Shown: one piece after another, positions 1 through 64,000 of the stretch
Layout of the letters: every line of letters starts with the position of its first letter
How positions within the stretch are numbered: the first letter of the stretch is position 1
Assembly (NCBI GenBank): GCA_903822975.1
Contig: CAIJRD010000002.1
Coordinates: 558,001-622,000, forward strand
DNA: 64,000 bases
From: an uncultured Sinobacteraceae bacterium
GTDB lineage: Bacteria; Pseudomonadota; Gammaproteobacteria; Nevskiales; Nevskiaceae
Direction: 5' to 3'
Translations under genes and position numbers: made by a program
The notes under the pieces: generated by a model
Told to the model about the DNA's origin: nothing
The model's input: the letters and a program-made list of their open reading frames with translations, nothing else
Database searches by the model: none

Positions 1-127
1 TGGTCGTCTCGGTCGGCCGCAGCAGGCGATCGACCTGCGCGCCGAGACCTGCAAAGATCTTCGTGCAATAGGCGCCGGCAACGCCCTCTCCGAGTTCCAG
101 TACCTTGAGCTGGGCGATGCTTTTCAT
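1..127 (-). CDS. CaiB/BaiF-like CoA-transferase family III, N-terminal fragment (runs off left edge)
   Basis: Manual translation from ATG at 127: MKSIAQLKVLELGEGVAGAYCTKIFAGLGAQVDRLLRPTETT; the VLELG..VAG.Y..K..AGLGAQV pattern is typical of the family III N-terminus. Partial, so absent from the ORF track. Confidence 0.65.
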   Translation of the reverse strand, partial: MKSIAQLKVLELGEGVAGAYCTKIFAGLGAQVDRLLRPTETT

Positions 128-185
128 GATTTGACGATGTCCGCTTGATGTGCGATTCCGTTCGCTGACCTGCGAAACGATGGAT

Positions 186-1094
186 CTACGAGTAACCGAA
201 CCGGGCTGCGAGCTCGCGCACGTCCGAGGCAAAGCCGCTACGGTCGGGCTTCCACGGCAGTGCGGCCGCGAGACTCGGCGCGGCGACGGCGTGGCGACGA
301 TAGCGTTTGTCGTCCATCTGATACGCCTCAGCTTCGAGCCCCATCGGCGCGAGTGTCGGACCCACCTGCAGGTACGACCAGTGCTTGTAGTCGCGCATGG
401 CTGACCGTTCTGCCGCACCACAGCGCAGGCCCAGCCACTGGCAGATGCGCGTGAGTGCGGCGTCCGCATCCGTCTCCATCGCTTCGATGGGCAGCTGCAG
501 ACTGAGAGCGGCGCCGTGGGCAGCACAGGCGCGAAGGATGTTGTGATTCGCGCGCAGCCAGGGAATCTGCGGATCGATCTGCGCCGGCTTGAAGCTGTGA
601 TCCTTGTAGTCGGTCGGCACGAACTGGCGTTCCTTCAGTGCCGGCGCGAACAACGCGCCCTGCGCATGCGGGTGCCGTGTCAGGTGCAAGTAGCGCGCCA
701 TGGGTGCGGCGGCGGCACAGCGCTGCAGGTCCACCGGTCGCAAGGGCGACTGCGTGTCGGCGATCAGCAGCAGCCGGTCGCCGGCCCAGGCTTGCAACTG
801 TTTCAGTAGCGCCGCGGCATCCGCTTGCGGATTCGCTTCGAGCCAGTCGTGTGCCTTGGCTACGCTGACATCGTCCTGCGCGCCGTGCGCCAGCTGCGCA
901 ATCGCGCGCAGCAGGCCGTCGAGCAACAGTCCATGACTGAATCCGGCGATTTCGAGCAGTTCGCCGACGTTGTCGCCAATGAACAGATTGAGTTCGGGCA
1001 GCGCACAGATCTGCGGATGCCCGCCGAGCATCGCCAGCAGGCGCGAGCCACCGCAATACGGCGCCGAGAAAATGAAAACCGGTGCGGGACTCAC
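186..1094 (-). CDS. Sulfotransferase-family protein
   Basis: Part of the 346-aa ORF; PAPS-loop-like start VFIFSAPYCGGSRLLAMLGGHPQI and later RYLHLTRHPHAQGALF. Likely GTG start at 1094 with a GTGA overlap with the upstream gene stop. Confidence 0.7.
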   Translation of the reverse strand: MSPAPVFIFSAPYCGGSRLLAMLGGHPQICALPELNLFIGDNVGELLEIAGFSHGLLLDGLLRAIAQLAHGAQDDVSVAKAHDWLEANPQADAAALLKQLQAWAGDRLLLIADTQSPLRPVDLQRCAAAAPMARYLHLTRHPHAQGALFAPALKERQFVPTDYKDHSFKPAQIDPQIPWLRANHNILRACAAHGAALSLQLPIEAMETDADAALTRICQWLGLRCGAAERSAMRDYKHWSYLQVGPTLAPMGLEAEAYQMDDKRYRRHAVAAPSLAAALPWKPDRSGFASDVRELAARFGYS

Positions 1095-2641
1095 GCGAGT
1101 GCAGTTCCCGGTGGTGCGGCCGGCGTCGAGGTCGGTGTCGCGGTCGGCGTCGAGTTTGCTTGGCCGAACGCCTTGTTGCCGAGCCAGACTTCGCAGCCGC
1201 CGCGCGGATTCGGCACGTACTGCCACTTGCCGTCACGTTTCACTGCGACGTCCGGTCCATAGGGATTGGCGGTTGCGACGAACAGTCCGTGCGGCGTCGA
1301 GGTCAGCGTGCGCGCACCCCAGTTGTAAGGGTTGTTGAAGCCGGTACGCGTCACCGGCAGCCAGTGCACGCCATCGGCGGTGCGCCACAGCTCGAAGCCG
1401 CCGTAGCGCTGCACCAGCTTCTCCATGCTCCAGCGTTTGATCAGCGCGATCACATCGTCGGGCCAGGCCTGATTCGGCACGTACGGCAGCAGATTCGCCC
1501 AGCAGAACGTGCCAGCGTACAGGTGGCCATCGTGCTCGCACATGCGCCAGACATAGCCGTTGAACATGTTGTCAAAACCGCAGGAATAGCCGGATAGCGG
1601 ATATTTCAGGCCTTGCGGCGTCATCCGCGCCTCGCCCATGACGATGTCCCAGCTATCGTCCGGCCAGACGCGCAACAGTTCGGTGGCCGCCGGGCCAACG
1701 CCGGCCGCGCGGTGATAACCCCCGTTGAGCACGCCGCTGCCGATATAGAGCGCACCGTTGAACACGCACAGACTGCCACCGACTTCGTTGAACGGTCCGC
1801 GGAACGCACCCTGCTCCAGCACGCGCGTCCATTGATAAGGCGGCTTGCCGCCGCGCGTCTTCCACAGCTCGAAGCCTTTGACGTTGACCGTGGCCGCGTA
1901 CAGATGGTCGTTGAATTCGGCCATCTCGAACACCGTCATATTGCCGGGGTTGCCGAAGCCGGAGGCACTGGTGGCCTTCCAGCTGTCGCTGCGCAGATCG
2001 TCGGCGCCGTAAATCGTCGGATCGGAGCCGACGCTGTCCTGCACCTTGCCGACTGCGACACCGGCGGCGGTCGGGCTGGTATGCAGGCGTCCCTGGAACG
2101 GCTGCAGTACGCGGAACGCGCGCACGCTCTCGTTCCACGGCGGGCGCGGAACGATCTCGAAATTGGCGCCGTCCTCGCTGCGCAGCAGCTGCGCGGTTCC
2201 ACCAAAGCGCGGCGACCAGGTCGATACGTACAGCACCGGCTTGCTGTCGGTACTGCCCTGAAACACCGACATGCCGCGGTAGCCGACGTAGCGCGCGACA
2301 TCCGCACCGCCCGGGCCCTTGATGTACGGACTCTGAAACACGCGCACCCAGCTTTCGGTGGCCGGCGTGTATTGCCAGATTTCCGCGCGCCGCTCGATCG
2401 TGTCGAGATTCGGTGGACATTTGATCGGCCACGGCACCAGCTTCGGTGGCGGCGTCGTGCGTTGCATGAACGCCATCTGCGCGCGCGTGGTGCCCACATA
2501 CAGCCGGCCTTCGAACCAGGCCGTGCTGTGCGCGTAATGATTCCAGCCGTCGCCGAAGCCGCTCGGCGCGGTGAGGCGGAAATCCGCCTCACCGAGTGCC
2601 AGCGCAGCCGCTCCGGCGCGTTGGGGAATCAGGGGATCCAT
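1091..2641 (-). CDS. Uncharacterised beta-propeller-like protein with Thr/Pro-rich C-terminal tail
   Basis: 516-aa ORF with recurring LYVGT/LYAATVN/LYIGSG/LYAGTFC/LFVATAN blade-like motifs; ends in STPTATPTSTPAAPPG; overlaps the neighbouring genes on both sides. Confidence 0.6.
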   Translation of the reverse strand: MDPLIPQRAGAAALALGEADFRLTAPSGFGDGWNHYAHSTAWFEGRLYVGTTRAQMAFMQRTTPPPKLVPWPIKCPPNLDTIERRAEIWQYTPATESWVRVFQSPYIKGPGGADVARYVGYRGMSVFQGSTDSKPVLYVSTWSPRFGGTAQLLRSEDGANFEIVPRPPWNESVRAFRVLQPFQGRLHTSPTAAGVAVGKVQDSVGSDPTIYGADDLRSDSWKATSASGFGNPGNMTVFEMAEFNDHLYAATVNVKGFELWKTRGGKPPYQWTRVLEQGAFRGPFNEVGGSLCVFNGALYIGSGVLNGGYHRAAGVGPAATELLRVWPDDSWDIVMGEARMTPQGLKYPLSGYSCGFDNMFNGYVWRMCEHDGHLYAGTFCWANLLPYVPNQAWPDDVIALIKRWSMEKLVQRYGGFELWRTADGVHWLPVTRTGFNNPYNWGARTLTSTPHGLFVATANPYGPDVAVKRDGKWQYVPNPRGGCEVWLGNKAFGQANSTPTATPTSTPAAPPGTALA

Positions 2642-5022
2642 GACCAGATTTCGACGAACAGCAGGCGCACGATCGGCCGGGTGAACGCCAGAATCAGCGG
2701 ATGCCAGCGGCCATCGACCTTGGCGTAGCCGGTCATCTCCGGCTTCATGTAGGCATCCGGCTGATCGACCGTCATGTACACGCGCACGATGTTGCCGTAC
2801 GGCGCCTTCTCGGCACTCGGCGCAATGCGAGAAACCTTGCCGACATAGGCATCCGTCGGCGAGCCCCAGATCTTCGCCCAGGCCTTGTTGCCGATCTTGA
2901 TTTCGGACAGATCGTCTTCCGGAATCTTGATTTCGACCTGCGGGTGATCGGAGTCTTCCACGGTTGCCAGCATCGCACCGCGCTGCATGAAGTCGCCCAC
3001 CGCGAACTGCAGCGAGCCGGACACGATGCGGCCAGCGATCGGCGCAGTGACCTTGGTGTAGCCGAGCATCGTGGTCTGATAATCGACCTGTGCCTGCTGG
3101 TGCTCGATCTCCGCCTGCAGCGCCTTGATTTCGTCGGATCGGGTCGGGCTGCTGGTCAAGGTCAGCTGGCGACGCGCTTCGAGCAGCTTTTGCTGGCTGA
3201 CGTCGGCGATCGACAGCGCGTGCTTGTAGTCCTGCTCGCTAACCGCCTTGCGCTTGAACGCAGCGGAGAGCCGATCGGCTTCTTCACGCGCGTACTGATA
3301 CGAGGTTTGCGCAGTGTTGACCGCCTGACGCGCGACATCGATTTCCTCGGGACGGTGGCCGGCCTGACCGAGCGACAGCGCCGCCTGCAACTTCAGCAGC
3401 GAGGCCTGCGCACCGGCGAGCTGCGACTTCTCGTCTTCGTCGGCCAACTGCGCCAGCGTGTCGCCGGCCTTGACCAGATCGCCTTCCTTCACCATCACCT
3501 GACGCACTTCGCCGGCGACCTGCGCATGCACATCGGCGCGCGTGTCTGGCAGCACCACCAACTCGCCGCTCGGCTGATAGGGATACGGCAACAAGCAGAT
3601 GATCGTCGTCACCACGATCAGACCCCAGGTGATCGGGCCGGGCTTGTTGGCTTGATACCAGCCGAGGAACTCGCGCCAGTAGATGGAACAGGTCTGGCTC
3701 ACCCAGCCCATTGGATCTTTCGACAAGGACACGGTCACTTTCTCCCCTATGTTGAACTGCCCGGCGTAGGTACGACGCAGCATGCTGAAAATGGCGTAAG
3801 CCAAGGCCGCAATGATCAGGACCGGCCCGATCGGCCCCCAATGGTCCTTGACCCAATGCGCCGGAATCGACAGAAAAAACCAGATGACCCAGGCGAAATA
3901 CAGAATCACCAGACCGGCATAAATCAGCAGCACACTGATCGGCGGCCGCCGCACCGCACTCCACGGCAGCTCGTAGCCGAACAGCGCGAAGCCGGCCTGC
4001 TCACGCAGATCGCCGACACGCAGCCACAGCATCAGCAGCTGGTAGCCGCTGCGCATGCCGAGTGGATTCAATTGCACGATGAAGAATGTCGTCAGCATGA
4101 ACATCATGCCCACCGACAGCGGTGCAAGCACGCTGCCGTGACGCTGGAACATCAGCCAGACGGTGGTGGCGCCGACGAACATCGTCATCAGCGCGGTAAG
4201 TTCGGCACCGACAATACGCATGCGAACCGCGCGATCGGCGGCCTCCGCAGCACCGGATGTATCCGCATAGAAATGCGGTACCGGCAGGCCGAGCCCGCCG
4301 AGCGAAATTCCGAAGCGTGGCCGTGTGTGCGTCGCACGCGCGATCGCCGCGTAACGCGCCAGCTTGGCGAGGAAATCGACCAGATAGGCGCCGACGATGC
4401 CGCCGAAGACCAGCTGCGTGGGCTGCAGGAGCTGGCTGAAATCGCGCGCCATCTCGAAGCGATGGTTGTAGATCACCAGAATTGCGCCGATCTGCAGCGC
4501 CAGCAGCAGCCAGACGCGCACGCTGCTCCACAGGAACAGATTCAGCGCAGCGCCGATCCAGCGCAGACCGCGCACGTCGAGCGTGACATCCAGTGCGGCG
4601 GCGTCGCCGCGCTCCCAGCCGAACAATCCGGTCAACGAGCCGATGAAATTGGGGCCGCTCAGCGTGCCGGGCAACGTCGACGGCAGCATCGCGCCACCAA
4701 GTTGGCGAGCCGTAGCGCGTGGCGCGCGGCTACTGGCGTACTGCGGCGGTGCCGGCAGCGGCTCGTAGCGTCCGGGCAGCAATAGCCCGCTGCCGGCAAG
4801 GCGCTGCGCGAGTCGCTCGATCTCGGCCGTCGAAACGCCGCCGAGGGCCGCAATGGTGGCGCCGTTGCGCTGGCCATCGAACAAACGCGCAAGTTCGAAT
4901 TCGGCGGCGGTCAAGCTCAGTGGCTCGAAGCCGGCTTCCTTCGGCGTCAGGCGACATCCGGCCTTGAGCGTCGTCAGCTCGCCATAGTCCAGCCGGCGAG
5001 CGGGATGTTGAGCCAACATCAT
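2629..5022 (-). CDS. Fusion protein: PqqD/winged-helix-like N-terminus, degenerate M50 (site-2-protease-like) membrane domain, HlyD-type periplasmic adaptor
   Basis: N-terminal PLSLTAAEFELARLFDGQRNGATIA..., central multi-TM region with LPVPHFYADTSG and NPLGMRSGYQLL, C-terminal biotinyl-lipoyl/HlyD region (VHAQVAGEVRQVMVKEGDLVKAGDTLAQL, GYTKVTAPIAGRIVSG). Start placed at Met 5022, after the tolC stop. Confidence 0.75.
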   Translation of the reverse strand: MMLAQHPARRLDYGELTTLKAGCRLTPKEAGFEPLSLTAAEFELARLFDGQRNGATIAALGGVSTAEIERLAQRLAGSGLLLPGRYEPLPAPPQYASSRAPRATARQLGGAMLPSTLPGTLSGPNFIGSLTGLFGWERGDAAALDVTLDVRGLRWIGAALNLFLWSSVRVWLLLALQIGAILVIYNHRFEMARDFSQLLQPTQLVFGGIVGAYLVDFLAKLARYAAIARATHTRPRFGISLGGLGLPVPHFYADTSGAAEAADRAVRMRIVGAELTALMTMFVGATTVWLMFQRHGSVLAPLSVGMMFMLTTFFIVQLNPLGMRSGYQLLMLWLRVGDLREQAGFALFGYELPWSAVRRPPISVLLIYAGLVILYFAWVIWFFLSIPAHWVKDHWGPIGPVLIIAALAYAIFSMLRRTYAGQFNIGEKVTVSLSKDPMGWVSQTCSIYWREFLGWYQANKPGPITWGLIVVTTIICLLPYPYQPSGELVVLPDTRADVHAQVAGEVRQVMVKEGDLVKAGDTLAQLADEDEKSQLAGAQASLLKLQAALSLGQAGHRPEEIDVARQAVNTAQTSYQYAREEADRLSAAFKRKAVSEQDYKHALSIADVSQQKLLEARRQLTLTSSPTRSDEIKALQAEIEHQQAQVDYQTTMLGYTKVTAPIAGRIVSGSLQFAVGDFMQRGAMLATVEDSDHPQVEIKIPEDDLSEIKIGNKAWAKIWGSPTDAYVGKVSRIAPSAEKAPYGNIVRVYMTVDQPDAYMKPEMTGYAKVDGRWHPLILAFTRPIVRLLFVEIWSWIP

Positions 5023-5038
5023 GGCGGCGTGCCGAGCG

Positions 5039-6442
5039 TCACTGCAGCCACTTATTAACCGCCAGCAGATCGGCGTTGTTGAGCGCACCCGCCGCGCGCT
5101 TCAGCTTCAGGTAATTGAGCAAGTAGGTATACCGCGCCTCGGCATAGTCACGCTCGGCGTGATAACGCCCGCGCACCGCCTGCAGCACATCGGACAGCGT
5201 TTTGGTGCCTACGTCGTAGCCGGTGCGCGCCGAGGCCTCGGCGATCTGTGCAGACTGCACGGCCTGCTTGAAGGCTTCAATCTGCGACATCTGCGCGCGC
5301 GTATTGAGGAACGCCACCTGCGTATCCTTGACCGCCTCGTTCAACGACGAGGCTTCGTCGTAACGCGCCTTGTCGAAGCCGGCTTCGGCTGCGCGCACCG
5401 CGGAACTGACCGCGCCACCGCTGTAGATCGGCAGTTTCAGATTGAGCTGAACGCGATCGTCCCACTCGTGATTGTTGCCCACACCGATGCCGCGACTGAT
5501 GCCGCCGTCCGCATACGAATACTGGCGCGCGGCGAGACCGTCGAGTGTCGGATAGCGCAAGGACTCCGCGCGCTTGACTTCTTTCTGTGCGATCTGCGTG
5601 CTGTAGCGCTGCGCCTGCAGCTTGAGGTTCTGCACCTTCGCGCGCTCGATCCAGTCGCTCAGATGATCGGGCGACGGCGGCTCCGGCTTGTACTGGGCGG
5701 CGAGCGGTTTCAGCGCGTCGTAATGTTCGCCGCCGGTAACCTGTTCGAGCTGCACGCGGGCGACTTCCACCGCATTCTGCGCACCGATCAGCGCGGCGGC
5801 CGCGAGGTCGCTCTGCGCCTGTGCCTGATTGACGTCGACCTCGGTCAGCAGTCCCAGCGAATACTTGTCCTTGACCTGCTTGAGCAACTGATTGATTGCG
5901 TCGCTCTCGGCCGCGCTGAAGCGCACCAGATCGTCTGCCGCCAGCACGCCAAAATAGGCTTCTGCAACGCCGACGCGCAGTTCGTCTTGCGCGTCGTAAA
6001 TCAACAGCCCGGCCGAACCGACCTTGAGGTCGGCTTCGTCCAGCGCAACGATCAAGTCCCAGTGGAAAATCGCCTGGGAAAGCCCGAGTGAGTAGCCGAC
6101 CTGGTAGAACTGCTCGCTTTTGTTGATATCGGTGCCGTCGGGCGCGAGATTGGTCGTGTCGACAAAATAACGTCCACTGATTTTTTGCTCGGCTTCCGAT
6201 GCGTTGGCAAACGCGGCGACCTGCGGCAGAAGCTTGGCCAGCGCCTGTGGACGCGCCTCGGCGGCGATGTGAAACGCCGCCAGCGCCGACTGGTACTGCG
6301 GATTGGCGTCGAGCGCCTTGGCGTAGATCGACATTAGGTCGGTCGCCGCCTGTGCCGTCAGCGGCAGCACCGCAGCAGCGATGAACATCAACCCGCGCGA
6401 CCAGCGCACCGCGGTCGACTGATGCGGCAGCGAAACACTCAT
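5039..6442 (-). CDS. TolC-family outer membrane efflux/secretion protein
   Basis: Signal peptide MSVSLPHQSTAVRWSRGLMFIAAAVLPLTAQAA followed by a TolC-like repeat (IYAKALDANPQYQSALA...VNQAQAQSDLAAAALIGAQNAVEVARVQL). Confidence 0.85.
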   Translation of the reverse strand: MSVSLPHQSTAVRWSRGLMFIAAAVLPLTAQAATDLMSIYAKALDANPQYQSALAAFHIAAEARPQALAKLLPQVAAFANASEAEQKISGRYFVDTTNLAPDGTDINKSEQFYQVGYSLGLSQAIFHWDLIVALDEADLKVGSAGLLIYDAQDELRVGVAEAYFGVLAADDLVRFSAAESDAINQLLKQVKDKYSLGLLTEVDVNQAQAQSDLAAAALIGAQNAVEVARVQLEQVTGGEHYDALKPLAAQYKPEPPSPDHLSDWIERAKVQNLKLQAQRYSTQIAQKEVKRAESLRYPTLDGLAARQYSYADGGISRGIGVGNNHEWDDRVQLNLKLPIYSGGAVSSAVRAAEAGFDKARYDEASSLNEAVKDTQVAFLNTRAQMSQIEAFKQAVQSAQIAEASARTGYDVGTKTLSDVLQAVRGRYHAERDYAEARYTYLLNYLKLKRAAGALNNADLLAVNKWLQ

Positions 6443-6594
6443 TTTATAGGTCCGTCCCTTTCTCAATCGACTTCTGCCGCGCAAACGCCACGGCACCCTG
6501 ACGTCAATTATCGCCGTTCCCTGATTTAATGTAAGCCATTCTGGCGATGAAATATTCTGCAACTATTCTGCCGCTTCCGTGTGACTTGCAAATC

Positions 6595-6879
6595 TTATGC
6601 AAGAAACTCACACAAGTAAGCTGCGGGCCCTGCGACCGCCTCGACATCGAAGCCACTGTTGGCGGCGACTTCAAACGCCGTGCCCGCCGGATACAGCTGC
6701 CAGTCACCTTCGCCGATGCGCGCGCGCAACGCGCCGCTGACGACGTGCATGCGCTCGGCGGCGGCGGTGCCAAAGTGAAACTGCCCCGAATCGATCACCC
6801 CGACGCTGGCGCGCGCGCCGTTGCGCTCGAAGCCCACGCTCTGTACCGAGCCATCGAAATACACGTTGTGCTTCAGCAT
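6595..6879 (-). CDS. ppnP: Pyrimidine/purine nucleoside phosphorylase (DUF1255 family)
   Basis: 94-aa cupin-like protein MLKHNVYFDGSVQSVGFERNGARASVGVIDSGQFHFGTAAAERMHVVSGAL... matches the family pattern. Confidence 0.85.
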   Translation of the reverse strand: MLKHNVYFDGSVQSVGFERNGARASVGVIDSGQFHFGTAAAERMHVVSGALRARIGEGDWQLYPAGTAFEVAANSGFDVEAVAGPAAYLCEFLA

Positions 6880-7052
6880 CCCCTCGCCCCCAAGTTAAAA
6901 CCGACATGCTAGCCGGTCTTAGGTCCAACTGAAATTTTGCGCACCGTCGCGGTCGCCGGTGTCTGATTGTGGCGATAATGCATTTACATGGATGCCATTG
7001 TTTGAGCGTTCGCGTACATCACACGTCTTCACTCCTGAACCAGGGTTCCTTC

Positions 7053-7817
7053 ATGATCCGCCGAGTCGTTTTCAATCAGAAAGGTGGTGTCGGCAAGACC
7101 ACCATCGTCTGCAATCTCGCCGCCATTTCGGCGGCCCGCGGCCTGCGCACACTGGTGCTGGATCTGGATACGCAGGGCAATGCAACGCAGTATCTGCTGG
7201 GCCGCAAGCCGGATGCCGGCGAGCGTACCGCCGCTGATTTCTTCGAGTCGACGCTGAGTTTCTCGATCCAGGCGCCGAACTTCATGACGCATGCGATCAA
7301 TACGCCATTCGAGAATCTCGATGTCGTCGCGGCCGACCCGCGCCTGGAAGATCTGCAGGTCAAGCTCGAATCCAAGCAGAAGGTGCAGAAGCTGAAACAG
7401 GCGCTCGACAAGCTCAAGGGCTACGACGCGGTCTACATCGATACACCGCCGGCGCTGAACTTCTACAGCCGCTCCGCGCTGATTGCCGCCAGTCGCGTAT
7501 TGATTCCCTTCGACTGCGACGAGTTCAGCCGTCAGGCGCTCTACACGCTGCTGGAAAACATTCAGGAAATCCGCGCCGATCACAACGAAGAACTCGAGAT
7601 CGAAGGGATCGTCGTCAACCAGTTCCAGGGCCGCGCCAAGCTACCGGCGCGCGTCGTCGCCGAGCTGCGCGAGGAAGGCCAGCCGGTGCTGGCGCAGACC
7701 TTATCGAGCTCGGTACGGGTGAAGGAATCGCATGAACAGCATCGCCCGCTGATCCACTTCGATGCGAGTCACCGCGTCACGCAGGAATACGTCGCGCTGT
7801 ACGACGCGCTGGTCTAG
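7053..7817 (+). CDS. ParA-family ATPase (orphan; no ParB adjacent)
   Basis: Deviant Walker A FNQKGGVGKTTIVCNLAA, LDLDTQGNATQYLLG, YIDTPPALN; start at ATG 7053. Confidence 0.85.
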   Translation: MIRRVVFNQKGGVGKTTIVCNLAAISAARGLRTLVLDLDTQGNATQYLLGRKPDAGERTAADFFESTLSFSIQAPNFMTHAINTPFENLDVVAADPRLEDLQVKLESKQKVQKLKQALDKLKGYDAVYIDTPPALNFYSRSALIAASRVLIPFDCDEFSRQALYTLLENIQEIRADHNEELEIEGIVVNQFQGRAKLPARVVAELREEGQPVLAQTLSSSVRVKESHEQHRPLIHFDASHRVTQEYVALYDALV

Positions 7818-7831
7818 CGCACAGCGCGCAC

Positions 7832-8770
7832 TTAGGCGAAGTCGTGCGGTGCCGCGCAGAATGCGAACACCAGCGCGCCTTCGCCGACATTCACCGCGCC
7901 GGTAATGCTCATCAGGCTGGTCAATACTTCGACGCCGGCTTCGGCGGCGACTTCGCGCATCTTGCGATAGCCGAGCATGCCGTCGAGATCGGCCAGATCG
8001 CCGGCGTAGCTCAGGCATAGCGTCGGCGTCAGCAGGCCGGCCTTGATGCGGCGAATGATGAATTCGAAACAGCGCTGCGCGCCCTCGTCGTAGTGACGCA
8101 GGTTGGCAACCGGCCCGGTTTCGTTGCGATACGCGCGCAGCACGGGCTTGATATCGAGCGTGCTGGCGACTGCGTATTTGAACCAGCCGACGCTGCGATC
8201 GCCTTTTTTCGCCGCACGCGAACGCAGATGGCCCAGATTATTCGGCAGCATGTAGGCGTAGAGCTGCGGGATCAGCGCTTCCATGCGCTCGCGAATCCGA
8301 TTCGGTGGCGCGCCGCTTTCGATCATGCGCACCGCCTCGACTGCCAGCACGCCCTGCCCTGCGAACAGGTTCTGCGTGTCGACCACGCGCGCTGCGAAGG
8401 GCGTGCTGAGTCCGGCTTTTGCGCGGATCGGCTTGTATTCCGACAGGATCGCCAACGACGCCTGCGTCGCATGATCGAACATCGGGCTGCGCGAACTCGC
8501 CAGAATCAGGCTGAGTACGAAGTCGAAATCGACGACGAGTTTTTGCAGGAACAGTTGCTTGATCTGCTCGACCGAGAAAGCCTCGGTCTCACCGTGCGCG
8601 GCGTTGGTCAGGTGATCGCGATAGAACGCCAGCGTCGCTTGCGGATCACGTTGATCGACGAATTCGCGATCACCGACGCGAATCGTGATCGGCAGGATTA
8701 CCAGACCGTGCTGACGGTAATACTCCGGCGGCAAATCGCAAGCCGAATCCACGACCAGACCTATCCTCAT
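7832..8770 (-). CDS. DegV-family protein
   Basis: MRIGLVVDSACDLPPEYYRQHGLVILPITIRVGD..., typical DegV N-terminus. Confidence 0.85.
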   Translation of the reverse strand: MRIGLVVDSACDLPPEYYRQHGLVILPITIRVGDREFVDQRDPQATLAFYRDHLTNAAHGETEAFSVEQIKQLFLQKLVVDFDFVLSLILASSRSPMFDHATQASLAILSEYKPIRAKAGLSTPFAARVVDTQNLFAGQGVLAVEAVRMIESGAPPNRIRERMEALIPQLYAYMLPNNLGHLRSRAAKKGDRSVGWFKYAVASTLDIKPVLRAYRNETGPVANLRHYDEGAQRCFEFIIRRIKAGLLTPTLCLSYAGDLADLDGMLGYRKMREVAAEAGVEVLTSLMSITGAVNVGEGALVFAFCAAPHDFA

Positions 8771-8910
8771 CGACTCCTCCCTGAGTAGATGCCGCGCGCC
8801 GCGGCTTCCGATTTTTTTATGAGGCCGTTCAAGGCCGCAGAGAGTTTATCGCCAGAGCGTGCACAGCGTCACCCAGGGTAGTCGCAGCGCGGCACGGGCT
8901 GCGGACGCCG

Positions 8911-8930
8911 TTCGAATCGGGCGATTCGAA
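8911..8930. repeat. Perfect inverted repeat TTCGAATCG-GG-CGATTCGAA
   Basis: 9-bp arms around a 2-nt centre in the intergenic region upstream of the DegV gene. Confidence 0.5.
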
Positions 8931-9129
8931 TTGGGCACTTTGACGAATGCAATCACAAACTGATGGCATCGCAAGCAAGGCGGCATCACACGTCCGCTGC
9001 CAACGTGCGCTGCGGGCAACGCGTTGCCAGGTGCGTCGGTCGATTCGCGTGCGAACGGCGGGCGACCCCAACCATCGAACAACCGTCGATCACCCATCGA
9101 TCACCGCGTGACGCACAACTTGGCGACGC

Positions 9130-9498
9130 CTAGCGCCGCTCGATTGCCTTCGCTTCGCGCCAGAGTGCTTCCATGGCATCGAGCCGCGCGGGGTCGCCGA
9201 TCGGCGGCAGCGCGTGCGCCTGCGCCATGATGTGGCCGAATCGACGCTCGAATTTTCGATTTGCCGCACTCAGCGCGGCAGCGGGATCGAGGTGCAGATG
9301 CCGCGCGAGATTCACCACCATGAACAGCAGATCGCCGAGTTCTTCGGCACGCGCGCCCAGATCGTCGGCCTGCTGCAGTTCGAGGATTTCTTCCTGCAGT
9401 TTGGCCCACAGCGCCGCGCTGGCATCGGCCGGCCAATCGAAGCCTTCGGCCGCCGCTTCGGTCTGGATGCGCCGTGCGTCTTCCAGCGGCTCGCTCAC
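9130..9498 (-). CDS. MazG-like nucleotide pyrophosphohydrolase
   Basis: KLQEEILELQQA...ARAEELGDLLFMVVNLARHL..DPAAALSAANRKFERRF; GTG start at 9498 overlapping the NUDIX gene stop. Confidence 0.8.
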   Translation of the reverse strand: MSEPLEDARRIQTEAAAEGFDWPADASAALWAKLQEEILELQQADDLGARAEELGDLLFMVVNLARHLHLDPAAALSAANRKFERRFGHIMAQAHALPPIGDPARLDAMEALWREAKAIERR

Positions 9499-10151
9499 GC
9501 AGCAGGCCCCGCGAGCATCAAACGACGCAGTTCCCACAGAATGCCGGCGGTTGCGCCCCAGATCCGGTAAACACCGAAATTGAGTTCGTAGAACGGCAGC
9601 TCCACGCCGTCGCGCTTCAACAGCTTGCACTCGAACGCGTCATCCGCGAGCACGCGCGCGAGCGGCAGATCGAACATCTCGGCCACTTCGCCGGGCGCGA
9701 GTGCCGGCGCGAACGCCGAACCGACAACGCCGACCACCGGCGTGATCCGGTAACCCGACAAGACCGGGTAATCGGCCAGGTAACCGATGATCTCGACCGA
9801 CTCCGGTGGCAGGCCGACTTCTTCTTGCGCTTCGCGAAGCGCTGTGGCCGCATAGCTTTCATCGCCGGCATCGCGTGCACCACCCGGGAAACTGATCTGG
9901 CCACTGTGATTGCGAAGGCCTTCCGAGCGGCGCGTCAGCAGCAGATGCGGACCATCTTCGCGCAGGATCACCGGCACCAACACCGCCGACGGCCGCATCT
10001 CGGCGATCGGTCGCAAGGCCAGCAGCTTGCCGACCTGTTCCAGTAATTGCAGATCCACGACCGGACGCGGCGATTCGCCGCTGCCGGCCAGCGCGCGACG
10101 CAATTGCACGAGCCACGGCGCCTCCTGCGGCATCGCGGCGTCGGCGTTCAT
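9495..10151 (-). CDS. NUDIX hydrolase, CoA pyrophosphatase type
   Basis: NUDIX box GGARDAGDESYAATALREAQEEVGL in 218 aa. Confidence 0.85.
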   Translation of the reverse strand: MNADAAMPQEAPWLVQLRRALAGSGESPRPVVDLQLLEQVGKLLALRPIAEMRPSAVLVPVILREDGPHLLLTRRSEGLRNHSGQISFPGGARDAGDESYAATALREAQEEVGLPPESVEIIGYLADYPVLSGYRITPVVGVVGSAFAPALAPGEVAEMFDLPLARVLADDAFECKLLKRDGVELPFYELNFGVYRIWGATAGILWELRRLMLAGPAA

Positions 10152-11383
10152 CCGCGCGGCCAGGCTGCCGCCTCGGCGTTGAGACCGGTTGCGAGATCGG
10201 CGCAGATGTCTTCGACATTCTCCAGGCCGACGGCGAGGCGGATCAGGTTGTCCTTGATGCCGGCGCGCGCGCGCGCCTCCGCCGGCACGCGTCCGTGCGT
10301 AGTCGTTGCCGGATGCGTGATGGTCGTGCGCGTGTCGCCGAGATTGGCGGTGATCGACAGCATCTTGGTTGCATCGATCACGCGCCAGGCCGCTTCGCGT
10401 CCGCCTTTCACTTCGAACGATACGATCCCCCCATAGGCCACCGGTGCATCGGCGTCATCGCCCAGTCGACCATGCTGGCGCTGCGCCAAGGCGTGCTGCG
10501 GATGATCCGGCAGCCCCGGATAATAGACGTGCGCAATCGCGGGCTGTTCGCGCAGCCACAGCGCCAATCGATGCGCGGACGCGCAGTGCGCGCGCATCCG
10601 CAGGCTCAAGGTTTCGAGACCCTTGAGAAACACCCAGGCATTGAACGGACTCATGCTCGGACCCGCCGTGCGCATGAAGCCAAACACATCGCGACCGATA
10701 CGCTCGGCATCGCCAACCACCGCGCCGCCCATGCAGCGGCCCTGACCGTCGAGGTACTTGGTGGCCGAATGGATCACGATGTCGGCGCCGAGTTTCAACG
10801 GCTGCTGCAGCACCGGCGTCAGGAAGCAGTTGTCGACGATCAAAAGCGCCTTTGCGTCGTGCGCGATATCGGCCAACGCGCGAATGTCGGCCAGATCGGT
10901 CAGCGGATTATTGGGCGTTTCGACGAACAGAATCTTGGTGTTCGGCCGCAGCGCGCTGCGCCAGGCCTGCAGATCGTCGGGCGCAACGAACGTCGTCTCC
11001 ACGCCGAATTTCGCGAGGATGTTGTTGCACAGGTTGATCGTGGTGCCGAACAAAGTCTGCGAGGCAACGATGTGATCGCCGGCGCGCAGCAAGCTCATGA
11101 ACGTCGCCAGAATCGCCGACATGCCGCTGGCGGTGGCGACACAGGAATCGCCGCCTTCCATTGCCGCAAGCCGCTGCTCGAATGCGCGCACCGTCGGATT
11201 GGTGAAACGAGAATAGACGTTGCCGGGCTCGGTGCCCGCGAACACTGCCGCAGCCTGCGCGGCGTTCTCGAACACGAACGACGAGGTCAGATGAATCGCG
11301 GGCGAGTGCTCGCGCTCGCCGCTGCGCAATTCCGCCGCGCGGATACCGAGCGTGGCAAAGCCCCAGTTTTCAGGATCGTTCAT
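10148..11383 (-). CDS. metZ: O-succinylhomoserine sulfhydrylase (PLP, Cys/Met metabolism)
   Basis: 411 aa; FATLGIRA..RSGEREHSPAIHLTSSFVFENAAQAAAVFAGTEPGNVYSRFTNPT, SATKYLDGQGRCMGG. Confidence 0.85.
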   Translation of the reverse strand: MNDPENWGFATLGIRAAELRSGEREHSPAIHLTSSFVFENAAQAAAVFAGTEPGNVYSRFTNPTVRAFEQRLAAMEGGDSCVATASGMSAILATFMSLLRAGDHIVASQTLFGTTINLCNNILAKFGVETTFVAPDDLQAWRSALRPNTKILFVETPNNPLTDLADIRALADIAHDAKALLIVDNCFLTPVLQQPLKLGADIVIHSATKYLDGQGRCMGGAVVGDAERIGRDVFGFMRTAGPSMSPFNAWVFLKGLETLSLRMRAHCASAHRLALWLREQPAIAHVYYPGLPDHPQHALAQRQHGRLGDDADAPVAYGGIVSFEVKGGREAAWRVIDATKMLSITANLGDTRTTITHPATTTHGRVPAEARARAGIKDNLIRLAVGLENVEDICADLATGLNAEAAAWPRG

Positions 11384-11513
11384 ACATCGATTGCAGGCGT
11401 GGCGCCGAAAAAGCGGACTGCGATTCTAACGAAACTGCGCCACCCGAGCGGCTCTACGCCCCCGCTCCAACTCCCGCCCTGCTCACTCGGGGCGGACTGC
11501 GCCAGCCTCCGAG

Positions 11514-13028
11514 CTAGTAGACGCCGGTCAGATTGCCGTAGGTTCCGGACGCCGGATCGTAGGCGCCGCCGATGTATTGCGGCTTGCCCTGAACCTTGCT
11601 GAAGCTGAACAGGAAGTCGTAAATGCGAGCCGCGGCACTGAAATCGAAGCGCGTGCCGGCCGACAAGTGCAGGCCGTTCTGCGTCTCGTACACCTGATAG
11701 ATCAGCGGCGAATTGGCGAAACTGTAATGGCGGTAGTGCGTGAAGTAGCCGTACATGCCACTGCTCGCGGTGCTGCCACCTGCACCCGAACCGCTCAAAT
11801 AGTTCAGCCAGAAATTCTGGTGATCGAATGATGCGATGACGTTACCGATGGTGAGGCTGTTGACGGTAAACGTCCCGCCCCCGGTATCGAACGCCGTGCC
11901 ATACGGCATGGTGCCGTCGCCGGACACCGTCGCGTACGGACAGGCGGGCTCATCCGGAGCAATCGGATCGATCGGGTTGTAGGGATTGCAGTTGGTGAAG
12001 AACGGCTGACCTGCAGAATTCGGCGTCGGCGCGTCGTACCCGACAAAGATCGCCAGCGGCGTCAGCGCCTGGCCCTTGCTTGGACATTGCTCGCGACCGT
12101 TGCTGCCGCTGGCGATGTTGTCCGCCATCGAGGCCACCGAAACAGAGACGGCGGCGAGTGATGCCAATTCCGGATACGCGCTGTTGTCGGCATTGCACAG
12201 CAAGCGCGCAGCCATGATGCCGCCGTTTGAGACCCCCGCCAGATAGACCCGCGTTGAATCGATCCGCGCGCCTTCCTGCTGCTTGATCGTCGCGATCAGT
12301 TGGTTGATGAAACCGACATCGTCACGCTTTTGTTCGTCGGGATTGACGCTGCCGACCTGACCCGGCGACGGATTGCGGCCGTCTTCCCAACTGCGGCCGC
12401 CGCCGGAAAAATCAAAGATGCCATCCGGATAGACCACATAGAACGGCAGCGCCGCACTGGGCTTGGCGAAGGTTTCGACATCCGGCGTGCAGTCTTGGGC
12501 AGTCCCGTCCGTACTGACGAAACCCGACATGGTGGGTCCACCGAGCCCCAGCGACGAACTGCCGTAGGCGCTGAACTGGCAATCCGGCGTGTTGCGCGGC
12601 CACTGAATCGGATTGTCCTGACTGCGTCCATCCGCCAACTGTGCGAATGGCACTTGTTCGAACAAGGCGTCGCCCGTCTGCGTGCCGCCATGCAGGTCGA
12701 CCAGCATGGGATAGCTGCCCGGATCGGTGATCGTCGCGGGCTTGTAGACGTAGGCCAGCCGGGCCATCTTGCTGCCCGTTGCCAATCGCGTCTCGGTGTA
12801 CGCGTACCGGTAAACCGTACCGCTGCGATCCGGTGGCCAGTTGCTCTGACACCATTCAAACGTTTGACCGGTAGTTTGCGGACAGTCCGCATCCGATACC
12901 GGTAGCGCGCTGACAAACAGGAAGCTCGAACTCGCCGGCTGTAGAGCGCCTGCGCTGCTACCGGAACTTCCTCCGCCGCACGCAGCAAGAACGCCGGCCA
13001 GTGCCAGCATCGCAATAAAACGCGTCAT
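11514..13028 (-). CDS. Secreted/lipoprotein polyhydroxybutyrate-depolymerase-like esterase
   Basis: Lipobox MTRFIAMLALAGVLAACGGGSS; YPMLVDLHGG and nucleophile elbow GVSNGG. Confidence 0.7.
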   Translation of the reverse strand: MTRFIAMLALAGVLAACGGGSSGSSAGALQPASSSFLFVSALPVSDADCPQTTGQTFEWCQSNWPPDRSGTVYRYAYTETRLATGSKMARLAYVYKPATITDPGSYPMLVDLHGGTQTGDALFEQVPFAQLADGRSQDNPIQWPRNTPDCQFSAYGSSSLGLGGPTMSGFVSTDGTAQDCTPDVETFAKPSAALPFYVVYPDGIFDFSGGGRSWEDGRNPSPGQVGSVNPDEQKRDDVGFINQLIATIKQQEGARIDSTRVYLAGVSNGGIMAARLLCNADNSAYPELASLAAVSVSVASMADNIASGSNGREQCPSKGQALTPLAIFVGYDAPTPNSAGQPFFTNCNPYNPIDPIAPDEPACPYATVSGDGTMPYGTAFDTGGGTFTVNSLTIGNVIASFDHQNFWLNYLSGSGAGGSTASSGMYGYFTHYRHYSFANSPLIYQVYETQNGLHLSAGTRFDFSAAARIYDFLFSFSKVQGKPQYIGGAYDPASGTYGNLTGVY

Positions 13029-13275
13029 TAGACTTTCATCCCTGAAGTATTGATCGCCAGCAGTGCAGATGCCCTTGGCGTTGCCGCCTGCCTTTGGCAT
13101 GCGAAATTGACGCGAGTTCCGGGCCAGCTCGCATCCGCAGCGTGTTGGGGTTCAAGCGGTACGACTGCACGCCTTCACGCAGTGCAAGCGTGGCGCGGCG
13201 TGTTAGCGGCGCAATGAGAACGCTGGCGGCGCGATGGAAAGATCGAGCCGCCGCGCGTTTCGGCTTCAGCCCGAT

Positions 13276-14793
13276 CTAAGGCGCGTTATGCATCTCGATG
13301 ACGACGTTGCCGGCACGCACGCGGCGCGCTTCCTTGGCCGCATCCGAACGGAACAGTTCGAGCTGATTGAGGTAATCGGCGTTGATGTCTTGAGTAACAT
13401 ACTCGCCGGTGAACACCGAGCAATCGAAGCGCTGGATCTTCGAATGCTTGTGTCGCACCGCGTCGATCAGGTCTTCCAGATCCTGGAAGATCAGTCGATC
13501 GGCGCCGAGCAGGGTGCAGAGCTCTTCGACCGTGCGACCGTGCGCGACCAGCTCTGACGTGGTCGGCATGTCAATGCCGTACACGTTCGGGAAACGGACC
13601 GGCGGTGCGGCGGAGGCGAAATAGACTTTCTTTGCGCCGGCGTCGCGCGCCATCTGGATGATCTCCTGGCTGGTGGTACCGCGCACGATCGAGTCGTCGA
13701 CCAGCAGCACGTTTTTTCCAGCGAATTCGAGATCGATCGGATTGAGCTTCTGACGCACGCTCTTCTTGCGCTGCGCCTGACCCGGCATGATGAACGTGCG
13801 GCCGATGTAGCGGTTCTTGACGAAGCCTTCGCGATATTTGACGCCCAGTCGAATCGCCAGTTCGACACCTGCCACGCGACTGGTATCTGGAATCGGAATG
13901 ACGACGTCGATGTCGTGATCCGGCCACTCGCGCAGAATCTTGTCGGCCAGCTTTTCGCCCATGCGCAGACGCGCCTTGTAGACGTAGATGCCGTCCATTA
14001 CCGAGTCGGGTCGCGCCAGATAGACGTGTTCGAAAATGCAGGGCGAGTAGATCGGGTTGATCGCGCACTGGCGCTTGTACAGCTTGCCGTCGAGCGTGAT
14101 GTACACCGCCTCGCCGGGTGCGATGTCGGCAATCAGTTCGAAGCCGGCCGCATCGAGCGCCACCGACTCTGAGGCGATCATGTAGTCGGTGCCATACGGG
14201 CCTTCGCGGCGACCATAAACCACCGGACGAATGCCGAACGGATCGCGGAAGCCCACCACGCCGTAACCGCTGATCATCGCCACACAGGCATAGGCGCCGC
14301 GTGCGCGCACGTGCACGCGCGACACCGCCTCGAAGACATCATCGGGCGTTACCCGCAGCGCGCCGCCCATCATCAGTTCGTGCGCAAACACGTTCAGCAG
14401 CACTTCCGAATCCGAATCGGTATTCAGGTGGCGCCGGTCTTCGACGAACAGTTCGTGCTTGAGCTGTTCGGTGTTGGTCAGGTTGCCGTTGTGGGACAGG
14501 CAGATGCCGAACGGCGTATTGGTGTAGAACGGCTGCGCTTCTGCGGAGGTGAAGCAGCCGGCAGTGGGGTAACGCACGTGGCCGACGCCCATGTTGCCGC
14601 GCAGGCGGATCATGTATTCATCCTTGATGAACACATCGCGCACCAGCCCGTTGTCCTTGCGCAGATAGAGCCGGTCGCCATCGCTGGTGATGATGCCTGC
14701 GGCGTCCTGGCCGCGATGCTGCAGCATCGTCAGCGCATCGTAAATTTCCTGATTGACGGGTGTTTTCGCAACGAGTCCGACGATGCCACACAT
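13276..14793 (-). CDS. purF: Amidophosphoribosyltransferase
   Basis: [64 protein letters not shown]. Confidence 0.97.
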
Positions 14794-14796
14794 GGA

Positions 14797-15342
14797 TTAA
14801 TGCTCCGAATTGGAAATCGTGACGTCGCCAGACACGCGCTCGCCGTTCTTGCCGGCGGGCTGCAAATATGTGAGCCAGGAGCGCGGAATCAAGGTCTGCA
14901 GCTGGTTGGCCGACGGTTGTAGTTGGGGTGCCAGGCGCGACTGCTGCCACCAGGGCTGTTCATGCAGCGCCGTAATGCCGGCCACCATCACCAGCGCGAT
15001 CACCAGCAGGCCGCCGCGCAGCACGCCGAAACCGGCGCCGAGCATGCGGTCGACCGGCGACAGGCCGGTGCTGCGCACCAGGATGCCGATCAGATAAGTG
15101 AGTATGGCGCCGACCAGCAGTACACCGAAGAACACCAGCGCGTAGCCGATGGCGATGCGGGCGGCGAGCGCATGAATACTGCTTTCGAGTTTCAGCGACA
15201 GAAGCGGCCCGTAACGCAAGGTGAGAATGAACGCGAGAATCCAAGTCGCCAGACTCAAGGCTTCGCGCACGAAGCCGCGAAAGGCGCCGATCAGGATCGA
15301 AAGCAGCACAATGCCGAGGAAAGCGAAGTCGAGCCAAGCCAT
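14797..15342 (-). CDS. cvpA: CvpA family colicin V production-like membrane protein
   Basis: MAWLDFAFLGIVLLSILIGAFRGFVREALSLATWILAF, immediately upstream of purF. Confidence 0.92.
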   Translation of the reverse strand: MAWLDFAFLGIVLLSILIGAFRGFVREALSLATWILAFILTLRYGPLLSLKLESSIHALAARIAIGYALVFFGVLLVGAILTYLIGILVRSTGLSPVDRMLGAGFGVLRGGLLVIALVMVAGITALHEQPWWQQSRLAPQLQPSANQLQTLIPRSWLTYLQPAGKNGERVSGDVTISNSEH

Positions 15343-15525
15343 GCCTGTGCGGTCCGTCTACAGGTTGCGAGATTGTAACATCGCACCGCGTGGGTCGGTC
15401 GCCGCATTACGAAGGGTTAAGGCGCGACGGCGCCGCGAACTTTGCGTCCATCGCGTGCTCTCAGATCGAGCATGCCAGCGGCATGCGCTCGGCGTAAACT
15501 GCCGGCATTCCGCCTAGAAGTATCC

Positions 15526-16995
15526 ATGCTCAAACACAAGCTGATTTTTGCAGTGGCGTTCGCGCTCGTGGCCGCGCCCGGACTCGCGCAGGTTCGACAG
15601 AGCGACATCGATCTGCCGCAACTCGGCAACCCGGCCGACCTGTCGCTGTCGCCCGCCGAGGAAGCCAAGATCGGCGCCGAGGTGGTCGGCGAGATGTATC
15701 AGTACGATTACATCGTCGACGATCCCGAAATCACCGAATACCTTTCTTCGGTTGGCTGGAAGCTCGCCGCTGCGGACTCTTCATCGCCGACCGCGCCGGA
15801 CTTCAATTTCTATCTGATCGCCGACAACCGCATCAACGCCTTCGCGCTACCCGGCGGGTACATCGGCTTCAACGCCGGCACCATTCTCGCGGCCGAGAAT
15901 GAAAGCGAACTGGCCGGCGTCCTCGGCCATGAGGAATCACACGTCACCCAGCGGCATATGGCGCGTCAGGCCGGTGATACCAAGGTGGCCGACATCGCCA
16001 CTTGGATCGGCGTGCTGGCAGCGATCATCGCCGGCTCCGGCAACCCCAACGTGATTCTCGGCGCACTCGGCGTCGGTCAGGGCATCAACTACCAGCGTCA
16101 GGTCAGCTACACGCGCGGCAACGAACTCGAAGCCGACCGTTTCGGTATCCGCAAACTTGCCGCCGCCGGCTACGACCCGATGGGCATGGCCACATTCTTC
16201 GGCCGGCTCGACCAGCAGACGCGCCTGTACGGCAGCCACTTGCCCGAGATCCTGCTGACCCATCCGGTCAACACGACACGCATCGCCGAGGCAACCGAGC
16301 GCGCCGCGCAGTTCGGTCCGCGCAAGGTCAAGGACTCAGTCGAATTCACCTTGATGAAAGTGCGCACGCAAGTGCTCGCAGCCGACACACCGAACGAAGC
16401 GCAAGGTCACTTCGCGGGCGAGATTGCAGCCGGCCACGATACGCCGGAGAACCACTATGGCTATGCCATGGCACTGAGCCAGCAGGGCCTCAACGATGAG
16501 GCCTTGAAGGCGCTCAAGCCGGCGCTCGACGCCTACCCACGCCAGATCAACGTGCTGCTGATGCAGGCGAACATCCTGGTCGGCGTCGGCCGCGTCAAGG
16601 ATGCGATGGACGCCTTCAATCGCGGGCTGAACGCCTATCCACGTTATGCGCCGGCGATCCTCGAGTACGCCGAGGCGCTGATCAACACCGGCAAACCCGA
16701 TGAAGCGCGCCAAATCCTGCTGTCTCACGATCAGGCACTCGGCACGCGGGTCGAGACTTTCCGCTTGCTTGCGACCGCTGCACGCAACAGCGGCAACATC
16801 GCCGAGGCCCAGTATCAGCAGTCCGAGTACTTGTACCGCCGTGGCGATCTGCGCGGCGCGGTGGAACAGCTCAATGCCGGCCTGCGTGTGGCCAGCATCA
16901 ACGGCGATGAGCGCGCGCGTCTGATGGCGCGTCGCCAAGAGCTGCTCAACACGATTCCGGCAGCCGAGCTGGCAAAGCTGCAGAAGCAGGGGTGA
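15526..16995 (+). CDS. bepA: M48 metalloprotease with TPR domain, BepA-like
   Basis: Signal peptide from ATG 15526; zinc motif GHEESHVTQRH; C-terminal TPRs. Confidence 0.85.
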   Translation: MLKHKLIFAVAFALVAAPGLAQVRQSDIDLPQLGNPADLSLSPAEEAKIGAEVVGEMYQYDYIVDDPEITEYLSSVGWKLAAADSSSPTAPDFNFYLIADNRINAFALPGGYIGFNAGTILAAENESELAGVLGHEESHVTQRHMARQAGDTKVADIATWIGVLAAIIAGSGNPNVILGALGVGQGINYQRQVSYTRGNELEADRFGIRKLAAAGYDPMGMATFFGRLDQQTRLYGSHLPEILLTHPVNTTRIAEATERAAQFGPRKVKDSVEFTLMKVRTQVLAADTPNEAQGHFAGEIAAGHDTPENHYGYAMALSQQGLNDEALKALKPALDAYPRQINVLLMQANILVGVGRVKDAMDAFNRGLNAYPRYAPAILEYAEALINTGKPDEARQILLSHDQALGTRVETFRLLATAARNSGNIAEAQYQQSEYLYRRGDLRGAVEQLNAGLRVASINGDERARLMARRQELLNTIPAAELAKLQKQG

Positions 16996-17325
16996 GCAAT
17001 AGGCGAGCACTGCTCGCCTATTGCGAACGACCGGCCATGGATGGCCGGGCCGGTAGTTGGAAACACCGCCGCGACCGCGCCATGGATGGCGACATCCAGT
17101 CAACAGAATCCCACAGCGAGCACTGCTCGCCTATTGCGAACGACCGGCCATGGATGGCCGGGCCGGTGGTTGGAAACACCGCCGCGACCGCGCCATGGAT
17201 GGCGACTTCCAGTCAACAGAATCCCACAGCGAGCACTGCTCGCCTATTGCGAACGAGCGGCCAGGGATGGCGACACCCAGTCAACAGAACCCCACTGCAA
17301 GCACTGCTCGCCTGATGCAAGCCAC
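16996..17325. repeat. Tandem 113-bp repeat array (two full units, one 68-bp deleted unit, one terminal remnant) made of nested palindromes
   Basis: GCGAG(CACTGCTCGCC...) starts at 17003, 17116 and 17229 (period 113); a degenerate copy GCAAG(CACTGCTCGCC...) starts at 17297. First unit contains the perfect palindrome GCAATAGGCGAGCA-C-TGCTCGCCTATTGC (16996-17024), CCGGCCAT-GG-ATGGCCGG (17031-17048) and CGCCAT-GG-ATGGCG (17078-17091). Confidence 0.9.
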
Positions 17326-17374
17326 TGCCCGAACGTGAAAGAACCAGCGATCTGTTCCGACGCCCGACGCGCGT

Positions 17375-18514
17375 TTACAGCGCTTCCTCGACCGGCCCGA
17401 CGCTGCCCCACTGACGGCAGCTGGGGCATTGCCAGAACAGCAGACTCGGTTGCAGGCCGCAGGCCTTGCACACATAACGCGGACGCTGCTGAATCGAGCG
17501 TTGCAGCGCCTCGCGCAGACCTTTGCTCTCCTCGGCCAGCTCAGCGTGCGCGCCGAGCCACAACAGCAGTCCTTCGCGTGTGGGCCTGAGTGCGACCTGC
17601 TGCGCCAGGAATGTTTGAGGATTTTGCTGTGCGTCTTTCAACCACTGCGCTTTGGCCGCCGCTACCGCCGCCGAGCCGGGCGTTGCCGCGCCTGCGTCAT
17701 CGAGAAAGTGTGCATAGCCCTCCGCATCACCGGCCGCGGCGTAGCAGCGTCGCAGCGGTTCGACGACATCGGCGGTGAAACGCAGATCCTGCTCGATCAC
17801 GCGCAGGAAATAGTCGATTGCACTCGAGACGTCGCCGGCTTTCTCGGCGAGACCTGCCAGCAGCAAGCTGGCGCGCACACAGCCGGCGTCTTCGTTCAAT
17901 GCAGCGCGCGCGAGGCGCTCGGCCTCCGCGACATCGCCCGCCTCACGCGCCACATCGGCGAGTTGGCAGCGGTATTGCGCGATGCGCTTCGCGGCAGATT
18001 TGCCAGTCACCGATTGCCAGCGCTCGGCCAGATCAACCGCTGCTGCCCAACCCTGACTCTGCTCGTTCAATTCCAGTAATAGCTCGAGCGCCGCGCCCGC
18101 TTCCGCGCCATGCACCATCGGCACCAGCAGCGCTTCAGCGCGATCGAGCAGCCCCGCTTTCAGATAATCGCGGGCCAATTCGAGCTGCGCGGCGTTGAAG
18201 TCTTCACTCGACAGTCCGGGCCGCGCCACCAGTGCTTCATGCACGCGAATCGCACGATCGGTCTCGCCGCGTTTGCGAAACACGCTGCCGAGTGTCATCT
18301 GCAAGCCGATTGCCTGAGGCTCGTCGCTGGCCGCCTGCGACAGCGCCAGCACGGCATCGTCCGGATCGTTAACGGCCAGGCGACTCAAGCCGGTGAGCAC
18401 TTCCTCGCGGCTGCTGCTGGAATCGTCGCGACCTGCACGCGCGGCGCGCGACAAGGCCCAACCCAGGCCCATGCCCAGCAACAGCAGCAGGCCATCAAAA
18501 AAGCTTTCGAACAT
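17375..18514 (-). CDS. lapB: Lipopolysaccharide assembly TPR protein LapB (YciM)
   Basis: N-terminal TM anchor MFESFFDGLLLLLGMGLGWALSRA, TPRs, C-terminal rubredoxin-like CKACGLQ..LFWQCPSCRQWGS. Confidence 0.92.
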   Translation of the reverse strand: MFESFFDGLLLLLGMGLGWALSRAARAGRDDSSSSREEVLTGLSRLAVNDPDDAVLALSQAASDEPQAIGLQMTLGSVFRKRGETDRAIRVHEALVARPGLSSEDFNAAQLELARDYLKAGLLDRAEALLVPMVHGAEAGAALELLLELNEQSQGWAAAVDLAERWQSVTGKSAAKRIAQYRCQLADVAREAGDVAEAERLARAALNEDAGCVRASLLLAGLAEKAGDVSSAIDYFLRVIEQDLRFTADVVEPLRRCYAAAGDAEGYAHFLDDAGAATPGSAAVAAAKAQWLKDAQQNPQTFLAQQVALRPTREGLLLWLGAHAELAEESKGLREALQRSIQQRPRYVCKACGLQPSLLFWQCPSCRQWGSVGPVEEAL

Positions 18515-18531
18515 GGGCGCCTTAGATCGCG

Positions 18532-18825
18532 CTAGACAACCGGATCGGGCGGCAGATTGCGCAGGTTCTTCAACTCGGTCTCGGCATTGCGCAGCTGCCG
18601 ACGCAGTCCGCGAATCTCACCCCGCAATGCGAAGAACTTCAACAGACACAGCAGCAAGGTCAGCACGACAGCCAGTGCCACGGCGCCGACCAGCAAGACG
18701 ATCAGGCGGACATCGGCGCTACCGACCAGGTAGTTGAAGTGCACCGGTGCTGCGTTGAAATAGCTCAGGCTGGCGCCGGCCAAAAAGACCAGCAGCAGCA
18801 ATATCAGTAACAGAATACGCAGCAT
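18532..18825 (-). CDS. lapA: LapA-domain (DUF1049) membrane protein
   Basis: 97 aa, two TM helices, MLRILLLILLLLVFLAGASLSYFNAAPVHFNYLVG; directly upstream of lapB. Confidence 0.85.
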   Translation of the reverse strand: MLRILLLILLLLVFLAGASLSYFNAAPVHFNYLVGSADVRLIVLLVGAVALAVVLTLLLCLLKFFALRGEIRGLRRQLRNAETELKNLRNLPPDPVV

Positions 18826-18883
18826 CGGAAGGAGACGTCCTTGAGGATTGAGCGAGATGCGGCGTACGGCACTCGGGCCTTGC

Positions 18884-19174
18884 TTAGTCGGTGCGACTGC
18901 TGTTGACCCGCTCGCGCATTTCCTTGCCCGGTTTGAAATGCGGCACATGCTTGGCCGGAATGTGGACCGCCACACCCGTCTTGGGATTGCGGCCGACGCG
19001 GGCCGGCCGGCTGTGCAGCGCAAAACTCCCGAATCCGCGAATCTCGACTCGGTCCTCGTGCGACAAAGCGAGGCTCACCTGATCCAGAATCAGCTTGACC
19101 GCCAATTCCACATCTTTCTGCATCAGGTGGGTTTGCTTCAGCGACAGCGCTTCGATCAAATCGGACTTGGTCAT
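18884..19174 (-). CDS. ihfB: Integration host factor subunit beta
   Basis: [32 protein letters not shown]...[31 protein letters not shown]; located after rpsA. Confidence 0.95.
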
Positions 19175-19252
19175 TCGTCGCCCTTGTTTTTAGGAGTATT
19201 ACGGCCCAACGGCGACAAACTAGAGAAAAACCCGAGCCGGTGCAAGCGCACA

Positions 19253-19283
19253 AAAAAAGAGCCGCACGAGGCGGCTCTTTTCA
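19253..19283 (-). terminator. Rho-independent terminator-like hairpin downstream of rpsA
   Basis: Read on minus: AAAAGAGCCGC-CTCGT-GCGGCTCTTTTTTT, followed by a T run. Confidence 0.8.
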
Positions 19284-19299
19284 GGTGCAACGTACAGGC

Positions 19300-20982
19300 T
19301 TAGTTGTTGTCGGAACCGCCAATCTGTTCCTTCAGCAGGTCGCCCAGGCTGGTCTTGCCGGTCGAAGCGTTGCGGCTGTATTCGGCCACCACTTCTTCCT
19401 CTTCCTGGATTTCGCGCGCCTTCACCGACAGTGTGACGATGCGGTTCTTGCGATCCACGCCGATGAAGCGGGCTTCCAGCGTATCGCCGACTTTCAGCAC
19501 GGTGGTCGCGTCTTCGACGCGATCGCGCGACAGGTCGCCCGCACGGATGTAAGCCTCGACGCCGCCAGCCAGTTCGATCTGCGCGCCCTTGGCATCGACT
19601 TCCTTCACGATGCCCTTGACCATCGCACCCTTCTGGTTGTCGGCAAGGAACATCGTCAGCGGATCCTGGCCCAGCTGCTTCACGCCGAGCGAGATGCGCT
19701 CACGCGAACCGTCGATCGCCAGCACCACGGCCTCGACTTCCTGGCCCTTGCTGAAGCGACGCACGGCCTGTTCGCCGGTCTCGTTCCAATCCAGATCGGA
19801 CAGATGCACCAGACCGTCGATGCCGCCGTCCAGACCGATGAAGATGCCGAAGTCGGTGATCGACTTGATCTGGCCCTTGACCTTGTCGCCCTTCTGGAAG
19901 TTCTGCGAGAACTCTTCCCAGGGGTTCGGCTGGCACTGCTTCATGCCGAGCGAGATGCGGCGGCGCTCTTCGTCGATGTCGAGAATCATGACTTCGACTT
20001 CGTCGCCCAGGTGCACCAGCTTGGCGGGATTGACGTTCTTGTTGGTCCAGTCCATTTCGGACACGTGGACCAGACCTTCGACGCCCGGCTCGATCTCCAC
20101 GAACGCACCGTAATCGGTGATGTTGGTGATCTTGCCGAACATGCGGGTCTTTTCCGGGTAGCGGCGGGCGATATCGACCCAAGGATCGGCACCCAGCTGC
20201 TTCAGGCCCAGGCTGACGCGGCGACGCTCGCGGTCATACTTCAGGACCTTGACTTCGACTTCCTGGCCAGCCTGCACGACTTCGGCCGGATCCTTGATGC
20301 GCTTCCAGGTCATGTCGGTGATATGCAGCAGACCGTCGATGCCACCGAGGTCGACGAATGCGCCGTATTCCACCAGGTTCTTGACGACGCCCTTGAGGAT
20401 TGCGCCTTCCTGCAGCTTCTCCAACAGCATGTCGCGCTCGGCGCTGTACTCGGCTTCGAGCACTTCGCGGCGGCTGACGACGACGTTGTTACGCAGGCGG
20501 TCGAGCTTGATGACCTTGAACTCGAGCGGCTTGCCTTCCAGGTACGCGGTGTCGCGAACCGGACGCACGTCGACCAGCGAGCCCGGCAGGAACGCGCGGA
20601 CATTGCCGATATCGACGGTGAAACCGCCCTTGACCTTGCCAGTGATGATACCGATGACCGTTTCCTTGCCCTCGAACGCCTTGTTGAGGCGGTCCCAGGT
20701 GCGGATACGTTCGGCCTTTTCCTTGCTGAAACGGGTTTCGCCGAAACCGTCTTCGACCGTCTCCAGTGCGACCTCGATGTGGTCGCCGACTTTGACCGTG
20801 GCTTCGGCGCCATCGATCATGAATTCCTGGATCGGGATCACGCCCTCGGATTTCAGACCGGCGTCGACAATCACGACGTCGTTCTTCACTTCCAGCACAA
20901 TCGCGTGGACGATGGTGCCCGGCTGCATCGATTGGCCGCCGCTTAGGCTCTGTTCAAACAGTTCAGCAAAACTTTCGCTCAT
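19300..20982 (-). CDS. rpsA: 30S ribosomal protein S1
   Basis: 560 aa with repeated S1 domains ([38 protein letters not shown]). Confidence 0.97.
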
Positions 20983-21079
20983 TCAGTACGCTCTAGTATC
21001 TCAAGTTCCGAGTGGTCTTCATGACGCTTCGGGCCAGATTTCAATTGGCCGCATTCCTTGCGACCGTGTGGGTTTCGGC

Positions 21080-21832
21080 TTAGCGTTGCGGTGATTCGCC
21101 AAGAGATTTGAGCACCCCGGTATCCACCAGGGCCTTGTCGATCACCGCCAGCACTTCCGCCGGCTTTAAATGTGTGGTGTCCACGATAATCGCGTCGGTC
21201 GCCGGCACCAGAGGTGCTACAGACCGGTTGCGATCCCGCTCATCGCGAGCGCGGACCTCCCCACAAAGGGCGCGTAGTGTAGCGCTGGCAGCCTCCCCAC
21301 TCAACCCGGCCCCGCCCATCTGTAAAAACCGCCTATTTGCGCGCACTTCGGCGCTGGCTTCGATGAAGAACTTGAGGATTGCGTCGGCGAATACGACGGT
21401 GCCCATGTCGCGACCGTCGGCGATCAGGCCCGGCGGCTGTCGAAAATCCTGCTGACGCCGCAATAGCGCGGCTCGAACCCGCGGCGCGGCAGCAATCTGC
21501 GACGCCAAGCCGCCGGTGGCCTCGGCGCGGACCTGCGCGGTCCAATCGGCGCCATCGACCAGAATCGCCTCGTCCGCCTCGGTCGTCCCCACAAACCGGA
21601 TATCGAGCGCCGGCGCCAAGGCCGCGACCGCGGCGGCATCGGCCAGATCCACGCCAGCGCGCACCGCGGCGAGCGCCAGAATCCGATACAGGGCGCCGCT
21701 ATCCAGGCGATGCCAGCCCAGCTGAGTGCTGAGCCAGCGCGTGATCATGCCCTTGCCAACGCCACTCGGTCCGTCGACGGCGATTACCGGCACCTGCGTC
21801 GCCGGCAGGCTGAGCGCGTCGCGGCGCGTCAT
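21080..21832 (-). CDS. cmk: Cytidylate kinase
   Basis: PVIAVDGPSGVGKGMITRWLSTQLGWHRLDSGALYRI; adjacent to rpsA. Confidence 0.95.
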   Translation of the reverse strand: MTRRDALSLPATQVPVIAVDGPSGVGKGMITRWLSTQLGWHRLDSGALYRILALAAVRAGVDLADAAAVAALAPALDIRFVGTTEADEAILVDGADWTAQVRAEATGGLASQIAAAPRVRAALLRRQQDFRQPPGLIADGRDMGTVVFADAILKFFIEASAEVRANRRFLQMGGAGLSGEAASATLRALCGEVRARDERDRNRSVAPLVPATDAIIVDTTHLKPAEVLAVIDKALVDTGVLKSLGESPQR

Positions 21833-23169
21833 GCTTGTGAATGCACGGAAATTGCCAGCCCCGCTCGCTTTGCCAACGCGGCGAAACCAGGGAACGAGGT
21901 ATCGACGTTGGCGCAGTCGAGCACCGTAATCGGCCCGTCCGCGCGTAGTGCGGCCATCGCAAAGCTCATGGCGATGCGATGGTCACCGCGCGAATCGACG
22001 GTGCCGCCGTGGAGCGTTCCACCGGTGATCCGTGCGCCGTCGGGTTCGGCGACGGCGTTGACGCCGAGTGCGCGCAAGCCGTCGCACATCGCCGCAATGC
22101 GGTCGCTCTCTTTGACTCGCAGTTCTTCGGCGCCGGTAATGACGGTTTGACCGCCGGCACAGGCTGCGGCGACGAACACCGCCGGCATTTCGTCGATCGC
22201 CAGCGTCACCAGATCGTGGCCAATGTCGATCGCCTTCAATTGTTCGGGCGCAACGACACGCAGATCGGCCACCGGCTCACCGCCGAGATCGCGTTGATTC
22301 AACAATTCGATGCGGACTCCCATACGCCGCAGGATTTCGATGATGCCGTCACGCGTCGGATTGATGCCGACCTGCTCCAGCAGCAAGTCACTGCCCGGCA
22401 CAATCGCAGCGCCCACCATGAAGAAGGTGGCGGACGAAATATCCGCCGGCACTGCGACGTTCGACGCGCGCAGCGATTGCCCGCCGCGCACCGCGGCGAC
22501 ACCGTCACCGGTTTCCACGTCCACACCGAACGCACGCAGCATCCGCTCGGTGTGATCGCGGCTGATACCGGGTTCACGCACCTCCGTGCGTCCCTGCGCA
22601 TACAGACCGGCCAACAGCAATCCGGATTTCACCTGTGCGCTGGCAACCGGCGAGGCATAGCTGATACCGGAAAGTCCCTTGCTTGGATTGATTTTCAGAG
22701 GCGCGGTGCCGCGCTCGGTGGTATCGATCCGCGCGCCCATTTGTCGCAGCGGTTCGACGATGCGCCGCATCGGCCGGCGCGATAGTGACGCGTCGCCAAT
22801 CATTTCGCACGCGAACGTCTGGCCGGCGAGCAGACCGGACATCAAGCGCATCGACGTGCCGGAATTTCCCAAATCGAGCGGCGCGTCCGGCGCCTTCAAG
22901 CCGTGCAGGCCCACGCCGTGCACGCGCAAATGGGTCGGCGCCAGTTGCTCGATGTGAACACCCATCGCGCGAAACGCGCGCATCGTGCACAGGCAGTCCT
23001 CGCCGCTGAGAAAGCCGGTGATCTCAGACACACCCTCCGCAAGTGCGGCAAACATCACCGCGCGATGCGAAATCGATTTGTCGCCCGGCACCTGGACCCG
23101 GCCCTGCAGACGTCCGCCCGGTGCCAGGTGGTAGATGATTGCCGGCGCTTCGATGTGCAGGTTGTTCAT
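21829..23169 (-). CDS. aroA: 3-phosphoshikimate 1-carboxyvinyltransferase (EPSP synthase)
   Basis: GRVQVPGDKSISHRAVMFAALAEG, LDLGNSGTSMRLMSGLLA. Confidence 0.96.
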   Translation of the reverse strand: MNNLHIEAPAIIYHLAPGGRLQGRVQVPGDKSISHRAVMFAALAEGVSEITGFLSGEDCLCTMRAFRAMGVHIEQLAPTHLRVHGVGLHGLKAPDAPLDLGNSGTSMRLMSGLLAGQTFACEMIGDASLSRRPMRRIVEPLRQMGARIDTTERGTAPLKINPSKGLSGISYASPVASAQVKSGLLLAGLYAQGRTEVREPGISRDHTERMLRAFGVDVETGDGVAAVRGGQSLRASNVAVPADISSATFFMVGAAIVPGSDLLLEQVGINPTRDGIIEILRRMGVRIELLNQRDLGGEPVADLRVVAPEQLKAIDIGHDLVTLAIDEMPAVFVAAACAGGQTVITGAEELRVKESDRIAAMCDGLRALGVNAVAEPDGARITGGTLHGGTVDSRGDHRIAMSFAMAALRADGPITVLDCANVDTSFPGFAALAKRAGLAISVHSQA

Positions 23170-23217
23170 GTGATCAGTGTCGGCTCAATCGTGAGCTTGC
23201 GCGGCATAGCGGCAAGC

Positions 23218-24090
23218 TCAGTCGATTCTGGAAAGGTGACGTTCGCGCACGGCGCGCGCATTCTCGAAGACGGTTGCGAGTGCCTGCCAGTCGCCGCGAT
23301 CGATCACGTCGGACAGCTCCTGCAATTCTGCGATCTGGCGCCGCAGCAAGGCGGAAATCGGCGCAGCGTTGGCGCGCACGATGTCGTGCCACATGCGCGG
23401 ACTGCTGGACGCGATGCGGGTGAAATCGCGGAAGCCGCCGCCCGCGTTGGGGAACACTTCGGCGTCGGCACCTTCCAGCCGCGAGAGCATGTCGACGAAC
23501 GCGAACGCCAGCAGATGCGGCAGATGCGAGGTCGCTGCGAAAATCGCATCGTGCCGTGCCGCGTCCATCGTCACCACGCGCGCACCGGTGGCCGTCCACA
23601 GGCCTGCGACCACCGACTGCGCGGCGGCATCCTGATCGGCATGCGGCGTCAGGATCACGCGATGGCCGCGGAACAGTTCGGCGAATGCGTTGGCGACGCC
23701 GCTCTTTTCAGTGCCGGCGATCGGATGCCCGGCGATGAACCGCGGCGGCAATCGACCGAACACTTCTACGACCGCGGCCAACACCGACTGCTTGGTACTG
23801 CCGACGTCGGTCAGGATCGTATTTGCGGACAGTCCGGGTTGGAGTTCGCGCAACGCCGTTTCAGTCGCCAGCACCGGCACCGCCAGCAACACCACGTCTG
23901 CGCCCTGCACTGCCTCGGCGGCAGAATTTGCAGCGACATCGATCACGCCATCTGCCAGCGCGCGCTGCATCTGTACCGCATCGGCGTCGAAACCGGCGAT
24001 CGTGCCGACCACGCCGGCTTTGCGCACCGCCTTCGCAAACGAGCCGCCAATCAGGCCGAGGCCGACAACCGCGAGCCGCGGCGTCAGCAT
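23218..24090 (-). CDS. tyrA: Prephenate/arogenate dehydrogenase
   Basis: LAVVGLGLIGGSFAKAVRKAG, VGSTKQSVL, GHPIAGTEKSG. Confidence 0.92.
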   Translation of the reverse strand: MLTPRLAVVGLGLIGGSFAKAVRKAGVVGTIAGFDADAVQMQRALADGVIDVAANSAAEAVQGADVVLLAVPVLATETALRELQPGLSANTILTDVGSTKQSVLAAVVEVFGRLPPRFIAGHPIAGTEKSGVANAFAELFRGHRVILTPHADQDAAAQSVVAGLWTATGARVVTMDAARHDAIFAATSHLPHLLAFAFVDMLSRLEGADAEVFPNAGGGFRDFTRIASSSPRMWHDIVRANAAPISALLRRQIAELQELSDVIDRGDWQALATVFENARAVRERHLSRID

Positions 24091-24115
24091 GGCGCGCAGC
24101 CGGCGGTCGCGAAAC

Positions 24116-25258
24116 TCACTTCAGAATGTCCTTCAAGGCATCGAGGAAACGCGTGTTCTCCGCCGGGGTACCCACACTCACGCGCAGATACTGCGGCATG
24201 CCGTAGCTCGCCATCGGCCGCACGATCACGCCATGCTCGAGCAGCGCGCGGTGTACCGGCGAGGAATCGCGACCGAAGCCGACGGTCAGGAAGTTAGCCT
24301 GCGACGGCAGCACCTTCAGCGACAAGGCCTTCATCTCGCGGCGCAGGCGCGAGGATTCACTCGCATTGAGTTCGACTGCGCGCGTGACGTGCTCCTGATC
24401 GCCGAGTGCCACTTCGGCGGCGACCAGTGCAAAGCTGTTCAAGTTGAACGGCTGACGCACGCGATTGAGCAGGTCCGCGAGCGCGCGATGCGACAGGGAA
24501 TAACCCGCGCGCAAACCGGCCAGGCCATAAGTCTTCGAGAACGTGCGCGTCACGATCAGGTTCGGATAGCGATCGAGCCAGGCGCGGCTGTCCGGCCGCA
24601 GGCTCGGGTCGAGAAATTCCTGATAGGCCTCGTCGAGAACTACCAGCGTGTGCGAAGGCACATGCTTCAGGAAGGCTTCGATCTCATCGGGTCGCATCCA
24701 GGTGCCGGTCGGATTGTTCGGGTTGACCAGGAAGATCACCGTGACATCCGGCCGCAGCGCTTTGGCGAAGCCGGCAAGATCGTGACCGAACGGCATGTCC
24801 GGGTGATCCTCCGGCAGCGCCGGCACCACGACCGATTCGGCATCCTGCGCCTGCGCGACGATCGGGTACACCGCGAAAGCGTGCGCGGAATACATCGCGG
24901 CGCGACCGGGGCCGAGGAACACACGCGCGATGAACTCGATGATGTCGTTGGAACCGTTGCCGAGCGTGATGCGTTCAGGCTCGATGCCATGGAACTCAGA
25001 AATCTTCTTCTTCAGTTTGAAGCCGGCACCGTCGGGATAGCGCGCGATGTCGCTGTCATTGATCATCCCCGCCAGCGCTTCCTTGACCTTGGGACTCGGA
25101 CCCAGCGGGTTTTCGTTGGAAGCGAGCTTCACCGCGTTGTCGATGCCGAGCCTGCGTTGCAGTTCGTCGATCGGCATACCGGGCGAATACGGCTCCAATG
25201 CCAGCACGCCGGCAATCGCGTTCTTCAGATACGGCTGTTCCGTCGCCATCGTGTTCAT
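24116..25258 (-). CDS. hisC: Histidinol-phosphate aminotransferase
   Basis: YSPGMPIDELQRRLGIDNAVKLASNENPLGPSPKVKEAL; RTFSKTYGLAGLRAGY. Confidence 0.93.
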   Translation of the reverse strand: MNTMATEQPYLKNAIAGVLALEPYSPGMPIDELQRRLGIDNAVKLASNENPLGPSPKVKEALAGMINDSDIARYPDGAGFKLKKKISEFHGIEPERITLGNGSNDIIEFIARVFLGPGRAAMYSAHAFAVYPIVAQAQDAESVVVPALPEDHPDMPFGHDLAGFAKALRPDVTVIFLVNPNNPTGTWMRPDEIEAFLKHVPSHTLVVLDEAYQEFLDPSLRPDSRAWLDRYPNLIVTRTFSKTYGLAGLRAGYSLSHRALADLLNRVRQPFNLNSFALVAAEVALGDQEHVTRAVELNASESSRLRREMKALSLKVLPSQANFLTVGFGRDSSPVHRALLEHGVIVRPMASYGMPQYLRVSVGTPAENTRFLDALKDILK

Positions 25259-26358
25259 AACACCGCCCTTGGGTACGAGCCCAGAATTTTGTAGAACGCT
25301 GCGCGCTTGCGCACTTCTTCCAGCGCGGTGGCAACGGGCGCATCACTGCGATGCCCTTCCAGATCGAGGAAGAAGTTGTAGTCCCAGATGCCGCGCCGAC
25401 TCGGCCGCGACTCGATCTTGCTCAAATTGATACCGGCCTTGGCGAATGGTTCCAGCAGACGGAACAAAGCACCGGCTTCACCCCCGGCCGGCGCGGAGCA
25501 GACCAGCGAGGTGCGATCGGCACCGGTGGCTTCTGGATTCTGTCGCCCGATGATCAGGAAGCGCGTCGTGTTGTTCGGATCGTCTTCGATGTTCGCGGCC
25601 ATGATTTGCAGGCCATACAGTTCGCCGGCCGCGGCACTCGCAATCGCCGCAGCGCCAGCGGCCACGCCGCCTTCCGCGACGCGCTTGGCGGCAACACCGT
25701 TGCTGCCGACCGGCTCGCGCGGCACGCCGGGCAGCTTGGCGTCGAGCCAACGGCGACACTGCGCGAACGACTGCGGGTGCGAGTACAGCACCTTGATGTC
25801 TTCAAGCCGCACCTGCGTGCTGAGCAACTGGTGATGCACCGGCAACCACACCTCGCCGCAAATCGACAGCGGCGTGTTGGCCAGGAGGTCGAGCGTGCTG
25901 ACGATGACGCCTTCGGTCGAATTTTCGATCGGCACCACACCGTAGGTCGCGCTACCGGACTCGACGTCGCGGAAAATCTCGTCGATCGCGGTGACCGCAC
26001 GGGCCGAGACTTGCTGGCCGAAATGCTTGTAGACGGCGGCCTGCGTATAAGTGCCTTCCGGACCGAGATATGCCACCGCCAGCGGCGACTCCAGCGCCAG
26101 ACAGGCCGACATCACCTCGCGCATCAGCTTTGCCATGGTCTCGTCGCTGAGCGGACCGCCGAGCGCGCGGTTGCGCGCCATCGCGCTACGCAGCACTTCC
26201 GCTTCGCGCGCCGGACGATAGTGGTCGCCGTCGTCGCCGCCGCGCGCCTTGATGTCGCGCACTTCCTGGGCGATGCGCGCGCGCTGCGAAATCAGCGTCT
26301 GGATCTGCTCGTCGAGCGCGTCGATGCGCACGCGCGCGGATTTGAGTTCGTCGTTCAT
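25255..26358 (-). CDS. pheA: Bifunctional chorismate mutase / prephenate dehydratase
   Basis: RVRIDALDEQIQTLISQRARIAQEV; VAYLGPEGTYTQAAVYKHFG; ESRPSRRGIWDYNFFLDLEGH. Confidence 0.95.
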   Translation of the reverse strand: MNDELKSARVRIDALDEQIQTLISQRARIAQEVRDIKARGGDDGDHYRPAREAEVLRSAMARNRALGGPLSDETMAKLMREVMSACLALESPLAVAYLGPEGTYTQAAVYKHFGQQVSARAVTAIDEIFRDVESGSATYGVVPIENSTEGVIVSTLDLLANTPLSICGEVWLPVHHQLLSTQVRLEDIKVLYSHPQSFAQCRRWLDAKLPGVPREPVGSNGVAAKRVAEGGVAAGAAAIASAAAGELYGLQIMAANIEDDPNNTTRFLIIGRQNPEATGADRTSLVCSAPAGGEAGALFRLLEPFAKAGINLSKIESRPSRRGIWDYNFFLDLEGHRSDAPVATALEEVRKRAAFYKILGSYPRAVL

Positions 26359-27542
26359 GCGCGGGCCGGGATGATGCGGGTGGAGAGCACGCCGTTGATT
26401 GCGCCGATTTCACTGGCCAGCGCATCCGGTATCGGCGAATCAACGTCGACCAGCGTGTACGCGAGTTCGCCGCGCGACTTGTTCAACAGATCGGCGATGT
26501 TCAGATTGCGCTGCGCCAGCGCGGTGGTGATCTGGCCCACCATATTAGGCACGTTGGCGTTGGCGATGCACAGACGGTGCATGCGCGCGCTCATCGGCAA
26601 CACCGCTTCGGGAAAATTCACCGAGTTGCGCACATTGCCCTGTTCGAGAAATTCGCGCAGCTGGTCGGCCACCATGATGGCGCAGTTGTCCTCGGCCTCA
26701 TTGGTCGATGCGCCGAGGTGCGGCGTGGCGATCACCTTCGGATTGCCTTGCAGCTTCACGCTCGGAAAATCGCAGACGTAGGCCTGCAGCTCGCCATTCC
26801 CAAGAGCTGCGAGGACCGCATCTTCGTCGACGATCTCGGCGCGCGCGAAATTCAGCACGACGCCTGGCTTCTTCATCAGCTTGATCCGCTCGGCGTTGAT
26901 GAAGCCGCGCGTGGCATCGAGCAAGGGCACATGCACACTCAAGAACTGCGCGCGCGCAACCAGATCGTCGATGCCGGCCGCTTGCTGCACGCCGGAATTG
27001 AGCTGCCAGGCGTTCTGCACCGTCATCGCGGGGTCGTAACCCCAGACTTGCATGCCGAGCTCGAGCGCGGCATTGGCGACCTTGACGCCGATCGCACCGA
27101 GACCGATCACGCCGAGCGTGCGGCCGGGCAATTCCATGCCGACGAAGTTTTTCTTGCCGTCCTCGACGAGCTTGTGCAGTGTGGCGTCGTCACCGCTCAA
27201 TCCGGCAACGAACTGCAGGGCCGGAGCGATATTGCGCGCGGCCAGCAGCATGCCCGCCAGCACCAGTTCCTTGACTGCGTTGGCGTTGGCGCCGGGTGCA
27301 TTGAACACCGGCACGCCGCGCGCGCTCATCAGCTTGACCGGAATGTTGTTGGTGCCGGCTCCGGCACGACCGATCGCCTTCACGGTCGACGGGATTTCCA
27401 TCTTGTGCAGATCGGCCGAGCGCACCAGCAAGGCATCCGGCGCCTCGATCGTCGCGCCGACCGCAAAGCGCTCCGAAGGCAGACGCTCCAGTCCGAATGC
27501 GGAGATGTTGTTCAGCGTCTGGATCTTGAAATGCAAAGTCAT
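26355..27542 (-). CDS. serA: D-3-phosphoglycerate dehydrogenase (with ACT domain)
   Basis: IGRAGAGTNNIPVKLMSARGVPVFNAPGANANAVKELVLAGML; LGVIGLGAIGVKVANAA; C-terminal ACT-like region. Start placed at Met 27542. Confidence 0.88.
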   Translation of the reverse strand: MTLHFKIQTLNNISAFGLERLPSERFAVGATIEAPDALLVRSADLHKMEIPSTVKAIGRAGAGTNNIPVKLMSARGVPVFNAPGANANAVKELVLAGMLLAARNIAPALQFVAGLSGDDATLHKLVEDGKKNFVGMELPGRTLGVIGLGAIGVKVANAALELGMQVWGYDPAMTVQNAWQLNSGVQQAAGIDDLVARAQFLSVHVPLLDATRGFINAERIKLMKKPGVVLNFARAEIVDEDAVLAALGNGELQAYVCDFPSVKLQGNPKVIATPHLGASTNEAEDNCAIMVADQLREFLEQGNVRNSVNFPEAVLPMSARMHRLCIANANVPNMVGQITTALAQRNLNIADLLNKSRGELAYTLVDVDSPIPDALASEIGAINGVLSTRIIPARA

Positions 27543-27601
27543 GGCGTGATGAGTCGAGTCTGGTGAGTCTTTCGAACCCAGGTCCGGGTCTTTCGGGGGC
27601 G

Positions 27602-28207
27602 CTATTGTGCAGGCAGCGGCGCCTGGGACAAAGCCGCGCCGCACGCTGCCGCCCCGCTCGCCGTTTCCGGCCACTGCTCGAGCACCGCCAGCAGTGCCGC
27701 GACGCTATCGACCACCAGCAGGCGTTCGAACTGTCCGCGCTTCAATAAACCCTGCTCGACCACGCGTCGCAGGAACGCGACGAAATCGTCGTAGAAGCCG
27801 TCGATGTTGAGCAGCGCGCAGGGCTTGGCGTGGATACCGAGCTGGTTCCAGGTGAACATTTCAAGGATTTCTTCGAGCGTGCCGATGCCGCCGGGCAGCG
27901 CGACAAAGGCGTCCGACAGCTCGCACATGCGCGCCTTGCGGCTGTGCATGCTGTCGACGACCTCAAGCTGCGTGAGACCGGTATGCGCAAGTTCGCGGCC
28001 GACCAAGGAATGCGGAATCACGCCAATCACGCGGCCACCCGCGCCGAGTGCGGCATCGGCGACAACACCCATCAAGCCGGCGTGGCTGCCGCCGTAAACC
28101 ACGGTGCACTTGCGCGCCGCCAGCGCACGCCCGAGTTCGGCCGCTGCCGCCGCATAGGCCGGCAAGCTGCCGAGGCTGGAACCGCAATACACCGCGAGTG
28201 CGCGCAT
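27602..28207 (-). CDS. LOG family (TIGR00730) nucleotide 5'-monophosphate phosphoribohydrolase-like protein
   Basis: VYCGSSLGSLPAY, VVYGGSHAGLMG, and PGGIGTLEEILEMFTWNQLGIH. Confidence 0.9.
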   Translation of the reverse strand: MRALAVYCGSSLGSLPAYAAAAAELGRALAARKCTVVYGGSHAGLMGVVADAALGAGGRVIGVIPHSLVGRELAHTGLTQLEVVDSMHSRKARMCELSDAFVALPGGIGTLEEILEMFTWNQLGIHAKPCALLNIDGFYDDFVAFLRRVVEQGLLKRGQFERLLVVDSVAALLAVLEQWPETASGAAACGAALSQAPLPAQ

Positions 28208-28241
28208 GACCGTCAGCCTCGATTCGAATGGATGCCAGGAC

Positions 28242-28270
28242 CGCGGCCAAAGGCCGCGAGGCCTTTGGCC
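28242..28270. promoter_or_regulatory. Mutually exclusive intergenic hairpins between serC and the LOG gene
   Basis: CGCGGCC-AAA-GGCCGCG (28242-28258) overlaps GGCCAAAGGCC-GCGA-GGCCTTTGGCC (28245-28270); both perfect. Confidence 0.5.
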
Positions 28271-28282
28271 CTGCGCGATCGA

Positions 28283-29365
28283 TCAGCCATGCGTGCGGGC
28301 GAATTCCTTCATGTAGTCGACCAGCGCCTGCACGCCGGCCTCCGGCATCGCGTTGTACAGGCTCGCGCGCATGCCGCCGACCGAACGATGACCCTTCAGG
28401 CCCGGCAGGCCGGCGGCCTTGGTGCCCTTGAGGAAATCGGCATCGAGCGCGGCATCCGGCAGCGTGAAGACGACATTCATCCAGGAACGATCGGACTTCG
28501 CCACTGGGTTGCTGTAAAACGGCGTCGAATCGATGCAGTCGTACAGCAGCGCCGCCTTGCGCTGATTGCGTTCGGCAATTGCCTTCAGACCGCCTTCACG
28601 CTTGATCCATTGGAACACCAGCCCGCAGACGTACCAGGCGTAGCAGGACGGCGTATTCAGCATCGAGTCGTTGTCGGCGACCTGCTTAAAGTCGAAGATC
28701 GATGGCGTGATCGGCAGCGCCGAACCGAGCAGGTCTTCGCGCACGATCACCATCGTGATGCCGGCAGGTCCTGCGTTCTTCTGCGCACCGGCGTAGATCA
28801 GGCCGAACTTCGACACGTCGATCGGGCGCGACAGGAAGGTCGACGAGAAATCGGCGACCAGAGGAACCTGACCGACCTCCGGAATCCAGTTGAATTCCAC
28901 GCCCTCGATCGTCTCGTTCGGCGTGTAATGCACGTAGGCGGCTTCCGGATCGAGCGTCCAGCCGTCGCGCGCAGGAATGTGGTTGTACCTGCCATCGGCC
29001 GGCTTGGCAACGATGTTGGCCTTGCCATACTTGGTGACTTCTTTCGAAGCCTTCAGGCTCCAGGCGCCGGTGACGACGAAGTCTGCGCTGAGCTTGCCGC
29101 GCAGCAGATTCATCGGCACTGCGGCGAACTGACCGGTGGCCCCGCCCTGCATGAACAGCACCTTGTAATTGGCCGGCACGCCGAGCAGATCGCGCAGATC
29201 CTGTTCGGCCGTGGTCGCGATCGACATGAAATCCTTGTCGCGATGGCTCATCTCCATCACCGACATGCCGCCGCCATGCCAGTCGAGCATTTCGTCGCGC
29301 GCCTGCACGAGAACCGATTCCGGCAGCGTCGCCGGGCCTGCGCTGAAATTGAATACGCGACTCAT
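28283..29365 (-). CDS. serC: Phosphoserine aminotransferase
   Basis: MSRVFNFSAGPATLPESVLVQARDEMLDWHGGGMSVMEMSHRDKDF; YAGAQKNAGPAGI. Met at 29371 is an alternative start. Confidence 0.95.
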   Translation of the reverse strand: MSRVFNFSAGPATLPESVLVQARDEMLDWHGGGMSVMEMSHRDKDFMSIATTAEQDLRDLLGVPANYKVLFMQGGATGQFAAVPMNLLRGKLSADFVVTGAWSLKASKEVTKYGKANIVAKPADGRYNHIPARDGWTLDPEAAYVHYTPNETIEGVEFNWIPEVGQVPLVADFSSTFLSRPIDVSKFGLIYAGAQKNAGPAGITMVIVREDLLGSALPITPSIFDFKQVADNDSMLNTPSCYAWYVCGLVFQWIKREGGLKAIAERNQRKAALLYDCIDSTPFYSNPVAKSDRSWMNVVFTLPDAALDADFLKGTKAAGLPGLKGHRSVGGMRASLYNAMPEAGVQALVDYMKEFARTHG

Positions 29366-29441
29366 CGTCAAACTCGCCTTCTGACCTTCAGGGATTGGGG
29401 TACGTTGAATGTTCTAGTTGTACGTTCTAGTTGTTCGTTCG

Positions 29442-29479
29442 ACTTGTTTGGCCTACTTGTTTGGCCAACTTGTTTGGCC
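29442..29479. repeat. Three tandem 13-bp repeats of ACTTGTTTGGCC(T/A)
   Basis: Copies begin at 29442, 29455 and 29468, just downstream of and abutting the gyrA stop codon. Confidence 0.85.
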
Positions 29480-32262
29480 TAGGTATTGGTTTCGCCATCG
29501 GCGGCGTCATCGGCCGCGTCATTGCCTGGCGCCGGGCCCTCGCCCGCCGACGGATCCGCGTCGGTCGCTGCATCCGGCAGCACCTCACCCGCCTCTGCCT
29601 CGACTTCGGCAGCTTCGATACGATCGAGGCCGACCAGCTTGTCGCCCTCGCTCGGACGTGCGATGCGCACACCTTGCGTGTTGCGGCCGAGTTGCTTGAT
29701 CTCGCTGGCGGCGATGCGGATCAGACGACCCCCATCCGAAATCAACATGATTTCGTGGCGGTCGTGCACTTCCACCGCACCGATCAGGCGACCGCTCTTG
29801 TCCGACAGCGCCTGTGCGATGACACCCTGGCCACCGCGGCCGCGCAACGGGAACTGCTGGATGACGGTGCGCTTGCCGTAGCCGGTTTCGGACACGGTAA
29901 GAATGTCTTCGCCGCGCGCCACCAGCAGCGCGATCACGCGCGCCTGGCCATCGGCGGCAACACTCGCGGTCTCGCCATCGACCTCGTCGATCACGTCCGC
30001 ATCGGGCGTGTCGGTCGTGTCGACCACTTCCACTTCATTTTCGGTAGCGCCGGATTCGTCTTCGCCCGCCATGCTCTTGAGCAGACGCATACCGCGCACG
30101 CCGGTGGCGCCGCGCCCCATCGAGCGGACGTCGGCCTCGTTGAAGCGGATCACGCGGCCGGTGTCGGAGAACAGCAGCACGTCGTCGGCGCCGGAGGTCA
30201 GCGCAACGCCGACCAGCTCGTCGTCGACGCGCAGATCGACCGCGATGATGCCGGCCGAGCGCGGACGCGAGAAATCTTCCAGCGGCGTCTTCTTCACGGT
30301 GCCGTTGCGCGTGGCCATGAACACGAACTGGCCGCTATCGAACTTCTTCACCGGCAACGCGGCGGTGATGCGCTCGCCATCTTCCAGCGGCACCATGTTG
30401 ACGATCGGCTTTCCGCGCGAACCGCTGGTGCCGGCCGGCAGATCGAACACGCGCAGCCAATACATGCGGCCGCGGCTTGAGAAACACAGCAGCCAATCGT
30501 GCGAATGCGCCGACCACAGGCCGTGCACGTAATCGGTGTCTTTGGTGGTCGCAGCGGTGCGGCCGCGGCCGCCGCGTCGCTGTACCTGGTACTCGGCCAA
30601 CGCCTGAGCCTTTACATAGCCCTCGTGCGACAGCGTGACGATCATTTCCTGCGGCGGGATCAGATCCTCGCGGTTCAGGTCGAGCCCGAACGCGGTGATC
30701 TCGGTGCGTCGCTTGTCGCCATACTGCTCGCGGATTTCCAGCAGTTCCGCGCGAATCACGGCCATCAAGCGCGCTTCTGAGCCGAGGATTTCGAGGTATT
30801 CGAGAATCGCTTCGAGCAGTTCGCGGTATTCCTCGTGAATCTTGTCCTGCTCGAGCCCGGTGAGGCGCTGCAGACGCAGTTCCAGAATCGCCTGGGCCTG
30901 CGCATCCGACAAACGATAGCCGCCTTCGACCAGACCGAACTGCTCGGCCAGATCAGCCGGGCGCGACGCATTAGCACCGGCGCGTTCGAGCATCGCCAGC
31001 ACCTGACCGGCTTTCCAGATGCGGCCGGTCAAACCCGCCTTGGCTTCGGCCGGACCGGCCGAATGACGGATCAGCGCAATCACTTCATCGATGTTGGCCA
31101 GCGCGACGGACAGGCCTTCCAATACGTGCGCACGCTCGCGCGCCTTGCGCAGCAGGTAGGCGGTGCGGCGGGTGACGACATCGCGGCGATGACGCAGGAA
31201 GATCTCGAGCAGCTGCTTGAGGCCCAGGGTCTTCGGCTGGCCGCCGTCGAGCGCGACCATGTTGATGCCGAACGCGGTCTGCAACTGGGTCTGCTGATAC
31301 AGGTTGTTCAGCACGACGTCGGCGTTCTGGTCGCGGCGCAGCTCGAACACCACGCGCATGCCGTCCTTGTCCGACTCGTCGCGGATTTCGGTAATGCCTT
31401 CGAGTTTCTTTTCCTTGATCAGCTCGGCGATGCGTTCCTGCAGCCGCGCCTTGTTGACCTGGTACGGCAGCTCGGTGACGACGATCGCCTCGCGCTCGCC
31501 GCCCTTTTCGAATTCTTCGATGTGGGTACGCGCGCGCAGCACGATGCGGCCACGGCCGGTGGCGTAGGCGTCGACCACACCGGCGGCATCGAGTATCAGT
31601 CCCGCGGTCGGGAAATCGGGGGCCGGCACCAACTTCATCAAGGCGGCGAGATCGAGCTCGGGGTTGTCGATCAGCGCGACGCAGGCGTCCATCACCTCGC
31701 CCAGGTTGTGCGGCGGGATATTGGTCGCCATGCCGACCGCGATGCCGGACGAGCCGTTGATCAGCAGCTGCGGGAAGCGCGCCGGCAGCACCACCGGCTC
31801 GGTATCTTTTTCGTCGTAGTTCGGGACGAAGTCGACGGTTTCGGAGTCGATATCGGACAGCAGCTCCGACGTCAGCCGCGCCATGCGGCACTCGGTGTAA
31901 CGCATCGCCGCCGGGCGATCGCCGTCGATCGAGCCGAAGTTACCCTGGCCGTCGATCAGCGGATAGCGCATCGAAAAATCCTGCGCCATGCGCACCAGCG
32001 CATCGTAGGCCGCGGTATCGCCGTGCGGGTGGTACTTACCGATGACGTCGCCGACCACGCGCGCGCACTTCATGTAGGCGCGATTCCAGGTGTTGTTCAG
32101 CTGGCTCTGTGCGAACAGGATGCGGCGATGCACCGGTTTCAGTCCGTCGCGCGCATCGGGCAGTGCACGCCCGATGATCACGCTCATCGCGTAGTCGAGA
32201 TACGACTTGCGCATCTCGTCTTCGAGATTGACGTTGAGGAGTTCCTTGGCGAAATCAGTCAT
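29479..32262 (-). CDS. gyrA: DNA gyrase subunit A
   Basis: [62 protein letters not shown]-terminal pinwheel repeats. Confidence 0.97.
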
Positions 32263-32430
32263 GCAGGATTCGTTCGATTTACGGCGAAATTATCGGCAGT
32301 CCGCGAGGCGGCGGTCTGCCCTGTTATTCTGGGTGCTTAAAGGTCTGCAACACCGCAGATTTTAACACAGCAGGACCGCATCCCGGGCCTGCCCCGCCTG
32401 GGCCGAAACGGCTGCAGCAATTCGGGTTTT

Positions 32431-33636
32431 ATGGACTACGACGTAGCGATCATCGGCGCCGGCGCCGCCGGGCTGATGTGTGCGATCGAGGCCGGCCGTC
32501 GCGGCCGCCGGGTGGTCGTGCTGGAACACGCCAACCGCGCCGGCAAGAAGATCCTGATGTCGGGCGGCGGCCGCTGCAATTTCACCAATCTGTACGTGGA
32601 GCCGGGCAACTACCGCTCGCACAACCCGCACTTCTGCAAGTCCGCACTGGCGCGATACACGCAGTGGGACTTCATCGCGATGGTGGAACGCCACGGCATC
32701 GCCTACCACGAGAAGGAACTCGGACAGCTGTTCTGCGACGATTCCTCCAAGCAGATTCTGCAGATGCTGCTGGATGAATGCGCTGTTGCCGGCGTGCGGA
32801 TCGCGCTCGACTGCGAAGTTCAGAGGGTCGCGCGCGCCGACACCGCAGACACCGCAGACGCCGTCGTCAGCGCCGGCTTCGCCCTGCGCACCTCGATCGG
32901 CCCGATCGCCTGCCAGGCGCTGGTGGTGGCGACCGGTGGCCTGTCGATTCCGAAAATGGGTGCCACCGGCTTCGGCTACGAACTCGCGCGCCAGTTCGGT
33001 CACCGCGTGCTGGCCACCCGCGCCGGACTGGTCCCCCTGACCTTGAGCGGCACGCACCTCGATCGCTACGCCGATCTCAGCGGGCTGGCCCTGCCCATCG
33101 AGAGCCGCTGCAACGGCGAATCCTTCAAGGCTGGACTGCTATTCACGCATCGCGGCGTGAGCGGGCCTGCGATCCTGCAGATTTCCAGCTACTGGCAGCC
33201 GGGCGATGAATTGCTGCTGGATCTGCTGCCGGACGCGAACGCGTTCGAGCGTCTGGCGGATGCCCAGCGCGAGCGTCCGGCCACCGAGCTGAAGACAGTG
33301 CTGGCGGAATGGCTACCCAAGCGCCTCGCCCAACGCCTGTGCGAACTGGCGTTCGAAAATCTGCCGCTGCGTCAGTACCGGCTTGCGCGCCTGCGCGAGA
33401 TTGCCGAGCAGCTGCATGCCTGGGCGATCATCGCCAGCGGGACCGAGGGCTATCGCACCGCCGAGGTCACGCTCGGGGGTGTGGATACCGACGAGCTGTC
33501 GTCCGCCACGATGGAATCGCGCCTGCAGCGCGGCCTTTACTTCATCGGCGAAGTGGTCGACGTGACCGGTCACCTGGGCGGTTTCAATTTCCAGTGGGCC
33601 TGGGCCTCGGGTCACGCCGCCGGCATCGTGGTCTAG
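32431..33636 (+). CDS. NAD(P)/FAD-dependent oxidoreductase, HI0933/YhiN family
   Basis: DYDVAIIGAGAAGLMCAIEAGRRGRRVVVLEHANRAGKKILMSGGGRCNFTN; C-terminal GGFNFQWAWASGHAAG. Confidence 0.93.
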   Translation: MDYDVAIIGAGAAGLMCAIEAGRRGRRVVVLEHANRAGKKILMSGGGRCNFTNLYVEPGNYRSHNPHFCKSALARYTQWDFIAMVERHGIAYHEKELGQLFCDDSSKQILQMLLDECAVAGVRIALDCEVQRVARADTADTADAVVSAGFALRTSIGPIACQALVVATGGLSIPKMGATGFGYELARQFGHRVLATRAGLVPLTLSGTHLDRYADLSGLALPIESRCNGESFKAGLLFTHRGVSGPAILQISSYWQPGDELLLDLLPDANAFERLADAQRERPATELKTVLAEWLPKRLAQRLCELAFENLPLRQYRLARLREIAEQLHAWAIIASGTEGYRTAEVTLGGVDTDELSSATMESRLQRGLYFIGEVVDVTGHLGGFNFQWAWASGHAAGIVV

Positions 33637-33805
33637 CCGACCGCGCAGTCCGCAATGTGCGTGCGTGTGTCGATCATGAACACGCAAGCCTTGCGGACAC
33701 GACACGCACGACCATAGTCCCAGGCACCTCACTGAAGCCTGCAGGTCGGCGCGGTCTGGATGAGGAGTCGGCGGATCGACCAGGCGATCAATCCGAGCAC
33801 ACATA

Positions 33806-33842
33806 AAAAAAGCGGGCTTCCCGTGCGAGGAAGCCCGCTTCG
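33806..33842 (-). terminator. Rho-independent terminator downstream of the acyl-CoA dehydrogenase
   Basis: Minus strand AAGCGGGCTTCC-TCGCACG-GGAAGCCCGCTTTTTTT. Confidence 0.85.
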
Positions 33843-33859
33843 TCATTCCAGCAAAAACC

Positions 33860-35653
<1,794 letters not shown>

Positions 35654-35852
35654 TGAGTGACTCCTGATAAGGCGAAAAAAGGTTTTGGGAACGGCGACAA
35701 TACTGTGCCGTATGGTCAAAGGCGCGCTAGATTAGCCGAAGTCTTCGTAGCCGGCCATAGCCGGTCGACGAACTGCCACTCGCGGCTTACGAATCACCCG
35801 ACCTCCCCGCTGGTTGTTACCCCGCGCGTCGGGAGCAATGCCGGCCGCGGCT

Positions 35853-36574
35853 CTAAAGCTTCTTGGCTTGGCGAGCTTCGATCTGCTCGACTTGGGTCAA
35901 GGCCACTCGATTTCGGAGATAGTTTGGGACCAGACGACTCGCGTCGACCGCGCGTCCGGCGGCAAACTCCGGCTGACCCAGCTTCAGTGCGGCAGCCGCA
36001 TGCGGCAGCGCGGCGCTGTCGACAATGGACGGTGCAGACGGCAGTCGCGCGAGCAGTGCTTCCCCATATGCCGCCCAACCGCTGCCGACCGCGGCAATCG
36101 GCCCGGACTGCATCGAGGCCAACAATGCCGGAGCAGTCCAATCCGCCGGCGTGATGACGGATTCGTCGCCCGCCAGCCGAGCCAAGCCCAGTTCCTCGCG
36201 ATAGGCGCCGACATAGATCTGGTCCATGCGCGCATCGATCGCGGCCAGTGCGGTCGTAGCACCCGCCTCGATCGCCGACTGCGCCAGCATCGCCAGCGAA
36301 GAAATTCCCACCACCGGGCGATCGACGCCCAGCGCAAGCCCTTTCACGAAGGCCACACCGATGCGCACGCCGGCAAAGCTGCCCGGACCCACTCCGGCAA
36401 CGATGCCGTCGAGTTGTGTCGGAACGATGCCGGCCTCGGCCAGCAGCGCGGCAAACATCGCCGGCAGGCGCTGCGAATGCGTACGACCCGCCAGTTCGAA
36501 TCGTTCGTGGATCGCGCCATCGAGCAGAAGTGCTACCGAACAGGCTTCGGTTGCAGTGTCGATTGCAAGCAGTT

Positions 36575-36578
<4 letters not shown>
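35853..36578 (-). CDS. tsaB: tRNA t6A37 threonylcarbamoyladenosine synthesis protein TsaB
   Basis: MKLLAIDTATEACSVALLLDG...GRTHSQRLPAMF...VGVGPGSFAGVRIGVAFVKGLA-type pattern. Confidence 0.93.
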
Positions 36579-38676
<2,098 letters not shown>

Positions 38677-38680
<4 letters not shown>

Positions 38681-39270
38681 GGTGATGCGCTGAGCGCTCG
38701 TGCCGACTGGTCCGCCTGCGCCTGCGCGCGCATCGCCCCGCTGGTGTCGCCCTGCGCCTGACGCGCGGCGGCGATGATGCGCCAGTTGCCCGCGTCGACG
38801 TACGGATTACCGCGACCCAGGCTGGACGATTTCTGCGCGGCGGCTTCGGCCTGATCCGGCTGCTGAAGATTCAGCTGCGTATCGGCCAGCGACTGCCAGA
38901 TGAATGCATTCCTCGGATCGACATGCAGTGCGCGCTGCAGCAGTGCCAACGCCTGGTCCGCATGCCCGGCCGCACGTGCGGCTTGCGCCTGCTTGTAGAG
39001 ATACAGCGCCGCACTGCTGACACCGCTGTCCTGAATCGTTTTCGGATAGTTCGTCTGCAGCGGGGGTGACTGGATCACCGGCGGCGGAACTGAGGGCGAC
39101 TGCGACGGCGGCGCACCGGCATTGCCAGAGGCCTGTTGCGATGGCATTGGGTAGGTCGTGCCGATCGGCTGCCGCTCCGGTTCGCTGAAGCAGGCGACCA
39201 GCGTGGCCGACAGCAGCAGCGCAACAGCGAGCGAGGCACGCTGCCGCGAAATCCGCAGAACCCTCTGCAT
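38677..39270 (-). CDS. Tetratricopeptide-repeat lipoprotein
   Basis: Signal/lipobox SLAVALLLSATLVACFSEPE; SSAALYLYKQAQAARAAGHADQALALLQRALHVDPRNAFIWQSLADTQLNLQQPDQAE. Confidence 0.8.
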
Positions 39271-41597
39271 CACTTGAAGATGTCCTTGAGCCAGTTCAGA
39301 GGTCCGGATTTTGCCGCATCGGCGCAAGCCGCGTACTGCTCTGGAACGTGCCCGCGCATGAACGGCACGACGATGCTGCCGCCACAGGCCTGATCGGCAC
39401 GCAAACCGGTTTGCGGGTCGATCGCGGCTTCCTCCACATCGGCCGGTGCCAGCGGATCGATGCCGCGCGCATGCAGATCGCGCATGAGCCGGCCCCAGAT
39501 ACGCAGCGCGCCCGCCGCGCCATCGAGACCGATCGGCTTGTTGTCGTCGCGCCCGACCCAGATCACCGCGACCCGATCGGCACCGAAGCCGGCGAACCAG
39601 CTGTCGCGCATGTCTTCGGTGGTGCCGGTTTTGCCGGCAAACACTTGCCCTGGCGGCAACACGCTGGCGGCCCAGCGCGCGGTACCCAGTTCGATGACTT
39701 TTCGCATCGCCCAGGTCGTCAGGTAAACCGGGCCCTCGGGGAGCGCCTGTTTGACCTTGAAGCCGTAGCGGCTCAGCGGCTGGCCATCCTTGGTCAGCAC
39801 CTCGCGAATCGCCAGCAGTGGAGTTTCGTAGCCGCCGGCGGCGAGCGTCGAATAAATCTGCGCGACGTCGAGCGGCGCCATGCCGATCGCACCGAGGAAA
39901 ATCGACGGCACTTCCGGCACGTTGTCGAAACCGGCGGCGGAAAATGTGTGCCGCACGGGATTGATGCCGACCTGCAGTCCGAGTGCAACCGTGGGCAGGT
40001 TGTAACTCTTCGCCAGCGCCATGTAGAGCGGCGTCGGGCCATGCAATTGATGATCGTAATTCTTCGGCGACCAGATCTGCCCGTTTGGCAGCTTCAGATC
40101 GATCGGCTCGTCGTTCAGCATCGTCTGCAGGTTAAAGCGATCCGGGTCCGACAGCGCGGTGAGATACAGGAACGGTTTTGCCAGCGATCCGATCGGACGC
40201 TGCGCATCGATCGCACGATTGAACCCTTCATATCGTGTGTCGCGACCGCCGACTGCTGCGAGCACTTCACCGCCTTCGACTGAAGTCACGACTCCGGCGG
40301 CTTCGAGTGTGTCGGCCGGCAGTCGGCGACTCTTCTCCAGCTCCGGAAGGTCCGCGACCACGCGCGTTTCGAGCGCGTCCTGCACGCGCGGATCAAGTGT
40401 TGTGAAGACGCGCAGGCCTTCGTTGGTGAGATCTTCTTCCTTGTACAGACCGTTGAGCTGGCGCCGCACCAGGTCGACGAAACCAGGGTAGCGCTCGGCA
40501 CCGCCGCTGCCTGCCTTTGCGACACCCAGCGGGCTGGCGATCGCCGCCTCGACTTCGTCCGGGCGGATGTAGCCAGCGTCACCCATCAGTTTCAGAATCA
40601 GGTTGCGTCGCGCCAACACCAGATCCGGATTGCGCCGCGGGTTGTACAGGCTGGGGCCCTTCACGATCGCCACCAGGAGTGCCACTTCCTGTGGCTGCAG
40701 TTCGTTGATCGGCTTGTTGAAGTAGAACTGGCTGGCCAGACCGAATCCGTGCACCGCACGCGGACCATCCTGACCGAGCGAAACCTCGTTCAGATAGGCC
40801 TCGAGGATGTCGTCTTTGCTGACATGCCGCTCCAGCAGCAGCGACATGAATGCTTCGGTGATCTTGCGCTTGAAGGTCTGCGCTTTGGTCAGGAACAGGT
40901 TGCGCACCAACTGCTGCGTAATGGTGCTGGCACCTTCCTTGGTGCGACCGGCGCGCAAGTTGGCGAATGCCGCGCGCAGAATGCCGCGGATACTGATACC
41001 GGAATGGTCGTAGAACCCGTGGTCCTCAACCAGCACCAGCGTTTGCGGCAACAGCTTCGGCACTTCGCCGAGCTTCACCAGTACGCGGTCTTCGCCGCTA
41101 CGTGTGGGATAAATGCTGCCGATCAGCATCGGATCGAGCCGCACCAGATCGAGTTTCTCGTCGCTGCCGAGCACTCGTACCAGGCCTAAGCCCTTGGCAT
41201 CGCCACCGACGGCAATCCGACGCTCATCACGCGGGCCATCCCAATAATTGAAGGCGCGCAGATCAATACGTATTTCGTTTTTGCCTGCGACATAACTGCC
41301 GGGGCCGTACAGTTCGTCGGCACCGCGATAACCGAGGCGGTCGAGTTCGGTTTTCAATTCGGCCAGCGAAATCGGCGCGCCTGGATAAAGCTCCAGTGGT
41401 GCCGCATAGATCTGCGCCGGCAACACCCAGCGCACGGCCGCAAAGCGGGTGCGGACGTCCTGGTCGAGCTTGACCAGCGAGATCGCGAACGCCACCAAGG
41501 CCAGACTGGCGGCGACGATGCCGGCGACCAGCAGTCGGTTCAGCCAGGGACCGGATTGATTTGCCGACGAACGCCGGGAAGGAATTTTTCGCGCCAT
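39270..41597 (-). CDS. mrcB: Penicillin-binding protein 1B (bifunctional transglycosylase/transpeptidase)
   Basis: EDHGFYDHSGISIRGILRAAFANLRAGRTKEGASTITQQLVRNLFL; RPIGSLAKPFLYL; GKTGTTEDMRDSWFAGF. Confidence 0.95.
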   Translation of the reverse strand: MARKIPSRRSSANQSGPWLNRLLVAGIVAASLALVAFAISLVKLDQDVRTRFAAVRWVLPAQIYAAPLELYPGAPISLAELKTELDRLGYRGADELYGPGSYVAGKNEIRIDLRAFNYWDGPRDERRIAVGGDAKGLGLVRVLGSDEKLDLVRLDPMLIGSIYPTRSGEDRVLVKLGEVPKLLPQTLVLVEDHGFYDHSGISIRGILRAAFANLRAGRTKEGASTITQQLVRNLFLTKAQTFKRKITEAFMSLLLERHVSKDDILEAYLNEVSLGQDGPRAVHGFGLASQFYFNKPINELQPQEVALLVAIVKGPSLYNPRRNPDLVLARRNLILKLMGDAGYIRPDEVEAAIASPLGVAKAGSGGAERYPGFVDLVRRQLNGLYKEEDLTNEGLRVFTTLDPRVQDALETRVVADLPELEKSRRLPADTLEAAGVVTSVEGGEVLAAVGGRDTRYEGFNRAIDAQRPIGSLAKPFLYLTALSDPDRFNLQTMLNDEPIDLKLPNGQIWSPKNYDHQLHGPTPLYMALAKSYNLPTVALGLQVGINPVRHTFSAAGFDNVPEVPSIFLGAIGMAPLDVAQIYSTLAAGGYETPLLAIREVLTKDGQPLSRYGFKVKQALPEGPVYLTTWAMRKVIELGTARWAASVLPPGQVFAGKTGTTEDMRDSWFAGFGADRVAVIWVGRDDNKPIGLDGAAGALRIWGRLMRDLHARGIDPLAPADVEEAAIDPQTGLRADQACGGSIVVPFMRGHVPEQYAACADAAKSGPLNWLKDIFK

Positions 41598-41643
41598 TGA
41601 GCGCGCAATGATAAGGCCTGACGCGCGCTGCCGGGTTGCAGGA

Positions 41644-42360
41644 CTAGTAGTTCTCGCCCTTAACCTCGCGCTCCATCGCTTCGAGACCGATGTGGCGAAC
41701 GTCCTTGCCCTTGACTAGGTAGATCACGTACTCGGCAATGTTCCGCGCGTGGTCGCCGATGCGTTCGAGCGAGCGAACCGACCAGATGATGTCCATCACG
41801 CGACGGATCGTGCGCGGGTCTTCCATCATGAAGGTGATGCACTGGCGCATCAGGCCTTCGTATTCGCGGTCCACCGCGAGATCTTCGCGCGCCACCGCCA
41901 GTGCGGCCTCGGCGTCGACGCGTGCGAATGCGTCGAGCGCATCGCGCACCATCTGGCTGACGTGCTTCGACAGGTAGCCGACTTCGACCAGCGGACCGCT
42001 GCGCTCCTGCGAAGCCAGATCCGTCGCCATCCGCGCGATCTTCTCGGCCTCGTCGCCGATGCGTTCGAGGTCGGTGATGGTCTTGATCACCGCGTAGACC
42101 AGTCGAAGGTCTCCGGCGGTGGGCTGGCGCCGCGCCAGAATGCCGCTGCACTCTTCGTCGATCAGCACTTCCATGCGATTGACCTTGAGATCGTTCTGGA
42201 CCACTTCCTCGCCCAGCAGGCCATCGGCCTCCATCAGCGCGCGCGTAGCATCGACGATCTGCTGCTCGACCAACCCGCCCATCGCCAGCACGCGCTGACG
42301 GACGTCTTCCAGTTCAGCGTTGAACTGCGTGGAGATGTGGCTTTTGTAGGACGTGGTCAT
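41644..42360 (-). CDS. phoU: Phosphate signaling complex protein PhoU
   Basis: MTTSYKSHISTQFNAELEDVRQRVLAMGGLVEQQIVDATRALMEADGLLGEEVVQND..., two PhoU repeats. Confidence 0.93.
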   Translation of the reverse strand: MTTSYKSHISTQFNAELEDVRQRVLAMGGLVEQQIVDATRALMEADGLLGEEVVQNDLKVNRMEVLIDEECSGILARRQPTAGDLRLVYAVIKTITDLERIGDEAEKIARMATDLASQERSGPLVEVGYLSKHVSQMVRDALDAFARVDAEAALAVAREDLAVDREYEGLMRQCITFMMEDPRTIRRVMDIIWSVRSLERIGDHARNIAEYVIYLVKGKDVRHIGLEAMEREVKGENY

Positions 42361-42522
42361 TGAAGTTATGGACTCGTGGTGCGCTTGACCCGGACCGTCC
42401 GAACGGCATGGGGCTGCCTGATTATCGCTCTTGTAGCGGCTGCAGTTTTGCAGAATTGCGACCGCCGCGCGAGGCCACGCTCGGCCCAAAGCGTAACAAG
42501 GCTTGCAGCTTAAAAAAACACT

Positions 42523-42540
42523 GTGACATCGGGGTTACAG
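42523..42540 (-). promoter_or_regulatory. Candidate Pho box upstream of phoU
   Basis: Minus strand CTGTAAC-CCCG-ATGTCAC, half-sites 11 bp apart, about 165 bp before the phoU ATG. Confidence 0.45.
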
Positions 42541-42596
42541 TCCGACACAGCGTTGCACCGACGGTGCGGACCGTCGGCATAAGCGCCTGGCGCACG

Positions 42597-42998
42597 CTAG
42601 GGTTGCGCGGCTGCGCTCACCGCGGGTGTGAACGCGGCCAGCGCCAAGTAGCCGGCCAAAATTACCCCGGCAACCGCAACGCCGAGATTCGCGATCAGGG
42701 CCAGACTGGCAAAACGACTGGAAGGCCGATCGCGTAACGGAATCTCCGCGACCACCGCATGGAAGGCTCGCGTCGACAGCACCGCCAGCACTGCGGAGAA
42801 CAGCACCAGTGCCAGACCGATCCAAAACGAGGCGCCATGGCTCACCGCTTGCGCCGATGGCGGCATCATCAGCCGCAGCAGCAGACCGAAACGCTCGATG
42901 ACGAAGCCAAAGCCCATCATCGCCAGACAGGTTCGGTTCCAAGCCAACAGCGAACGCTCGGCGGCGAGGAATACCCGTGGATCGAAGGATTCGGCCAT
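42597..42998 (-). CDS. DUF202 / YidH-family membrane protein
   Basis: 133 aa; FLAAERSLLAWNRTCLAMMGFGFVIERFGL, three TM segments. Confidence 0.85.
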   Translation of the reverse strand: MAESFDPRVFLAAERSLLAWNRTCLAMMGFGFVIERFGLLLRLMMPPSAQAVSHGASFWIGLALVLFSAVLAVLSTRAFHAVVAEIPLRDRPSSRFASLALIANLGVAVAGVILAGYLALAAFTPAVSAAAQP

Positions 42999-43112
42999 TA
43001 CTGCATTACAGGTTTGCTCGAGACCCAGCCGCCGTCGCTTGCGCCGAGACCGACAATAAAGAGGTCGACCTTGCGCACATCGCCGGACCGTCAGCCATGC
43101 GACGCGCCCCGT

Positions 43113-43508
43113 TCAAGGCGAGGACGGCAGCCCACTGCCGGGAAGCGCTTCGGGCGGTGCCGAGTTGGCGCCCTCCATCATCTTGCGCTGCTGACCACTG
43201 GCGCTGTTCGGGTCCGAATGCGTGGCGAGATAGTCGCGGGCCTTCGCCGAGGCATCTTTGGTCGGCGGCGTATTGGTGCCGGGCAATGACCGCTTGGTAC
43301 GCGCGAGGCGTCGGTCGGCGCGACTCAGCGGATCGGTGCTGCGCTGGACATTGACGCCGGGCAAGGTTGTCATCGGCAGATTTCCCGCCGGTACCGTTGC
43401 GGGTGTCGTATCGACCCGCTTCTGCGGCACCTGATCGGTATCCGCGATCGCGCCGCGTTGCGCCAGCACCGACAACACCAAGAGCGTGAACAGTTGCGTG
43501 TAGCGCAT
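43113..43508 (-). CDS. Small predicted secreted protein of unknown function
   Basis: 131 aa with signal peptide MRYTQLFTLLVLSVLAQRGAIA; family not recognised. Confidence 0.5.
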   Translation of the reverse strand: MRYTQLFTLLVLSVLAQRGAIADTDQVPQKRVDTTPATVPAGNLPMTTLPGVNVQRSTDPLSRADRRLARTKRSLPGTNTPPTKDASAKARDYLATHSDPNSASGQQRKMMEGANSAPPEALPGSGLPSSP

Positions 43509-43594
43509 CGGATGTCTCCTCCAGAAACTGCAGCATCGTTATGACGGCGAGCATAGCGCGTGGCCGGGTCGGTTCACGGCCGCACCCGTTGCGA

Positions 43595-45025
43595 TTAGTC
43601 GTTTGCGACACTCCAGCCACCGCCGAGGGCGCGTACCAGATCAATACTTGCCAGGCGCTGTCGTGTCTCCAGACTAAATTCCAAACGTTGGGCGCCCAAG
43701 GCCGCAGTCTGCGAGTCGACCACGTTGAGATAGTCGGCGCCGCCATCGCGATACTGCGTCATCGAAATGCTCAGCGTGCGCTGTGCGGCTTCGACCGCCG
43801 CGCTCTGGTCGTTCGCCTCGGCCTTGTAGTTGCCCAGCAAGGACAAGTCGTCTTCGACTTGTTGGAACGCAGTCAATACCGTCGCGCGATACGCCGCCGC
43901 GGTTTCGTCGAGTACCGCATGCGCGCGATTAAGTCGTGCGCGATGCAAGCCGCCATCGAAAATCGTTTGCGCCAGCATCGGACCCAGCGCCCAGTAGCTT
44001 GCGGGCGCCATCAGCCAGCTGCCGCTGCTGCTGCTCTGCAGGCCCAGTGAAGCACTCAGGTCCAGACTTGGAAAAAACGCGGCGCGCGCGACACCGATCT
44101 TGGCGTTGGCGGCGGCGGTGCGGCGCTCGGCGGCGGCGATATCGGGCCGCCGCTGTAGCAATACGGCCGGCACTCCCGCGGGCAGATCCGGAAGTCTGAT
44201 CGTGTGTGCGTCCGGCGCGAGCGAAAACGTCGAAGCAGGCTCGCCGACCAGTGCTGCGATCGCATGCTCCAACAGCGCGCGACGCGCCCGTGATTCCGAG
44301 ACCTGCGCTTTCGCTGCACTCAACTGCAATTGCGCGCGGCCGACGTCGAGTCCGGACACCACACCGCCATCGTGCAGCGTCTGCGTCAGCGTCAACGCTT
44401 TTTCGTAGGCAGTGACGGTATCCACCAGCAATTGGATGTCGCGGTCTTCACCAATGATCGAGACATAGTCGCTGGCCAGGCGTACTTCCAGGCTCAGCCG
44501 CGCCGAGGCCAAATCGGCCGCCGCAGCCCGACCTTCGGATTGCGCCGCGATTACCGAGTTGTGCACGCGCCCCCACAGATCCAGTTCATAGTCGGCCTGC
44601 ACACCCAAGGTGTCGGCACCGTACTCGTTCGGTTGACCGGCGCCGCGCAAGGGTCGGGTATCCGACTGGCGATCGCGGCTCCAGTCGAGTAGCCCGGTCA
44701 GCGTCGGGAACAATCCCGAGCGCGCTTCTTCGTCGTAAGTCTTCGCCTCGCTGTAGCGCGCAAACGCGGCTGCGATGTCGGGACTATTCGCATCCAGCTC
44801 ACGTTCGAGTTGATCGAGTTTGGTGTCACCGTACAGGCTCCACCAGTTGCCACGCGGCAGCGCGTCGGCTGGCTGAGCATCGGTCCAGGGCGCTTCCTCC
44901 TTGTAGTGGTCCGGGATGTCGACCTTCGGCACCTGATAGGTCGGCGCCAAGGAGCAAGCACCGAGCAGCAGGCTGCCGGCAAATGTCGCAGCGCCCCGCC
45001 TAGCCGCCTTCCTAGCCGCCTTCAC
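43595..45025 (-). CDS. NodT-family RND efflux outer membrane lipoprotein
   Basis: Lipobox FAGSLLLGACSLAPTYQVPKVDIPDHY; RRPDIAAAERRTAAANAKIGVARAAFFPSLDLSASLGLQS. GTG start at 45025 proposed; overlaps the upstream gene. Confidence 0.88.
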   Translation of the reverse strand: MKAARKAARRGAATFAGSLLLGACSLAPTYQVPKVDIPDHYKEEAPWTDAQPADALPRGNWWSLYGDTKLDQLERELDANSPDIAAAFARYSEAKTYDEEARSGLFPTLTGLLDWSRDRQSDTRPLRGAGQPNEYGADTLGVQADYELDLWGRVHNSVIAAQSEGRAAAADLASARLSLEVRLASDYVSIIGEDRDIQLLVDTVTAYEKALTLTQTLHDGGVVSGLDVGRAQLQLSAAKAQVSESRARRALLEHAIAALVGEPASTFSLAPDAHTIRLPDLPAGVPAVLLQRRPDIAAAERRTAAANAKIGVARAAFFPSLDLSASLGLQSSSSGSWLMAPASYWALGPMLAQTIFDGGLHRARLNRAHAVLDETAAAYRATVLTAFQQVEDDLSLLGNYKAEANDQSAAVEAAQRTLSISMTQYRDGGADYLNVVDSQTAALGAQRLEFSLETRQRLASIDLVRALGGGWSVAND

Positions 45026-46298
45026 GTTCGCCTCCGGCTGTGGCGTTCGGCGCTGCAGCAGCGTTCGTCGCCGCGGCGGGCGCCACCGTTGCAGCCTCAG
45101 CCGGTTTGGTCTCCGTAGCCGGCTCCGTCCCCGCCGGTTGCGGCGCAGCCTGCGCCACCTGCACCACATCGCCGTCTGCGAGCGCGTCCGGCGGACTGTC
45201 GATGATGCGATCCTTCGCGGTGATGCCGGATGCGACTTCGACCCAATGACCGAGGTCGCGCTCGACCGTGATCGTATGCAGCTTGACGTGATCGTTGCTG
45301 TCGACCGACGCGACTTGCAGGCCAGCCGAGCGGAAGATCAATGCACTCGCCGGCACGCGGACCAGGTTGGATGCCGCCGACAGCTGGATGCTGACGTTGG
45401 CAAAATCGCCCGGCATCAGCACCCCGGAACGATCGTCCAGCGACAGCTCCACCAGCAGCGTTCCGGATTCAACGTTCACCGCTCCCGATGTGCTGTCGAC
45501 CGTCGCGGTAAACACTTGATCGGCGTGGCCAGGCACCGTCAGCTGCGCCGTCATGCCCGGCTGGATCGAAGACGCGTCGTCCTGCGGCACGCTCACATAC
45601 ACGCGCAAACGATGAATATCGGAGACCGTGAACAACTGCGGTCCGCGACCACCACCGGCATCGATCAGCGCGCCGACATCGGTATCACGTGAGGTGACGA
45701 TTCCATCGAACGGCGCAACGATGCGTTTGAACGATGCGAGCGCTTGCAGGCGTTCGACGTTGGCCGCCTCGGCATTCACCGTCGCCTGCTCCGCTGCGAG
45801 ATTGCCGTTCTTTTCGTCGGCCGCCTGCTGCGAGACCGAATCGGATTTGAGCATCGCCTGCCAACGCGCCGCAGTGGTTTCGGCGAGGCTGGCCTTTGCG
45901 CGCGCGGTGGCGAGGCTCGCTCTGCCCTGCTCGAGTTGTTGGTCGAGATCCGGCGTTTCGATCACGCCGAGGATCTGCCCGGCTTTTACTTTGGCGCCGA
46001 TATCGGTGTACCAGGCTTTCAGGTAGCCACTGACGCGCGCATAGATCGGCGCGCGATAAAACGCTTCAAGCCGTCCGGGTAGCACAATCGTATTGGCCGA
46101 ACCTCCAGCGCTTGGCTGAAACACCGTCACCGATGGAATTGCCTGCGCGGCAGTCCACTGGTTGAGTTGCGATTCTTCGGCGGCGCGACTGACCATGCCG
46201 CTAACGACGATCAGCGCCGCCACGCCGATCCCGACGAAGCCCGCAATCTTCAGCTTGCGTGGCGTAACCACCTTGGACTCGGTCACGTCAGACGCCAT
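45012..46298 (-). CDS. RND efflux periplasmic adaptor subunit
   Basis: LPGRLEAFYRAPIYARVSGYLKAWYTDIGAKVKAGQILGVIETPDLDQQL; SFKRIVAPFDGIVTSRDTDVGALI. Confidence 0.92.
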   Translation of the reverse strand: MASDVTESKVVTPRKLKIAGFVGIGVAALIVVSGMVSRAAEESQLNQWTAAQAIPSVTVFQPSAGGSANTIVLPGRLEAFYRAPIYARVSGYLKAWYTDIGAKVKAGQILGVIETPDLDQQLEQGRASLATARAKASLAETTAARWQAMLKSDSVSQQAADEKNGNLAAEQATVNAEAANVERLQALASFKRIVAPFDGIVTSRDTDVGALIDAGGGRGPQLFTVSDIHRLRVYVSVPQDDASSIQPGMTAQLTVPGHADQVFTATVDSTSGAVNVESGTLLVELSLDDRSGVLMPGDFANVSIQLSAASNLVRVPASALIFRSAGLQVASVDSNDHVKLHTITVERDLGHWVEVASGITAKDRIIDSPPDALADGDVVQVAQAAPQPAGTEPATETKPAEAATVAPAAATNAAAAPNATAGGEREGG

Positions 46299-49200
46299 GG
46301 GGAACTCCGCATGTTGGGGTGAGCGACGCCGGCTCGGCTGCGGGATCGCGCTTTTGTTTATGGATCAGGCTGAACACCACCGGCACGAACAGCAGGGTCG
46401 CGATGGTTGCGAAAATCAATCCGCCGATGACTGCGCGGCCGAGTGGTGCGTTCTGTTCGCCACCCTCGCCCATGCCGAGCGCCATCGGCGCCATGCCAAT
46501 GATCATCGCCAACGCGGTCATGCAGACCGGGCGGAACCGGGCGAAGCCGGCGTCGATCGCCGCAGTCCAGCCATCGCCGCATTCGGCAAGCCGATCCCGC
46601 GCGAAACTCACCACCAGAATGCTGTTGGCGGTTGCGACGCCCATGCACATGATGGCACCGGTCAGCGCCGGTACGGACAAGGTGGTGTGTGTCGCAAACA
46701 ACATCCAGACGATACCGGCGAGCGCGGCCGGCAACGCCGTGATGATGACGAATGGATCGGCCCAGGATTGAAAGTTGACCACGATCAGCAGATAGATCAA
46801 GACGACTGCGCCAAGCAGACCGAACAGCAGCCCTGAAAACGCGCTGTTCATCGTCTGCACCTGACCGCGCAAGACGACGTCGGTGCCAATCGGGACGTCG
46901 GACTTGTGCGCAGCGACGATCTTCTGAATTGCGGCTGCGACCGCACCGAGATCGCGGCCTTGCGTCGTCGCGTAAATCTCAACCATCGGCGCGATGTCGT
47001 AATGCGACACCACGGCGTCGCTACGACTCCGGCTGATCTCGGCGATGCCGCCGAGTATCTGTGACTGCGCGCCACTGCTGCTGGTGACTTGAAGGTTCTC
47101 AAGGTCGGACAGCGAATCCAGACGATACTGCGGCGTCTGCGCGACGATCGGATACGAGATGCCGTTCTTCGGATTGAGCCAGAAGGCCGGCGCGACCTGG
47201 CCACTGCCGGCAAGGTTCACGACCAGGCTGTTGGTCACGTCACGCTCGCTGATGCCGACCTCCTGCGCACGCGTGCGATCCACATCGATGCGGAAACTCG
47301 GGTACGCATTCGACTGCTGGATGCGCGCGTCAGCGAGCCCCGGCACCAGGCGGATGTCGTGCAGCAACTGCTTCGCATACGCGTAATTCTCGTTGGTGCG
47401 CGGCCCGACGATCTGCAGATCGATGGGAGCCGGTGCACCGAAGTTCAGGATCTGGCTGATGATGTCGGCCGGCAGGAATGCAAACGTAGTGCCGCGGAAT
47501 TCCCTCGGAAGGCGCTCACGAAGCAGCTTCACGTAGATCGCCGTGGGCCGATGATCTTTCTTCAGGGTGATCTGGATGTCGCCATCCTGCGGTCCGATCG
47601 TGCCGGTATTGCTGTAGGCGTTGTTGATACCGCTGACAGGCAAGCCGATGTTGTCGACGATGCCATCGAGTTCCTGCGGTGGAATCGCGCGGCGAATCGC
47701 ATCCTCGACGCGCGCGAACGTGAATGCAGTCTCCTCGATACGCGTGCCGATGGGCGCACGCACGTGGATATTGATTTGCCCGGCATCGACGGTCGGGAAG
47801 AAGTTGCGCCCGAGCCAAGGCACCAGCGCGAACGACAGCAGCACGACCGCCATGAAACCTATGATGAAGACGCGGCTGTTGGCCAGCCCCAGCTCAAGCA
47901 ATTCCCGGTAGACGCCACGCACACGCTCGAAGCGCTGCTCGAACCCGCGCTGGAACAACACCAGTGGATTTTTGAGTGATTTAGAAGGGGCATGCGCGTT
48001 GTCGATTTCAGCCATGCTGTATTCGAGTTCGCCATGCGGGTGACCGTGCGCGACGTGCGCCCGTAGCAGGTACTTGGCCATCGTCGGCACCAGCGTGCGC
48101 GACAGGATGAACGAGCTGATCATCGCAAACATCACCGCTTCCGCCATCGGAACGAACAGGAAGCCGGCAACGCCGCCGAGGAAAAACATCGGCACGAACA
48201 CGATGCAAATGCACAGCAGCGACACGAACGCAGGCGTCACAATTTGCTTGGCACCATCGAGAATCGCCGGCTCGACCTGTTTGCCCTGCTCCAGATGCCA
48301 GTTGATGTTTTCGATCGTGACGGTCGCATCATCCACCAGGATTCCGACCGCCAGCGCAAGTCCACCGAGCGTCATGATGTTGAGCGTCTGCCCGAGCAGG
48401 GACAGCCCGATGATCGAACCCAGAATTGCCAGCGGGATCGACGTTGCGATGATTACAGTCGAACGCCAGCTGCCGAGAAACAACAAGATCATCAAGCTGG
48501 TCAGCGCCGCCGCAATCACGCCTTCACGCGCGACTCCCGAGATCGCTGCGCGCACGAACAAAGATTGATCGTCGACTGCCTTGATTTCGAGGCTCGAGGG
48601 CACGACCGCCGAAAGCCCTGGCAACAATTGCTTGACGCCCTGAATGATCGCCAGCGTCGACGCCGAGCCACTTTTCAGAATCGTCATCAGTACCGAGCGC
48701 TTTCCGTCGACATGCACGATGTTGGTCTGCGGCGGATAGCCATCGCGTACATGCGCGACGTCGCGCATTAAAATCGTCGTGCCGTTGACCGATTTGACCG
48801 GCAGATTGTTGAGTTCATCGATTGCGTCCGGGCTGTTGTTGAGTTCGAGGCTGTACTCGAAGCCACCTATTTTTTGCGTGCCGACCGGAATGATCTGGTT
48901 CTGAGCCGCCAGCGCATTTTCGATGTCCTGCGCCGACAGCCCGCGCGCCTGCAACGCATTGGAGTCGATATCGACCTGGACCTGGCGCGTTTTGCCGCCA
49001 TACGGCGTCGGCGTTGCTGCTCCAGGCACGGTGGCCAAGCGCGGGCGAATGATGTTGTTGCCGAGGTCGGCGAGCGTCTGTTCCGGCAGTGTGCCGCTCG
49101 ATAACGCCAGCTCGATGATCGGCACTGTGGAGGCGTTGTAGTTAAGAATCTGCGGCGGCGTAATGCCGGGCGGCATCTGCTTCAGAACGGTCTGCGAAAT

Positions 49201-49536
49201 CGATGTGACCTGCGCGGTCGCGGTCCGAATATCGACGTTCGGCTGAAAGAAGATTTTCACTACGCCGATACCGGTGACCGATTGCGACTCGATGTGTTCG
49301 ATATCGTTGACAGTGTTGCTCAGCGAGCGCTCGTAGTAGGTGATGATGCGGCCCGACATGTCTGATGCGGGCAGACCGGTGTAGGTCCACACCACGGCGA
49401 TGACCGGAATTTTGATGTCGGGCAGGATGTCGGTCGGCGTTTTCATCGCCGTGAGCGGCCCGAAAATGAGGATCAGCAGCGCCAGCACCACAAAGGTGTA
49501 CGGTCGCTGCAGCGCCAGACGAACGAACCAGATCAT
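46288..49536 (-). CDS. RND efflux permease (AcrB/CzcA-like superfamily)
   Basis: 1082 aa; MIWFVRLALQRPYTFVVLALLILIFGPLTAMKTPTDILPDIKIPVIAVVWTYTGLPASDMSGRI; GIAMGVATANSIL-type TM segments. Confidence 0.95.
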   Translation of the reverse strand: MIWFVRLALQRPYTFVVLALLILIFGPLTAMKTPTDILPDIKIPVIAVVWTYTGLPASDMSGRIITYYERSLSNTVNDIEHIESQSVTGIGVVKIFFQPNVDIRTATAQVTSISQTVLKQMPPGITPPQILNYNASTVPIIELALSSGTLPEQTLADLGNNIIRPRLATVPGAATPTPYGGKTRQVQVDIDSNALQARGLSAQDIENALAAQNQIIPVGTQKIGGFEYSLELNNSPDAIDELNNLPVKSVNGTTILMRDVAHVRDGYPPQTNIVHVDGKRSVLMTILKSGSASTLAIIQGVKQLLPGLSAVVPSSLEIKAVDDQSLFVRAAISGVAREGVIAAALTSLMILLFLGSWRSTVIIATSIPLAILGSIIGLSLLGQTLNIMTLGGLALAVGILVDDATVTIENINWHLEQGKQVEPAILDGAKQIVTPAFVSLLCICIVFVPMFFLGGVAGFLFVPMAEAVMFAMISSFILSRTLVPTMAKYLLRAHVAHGHPHGELEYSMAEIDNAHAPSKSLKNPLVLFQRGFEQRFERVRGVYRELLELGLANSRVFIIGFMAVVLLSFALVPWLGRNFFPTVDAGQINIHVRAPIGTRIEETAFTFARVEDAIRRAIPPQELDGIVDNIGLPVSGINNAYSNTGTIGPQDGDIQITLKKDHRPTAIYVKLLRERLPREFRGTTFAFLPADIISQILNFGAPAPIDLQIVGPRTNENYAYAKQLLHDIRLVPGLADARIQQSNAYPSFRIDVDRTRAQEVGISERDVTNSLVVNLAGSGQVAPAFWLNPKNGISYPIVAQTPQYRLDSLSDLENLQVTSSSGAQSQILGGIAEISRSRSDAVVSHYDIAPMVEIYATTQGRDLGAVAAAIQKIVAAHKSDVPIGTDVVLRGQVQTMNSAFSGLLFGLLGAVVLIYLLIVVNFQSWADPFVIITALPAALAGIVWMLFATHTTLSVPALTGAIMCMGVATANSILVVSFARDRLAECGDGWTAAIDAGFARFRPVCMTALAMIIGMAPMALGMGEGGEQNAPLGRAVIGGLIFATIATLLFVPVVFSLIHKQKRDPAAEPASLTPTCGVPHGV

Positions 49537-49833
49537 GCGTTCGAACTCGTTTGTAAGGGCAAACGATTCCGCTGCACCGGATCGCCAGGTATATAGATAC
49601 CGGGACCACAGGTACTTGGACGAGGATGGGTAAAACGAATTGCGATCATGGCCGGAGGACTTCGCAGACGCCTCGCGCGGAGTGCGAGTAACCGTCTTAG
49701 TCTGGCCAAACCCACTTAACCGGTGCCGGTCCGCCGCATAACAAAAAAGTTACGTTGACGGCAGAGGTCCGAATCAAGTCCCGCCCTTGAGCAACCTACG
49801 GCGGTCATGCGACTCACCCCACGCCCACCGTTG

Positions 49834-50526
49834 TCATTTGAACGCGATCGGCCCGTTCAATTGGTATCCGAGCTTGCGTACGCGGGCAATCCGGACCGGC
49901 GTCGGCGCCAACTTGCAGCGCAAGCGCGAGACCGCACGGTCGATCGAATCCGAACTCAATTCGGCGTCGTCACCGCCGAGTTGCTGCCAGATCGAAAGCC
50001 GATCGCGAGGCGCGCCATGCGATTCGGCGAGCAGCCTCAGCAGACCGAATTCGCGCAGCGACAACGGCAGCACTTGCCCATCGAAAGTCGCTTTGCACGC
50101 GCGCCGACTGAGCACCAGCGCGGGCGTATCCGCCGAAGATGGCGACGTTGTAGGACTCGCCACAACGTCGCCACGACGCGGAAGTTGCCTGCGAAAGTAC
50201 GCCTGCAGCACTGCATCCACCTCGACGAACGACAGCGGCCGCGATAAGCAGGCATCCGCACCTGCCCGCAACAAGGCCACACGCTGCTCGGCGTCCTCAT
50301 CAGGCTGGATTGCGAGCAGCATGCATGCGTTCGGTTTTGCTCTGCCGCATTCTGCGAAATGATCAAGATCCCCGCCCGCCAGATCGTAGATCACCACATC
50401 GAACGTCTCGGCAGCCAATTCCCACAGGGCGTCCACCGGCCGGGACAGGTGCAGGCGATAACCGATCTCCCTCAGCGCGCGTTGAAGCGCGTCGTCCGCA
50501 CGCAGGGCGATGTACAGACTGCGCAT
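49834..50526 (-). CDS. Atypical OmpR-type response regulator (degenerate receiver + winged-helix)
   Basis: MRSLYIALRADDALQRALREIGYRL...VVIYDLAGGD...CLSRPLS (R in place of the conserved K) plus C-terminal Trans_reg_C-like SLREFGLLRLLAESHGAPRDRLSIWQQLGG...VRKLGYQLNG. ATG overlaps the histidine kinase stop. Confidence 0.75.
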   Translation of the reverse strand: MRSLYIALRADDALQRALREIGYRLHLSRPVDALWELAAETFDVVIYDLAGGDLDHFAECGRAKPNACMLLAIQPDEDAEQRVALLRAGADACLSRPLSFVEVDAVLQAYFRRQLPRRGDVVASPTTSPSSADTPALVLSRRACKATFDGQVLPLSLREFGLLRLLAESHGAPRDRLSIWQQLGGDDAELSSDSIDRAVSRLRCKLAPTPVRIARVRKLGYQLNGPIAFK

Positions 50527-51953
50527 CAAACCGAGCGACCCACTTTCAGATCTGCAGTGGACCGTGGCTGCTGGATCGATGACCAGCAACGCACCGTCAG
50601 GCAGGCACCCTGCTCCGCGTCGGCTGCGAAAACGTCGAATCCATGCAGACGGACGATCGCCTCGACGATACTCAGGCCGAGACCGAAACCGGGCGTGATC
50701 CGGCTACGGTCGACGCGGTAAAAGCGACCAAAAATCGCCTCGCGTTGTTCGGGTTCGATACCGATGCCGCTATCGATCACATCGACGCGCGGCCCCTCGG
50801 GCTGGAGTGCCAGTCGCAGCACTACATTGCCGCGCTCGGGCGTGAACTTGATCGCGTTGCCAACCAGATTGCTGAACGCCTCGATCAACAGGTAACGATC
50901 ACCGACCACACTGGCCGGCCCTGCGATTTCGAGTTTGAACGCGAGCTGCTTTTCCTCTGCCAGCGGCTCGTAAAGATCGTGGACCTGCTGCAGCACATCG
51001 ACCAGGTCGACCTCGCCGAATGCCGCTCGCCGATGTTCATCCTTCAATTCCGAAACACGCAGCAGCGCCGAAAAGCGCGCCAGCAAGTCGTCGGTTTCGA
51101 TGACCGCCCGATCGATCGGTCCAGCACGCTCATCACCAGCTGGGGTCTGCTGCTGCAATCGATAAAGCCCCGCTCGCAGATGGGTCAGCGGCGTGCGCAA
51201 ATCGTGCGCGATGTTGTCACAGACACTCTTGACCTCGAACATCAAGCGTTCAACCTCGTCAAGCATGCGATTGACAATGCCGGCGAGATGGTCGACCTCG
51301 TCATCGTGACCCGATAGCGGCAAGCGTTGACGCAAATCGCCAGAGACGATGCGATCACTGGCGGACTGCAGTCCACGGATGCGCTGACGCGGCCTAATGC
51401 TCAGCAGAACACCACCGAGCAGGCCAGGGACGATGGTCAGCGACAAACCCCACATGATTGCGCGCGAAATCAGCGCGTGTAGGCGATCGATCAATCCAGC
51501 GTCGCGTGACAGGACGAGTTCGAAACCGTTGTGCAAACGGATCGCGAGAATCCGCGTGCTGTTGCGCGGTCGATCACTGCCGTCGAATCGCTCCTGGTAA
51601 ACGCGGCTGTGCCCATCGGGCAGCAGGCCCTGAGGAATCGCCGGAATGTTACCGGCCACATGCTTGCCGGCAGAATCGAACAGACCGTAGGCGTTCAAGT
51701 GCAGCAGATCGAACTCGTAGGTGGTTTCGAGTCGCTCGCGCAATTGCCCGGGATCGACCGATGCAAAGTATTCCGCGCGCTCGCCGAGCAGGCGTTCCGC
51801 TTCGTCAGAAAGGTATTGCGAGGTATCCCAGTACACCACTGACAACAGCACGATCGCCCACACGCCGAAGAACCCGCCATAGATCGCGAGCAGGCGCGTG
51901 GTGGCACTGCGCCAGGGATTAGACAGGCGCTTCAAGTACGTATCCCGAGCCAC
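50526..51953 (-). CDS. Sensor histidine kinase
   Basis: HAMP-like region, DNIAHDLRTPLTHLRAGLYRL (H box), NLVGNAIKFTPERGNVVL, GIGIEPEQREAIFGRFYR, GFGLGLSIVEAIVRLHG. Confidence 0.93.
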   Translation of the reverse strand: MARDTYLKRLSNPWRSATTRLLAIYGGFFGVWAIVLLSVVYWDTSQYLSDEAERLLGERAEYFASVDPGQLRERLETTYEFDLLHLNAYGLFDSAGKHVAGNIPAIPQGLLPDGHSRVYQERFDGSDRPRNSTRILAIRLHNGFELVLSRDAGLIDRLHALISRAIMWGLSLTIVPGLLGGVLLSIRPRQRIRGLQSASDRIVSGDLRQRLPLSGHDDEVDHLAGIVNRMLDEVERLMFEVKSVCDNIAHDLRTPLTHLRAGLYRLQQQTPAGDERAGPIDRAVIETDDLLARFSALLRVSELKDEHRRAAFGEVDLVDVLQQVHDLYEPLAEEKQLAFKLEIAGPASVVGDRYLLIEAFSNLVGNAIKFTPERGNVVLRLALQPEGPRVDVIDSGIGIEPEQREAIFGRFYRVDRSRITPGFGLGLSIVEAIVRLHGFDVFAADAEQGACLTVRCWSSIQQPRSTADLKVGRSV

Positions 51954-52599
51954 GGACGGTACGAATCAGCGCCGGCATACCGGACGGATCGACTTTCTTG
52001 CGTAAGCGACTCATATGCATGTTGACGACATTGGTGCCAGGGTCAAAATGAAAATCCCAGACCGCTTCGAACAGCATCATTCGCGTCATCACCTGCCCGG
52101 AGTTGCGCATCATGACCTCGAGCAGCTTGTACTCCGTTGGCTGCAGGTTCAATTCTGCTCCGGCGCGCCGGGCCTTGCGCGAAATCAGATCCAGTTCGAG
52201 ATCGTGCACGCGCAGGCGCGTGTCATTCGGCGTCACCGACTGTCGCCGTAAAAGCACTTCGATGCGCGCAGACATTTCGTCGGGCGCGAATGGCTTGGTC
52301 AGATAATCGTCTCCGCCGGCCCGCAATCCGCGTACGCGCTCATCAACATCGCTGAGCGCGCTGATCATCAGCACCGGCGTCTGCACGCCGACTTCACGCA
52401 TTGTCTTCACCACCGCCAGACCATCCAGATCCGGCAGCAGGCGATCGAGCGTGATCAGGTCGTAGACCTCGCCGACTGCGCGCAGTAAACCTTCGCGCGC
52501 GGTACCGACCCAGTCGACGGCAAATCCGTTCGACTGCAGTTCGTCAATGATTTCCCGGGCGGTAACCGGGTCGTCTTCGATCGTCAAAATCCTGCGCAC
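51919..52599 (-). CDS. OmpR-family response regulator
   Basis: MRRILTIEDDPVTAREIIDELQSNG...DLITLDRLLPDLDGL...DDYLTKPFAPDEMSAR...LRKKVDPSGMPALIRTVRGSGYVL. Confidence 0.95.
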   Translation of the reverse strand: MRRILTIEDDPVTAREIIDELQSNGFAVDWVGTAREGLLRAVGEVYDLITLDRLLPDLDGLAVVKTMREVGVQTPVLMISALSDVDERVRGLRAGGDDYLTKPFAPDEMSARIEVLLRRQSVTPNDTRLRVHDLELDLISRKARRAGAELNLQPTEYKLLEVMMRNSGQVMTRMMLFEAVWDFHFDPGTNVVNMHMSRLRKKVDPSGMPALIRTVRGSGYVLEAPV

Positions 52600-52927
52600 A
52601 GTTCTGTCCTTGAATTTGAATCGCCGGCCCTGTGGTGGCCACCTCGTGCGACGCTCACATCCAAACGATGAGACGAAACTCCATGAAGACGTCCTCGGGT
52701 CGTTTTAATGCTGCCATGAAGATGTCAATCGGGATTCGTCGACCGCCGGCACAGTCCGAGGGACTTCCCCGATCTTCTGCTGCGAGCGCCAGTTATTCGT
52801 TTTGGACCTAAAATTAGCCTTTTTAATTCCTTCTAATTACGAAGGGGAATCGGCAATGTACGCCGCATCTGGCGCCGCCGGGGCTGTTGCGGTGCCGGAC
52901 CTACGGACTTTAACTGGGAGATGATTC

Positions 52928-54286
52928 TTGAATAGATATATCTGGCGTAGCGCCCTTGCCGTCGCTGCCCTCACCGCGACCGACGCTGCCTTGGCTGATA
53001 GCGCCCGCACGCTGGGCGGACTCGTAATCGAGTCGGAAGACGGCAACTTCGTGTTCTCGCTCGGCGGCCGCGTCCAGTTCGATTACACCGGCATCCTGCC
53101 AGACAAGCACAGTGACTTCGACAGCGGCGCCGCCGAAAACGACAGCGGATTCTATTTCCGCCGCGTGTTCCTGAGCTTGTCCGGCAAGGTCTACGGTTGG
53201 CGCTACCGTATCGACGAGGACATCTCCAATACGTCGAACCCGGCTGCCGGCTTCAACGACGTCTACGTGTCTCACGACCTGTGGAGTTACGGCACCATTC
53301 GCCTGGGTCAAACCAAACCCTGGCGCAGTCTGGACGAGTTGACCAGCAACAACGATATCGTCTTCATGAACCGCAACGCAGTATCGGCGGTGGGTCTGTT
53401 CGGCGGCCGTGATTATCAACAGGGCCTGTTCTATCGTTACTTCAAGGATGGCGCCTTCATCAATGGCGACAGCGCCTGGGCCGGCGCATCGGTGTATTCG
53501 CTGAACAAGGCGGGCGCTTCAACCAACCAGGGCACCGGCACCCCAACTCAGGGTATCGGCTACAACGCCCGCCTCGCCTACGCCCCCATCGTCAAGCCAA
53601 CTGAATGGCTGCACGTCGGCGCCACTTTTTCCAGTGATCATGCCGACAACGGCGCCAAGCTGAATGCCGGATCAACCGACTGGTATTCGTTTAAGGGTGT
53701 CTCGCAGAACCTGGCCAGTCTCGGCGGCACGCAGCCGGCAACCTCTCCGACCTCAACCGAAATTGCTGGCGGCAACAATCCCAGCGTGACGACGTTCACC
53801 GGCGAACTATCCGGTGTTTATGGACCGGCGTATTTCCAAGGTGAAATCGGCCAGGCCAAGTTCCGTCAGCACACGGCCTCGGCGTCGTCGGGACCGAATC
53901 AACAGACCGTTGATGCATTCTCGGTGCTCGGCAGTGTCTATCTGACCGGCGAGAGCAAGGTCTACGACACCAACATCGCAACCATGAAGGCGCCGAAGCC
54001 GATCCATCCTTACGGTGCGGTGGAACTGGCGGTGCGTTATGACTTCATCAAGAATCACGACTTGCCGGACGCGAATACGACGGTCTGCAAACCGGCAGTC
54101 GGTGCAATTCCGACCGGCACCACGATCGACAACTGCTCGATCTCAGCACTTAGCTTTGGCGTGAACTACTACATCAACTCTGCGGTTCGCGTCATGGTCG
54201 ACTACAACCGAGCCGAATTTGATCTTGGATCGGCCGGCAAGGACAAGCCTGATTCGGTTAACGCCCGCTTCCAGTTGGCGTTCTAA
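52928..54286 (+). CDS. OprO/OprP-like outer membrane porin
   Basis: Signal peptide MNRYIWRSALAVAALTATDAALA; GGRVQFDYTGI...FYFRRVFLSLSGKVYGWRYRIDEDISN; C-terminal NARFQLAF. Confidence 0.85.
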   Translation: MNRYIWRSALAVAALTATDAALADSARTLGGLVIESEDGNFVFSLGGRVQFDYTGILPDKHSDFDSGAAENDSGFYFRRVFLSLSGKVYGWRYRIDEDISNTSNPAAGFNDVYVSHDLWSYGTIRLGQTKPWRSLDELTSNNDIVFMNRNAVSAVGLFGGRDYQQGLFYRYFKDGAFINGDSAWAGASVYSLNKAGASTNQGTGTPTQGIGYNARLAYAPIVKPTEWLHVGATFSSDHADNGAKLNAGSTDWYSFKGVSQNLASLGGTQPATSPTSTEIAGGNNPSVTTFTGELSGVYGPAYFQGEIGQAKFRQHTASASSGPNQQTVDAFSVLGSVYLTGESKVYDTNIATMKAPKPIHPYGAVELAVRYDFIKNHDLPDANTTVCKPAVGAIPTGTTIDNCSISALSFGVNYYINSAVRVMVDYNRAEFDLGSAGKDKPDSVNARFQLAF

Positions 54287-54353
54287 ATCGAAGCGTTTCC
54301 AAGACTGAACGGCAATCGAGCTTGGTCGATTGCCGCTAACGCATCACAGTTCA

Positions 54354-54386
54354 GGCTCTCGGCGCCGACGCGCCGAGAGCCTTTTT
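54354..54386 (+). terminator. Rho-independent terminator downstream of the OprP-like porin
   Basis: GGCTCTCGGCG-CCGACG-CGCCGAGAGCC followed by TTTTT. Confidence 0.85.
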
Positions 54387-54475
54387 GCAAGCGCCATCTT
54401 CGATCCATTGCTCCAAGCCTTTGCACGAAGGCCTCACTCAAAGGCGTCGGCATACCTTCGTGCAAGGACACACCT

Positions 54476-55816
54476 TCAAAACTCGTACTGCAGTTGCACG
54501 CGGTCGTAAATGAAGATCTTGCTCTTACCCGGATTCAGACCTTTCGACGGCGTGCTGACCACCGCATCTTCTGCGCGGTTGCGGATCGAGAAGCCCTTGA
54601 TGAAACCTTTCGGGTAGTACGCGACATCGATCAGCGCGTTGTTGCTATCGCCGTACGCATAGGAGTAGTAGCGCGCAAAGGCGGCAATCACCACGACCTG
54701 TTCATCCAGGAACTTATCGGTATAGCGAACTTTCCAGGCATGACCGGGCCCCAGGTCAACGACTCCGCGAATCATCGATGAGGTGTCGATCGGATCGGTG
54801 GTGTAGCCAATCGTGTAAGGCGAAATCAGCGCACCGTTTCCAACCGCACCAGGATGATTACTGATGCCGGTATAGCTGAGCATCAGTTGGCCGTAGGGTG
54901 AGTTGAGGCCCGCCTTGGCGCCGTAGGTCAGGTTGTCGACGCCTTCACCCTTGACGGTGTTGACCGCGGCATCGTTCAGCAGCGAATTGCTCTTCCACTG
55001 ACGGACAAACTGATCGCCGATGAAAGGATCGAATCCGGAGCCGGTCGTCAGCGTATACACCGTATCGTTGTAGACCATGTTGGCGAACTGCTCAAAGTTG
55101 TAATACCAAACACCGACTTTGATGCCGTGATCGGCGTACGTACTTCCGAATGCGAGCGTGCCCTGCGTATCAGCCGTGGCAAGCGCGGTTCCGGTGCCGC
55201 CACGCAAGTCGTCACCGTCGTAAGTCGGCGCGTAGTAGAGGTTGTTCTGGTAATAGTCGTTTGACGTTCGACTCTTCCAACGGAAGATGCGCAGACCGAT
55301 CAGATGCAGGTGATTGATTGGAGTCGCGTCAACGGTGACCCCCTGATAGGTCGCCGGCAACAGTCGCGAATCCGAATCGCTGAGCCATGGCGTATTGATG
55401 TTTTGATCGCCGGCCTTCACTGAAACCCAGTCGTTCTTGAACTGGACGTAGGCCTGACCCAGCGCAGTCAGCGAATTATTGCTGCCAGCCAAAGTTCGAT
55501 CGAGATGGATCAGATTGCCGTCGCGATCATTCAGTCCGAGCGAATGCGCCGTCAGAAATCCCGCTCCGACGGAAAAGCCGCCGAGAAAGGTACCGCTATG
55601 CAGGTCGAAACGACCACCGATTGAAAACGCGCTCTGACTCGGCTGCGCATCCTGCGTATCGTGGCTGTAAATGCGATTGAAATCGTACGCGCGAACATTT
55701 CCGCTGAACGTCGTCTCCTTGAGGAAGTCCATCAGCGTCTCCGACGCCATTGCGGAATTGCACGCACAAGCCAGCGTTATTCCCACCAGCAAAAATCTTG
55801 GCCAAGCTGTTTTCAT
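54476..55816 (-). CDS. OprD-like outer membrane porin
   Basis: Signal peptide MKTAWPRFLLVGITLACACNSAMASE; FSGNVRAYDFNRIYSHD...FSIGGRFDLHSGTFLGGFSVGAGFLTAHSLG; C-terminal YDRVQLQYEF. Confidence 0.78.
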   Translation of the reverse strand: MKTAWPRFLLVGITLACACNSAMASETLMDFLKETTFSGNVRAYDFNRIYSHDTQDAQPSQSAFSIGGRFDLHSGTFLGGFSVGAGFLTAHSLGLNDRDGNLIHLDRTLAGSNNSLTALGQAYVQFKNDWVSVKAGDQNINTPWLSDSDSRLLPATYQGVTVDATPINHLHLIGLRIFRWKSRTSNDYYQNNLYYAPTYDGDDLRGGTGTALATADTQGTLAFGSTYADHGIKVGVWYYNFEQFANMVYNDTVYTLTTGSGFDPFIGDQFVRQWKSNSLLNDAAVNTVKGEGVDNLTYGAKAGLNSPYGQLMLSYTGISNHPGAVGNGALISPYTIGYTTDPIDTSSMIRGVVDLGPGHAWKVRYTDKFLDEQVVVIAAFARYYSYAYGDSNNALIDVAYYPKGFIKGFSIRNRAEDAVVSTPSKGLNPGKSKIFIYDRVQLQYEF

Positions 55817-56106
55817 TTTTTTCCCTGAGAAAATGAGCGAAACCTTGTCGCACGCAAAACGGCTGGCCCAGCCCAGAGCGAGCCATGCGTCTTTTTGGAA
55901 TCCCTCAATCAAGCACCAATCGCGATCAACTATGGTGTCGAAAAAAAGCCGGCGCATTCCGAGCGATTTGCTCATTGATTGCGGCGGCGCACCTTCTCTA
56001 AGTACTGGACCCGTGGAAGGTTTTGTCGGTCGATCTCGGTCTGGATGGTATCTAAGAGCGGGACTCGGTTCAATGTTGAACGTGCCAAGAGCGCCCGATC
56101 ACTCAA

Positions 56107-56141
56107 ATGAAAAAGGCCAGCCCTTTCGGGCTGGCCTTTGT
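56107..56141 (-). terminator. Rho-independent terminator downstream of the porin at 56185-57792
   Basis: Minus strand AAAGGCCAGCCC-GAAA-GGGCTGGCCTTTTT. Confidence 0.85.
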
Positions 56142-56184
56142 ACGCTTTCCGGCGAGTGCGTCCGCCGGCGTTACTCCGCCCTTG

Positions 56185-57792
56185 TTACTGGTACGGGTAA
56201 TAACGGAACGACAGCATCACCGATGAATCGTCCGTCTTGCCCTGGAAGCCAGCGGCATCGGTGAACGTCTTCAGCTTGAAGTACGAGAACTGGGCACCCG
56301 TCTGCAGATACCCGATCGGACCCTTGTACGCCTTCCACCAGAAGCCACCCGTTGCTTCGCGTGCGGACGAAATCGCACCCGAGCAGCTCGCCGCCTTGCC
56401 GCCGACTGTCGGCAGGGCGCCGGTATCGACGACATTGACGTTACACGCCGAGTTGTCGCCGACGCCATCGCCATACCCATAGGCGGAGCCAACACGTTCC
56501 ATACCGGCGTAGCCGTAAATGTCAAAGCGCGGCGTCGGATGCGCGATCAGACCCAGCAGCAGCGACTGCGACTTCAACGAAGCAATCGAACCGTTGTTGC
56601 TGTTATAGGTCGAATCGCCGAGCTGCGCGCTGGCGTAACGGCCATTGCCATGACCAACCAGACCCGAGGCCTGGAAGTCGAGCATCTTCGGGACCAGCGG
56701 CAGAATCATGCCGGCGCCAATGCTTTCGGCAACCGAGGTCTTGTTGGTGGTCGAAGCCACCGTGCCCGGCGTCGATTCCGCGCGATCGCGGAAGAAACGG
56801 GTCAGGCTATAGACTTCGTAATGTCCCCAGCCCGGATCGAACGCCGCCTTGACGGTGACGTCTGGCGCGATGTCGGTGCTGTAATTGGCAGTCGCGTTCA
56901 ACAGACCGCCGCCGGTGCCCGGATTGGTCGCCAGCGATCCCGCCGGGGCCGTGCCCTTCACCTGGTTTTGCGGGTCTTCCACAGAAAGGCCCAGCGCGGC
57001 AAAGCTGCCGAAGTTCTTCACAATGCGAATTTGCGGCGTACGCAGCCAATTGAAGCCAACGACGTACTGCGCGTCGATCGTCATCGGAAGATCTTCCGAA
57101 CGCGGCGTCAGACCTTTCTTGTACATCGTCGCCAGGCTCCAGCTCTGGCCGGCAAGCACGTACATGTCGAGATCGCTGCGCGCCCAGGTCAAGTAACCCT
57201 CACGCATACGCAACGTGTAGCTGTGACTCTGATTCTGGTTCGAAGTAGTGCCGGAGCTGAGAAAGTCCGCGGCAATGAAAGCTTCGACCTTGTTGACGCC
57301 ATCCGTCGGACCTTGCGCCAACATCTGCACGCGACTCTGACGAGCCGTTTCGCGGAATTCGGAGTCGTAGTAGTTGTTGTTGTTCTGGAACGGAATGCCC
57401 GTGAACGAGGTATTGATGTCCGCCGTTTCATTGCGGCTGCGCCACACGGTTTCCGCCGCGATGAATCCACCCAGGGTCAGCTTGAGGCCGCCGAGGTTCA
57501 TCGTCGCGCCCTTGTAGGTGACCGGCTTTTCGTCGCTGGCCACGGCGGCCGCTGGTGCGGCGGTGGCAGGAGCCGTGGCGGTTCCGTTGACCTGCGCCTT
57601 CAGTTGCTGGACCTGCATCTTCAGATCCTGCACTTCGGAGTTGAGCTCCTGCGTGGACTGAGCTGCGGCCAGACCCGGTGCCATCAACATCGTTGCGCAG
57701 GCAGCGTAAAAGGCCTTCGCCCACAGCGTGCGCTGAATCGTCACGCCCGCACCGAAATTGTGCGCCCCGACGGCTTTCCTCAATTGTTGCAT
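56185..57792 (-). CDS. Outer membrane porin (coiled-coil N-terminus then beta barrel), candidate phosphate-starvation porin
   Basis: Signal peptide; ELNSEVQDLKMQVQQLKAQV coiled coil; GLKLTLGGFIAAETVWRSRNETADINTSFTGIPF...; C-terminal SVMLSFRYYPYQ. Start at Met 57792. Confidence 0.8.
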   Translation of the reverse strand: MQQLRKAVGAHNFGAGVTIQRTLWAKAFYAACATMLMAPGLAAAQSTQELNSEVQDLKMQVQQLKAQVNGTATAPATAAPAAAVASDEKPVTYKGATMNLGGLKLTLGGFIAAETVWRSRNETADINTSFTGIPFQNNNNYYDSEFRETARQSRVQMLAQGPTDGVNKVEAFIAADFLSSGTTSNQNQSHSYTLRMREGYLTWARSDLDMYVLAGQSWSLATMYKKGLTPRSEDLPMTIDAQYVVGFNWLRTPQIRIVKNFGSFAALGLSVEDPQNQVKGTAPAGSLATNPGTGGGLLNATANYSTDIAPDVTVKAAFDPGWGHYEVYSLTRFFRDRAESTPGTVASTTNKTSVAESIGAGMILPLVPKMLDFQASGLVGHGNGRYASAQLGDSTYNSNNGSIASLKSQSLLLGLIAHPTPRFDIYGYAGMERVGSAYGYGDGVGDNSACNVNVVDTGALPTVGGKAASCSGAISSAREATGGFWWKAYKGPIGYLQTGAQFSYFKLKTFTDAAGFQGKTDDSSVMLSFRYYPYQ

Positions 57793-57881
57793 TGCTGTCC
57801 CCTTCAAGTGGATTGCTAAACATCGCGCGATCATCCTCCCGCGACATCCATTGAAGTTTGCGACACAGAGTTGTAACAATC

Positions 57882-57899
57882 GTGTCCGTTTTATGACGG
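57882..57899 (-). promoter_or_regulatory. Candidate Pho box upstream of the porin, overlapping the phoR stop codon
   Basis: Minus strand CCGTCATAAAACGGACAC; 15 of 18 positions match CTGTCATAAAACTGTCAC by hand count. Confidence 0.6.
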
Positions 57900-59282
57900 T
57901 TTGGTTACATCCTGTTGCTTTTTGTCGCCAACTACGTCGACTGCAGTGACCGTGTGATGAACGCGGTGTAACGGGAAGAAACAGGTGAAGGTGCTGCCGA
58001 CGCCGACCTCACTTTCGATATCGAGGCGTCCCTGATGCCGTTCCAGTGCCTGCTTGACAATTGAAAGCCCCAAACCAGTGCCGCCACTCGCGCGCGAACG
58101 CCCCACATCGACGCGATAGAAACGTTCGGTGACACGCTGCAAGTCTTTTTCGCCGATGCCGATTCCGGTATCTGCTACGGAAAAGTAAGCACCGTGCTCG
58201 TCACTCCACCAGCGCACGCGAATGATCCCGTTGGCTGGTGTGTACTGGACGGCGTTCGCCACCAGGTTGGTGAAGATGCTCTGCACTTCCGCATCGCGGC
58301 CGAACAGGCGCAGATTCGGTTCGATATCGAATTCGAAGCGGTGCTGTCCTTTCGAAAGCTGTTCCGCTTCTTCTTTCAGACGCGCCAGCATGCGCGGAAC
58401 GTCCAATTGATCCTGACGCGCGTAAATGACGTCCGATTCTAGATGCGCGAGTTTCAGCAGGTCGCCGATCAGCGCTTCCATGCGGGTTGCCTGGTTGCGC
58501 ATCTCGATCAGTGGATCGTGCCAGGCGCGCAGCGGACCGCTGCCGCGCGACTCCGGTTGCATCACATCGATATAACCGCGCAGCACGGTCAGCGGCGTGC
58601 GCAGCTCATGCGAGGCATTAGCAACGAAATCACGGCGAGCGATTTCCAGACGCCTTAGATCCGACACATCGCGAACGATCAACAGGCGCTGGCCGTTGCC
58701 GTAGGGAATCACGCGGAACGAAAGGCGCGTTTCCTCGTTGAACGGCGAGGTTGCCTCAACCTCGTCGCTGTAGTCGCCGGCGGCAAAATAAGCGGTGAAC
58801 GCGGGGCTGCGCACCAGGTTGGCGATCCGCAGTCCCAGATCCTGCGGAAGGCGCAAGGCCAGCAGCGCCTGCGCAGCGGGATTGAACCAGACGATTTCTC
58901 CGCTCTGACCGAGTACTACGGCGCCGTCGGGTAAGGCCTCGGTCGATGCCTGGAACTCCGCCAGGATCGCCGCCAGTTTTTTCTTGCGGCGACGGTTGCG
59001 TTTCTGCAGGTCGAGCAGGCCGTCGTACACCTCGCCCCAAATGCCGCCCGGCAGCGGCAACACTTTCTGCTTGGGCTGCTGCAGCCATTCCCGCAAGATC
59101 GCCAGATGGCGCAGATTGGAGACCAGCAGCAGCGCGAGCGCCGCAGACGTTGCGGCGAGCGTGTATCCAATCCAGCGACCCAGCAGCGCCGCCACGGCAA
59201 CCCACAGCGCTGCCCCGAGCACCAGTCTCAGTAGCGTGCGCCGCGAATAGGGTTCGATGGCGGGGCTCATGGCCGCGCTCAA
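57891..59282 (-). CDS. phoR: Phosphate regulon sensor histidine kinase PhoR
   Basis: [45 protein letters not shown] (PAS), [24 protein letters not shown]; overlaps the phoB stop by 4 bp. Confidence 0.93.
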
Positions 59283-59971
59283 ATCTTTTCGGAGAACCGG
59301 TAACCGGTGCCGCGGACTGTCTGGATCATATCGTCGACGCCGTGCGGCTCAAGCGCCTTGCGCAGGCGTCGGATGTGAACGTCGACGGTACGCTCTTCGA
59401 CGTAGACGTTGTGGCCCCAGACGCGGTCGAGTACCTGTTCGCGGGTATAGACGCGGTCCGGGTGGGTGATGAAGAAATACAGCAAGCGGTATTCGGTGGG
59501 CCCAAGATGCACCGGCTCGCCTTTTACGGTGACGCGCTGACTGGCGGCGTCGACCTCGAGGCCGGCGATCACCACGCGCTCTTCCTCGCCGCCCGGCACC
59601 GTGCGCCTGAGCACCGCATGAATGCGCGCGATCAATTCGGGGAACGAGAACGGCTTCGACAGATAGTCGTCGCAGCCGACGTTGAGGCCGCGCACCGCAT
59701 CTTCTTCCTCGGCGCGCGCCGTCAACATGATGATCGGAATGTCCTTGGTGGTCGCGTTGCTGCGCAACTCGCGCGCGAACTCGATCCCGGATACCCCCGG
59801 CATCATCCAATCGAGCAGGATCAAGTCCGGCCGGGCTTCCGCCATTTGCAGCCGCGCACTCGGAACATCCGGTGCGAGGCCCACGCGGAACTCCGCGCGC
59901 TCAAGGGCGAACCGCAGCATGTCGCGGATCGGCGCTTCGTCTTCCACTACCAGCAGATTTTTATCGCTCAT
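59279..59971 (-). CDS. phoB: Phosphate regulon response regulator PhoB
   Basis: [28 protein letters not shown]...[21 protein letters not shown]...[17 protein letters not shown]...[31 protein letters not shown]. Confidence 0.95.
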
Positions 59972-60027
59972 TGCCACACAGGCATTTAACGCCGGATGAC
60001 GGCCTGGTGGCAAATTAGTGACCGGCT

Positions 60028-60045
60028 GTTACAGCTTGTTTACAG
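60028..60045 (-). promoter_or_regulatory. Candidate Pho box upstream of phoB (proximal)
   Basis: Minus strand CTGTAAA-CAAG-CTGTAAC, half-sites 11 bp apart. Confidence 0.65.
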
Positions 60046-60073
60046 CGGTCGATTTTTCCTTGGTCGGCGCGAG

Positions 60074-60091
60074 CTTACAGTTGCATTACAG
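60074..60091 (-). promoter_or_regulatory. Candidate Pho box upstream of phoB (distal)
   Basis: Minus strand CTGTAAT-GCAA-CTGTAAG, 11-bp periodicity; a further CTGTAA covers the stop codon of the upstream gene. Confidence 0.55.
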
Positions 60092-60093
60092 CC

Positions 60094-61215
60094 TTACAGG
60101 CGTCGCAGCACCACACTTCCGGCGGAGTAGCCCGCACCGAATGCGCAAAGAACGCCAATGTCGCCGGCGACCAGATCGCGGTGATATTTGTGGAAGGCGA
60201 TGACCGATCCGGCCGAACTGGTGTTGGCGTACTCATCCAGAATCACCGGTGCTTCCACCGTATCCGGCTCGCGGCCGAGCACGCGCTTCGCGATCAGCTG
60301 GTTCATGCTCAGGTTCGCCTGATGCAGCCAGAAGCGCTTGACGGCATTGGTGTCGATGCCGAGATCGCCCAAGTGCGAAACCAGCAGTTCCGACACCATC
60401 GGCACCACTTCCTTGAACACCTTGCGCCCTTCCTGGCGGAACAGCACTTCGTCCCAGCGACGCGGCGGTTGCTCGGACGGGTTGAGGAAGCCGAAGTCGT
60501 TGCGGATATTGTTGGAGAACTGCGTCTGCAAGCGCGTTCCCAAAACCTCGAATCGATCCCGGCTGACGCTTCCAGCGAGCGGCTCGACCAACAGCGCCGT
60601 CGCCGCGTCGCCAAAGATGAAGTGACAGTCGCGATTGCGGAAGTTGAGATGACCGGTGCAGATTTCCGGGCTCACCACCAGCGTCGCGCGCGAGGAGCCG
60701 CGGCTGACCGCATCGACAGCGGCCTGCACACCGAACGCCGCCGAGGCGCAGGCGACGTTCATGTCGTAGCCAAATCCGCGGATACCGAGCAGCGCCTGCA
60801 ACTCCACGGCGATCGCCGGATACGGGCGCTGCATGTTGGAGCAGGCAACGATCACCGAATCGATATCTTCCGGCTTGCGACCCGCATTCTCGATCGCCTG
60901 CAGCGCAGCGGCCGCACCCATCTCCGCCATCAGGGAGGGCTCGCCCTCGCTGCGCTTCGGGATGCGCGGACGCATCATCGCGGGATCGAGCACGCCGGCC
61001 TTGTCGACCACATGTCGCGAGTGAATGCCGGAGGCCTTGACGATGAATTCGCTGCTCGACGGCGCCAGCGGCTGCACGCTGCCCTCTGCAATCGCCGACG
61101 CGTGCTCGTTATTGTGGTTTTCGACATAGCGGTTGAACGCGGCGACCAGTTCGTCGTTCGACACCGACTCTGCCGGAGTGAACAGGCCGCTGCCGCTGAT
61201 ACAGACGTTTGTCAT
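60094..61215 (-). CDS. 3-oxoacyl-ACP synthase III-like (FabH-family, beta-ketodecanoyl-ACP synthase type)
   Basis: MTNVCISGSGLFTPAESVSNDELVAAFNRYVENHN...FGYDMNVACASAAFGVQAAVD (Cys active site)...FWLHQANLSMNQLI...EYANTSSAGSVIAFH. Confidence 0.88.
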   Translation of the reverse strand: MTNVCISGSGLFTPAESVSNDELVAAFNRYVENHNNEHASAIAEGSVQPLAPSSSEFIVKASGIHSRHVVDKAGVLDPAMMRPRIPKRSEGEPSLMAEMGAAAALQAIENAGRKPEDIDSVIVACSNMQRPYPAIAVELQALLGIRGFGYDMNVACASAAFGVQAAVDAVSRGSSRATLVVSPEICTGHLNFRNRDCHFIFGDAATALLVEPLAGSVSRDRFEVLGTRLQTQFSNNIRNDFGFLNPSEQPPRRWDEVLFRQEGRKVFKEVVPMVSELLVSHLGDLGIDTNAVKRFWLHQANLSMNQLIAKRVLGREPDTVEAPVILDEYANTSSAGSVIAFHKYHRDLVAGDIGVLCAFGAGYSAGSVVLRRL

Positions 61216-61341
61216 TTTAGGGGTGTCGTGCAAGCAGAAAGGGGGCTGCGGGTCCAAGCCGCCAGGACGCGCAGTTTAACGCGCCCCGCGCCCTTCGACT
61301 GCCCGCACCGCCCTGGCCGCCCGCTTCAAGGAATTAGTCGC

Positions 61342-62778
61342 TCAACGCGCACTGTTCCAGCCCGCGCCGCTGATGGCGCTTTCGATGCAGCGCTCCACGG
61401 ATCGTTCGCCTCGGAAGGTCAGATGGCCGCCCGGATACCACACGACCGGACGCTTCCAGTGACGGGATAGTTTCAACGGCTCTTCCGGCGGAACCACCCG
61501 ATCGGCGCTGCCGGCGAAAATATGCAGGCGCTCGGGCGGCAGCAGCGGCGGCCGCACCAGCGGCGACACCACCTTCAGCATGTTGACGTAATGCGCGAGA
61601 TCGAGCCCCTGCGACATGAAGTAATTGCGATGCGGCGGCGGCACCAGCCCCCACAGCATCGACGCGAGATCGCAAACCGGAATGCCTGCAACGGCGAATT
61701 CCAAGCCCGGCTCGTAGCCGGCCAGCAGTGCGGTGTTGTAACCACCCAGGCTGTAGCCGAGCACGCCGATGCGGGCGTCCGGTTCCTGTGCGCGAATCCA
61801 CGCAATCGTGCGGCGCAGATCCCAGAGCGCCTGGGTTTCCGCGTGCAGCAGATCGAGCAAGTCACCATCCAGATATAGGTCGCCGCTCATCACGCCGATG
61901 CGGCGCGGACCGTGCAGCGGCAGTACCGGCATCACCAGGTTGAGCCCGAGCTTGTGGTGCAGCAGCCCCGGCGAAAACAGCGGCACGTCCATTACCGAGA
62001 GGCCCATGCGGTAGCCGTGGATACACAGCAGCCAGGGCTTGCCGGGTGCGCCGTGACGAAACACGCGCGCATGACAATCGCGATTGCGCTGGTGGCTCGC
62101 CCAGAGCATGGCGCCCGGCAGCTTGGCATTCGGCACGAACCCGCTGCTGAAACGCAGCCACTGGAATGCGTGCCCCGCAAAACTGGCGGCCTGTAGACGG
62201 GCATCCTCCGGCGGCGGCGGCGCCTGGTGGAAGCTGGCCGGATCATCGATCCAGCCACCAGCCTGCAAGGTGTCCTGCAGCCGATGCGCTTCGTCGCACA
62301 TGATCGAAGCGCGGTCGCCGCTCGGAATCTTCGCCATCGCGACGAAGAAGCCGATCAGCGTTTCGTCCAGCGCCACCTTGGCGAACACCGGCAGCGTTGC
62401 CGGTGGCAGCGGTGCACCGTCGGCACGCGGCGCGTACTTCAACGCGATACGACCGGAAGCCAGGAAGGTCGCGATGCTCACCAGCAGGGCGATCGGCCCG
62501 AGCCAGCCACCGAATAAGATTTCCGGCACCCAGGCGAACAGCCCGATGACGCTGCCGAGCGACATATAGAAGGTGATTTTCGGATCGCCCGGCCACAGCA
62601 GCAGAGAAACGCCCGAAGCCAGAATCAAGCTTCCCGGCACAAAGCCGAACAGCAGCCAGCCGTAGCTTCCGCCACCGGCGCCGAGCCAGAACAGGCCGGC
62701 CAGAATCGGAATCAAACTCCACCAGTCGTGCTGCTGCGGCGGCTCACCGGTCAGCGTCGTCTTGCCAGGCTCTTCCAT
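61342..62778 (-). CDS. Alpha/beta hydrolase with N-terminal multi-pass membrane domain
   Basis: 478 aa; N-terminal hydrophobic segments, then WLLCIHGYRMG, nucleophile elbow GYSLGGYN, late GGHLTF. Confidence 0.75.
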   Translation of the reverse strand: MEEPGKTTLTGEPPQQHDWWSLIPILAGLFWLGAGGGSYGWLLFGFVPGSLILASGVSLLLWPGDPKITFYMSLGSVIGLFAWVPEILFGGWLGPIALLVSIATFLASGRIALKYAPRADGAPLPPATLPVFAKVALDETLIGFFVAMAKIPSGDRASIMCDEAHRLQDTLQAGGWIDDPASFHQAPPPPEDARLQAASFAGHAFQWLRFSSGFVPNAKLPGAMLWASHQRNRDCHARVFRHGAPGKPWLLCIHGYRMGLSVMDVPLFSPGLLHHKLGLNLVMPVLPLHGPRRIGVMSGDLYLDGDLLDLLHAETQALWDLRRTIAWIRAQEPDARIGVLGYSLGGYNTALLAGYEPGLEFAVAGIPVCDLASMLWGLVPPPHRNYFMSQGLDLAHYVNMLKVVSPLVRPPLLPPERLHIFAGSADRVVPPEEPLKLSRHWKRPVVWYPGGHLTFRGERSVERCIESAISGAGWNSAR

Positions 62779-62835
62779 CGTTCAGTATCCAGGGTGTTGG
62801 CGCCGCCAAAATGGCAGACGTCGGAGAGACTCGGT

Positions 62836-63135
62836 TTACGCCGAGCGAAGTTGCGCGGTGATCAAGGTCCATAACAAGGGCATCGCAATGAGCAGGACGA
62901 TCTGCAATGCCCAATGCCAGCTGCGAGCGCGTTTCACGCCCAGCGCAGCCGCGCCCGAAAGCACGAACAGCACGGCGAAGCAGGCGGTGATGATGAGCAC
63001 GCCGCTGAGCCCGTCGCGGGTGATTGGCGAGGCTTCGCGATAGAGACCGAACACCAGCGCCACGAAGCCGACGGCGATGGTCATTACCGCGCCGACAGCG
63101 GCGAGCACGCCGTCCGCCCAAAGTAGATATTTCAA
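62836..63135 (-). CDS. Small integral membrane protein, unknown function
   Basis: 99 aa, about three hydrophobic segments. Confidence 0.55.
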   Translation of the reverse strand: MKYLLWADGVLAAVGAVMTIAVGFVALVFGLYREASPITRDGLSGVLIITACFAVLFVLSGAAALGVKRARSWHWALQIVLLIAMPLLWTLITAQLRSA

Positions 63136-63180
63136 GTCAAGCTCAGTCTTATCAGGATTGCGGAATTGACAATTTAGGGA

Positions 63181-63474
63181 TCAGGCTTTCTTGCCGCGAC
63201 GCTTCAATAGCCGTAGCAGCGGCAACAGCTCGCGCGCAACTTTGGGCTGTGCCGCACCGGCACGAACCAGCAGGCGGAGAAACTGCCGCGCGATACGGTC
63301 ACGGTTCTTGAAGACGCTGTCGACCATCGGCACGCTGCGATCGTCCATCATCGTGACCACTTCGTCGGCACCGTTGCCGAACTTGAAGCGCACCGTCACG
63401 CGAACTTCGAGCGGCTCCTTCGGACGTTGCCGGCGACGTTCAGCGAAACCGCGTATTGCGGCGGCCTTGGTCAT
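63181..63474 (-). CDS. Small conserved-looking protein of unknown function
   Basis: 97 aa, basic C-terminus LLRLLKRRGKKA; coding supported only by frame length and position. Confidence 0.4.
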   Translation of the reverse strand: MTKAAAIRGFAERRRQRPKEPLEVRVTVRFKFGNGADEVVTMMDDRSVPMVDSVFKNRDRIARQFLRLLVRAGAAQPKVARELLPLLRLLKRRGKKA

Positions 63475-63555
63475 GCAGGCTCGCCGCCAGCACGTGGCGC
63501 GACTGCTAATCTGCCTTGATCGATCACGTTCGCTCCTCCTGTACCGGGTATTTTC

Positions 63556-64000
63556 ATGACGGATACCGCAGCCCCGACCACCTTAACCGCATCGCCGATA
63601 CCAAGACATCTGGTCTGCTTTGCCCACGGCAAGGAGAGCGGTCCATGGGGCATCAAGATTACCCGTCTGGCGCAAACCGCAACGCGGCGCGGCTTCGATG
63701 TCGTAAGCCCGGATTATAGTCACACACCCGATCCGCGAGCGCGCCTCTCGCAGTTGCTGGCACTGCGTCCCTGTGCGCAAAGAGCGTTGGTTTTAGTCGG
63801 ATCCAGCATGGGCGGCTGGGTCTCGGCGATGGCCTGCGGACACTTGAAACCGAACGCGCTACTGCTGCTCGCGCCCGCACTTTACTTTCCTGGCTACGAC
63901 GAGCCAGCGCCAATACCACCGCAACTCAGTTGCGTGATTCACGGTTGGGACGACGACATCGTGCCGGTCGAACGCGCGATTCGTTACGCCGGCGCGCACC
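63556..64000 (+). CDS. Alpha/beta hydrolase, partial (runs off right edge)
   Basis: Manual translation from ATG 63556: MTDTAAPTTLTASPIPRHLVCFAHGKESGPWGIKITRLAQTATRRGFDVVSPDYSHT...LVLVGSSMGGWVSAMA; GSSMGG nucleophile elbow. No stop, so absent from the ORF track. Confidence 0.8.
   Translation, partial: MTDTAAPTTLTASPIPRHLVCFAHGKESGPWGIKITRLAQTATRRGFDVVSPDYSHTPDPRARLSQLLALRPCAQRALVLVGSSMGGWVSAMACGHLKPNALLLLAPALYFPGYDEPAPIPPQLSCVIHGWDDDIVPVERAIRYAGAH

Follow-up and report, generated by a model that had tools for sequence, protein, structure and literature searches.

We find that five minus-strand genes at the left end of the window, the whole 64,000-nucleotide stretch of DNA analysed here (C2:558001-622000 of a 4.46 Mb genome), very probably form the export and tailoring arm of a conserved gene cluster that makes and exports a long-chain polyketide or lipid. 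This defines a conserved secondary-lipid cluster with a dedicated exporter made from a former protease. The gene content, conservation, domain ancestry and eroded motifs on which this reading is built can be followed directly in the sequences; from them we infer the lipid cargo, the direction of transport and the docking role of a PqqD-like domain, and these are worded below as proposals.

Gene content of the cluster

A sequence check of the coordinates confirmed that the window's five reading frames are real (Table 1), bearing out the original prediction of co-directional, tightly packed minus-strand genes that run past the left edge. The TolC stop and the fusion start are separated by a gap of 16 bp, the fusion and propeller genes overlap by 13 bp, the propeller and sulfotransferase-fold genes overlap at GTGA, and the CaiB-like start at 127 lies 58 bp beyond the sulfotransferase-fold gene, for which an alternative GTG start at 1226 is possible and would give a longer protein. 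The CaiB-like gene encodes about 770 aa with two tandem CoA_transf_3 domains; its full extent is C2:555815-558127, i.e., some 2.2 kb of it lie outside the left edge of the window. Upstream of TolC stands a PpnP-type nucleoside phosphorylase (6595-6879, minus strand), adjoined by a ParA/MinD-family ATPase (7053-7817, plus strand), and this pair was found beside the cluster in one further locus (L043) and in no other.

Table 1. Features of the cluster and of related loci. Coordinates are window positions unless a contig (C2) or locus (L) is named.
Feature	Coordinates	Strand	Evidence or remark
PAP2-type gene	from C2:535258	+	
Small sulfatase/phosphodiesterase-fold gene	from C2:536317	+	
PKS1, 3186 aa: NMO/ER-like N-terminus, KS, AT, five ACPs, KR, DH	C2:537197-546757	+	
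PKS2, 1647 aa: KS, AT, DH, fused PPTase	C2:546792-551735	+	
Type I phosphodiesterase (PDE), 538 aa	C2:551751-553367	+	
CaiB-like family III CoA-transferase, 5' end	1..127	-	CoA_transf_3 E 8e-158, two stretches
Sulfotransferase-fold protein, 302 aa	186..1094	-	Sulfotransfer_3 2e-14 (Pfam); PDB 4gox E 7e-19, 4gbm 6e-9
Degenerate PAPS-binding loop SAPYCGGS	1044..1067	-	PPRSYTS in non-Nevskiales relatives
Beta-propeller protein, 516 aa, without signal peptide	1091..2641	-	AlphaFold and Foldseek; no Pfam/NCBIfam family
Exporter subunit: PqqD-like, pseudo-M50 membrane domain, HlyD/MacA-like adaptor, 797 aa	2629..5022	-	HlyD families; hhalign; model
PqqD-like N-terminal domain of the fusion, ~residues 10-85	4768..4995	-	Profile-profile alignment from residue 23; model: three strands plus helices
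Site of lost M50 HExxH: AKLAR, fusion residues 219-223	4354..4368	-	Alignment
Fossil second M50 motif NPLGMRSGY, zinc-ligand Asp to Ser	4042..4068	-	Alignment
TolC-family outer membrane channel, 467 aa	5039..6442	-	OEP 6e-50 (Pfam); type_I_sec_TolC above cut-off
MMPL/RND, DUF1329 and YCF48-like trio	L045:946-6059; L046; L047; L051; L054; L062; L064; L073; L094:14840-19777		

The original prediction had allowed for an ABC transporter or a precursor gene beyond the left edge. Partner genes do lie there, in C2:535-558 kb, and turned out to be a PUFA-type polyketide/lipid synthase with its accessory genes instead. These also include a hexapeptide acyltransferase, a free ACP and a methyltransferase on the plus strand, and the whole set faces the minus-strand exporter operon. 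The DAACAS motif is intact in the KS sequences of both PKS1 and PKS2, KS, ACP, KR and tandem ACPs, the features of Pfa-like membership, are present in PKS1, and the PPTase at the PKS2 C-terminus carries SGQP and ISISH, matching x(G/D)xP and hShxH. On this domain make-up and these PPTase motifs, the left-hand genes are classed as a PUFA/Hgl-like secondary lipid synthase. The whole cluster, with the window's genes as its likely export and tailoring arm, would span about C2:535,258-564,443.

The described Pfa-like secondary lipid synthases (Types A-T) likewise consist of an iterative type I synthase with tandem ACPs, KR, DH, an ER-like domain and its own PPTase. Their PPTase motif follows the pattern x(G/D)xP, plus hShxH for Types M-T (Shulse & Allen 2011, PMC3098273), and that of the window's cluster fits the Types M-T pattern (PMC3098273). 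A propeller, a sulfotransferase, a phosphodiesterase and a TolC/HlyD exporter are all part of the window's cluster, and none of Types A-T has been reported to have any of them; the words 'sulfotransferase', 'phosphodiesterase', 'export' and 'TolC' are absent from the main text of PMC3098273. The suggestion that the system might be undescribed still stands, as searches of open-access papers, with most subscription journals outside their scope, returned no description of the cluster.

Conservation and distribution

A search of GTDB genomes with the propeller alignment (A1) gave 44 loci, found in Nevskia, Solimonas, Sinimarinibacterium, Panacagrimonas, Algiphilus, Hydrocarboniphaga, Stagnimonas and Oceanococcus, with more distant ones in Rhodobacteraceae, including Flavimaricola marinus and Roseivivax, and in MAGs binned as Nitrospira, Desulfobulbaceae and Spongiibacteraceae, where the distant-phylum clusters rest on MAG contigs and may be mis-binned. 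The window's genome has as its closest named relative in the genome collection a Nevskia MAG (L043), whose propeller is 90 % identical, and is thereby placed in or near Nevskia (order Nevskiales, Gammaproteobacteria). A search of the plasmid collection with a Rhodobacteraceae propeller gave no match.

TolC, fusion, propeller and sulfotransferase are consecutive on one strand in 30 loci, and most of these loci hold ACP, PDE and PKS2 within 10 kb, which supports the assignment of the operon to the synthase. In the Nitrospira, Desulfobulbaceae and Spongiibacteraceae versions the genes follow one another on a single strand as PKS1-PKS2-ACP-PDE-hydrolase-propeller-fusion-(SulfP)-sulfotransferase. 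Among 85 genomes of the order Nevskiales, propeller and fusion are present in the same 51 and missing from the same 34; the PKS2 orthologue occurs in those 51 and in G008, and the PDE in 45 of the 51 and in G008. The co-occurrence of propeller and fusion gives a Fisher p of ~1e-24 across the 85 genomes, a value that is too small, the genomes being related, and of ~3e-6 when counted by genus. Of the order's genera, 21 were sampled and 12 contain the cluster; the propeller is rare outside the order, with 3 matches there among 370 Gammaproteobacteria sampled. Because gene order and strand are kept in 30 relatives and the genes occur together across the 85 genomes, the arrangement is far beyond chance. 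Both the joint occurrence and the shared neighbourhood of propeller and fusion, which extends as a gene set to distant taxa, uphold the original prediction of a conserved export-and-modification operon, so far as gene order can tell. The outcome named with that prediction as refuting it, homologues that fail to occur together in other genomes, was looked for and did not arise.

Exporter operon and synthase might also be unrelated neighbours. In a few genomes 40 kb to 1.5 Mb separate them, and G008 lacks the exporter while having the synthase, but their presence and absence are near-perfectly joint across the 85 genomes and the same gene set recurs in distant taxa, so that we consider this explanation highly improbable. 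The export-arm model gains support from G044, where the exporter module is ~1.5 Mb from the synthase, yet both are retained. Against it count G008, which has synthase and PDE and no propeller or fusion, and families f4 and f5, which have propeller, fusion and PKS2 without the PDE. The G008 synthase genes occur twice (C1:25247-39000 and 228779-242391, ~203 kb apart) with identical scores, and since the assembly has 9 % contamination the pair is a possible assembly duplication.

One genome of the window's own genus (G028) has a version of the cluster that resembles the one in Nitrospira, with two fusion genes and a SulfP gene close by (L096:3113-15525), which suggests that the whole cluster was transferred horizontally. 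A gammaproteobacterial MAG version has an 861-aa FG-GAP repeat protein between CaiB and fusion (L071:4548-7130).

The fusion protein and a possible transport route

Pfam finds HlyD families directly in the fusion; PqqD and M50 had no Pfam match at a usable E-value, and the N-terminal half gave no match when its profile was searched against the PDB. A profile of the first half of the fusion (A4) led to relatives in other Gammaproteobacteria: proteins of ~720 aa that carry both HExxH and NPxxxDGY and have matches to PqqD (7e-7) and Peptidase_M50 (7e-8). Aligned with hhalign, the cluster fusions and these intact PqqD-M50-HlyD proteins are homologous over 368 columns covering the PqqD and M50 regions (99.9 %, E 1e-32). 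Since the intact relatives themselves match both families, this profile-profile homology places the fusion in the PqqD-M50-HlyD family by descent.

The domain names given to the protein in the original prediction are thus right as a statement of ancestry, and wrong in so far as M50 implies a protease: HExxH is missing in all 42 cluster fusions. The second M50 motif, NPLxxxDGY, survives in most of the 42, with Asp changed to Ser in the window. Both changes set the window's copy apart from site-2-type M50 proteases, and judged by these motifs the M50 domain is catalytically dead throughout the cluster fusions, which evolved from a protease by loss of its active site. Intact fusions share the domain order and differ in the motif, as HExxH is kept in 24 of the 27 homologues fetched; of the three without it, two are in propeller-bearing genomes (G355 and G367) and one in G394. 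Such intact fusions are widespread in Gammaproteobacteria (~57 of 370 genomes; L104-L127).

A RiPP pathway, in which the PqqD-like domain binds a leader peptide and M50 cleaves it, would be in keeping with the way a PqqD-like (RRE-related) domain is joined to HlyD and a domain descended from M50, an arrangement shared with the intact relatives. We rejected it as barely credible: the M50 site is dead throughout, the genes co-occur strictly with a lipid-type polyketide synthase, and no precursor gene was noticed on unsystematic inspection.

By Foldseek, the C-terminal part of the fusion folds like the adaptors MacA and EmrA, and its best 50 matches are all HlyD-type adaptors; unlike for MacA and EmrA, no cognate ABC pump is encoded alongside. 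A motif scan for the ABC ATPase signature was negative in all 52 cluster loci, while as a positive control it detected the signature in L005, beside another TolC of the window's genome, and an ABC transporter partner was accordingly rejected. The MMPL/RND family includes lipid transporters, and in about nine Nevskiales loci an MMPL/RND gene stands with DUF1329 and YCF48-like genes directly upstream of TolC (Table 1); several MMPL-type paralogues are found elsewhere in the window's genome. It is possible that an MMPL/RND pump is the inner-membrane partner of the exporter. Its place as a fixed component was not upheld, given that so few loci have it upstream of TolC. The pseudo-M50 domain may form the conduit by itself or may meet such a pump.

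A parallel in organisation is the heterocyst glycolipid (hgl) island of cyanobacteria, where a Pfa-type synthase is genetically linked to genes for lipid export across the envelope, including the potential ABC transporters hgdB/hgdC (PMC11804610). The linkage of synthase and exporter is shared, whereas the ABC transporter of the hgl island has no counterpart in the 52 loci here. Most likely, the exporter works like that for heterocyst glycolipids with different parts. This best-known case of Pfa-type lipid export involves ABC transporters, and the exporter described here would widen the set.

The sulfotransferase fold, the propeller and a proposed pathway

The only PDB matches of the window's sulfotransferase at 0.01 are the two in Table 1, which are the Ols and CurM sulfotransferases, and the same two rank first for the Nitrospira copy. 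By sequence it belongs with the CurM/Ols polyketide sulfotransferases. However, none of the 31 Nevskiales copies has the PAPS-loop arginine, which 7 of the 10 copies from elsewhere retain. The window's loop has YC at the Arg-Ser position and lacks the 5'-PSB loop of an active enzyme; the second arginine (RHP) is retained in 20 of the 31, the window's among them, and replaced by Glu in 9. Loss of ordinary PAPS chemistry in the Nevskiales lineage is probable, and a lineage-wide loss of this loop beside the propeller looks like an enzyme fold kept for another purpose.

A sulfated product had been suggested as one possibility, and with the PAPS-loop arginine lost it cannot be assumed here. That the exported lipid bears a sulfate head group from this protein would agree with the sulfotransferase fold beside the exporter in nearly all loci and with the intact loop outside Nevskiales, but the degenerate loop of every Nevskiales copy, and Glu for the second arginine in nearly a third of them, make it improbable.

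Another possible fate of the chain is a terminal alkene, formed by CurM/Ols-type sulfonation and decarboxylative release, a mechanism that has been published (PMC3903477). Its ST is the closest in sequence to that of the cluster, and in many relatives the ST is accompanied by a thioesterase-like hydrolase, which 30 of 44 loci contain. In 29 sequences this hydrolase has Ser and His; its acid is an Asp that follows strand 6, and the canonical one after strand 7 is missing. The CurM TE has its acid at a similarly unusual position. However, when PDB sequences were searched with the hydrolase, the CurM TE did not stand out from other hydrolases, and the hydrolase was not found in the window's cluster, which also counts against the export-arm model. 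The present proteins are moreover separate, the Nevskiales PAPS loop is lost, and a hydrocarbon would hardly require an acyltransferase, a methyltransferase and a dedicated exporter. We therefore think it unlikely that the cluster yields an alkene.

Neither Pfam nor NCBIfam has a family for the propeller, and the PDB has no sequence relative of it, i.e., the family is entirely unannotated. Its AlphaFold model is confident (pLDDT 90.8), and Foldseek returned kelch-type and other generic propellers only (best PDB TM ~0.35-0.43 by query length), so that its function is not deducible from the fold. Six polar residues are invariant in 45 sequences (H38, R122, R177, N234, Y248 and R281), a hint of a ligand site. 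No signal peptide was seen in the N-termini of the window's propeller or of the relatives examined, and the protein is therefore probably cytosolic. For the same reason the roles of exported substrate, which we rejected, or receptor, both raised in the original prediction, are unlikely; the propeller may be a scaffold or an enzyme.

In the pathway we propose, the synthase would build a long, partly reduced acyl chain, which the cytosolic propeller and its sulfotransferase-fold partner would bind or finish, perhaps while it is attached to the free ACP. The fusion would dock this complex by its PqqD-like domain, and the pseudo-M50 membrane domain and HlyD adaptor would pass the product to TolC. 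Because the PAPS loop is kept and the hydrolase is present outside Nevskiales, an ancestral form of the cluster may, like CurM/Ols, have O-sulfonated a beta-hydroxyacyl chain on the way to either an alkene or a sulfated lipid, a chemistry that was probably lost or changed in the window's lineage. A stronger version, which we hold only tentatively and think rather doubtful, is that of a new envelope lipid exporter, in which the dead M50 domain, fused to a membrane-fusion protein, replaces the inner-membrane pump and receives the polyketide lipid through the PqqD-like docking domain from a cytosolic propeller of a new family and a repurposed sulfotransferase. Cultured strains of Solimonas, Sinimarinibacterium and Hydrocarboniphaga carry the cluster, and through them product and export are open to experiment.

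In two Rhodobacteraceae loci (L078:2935-5236 and L085:3-1820) a second, divergent propeller stands beside a sulfotransferase with an intact PAPS loop, on the strand opposite the first propeller, and another, degenerate sulfotransferase is also present.
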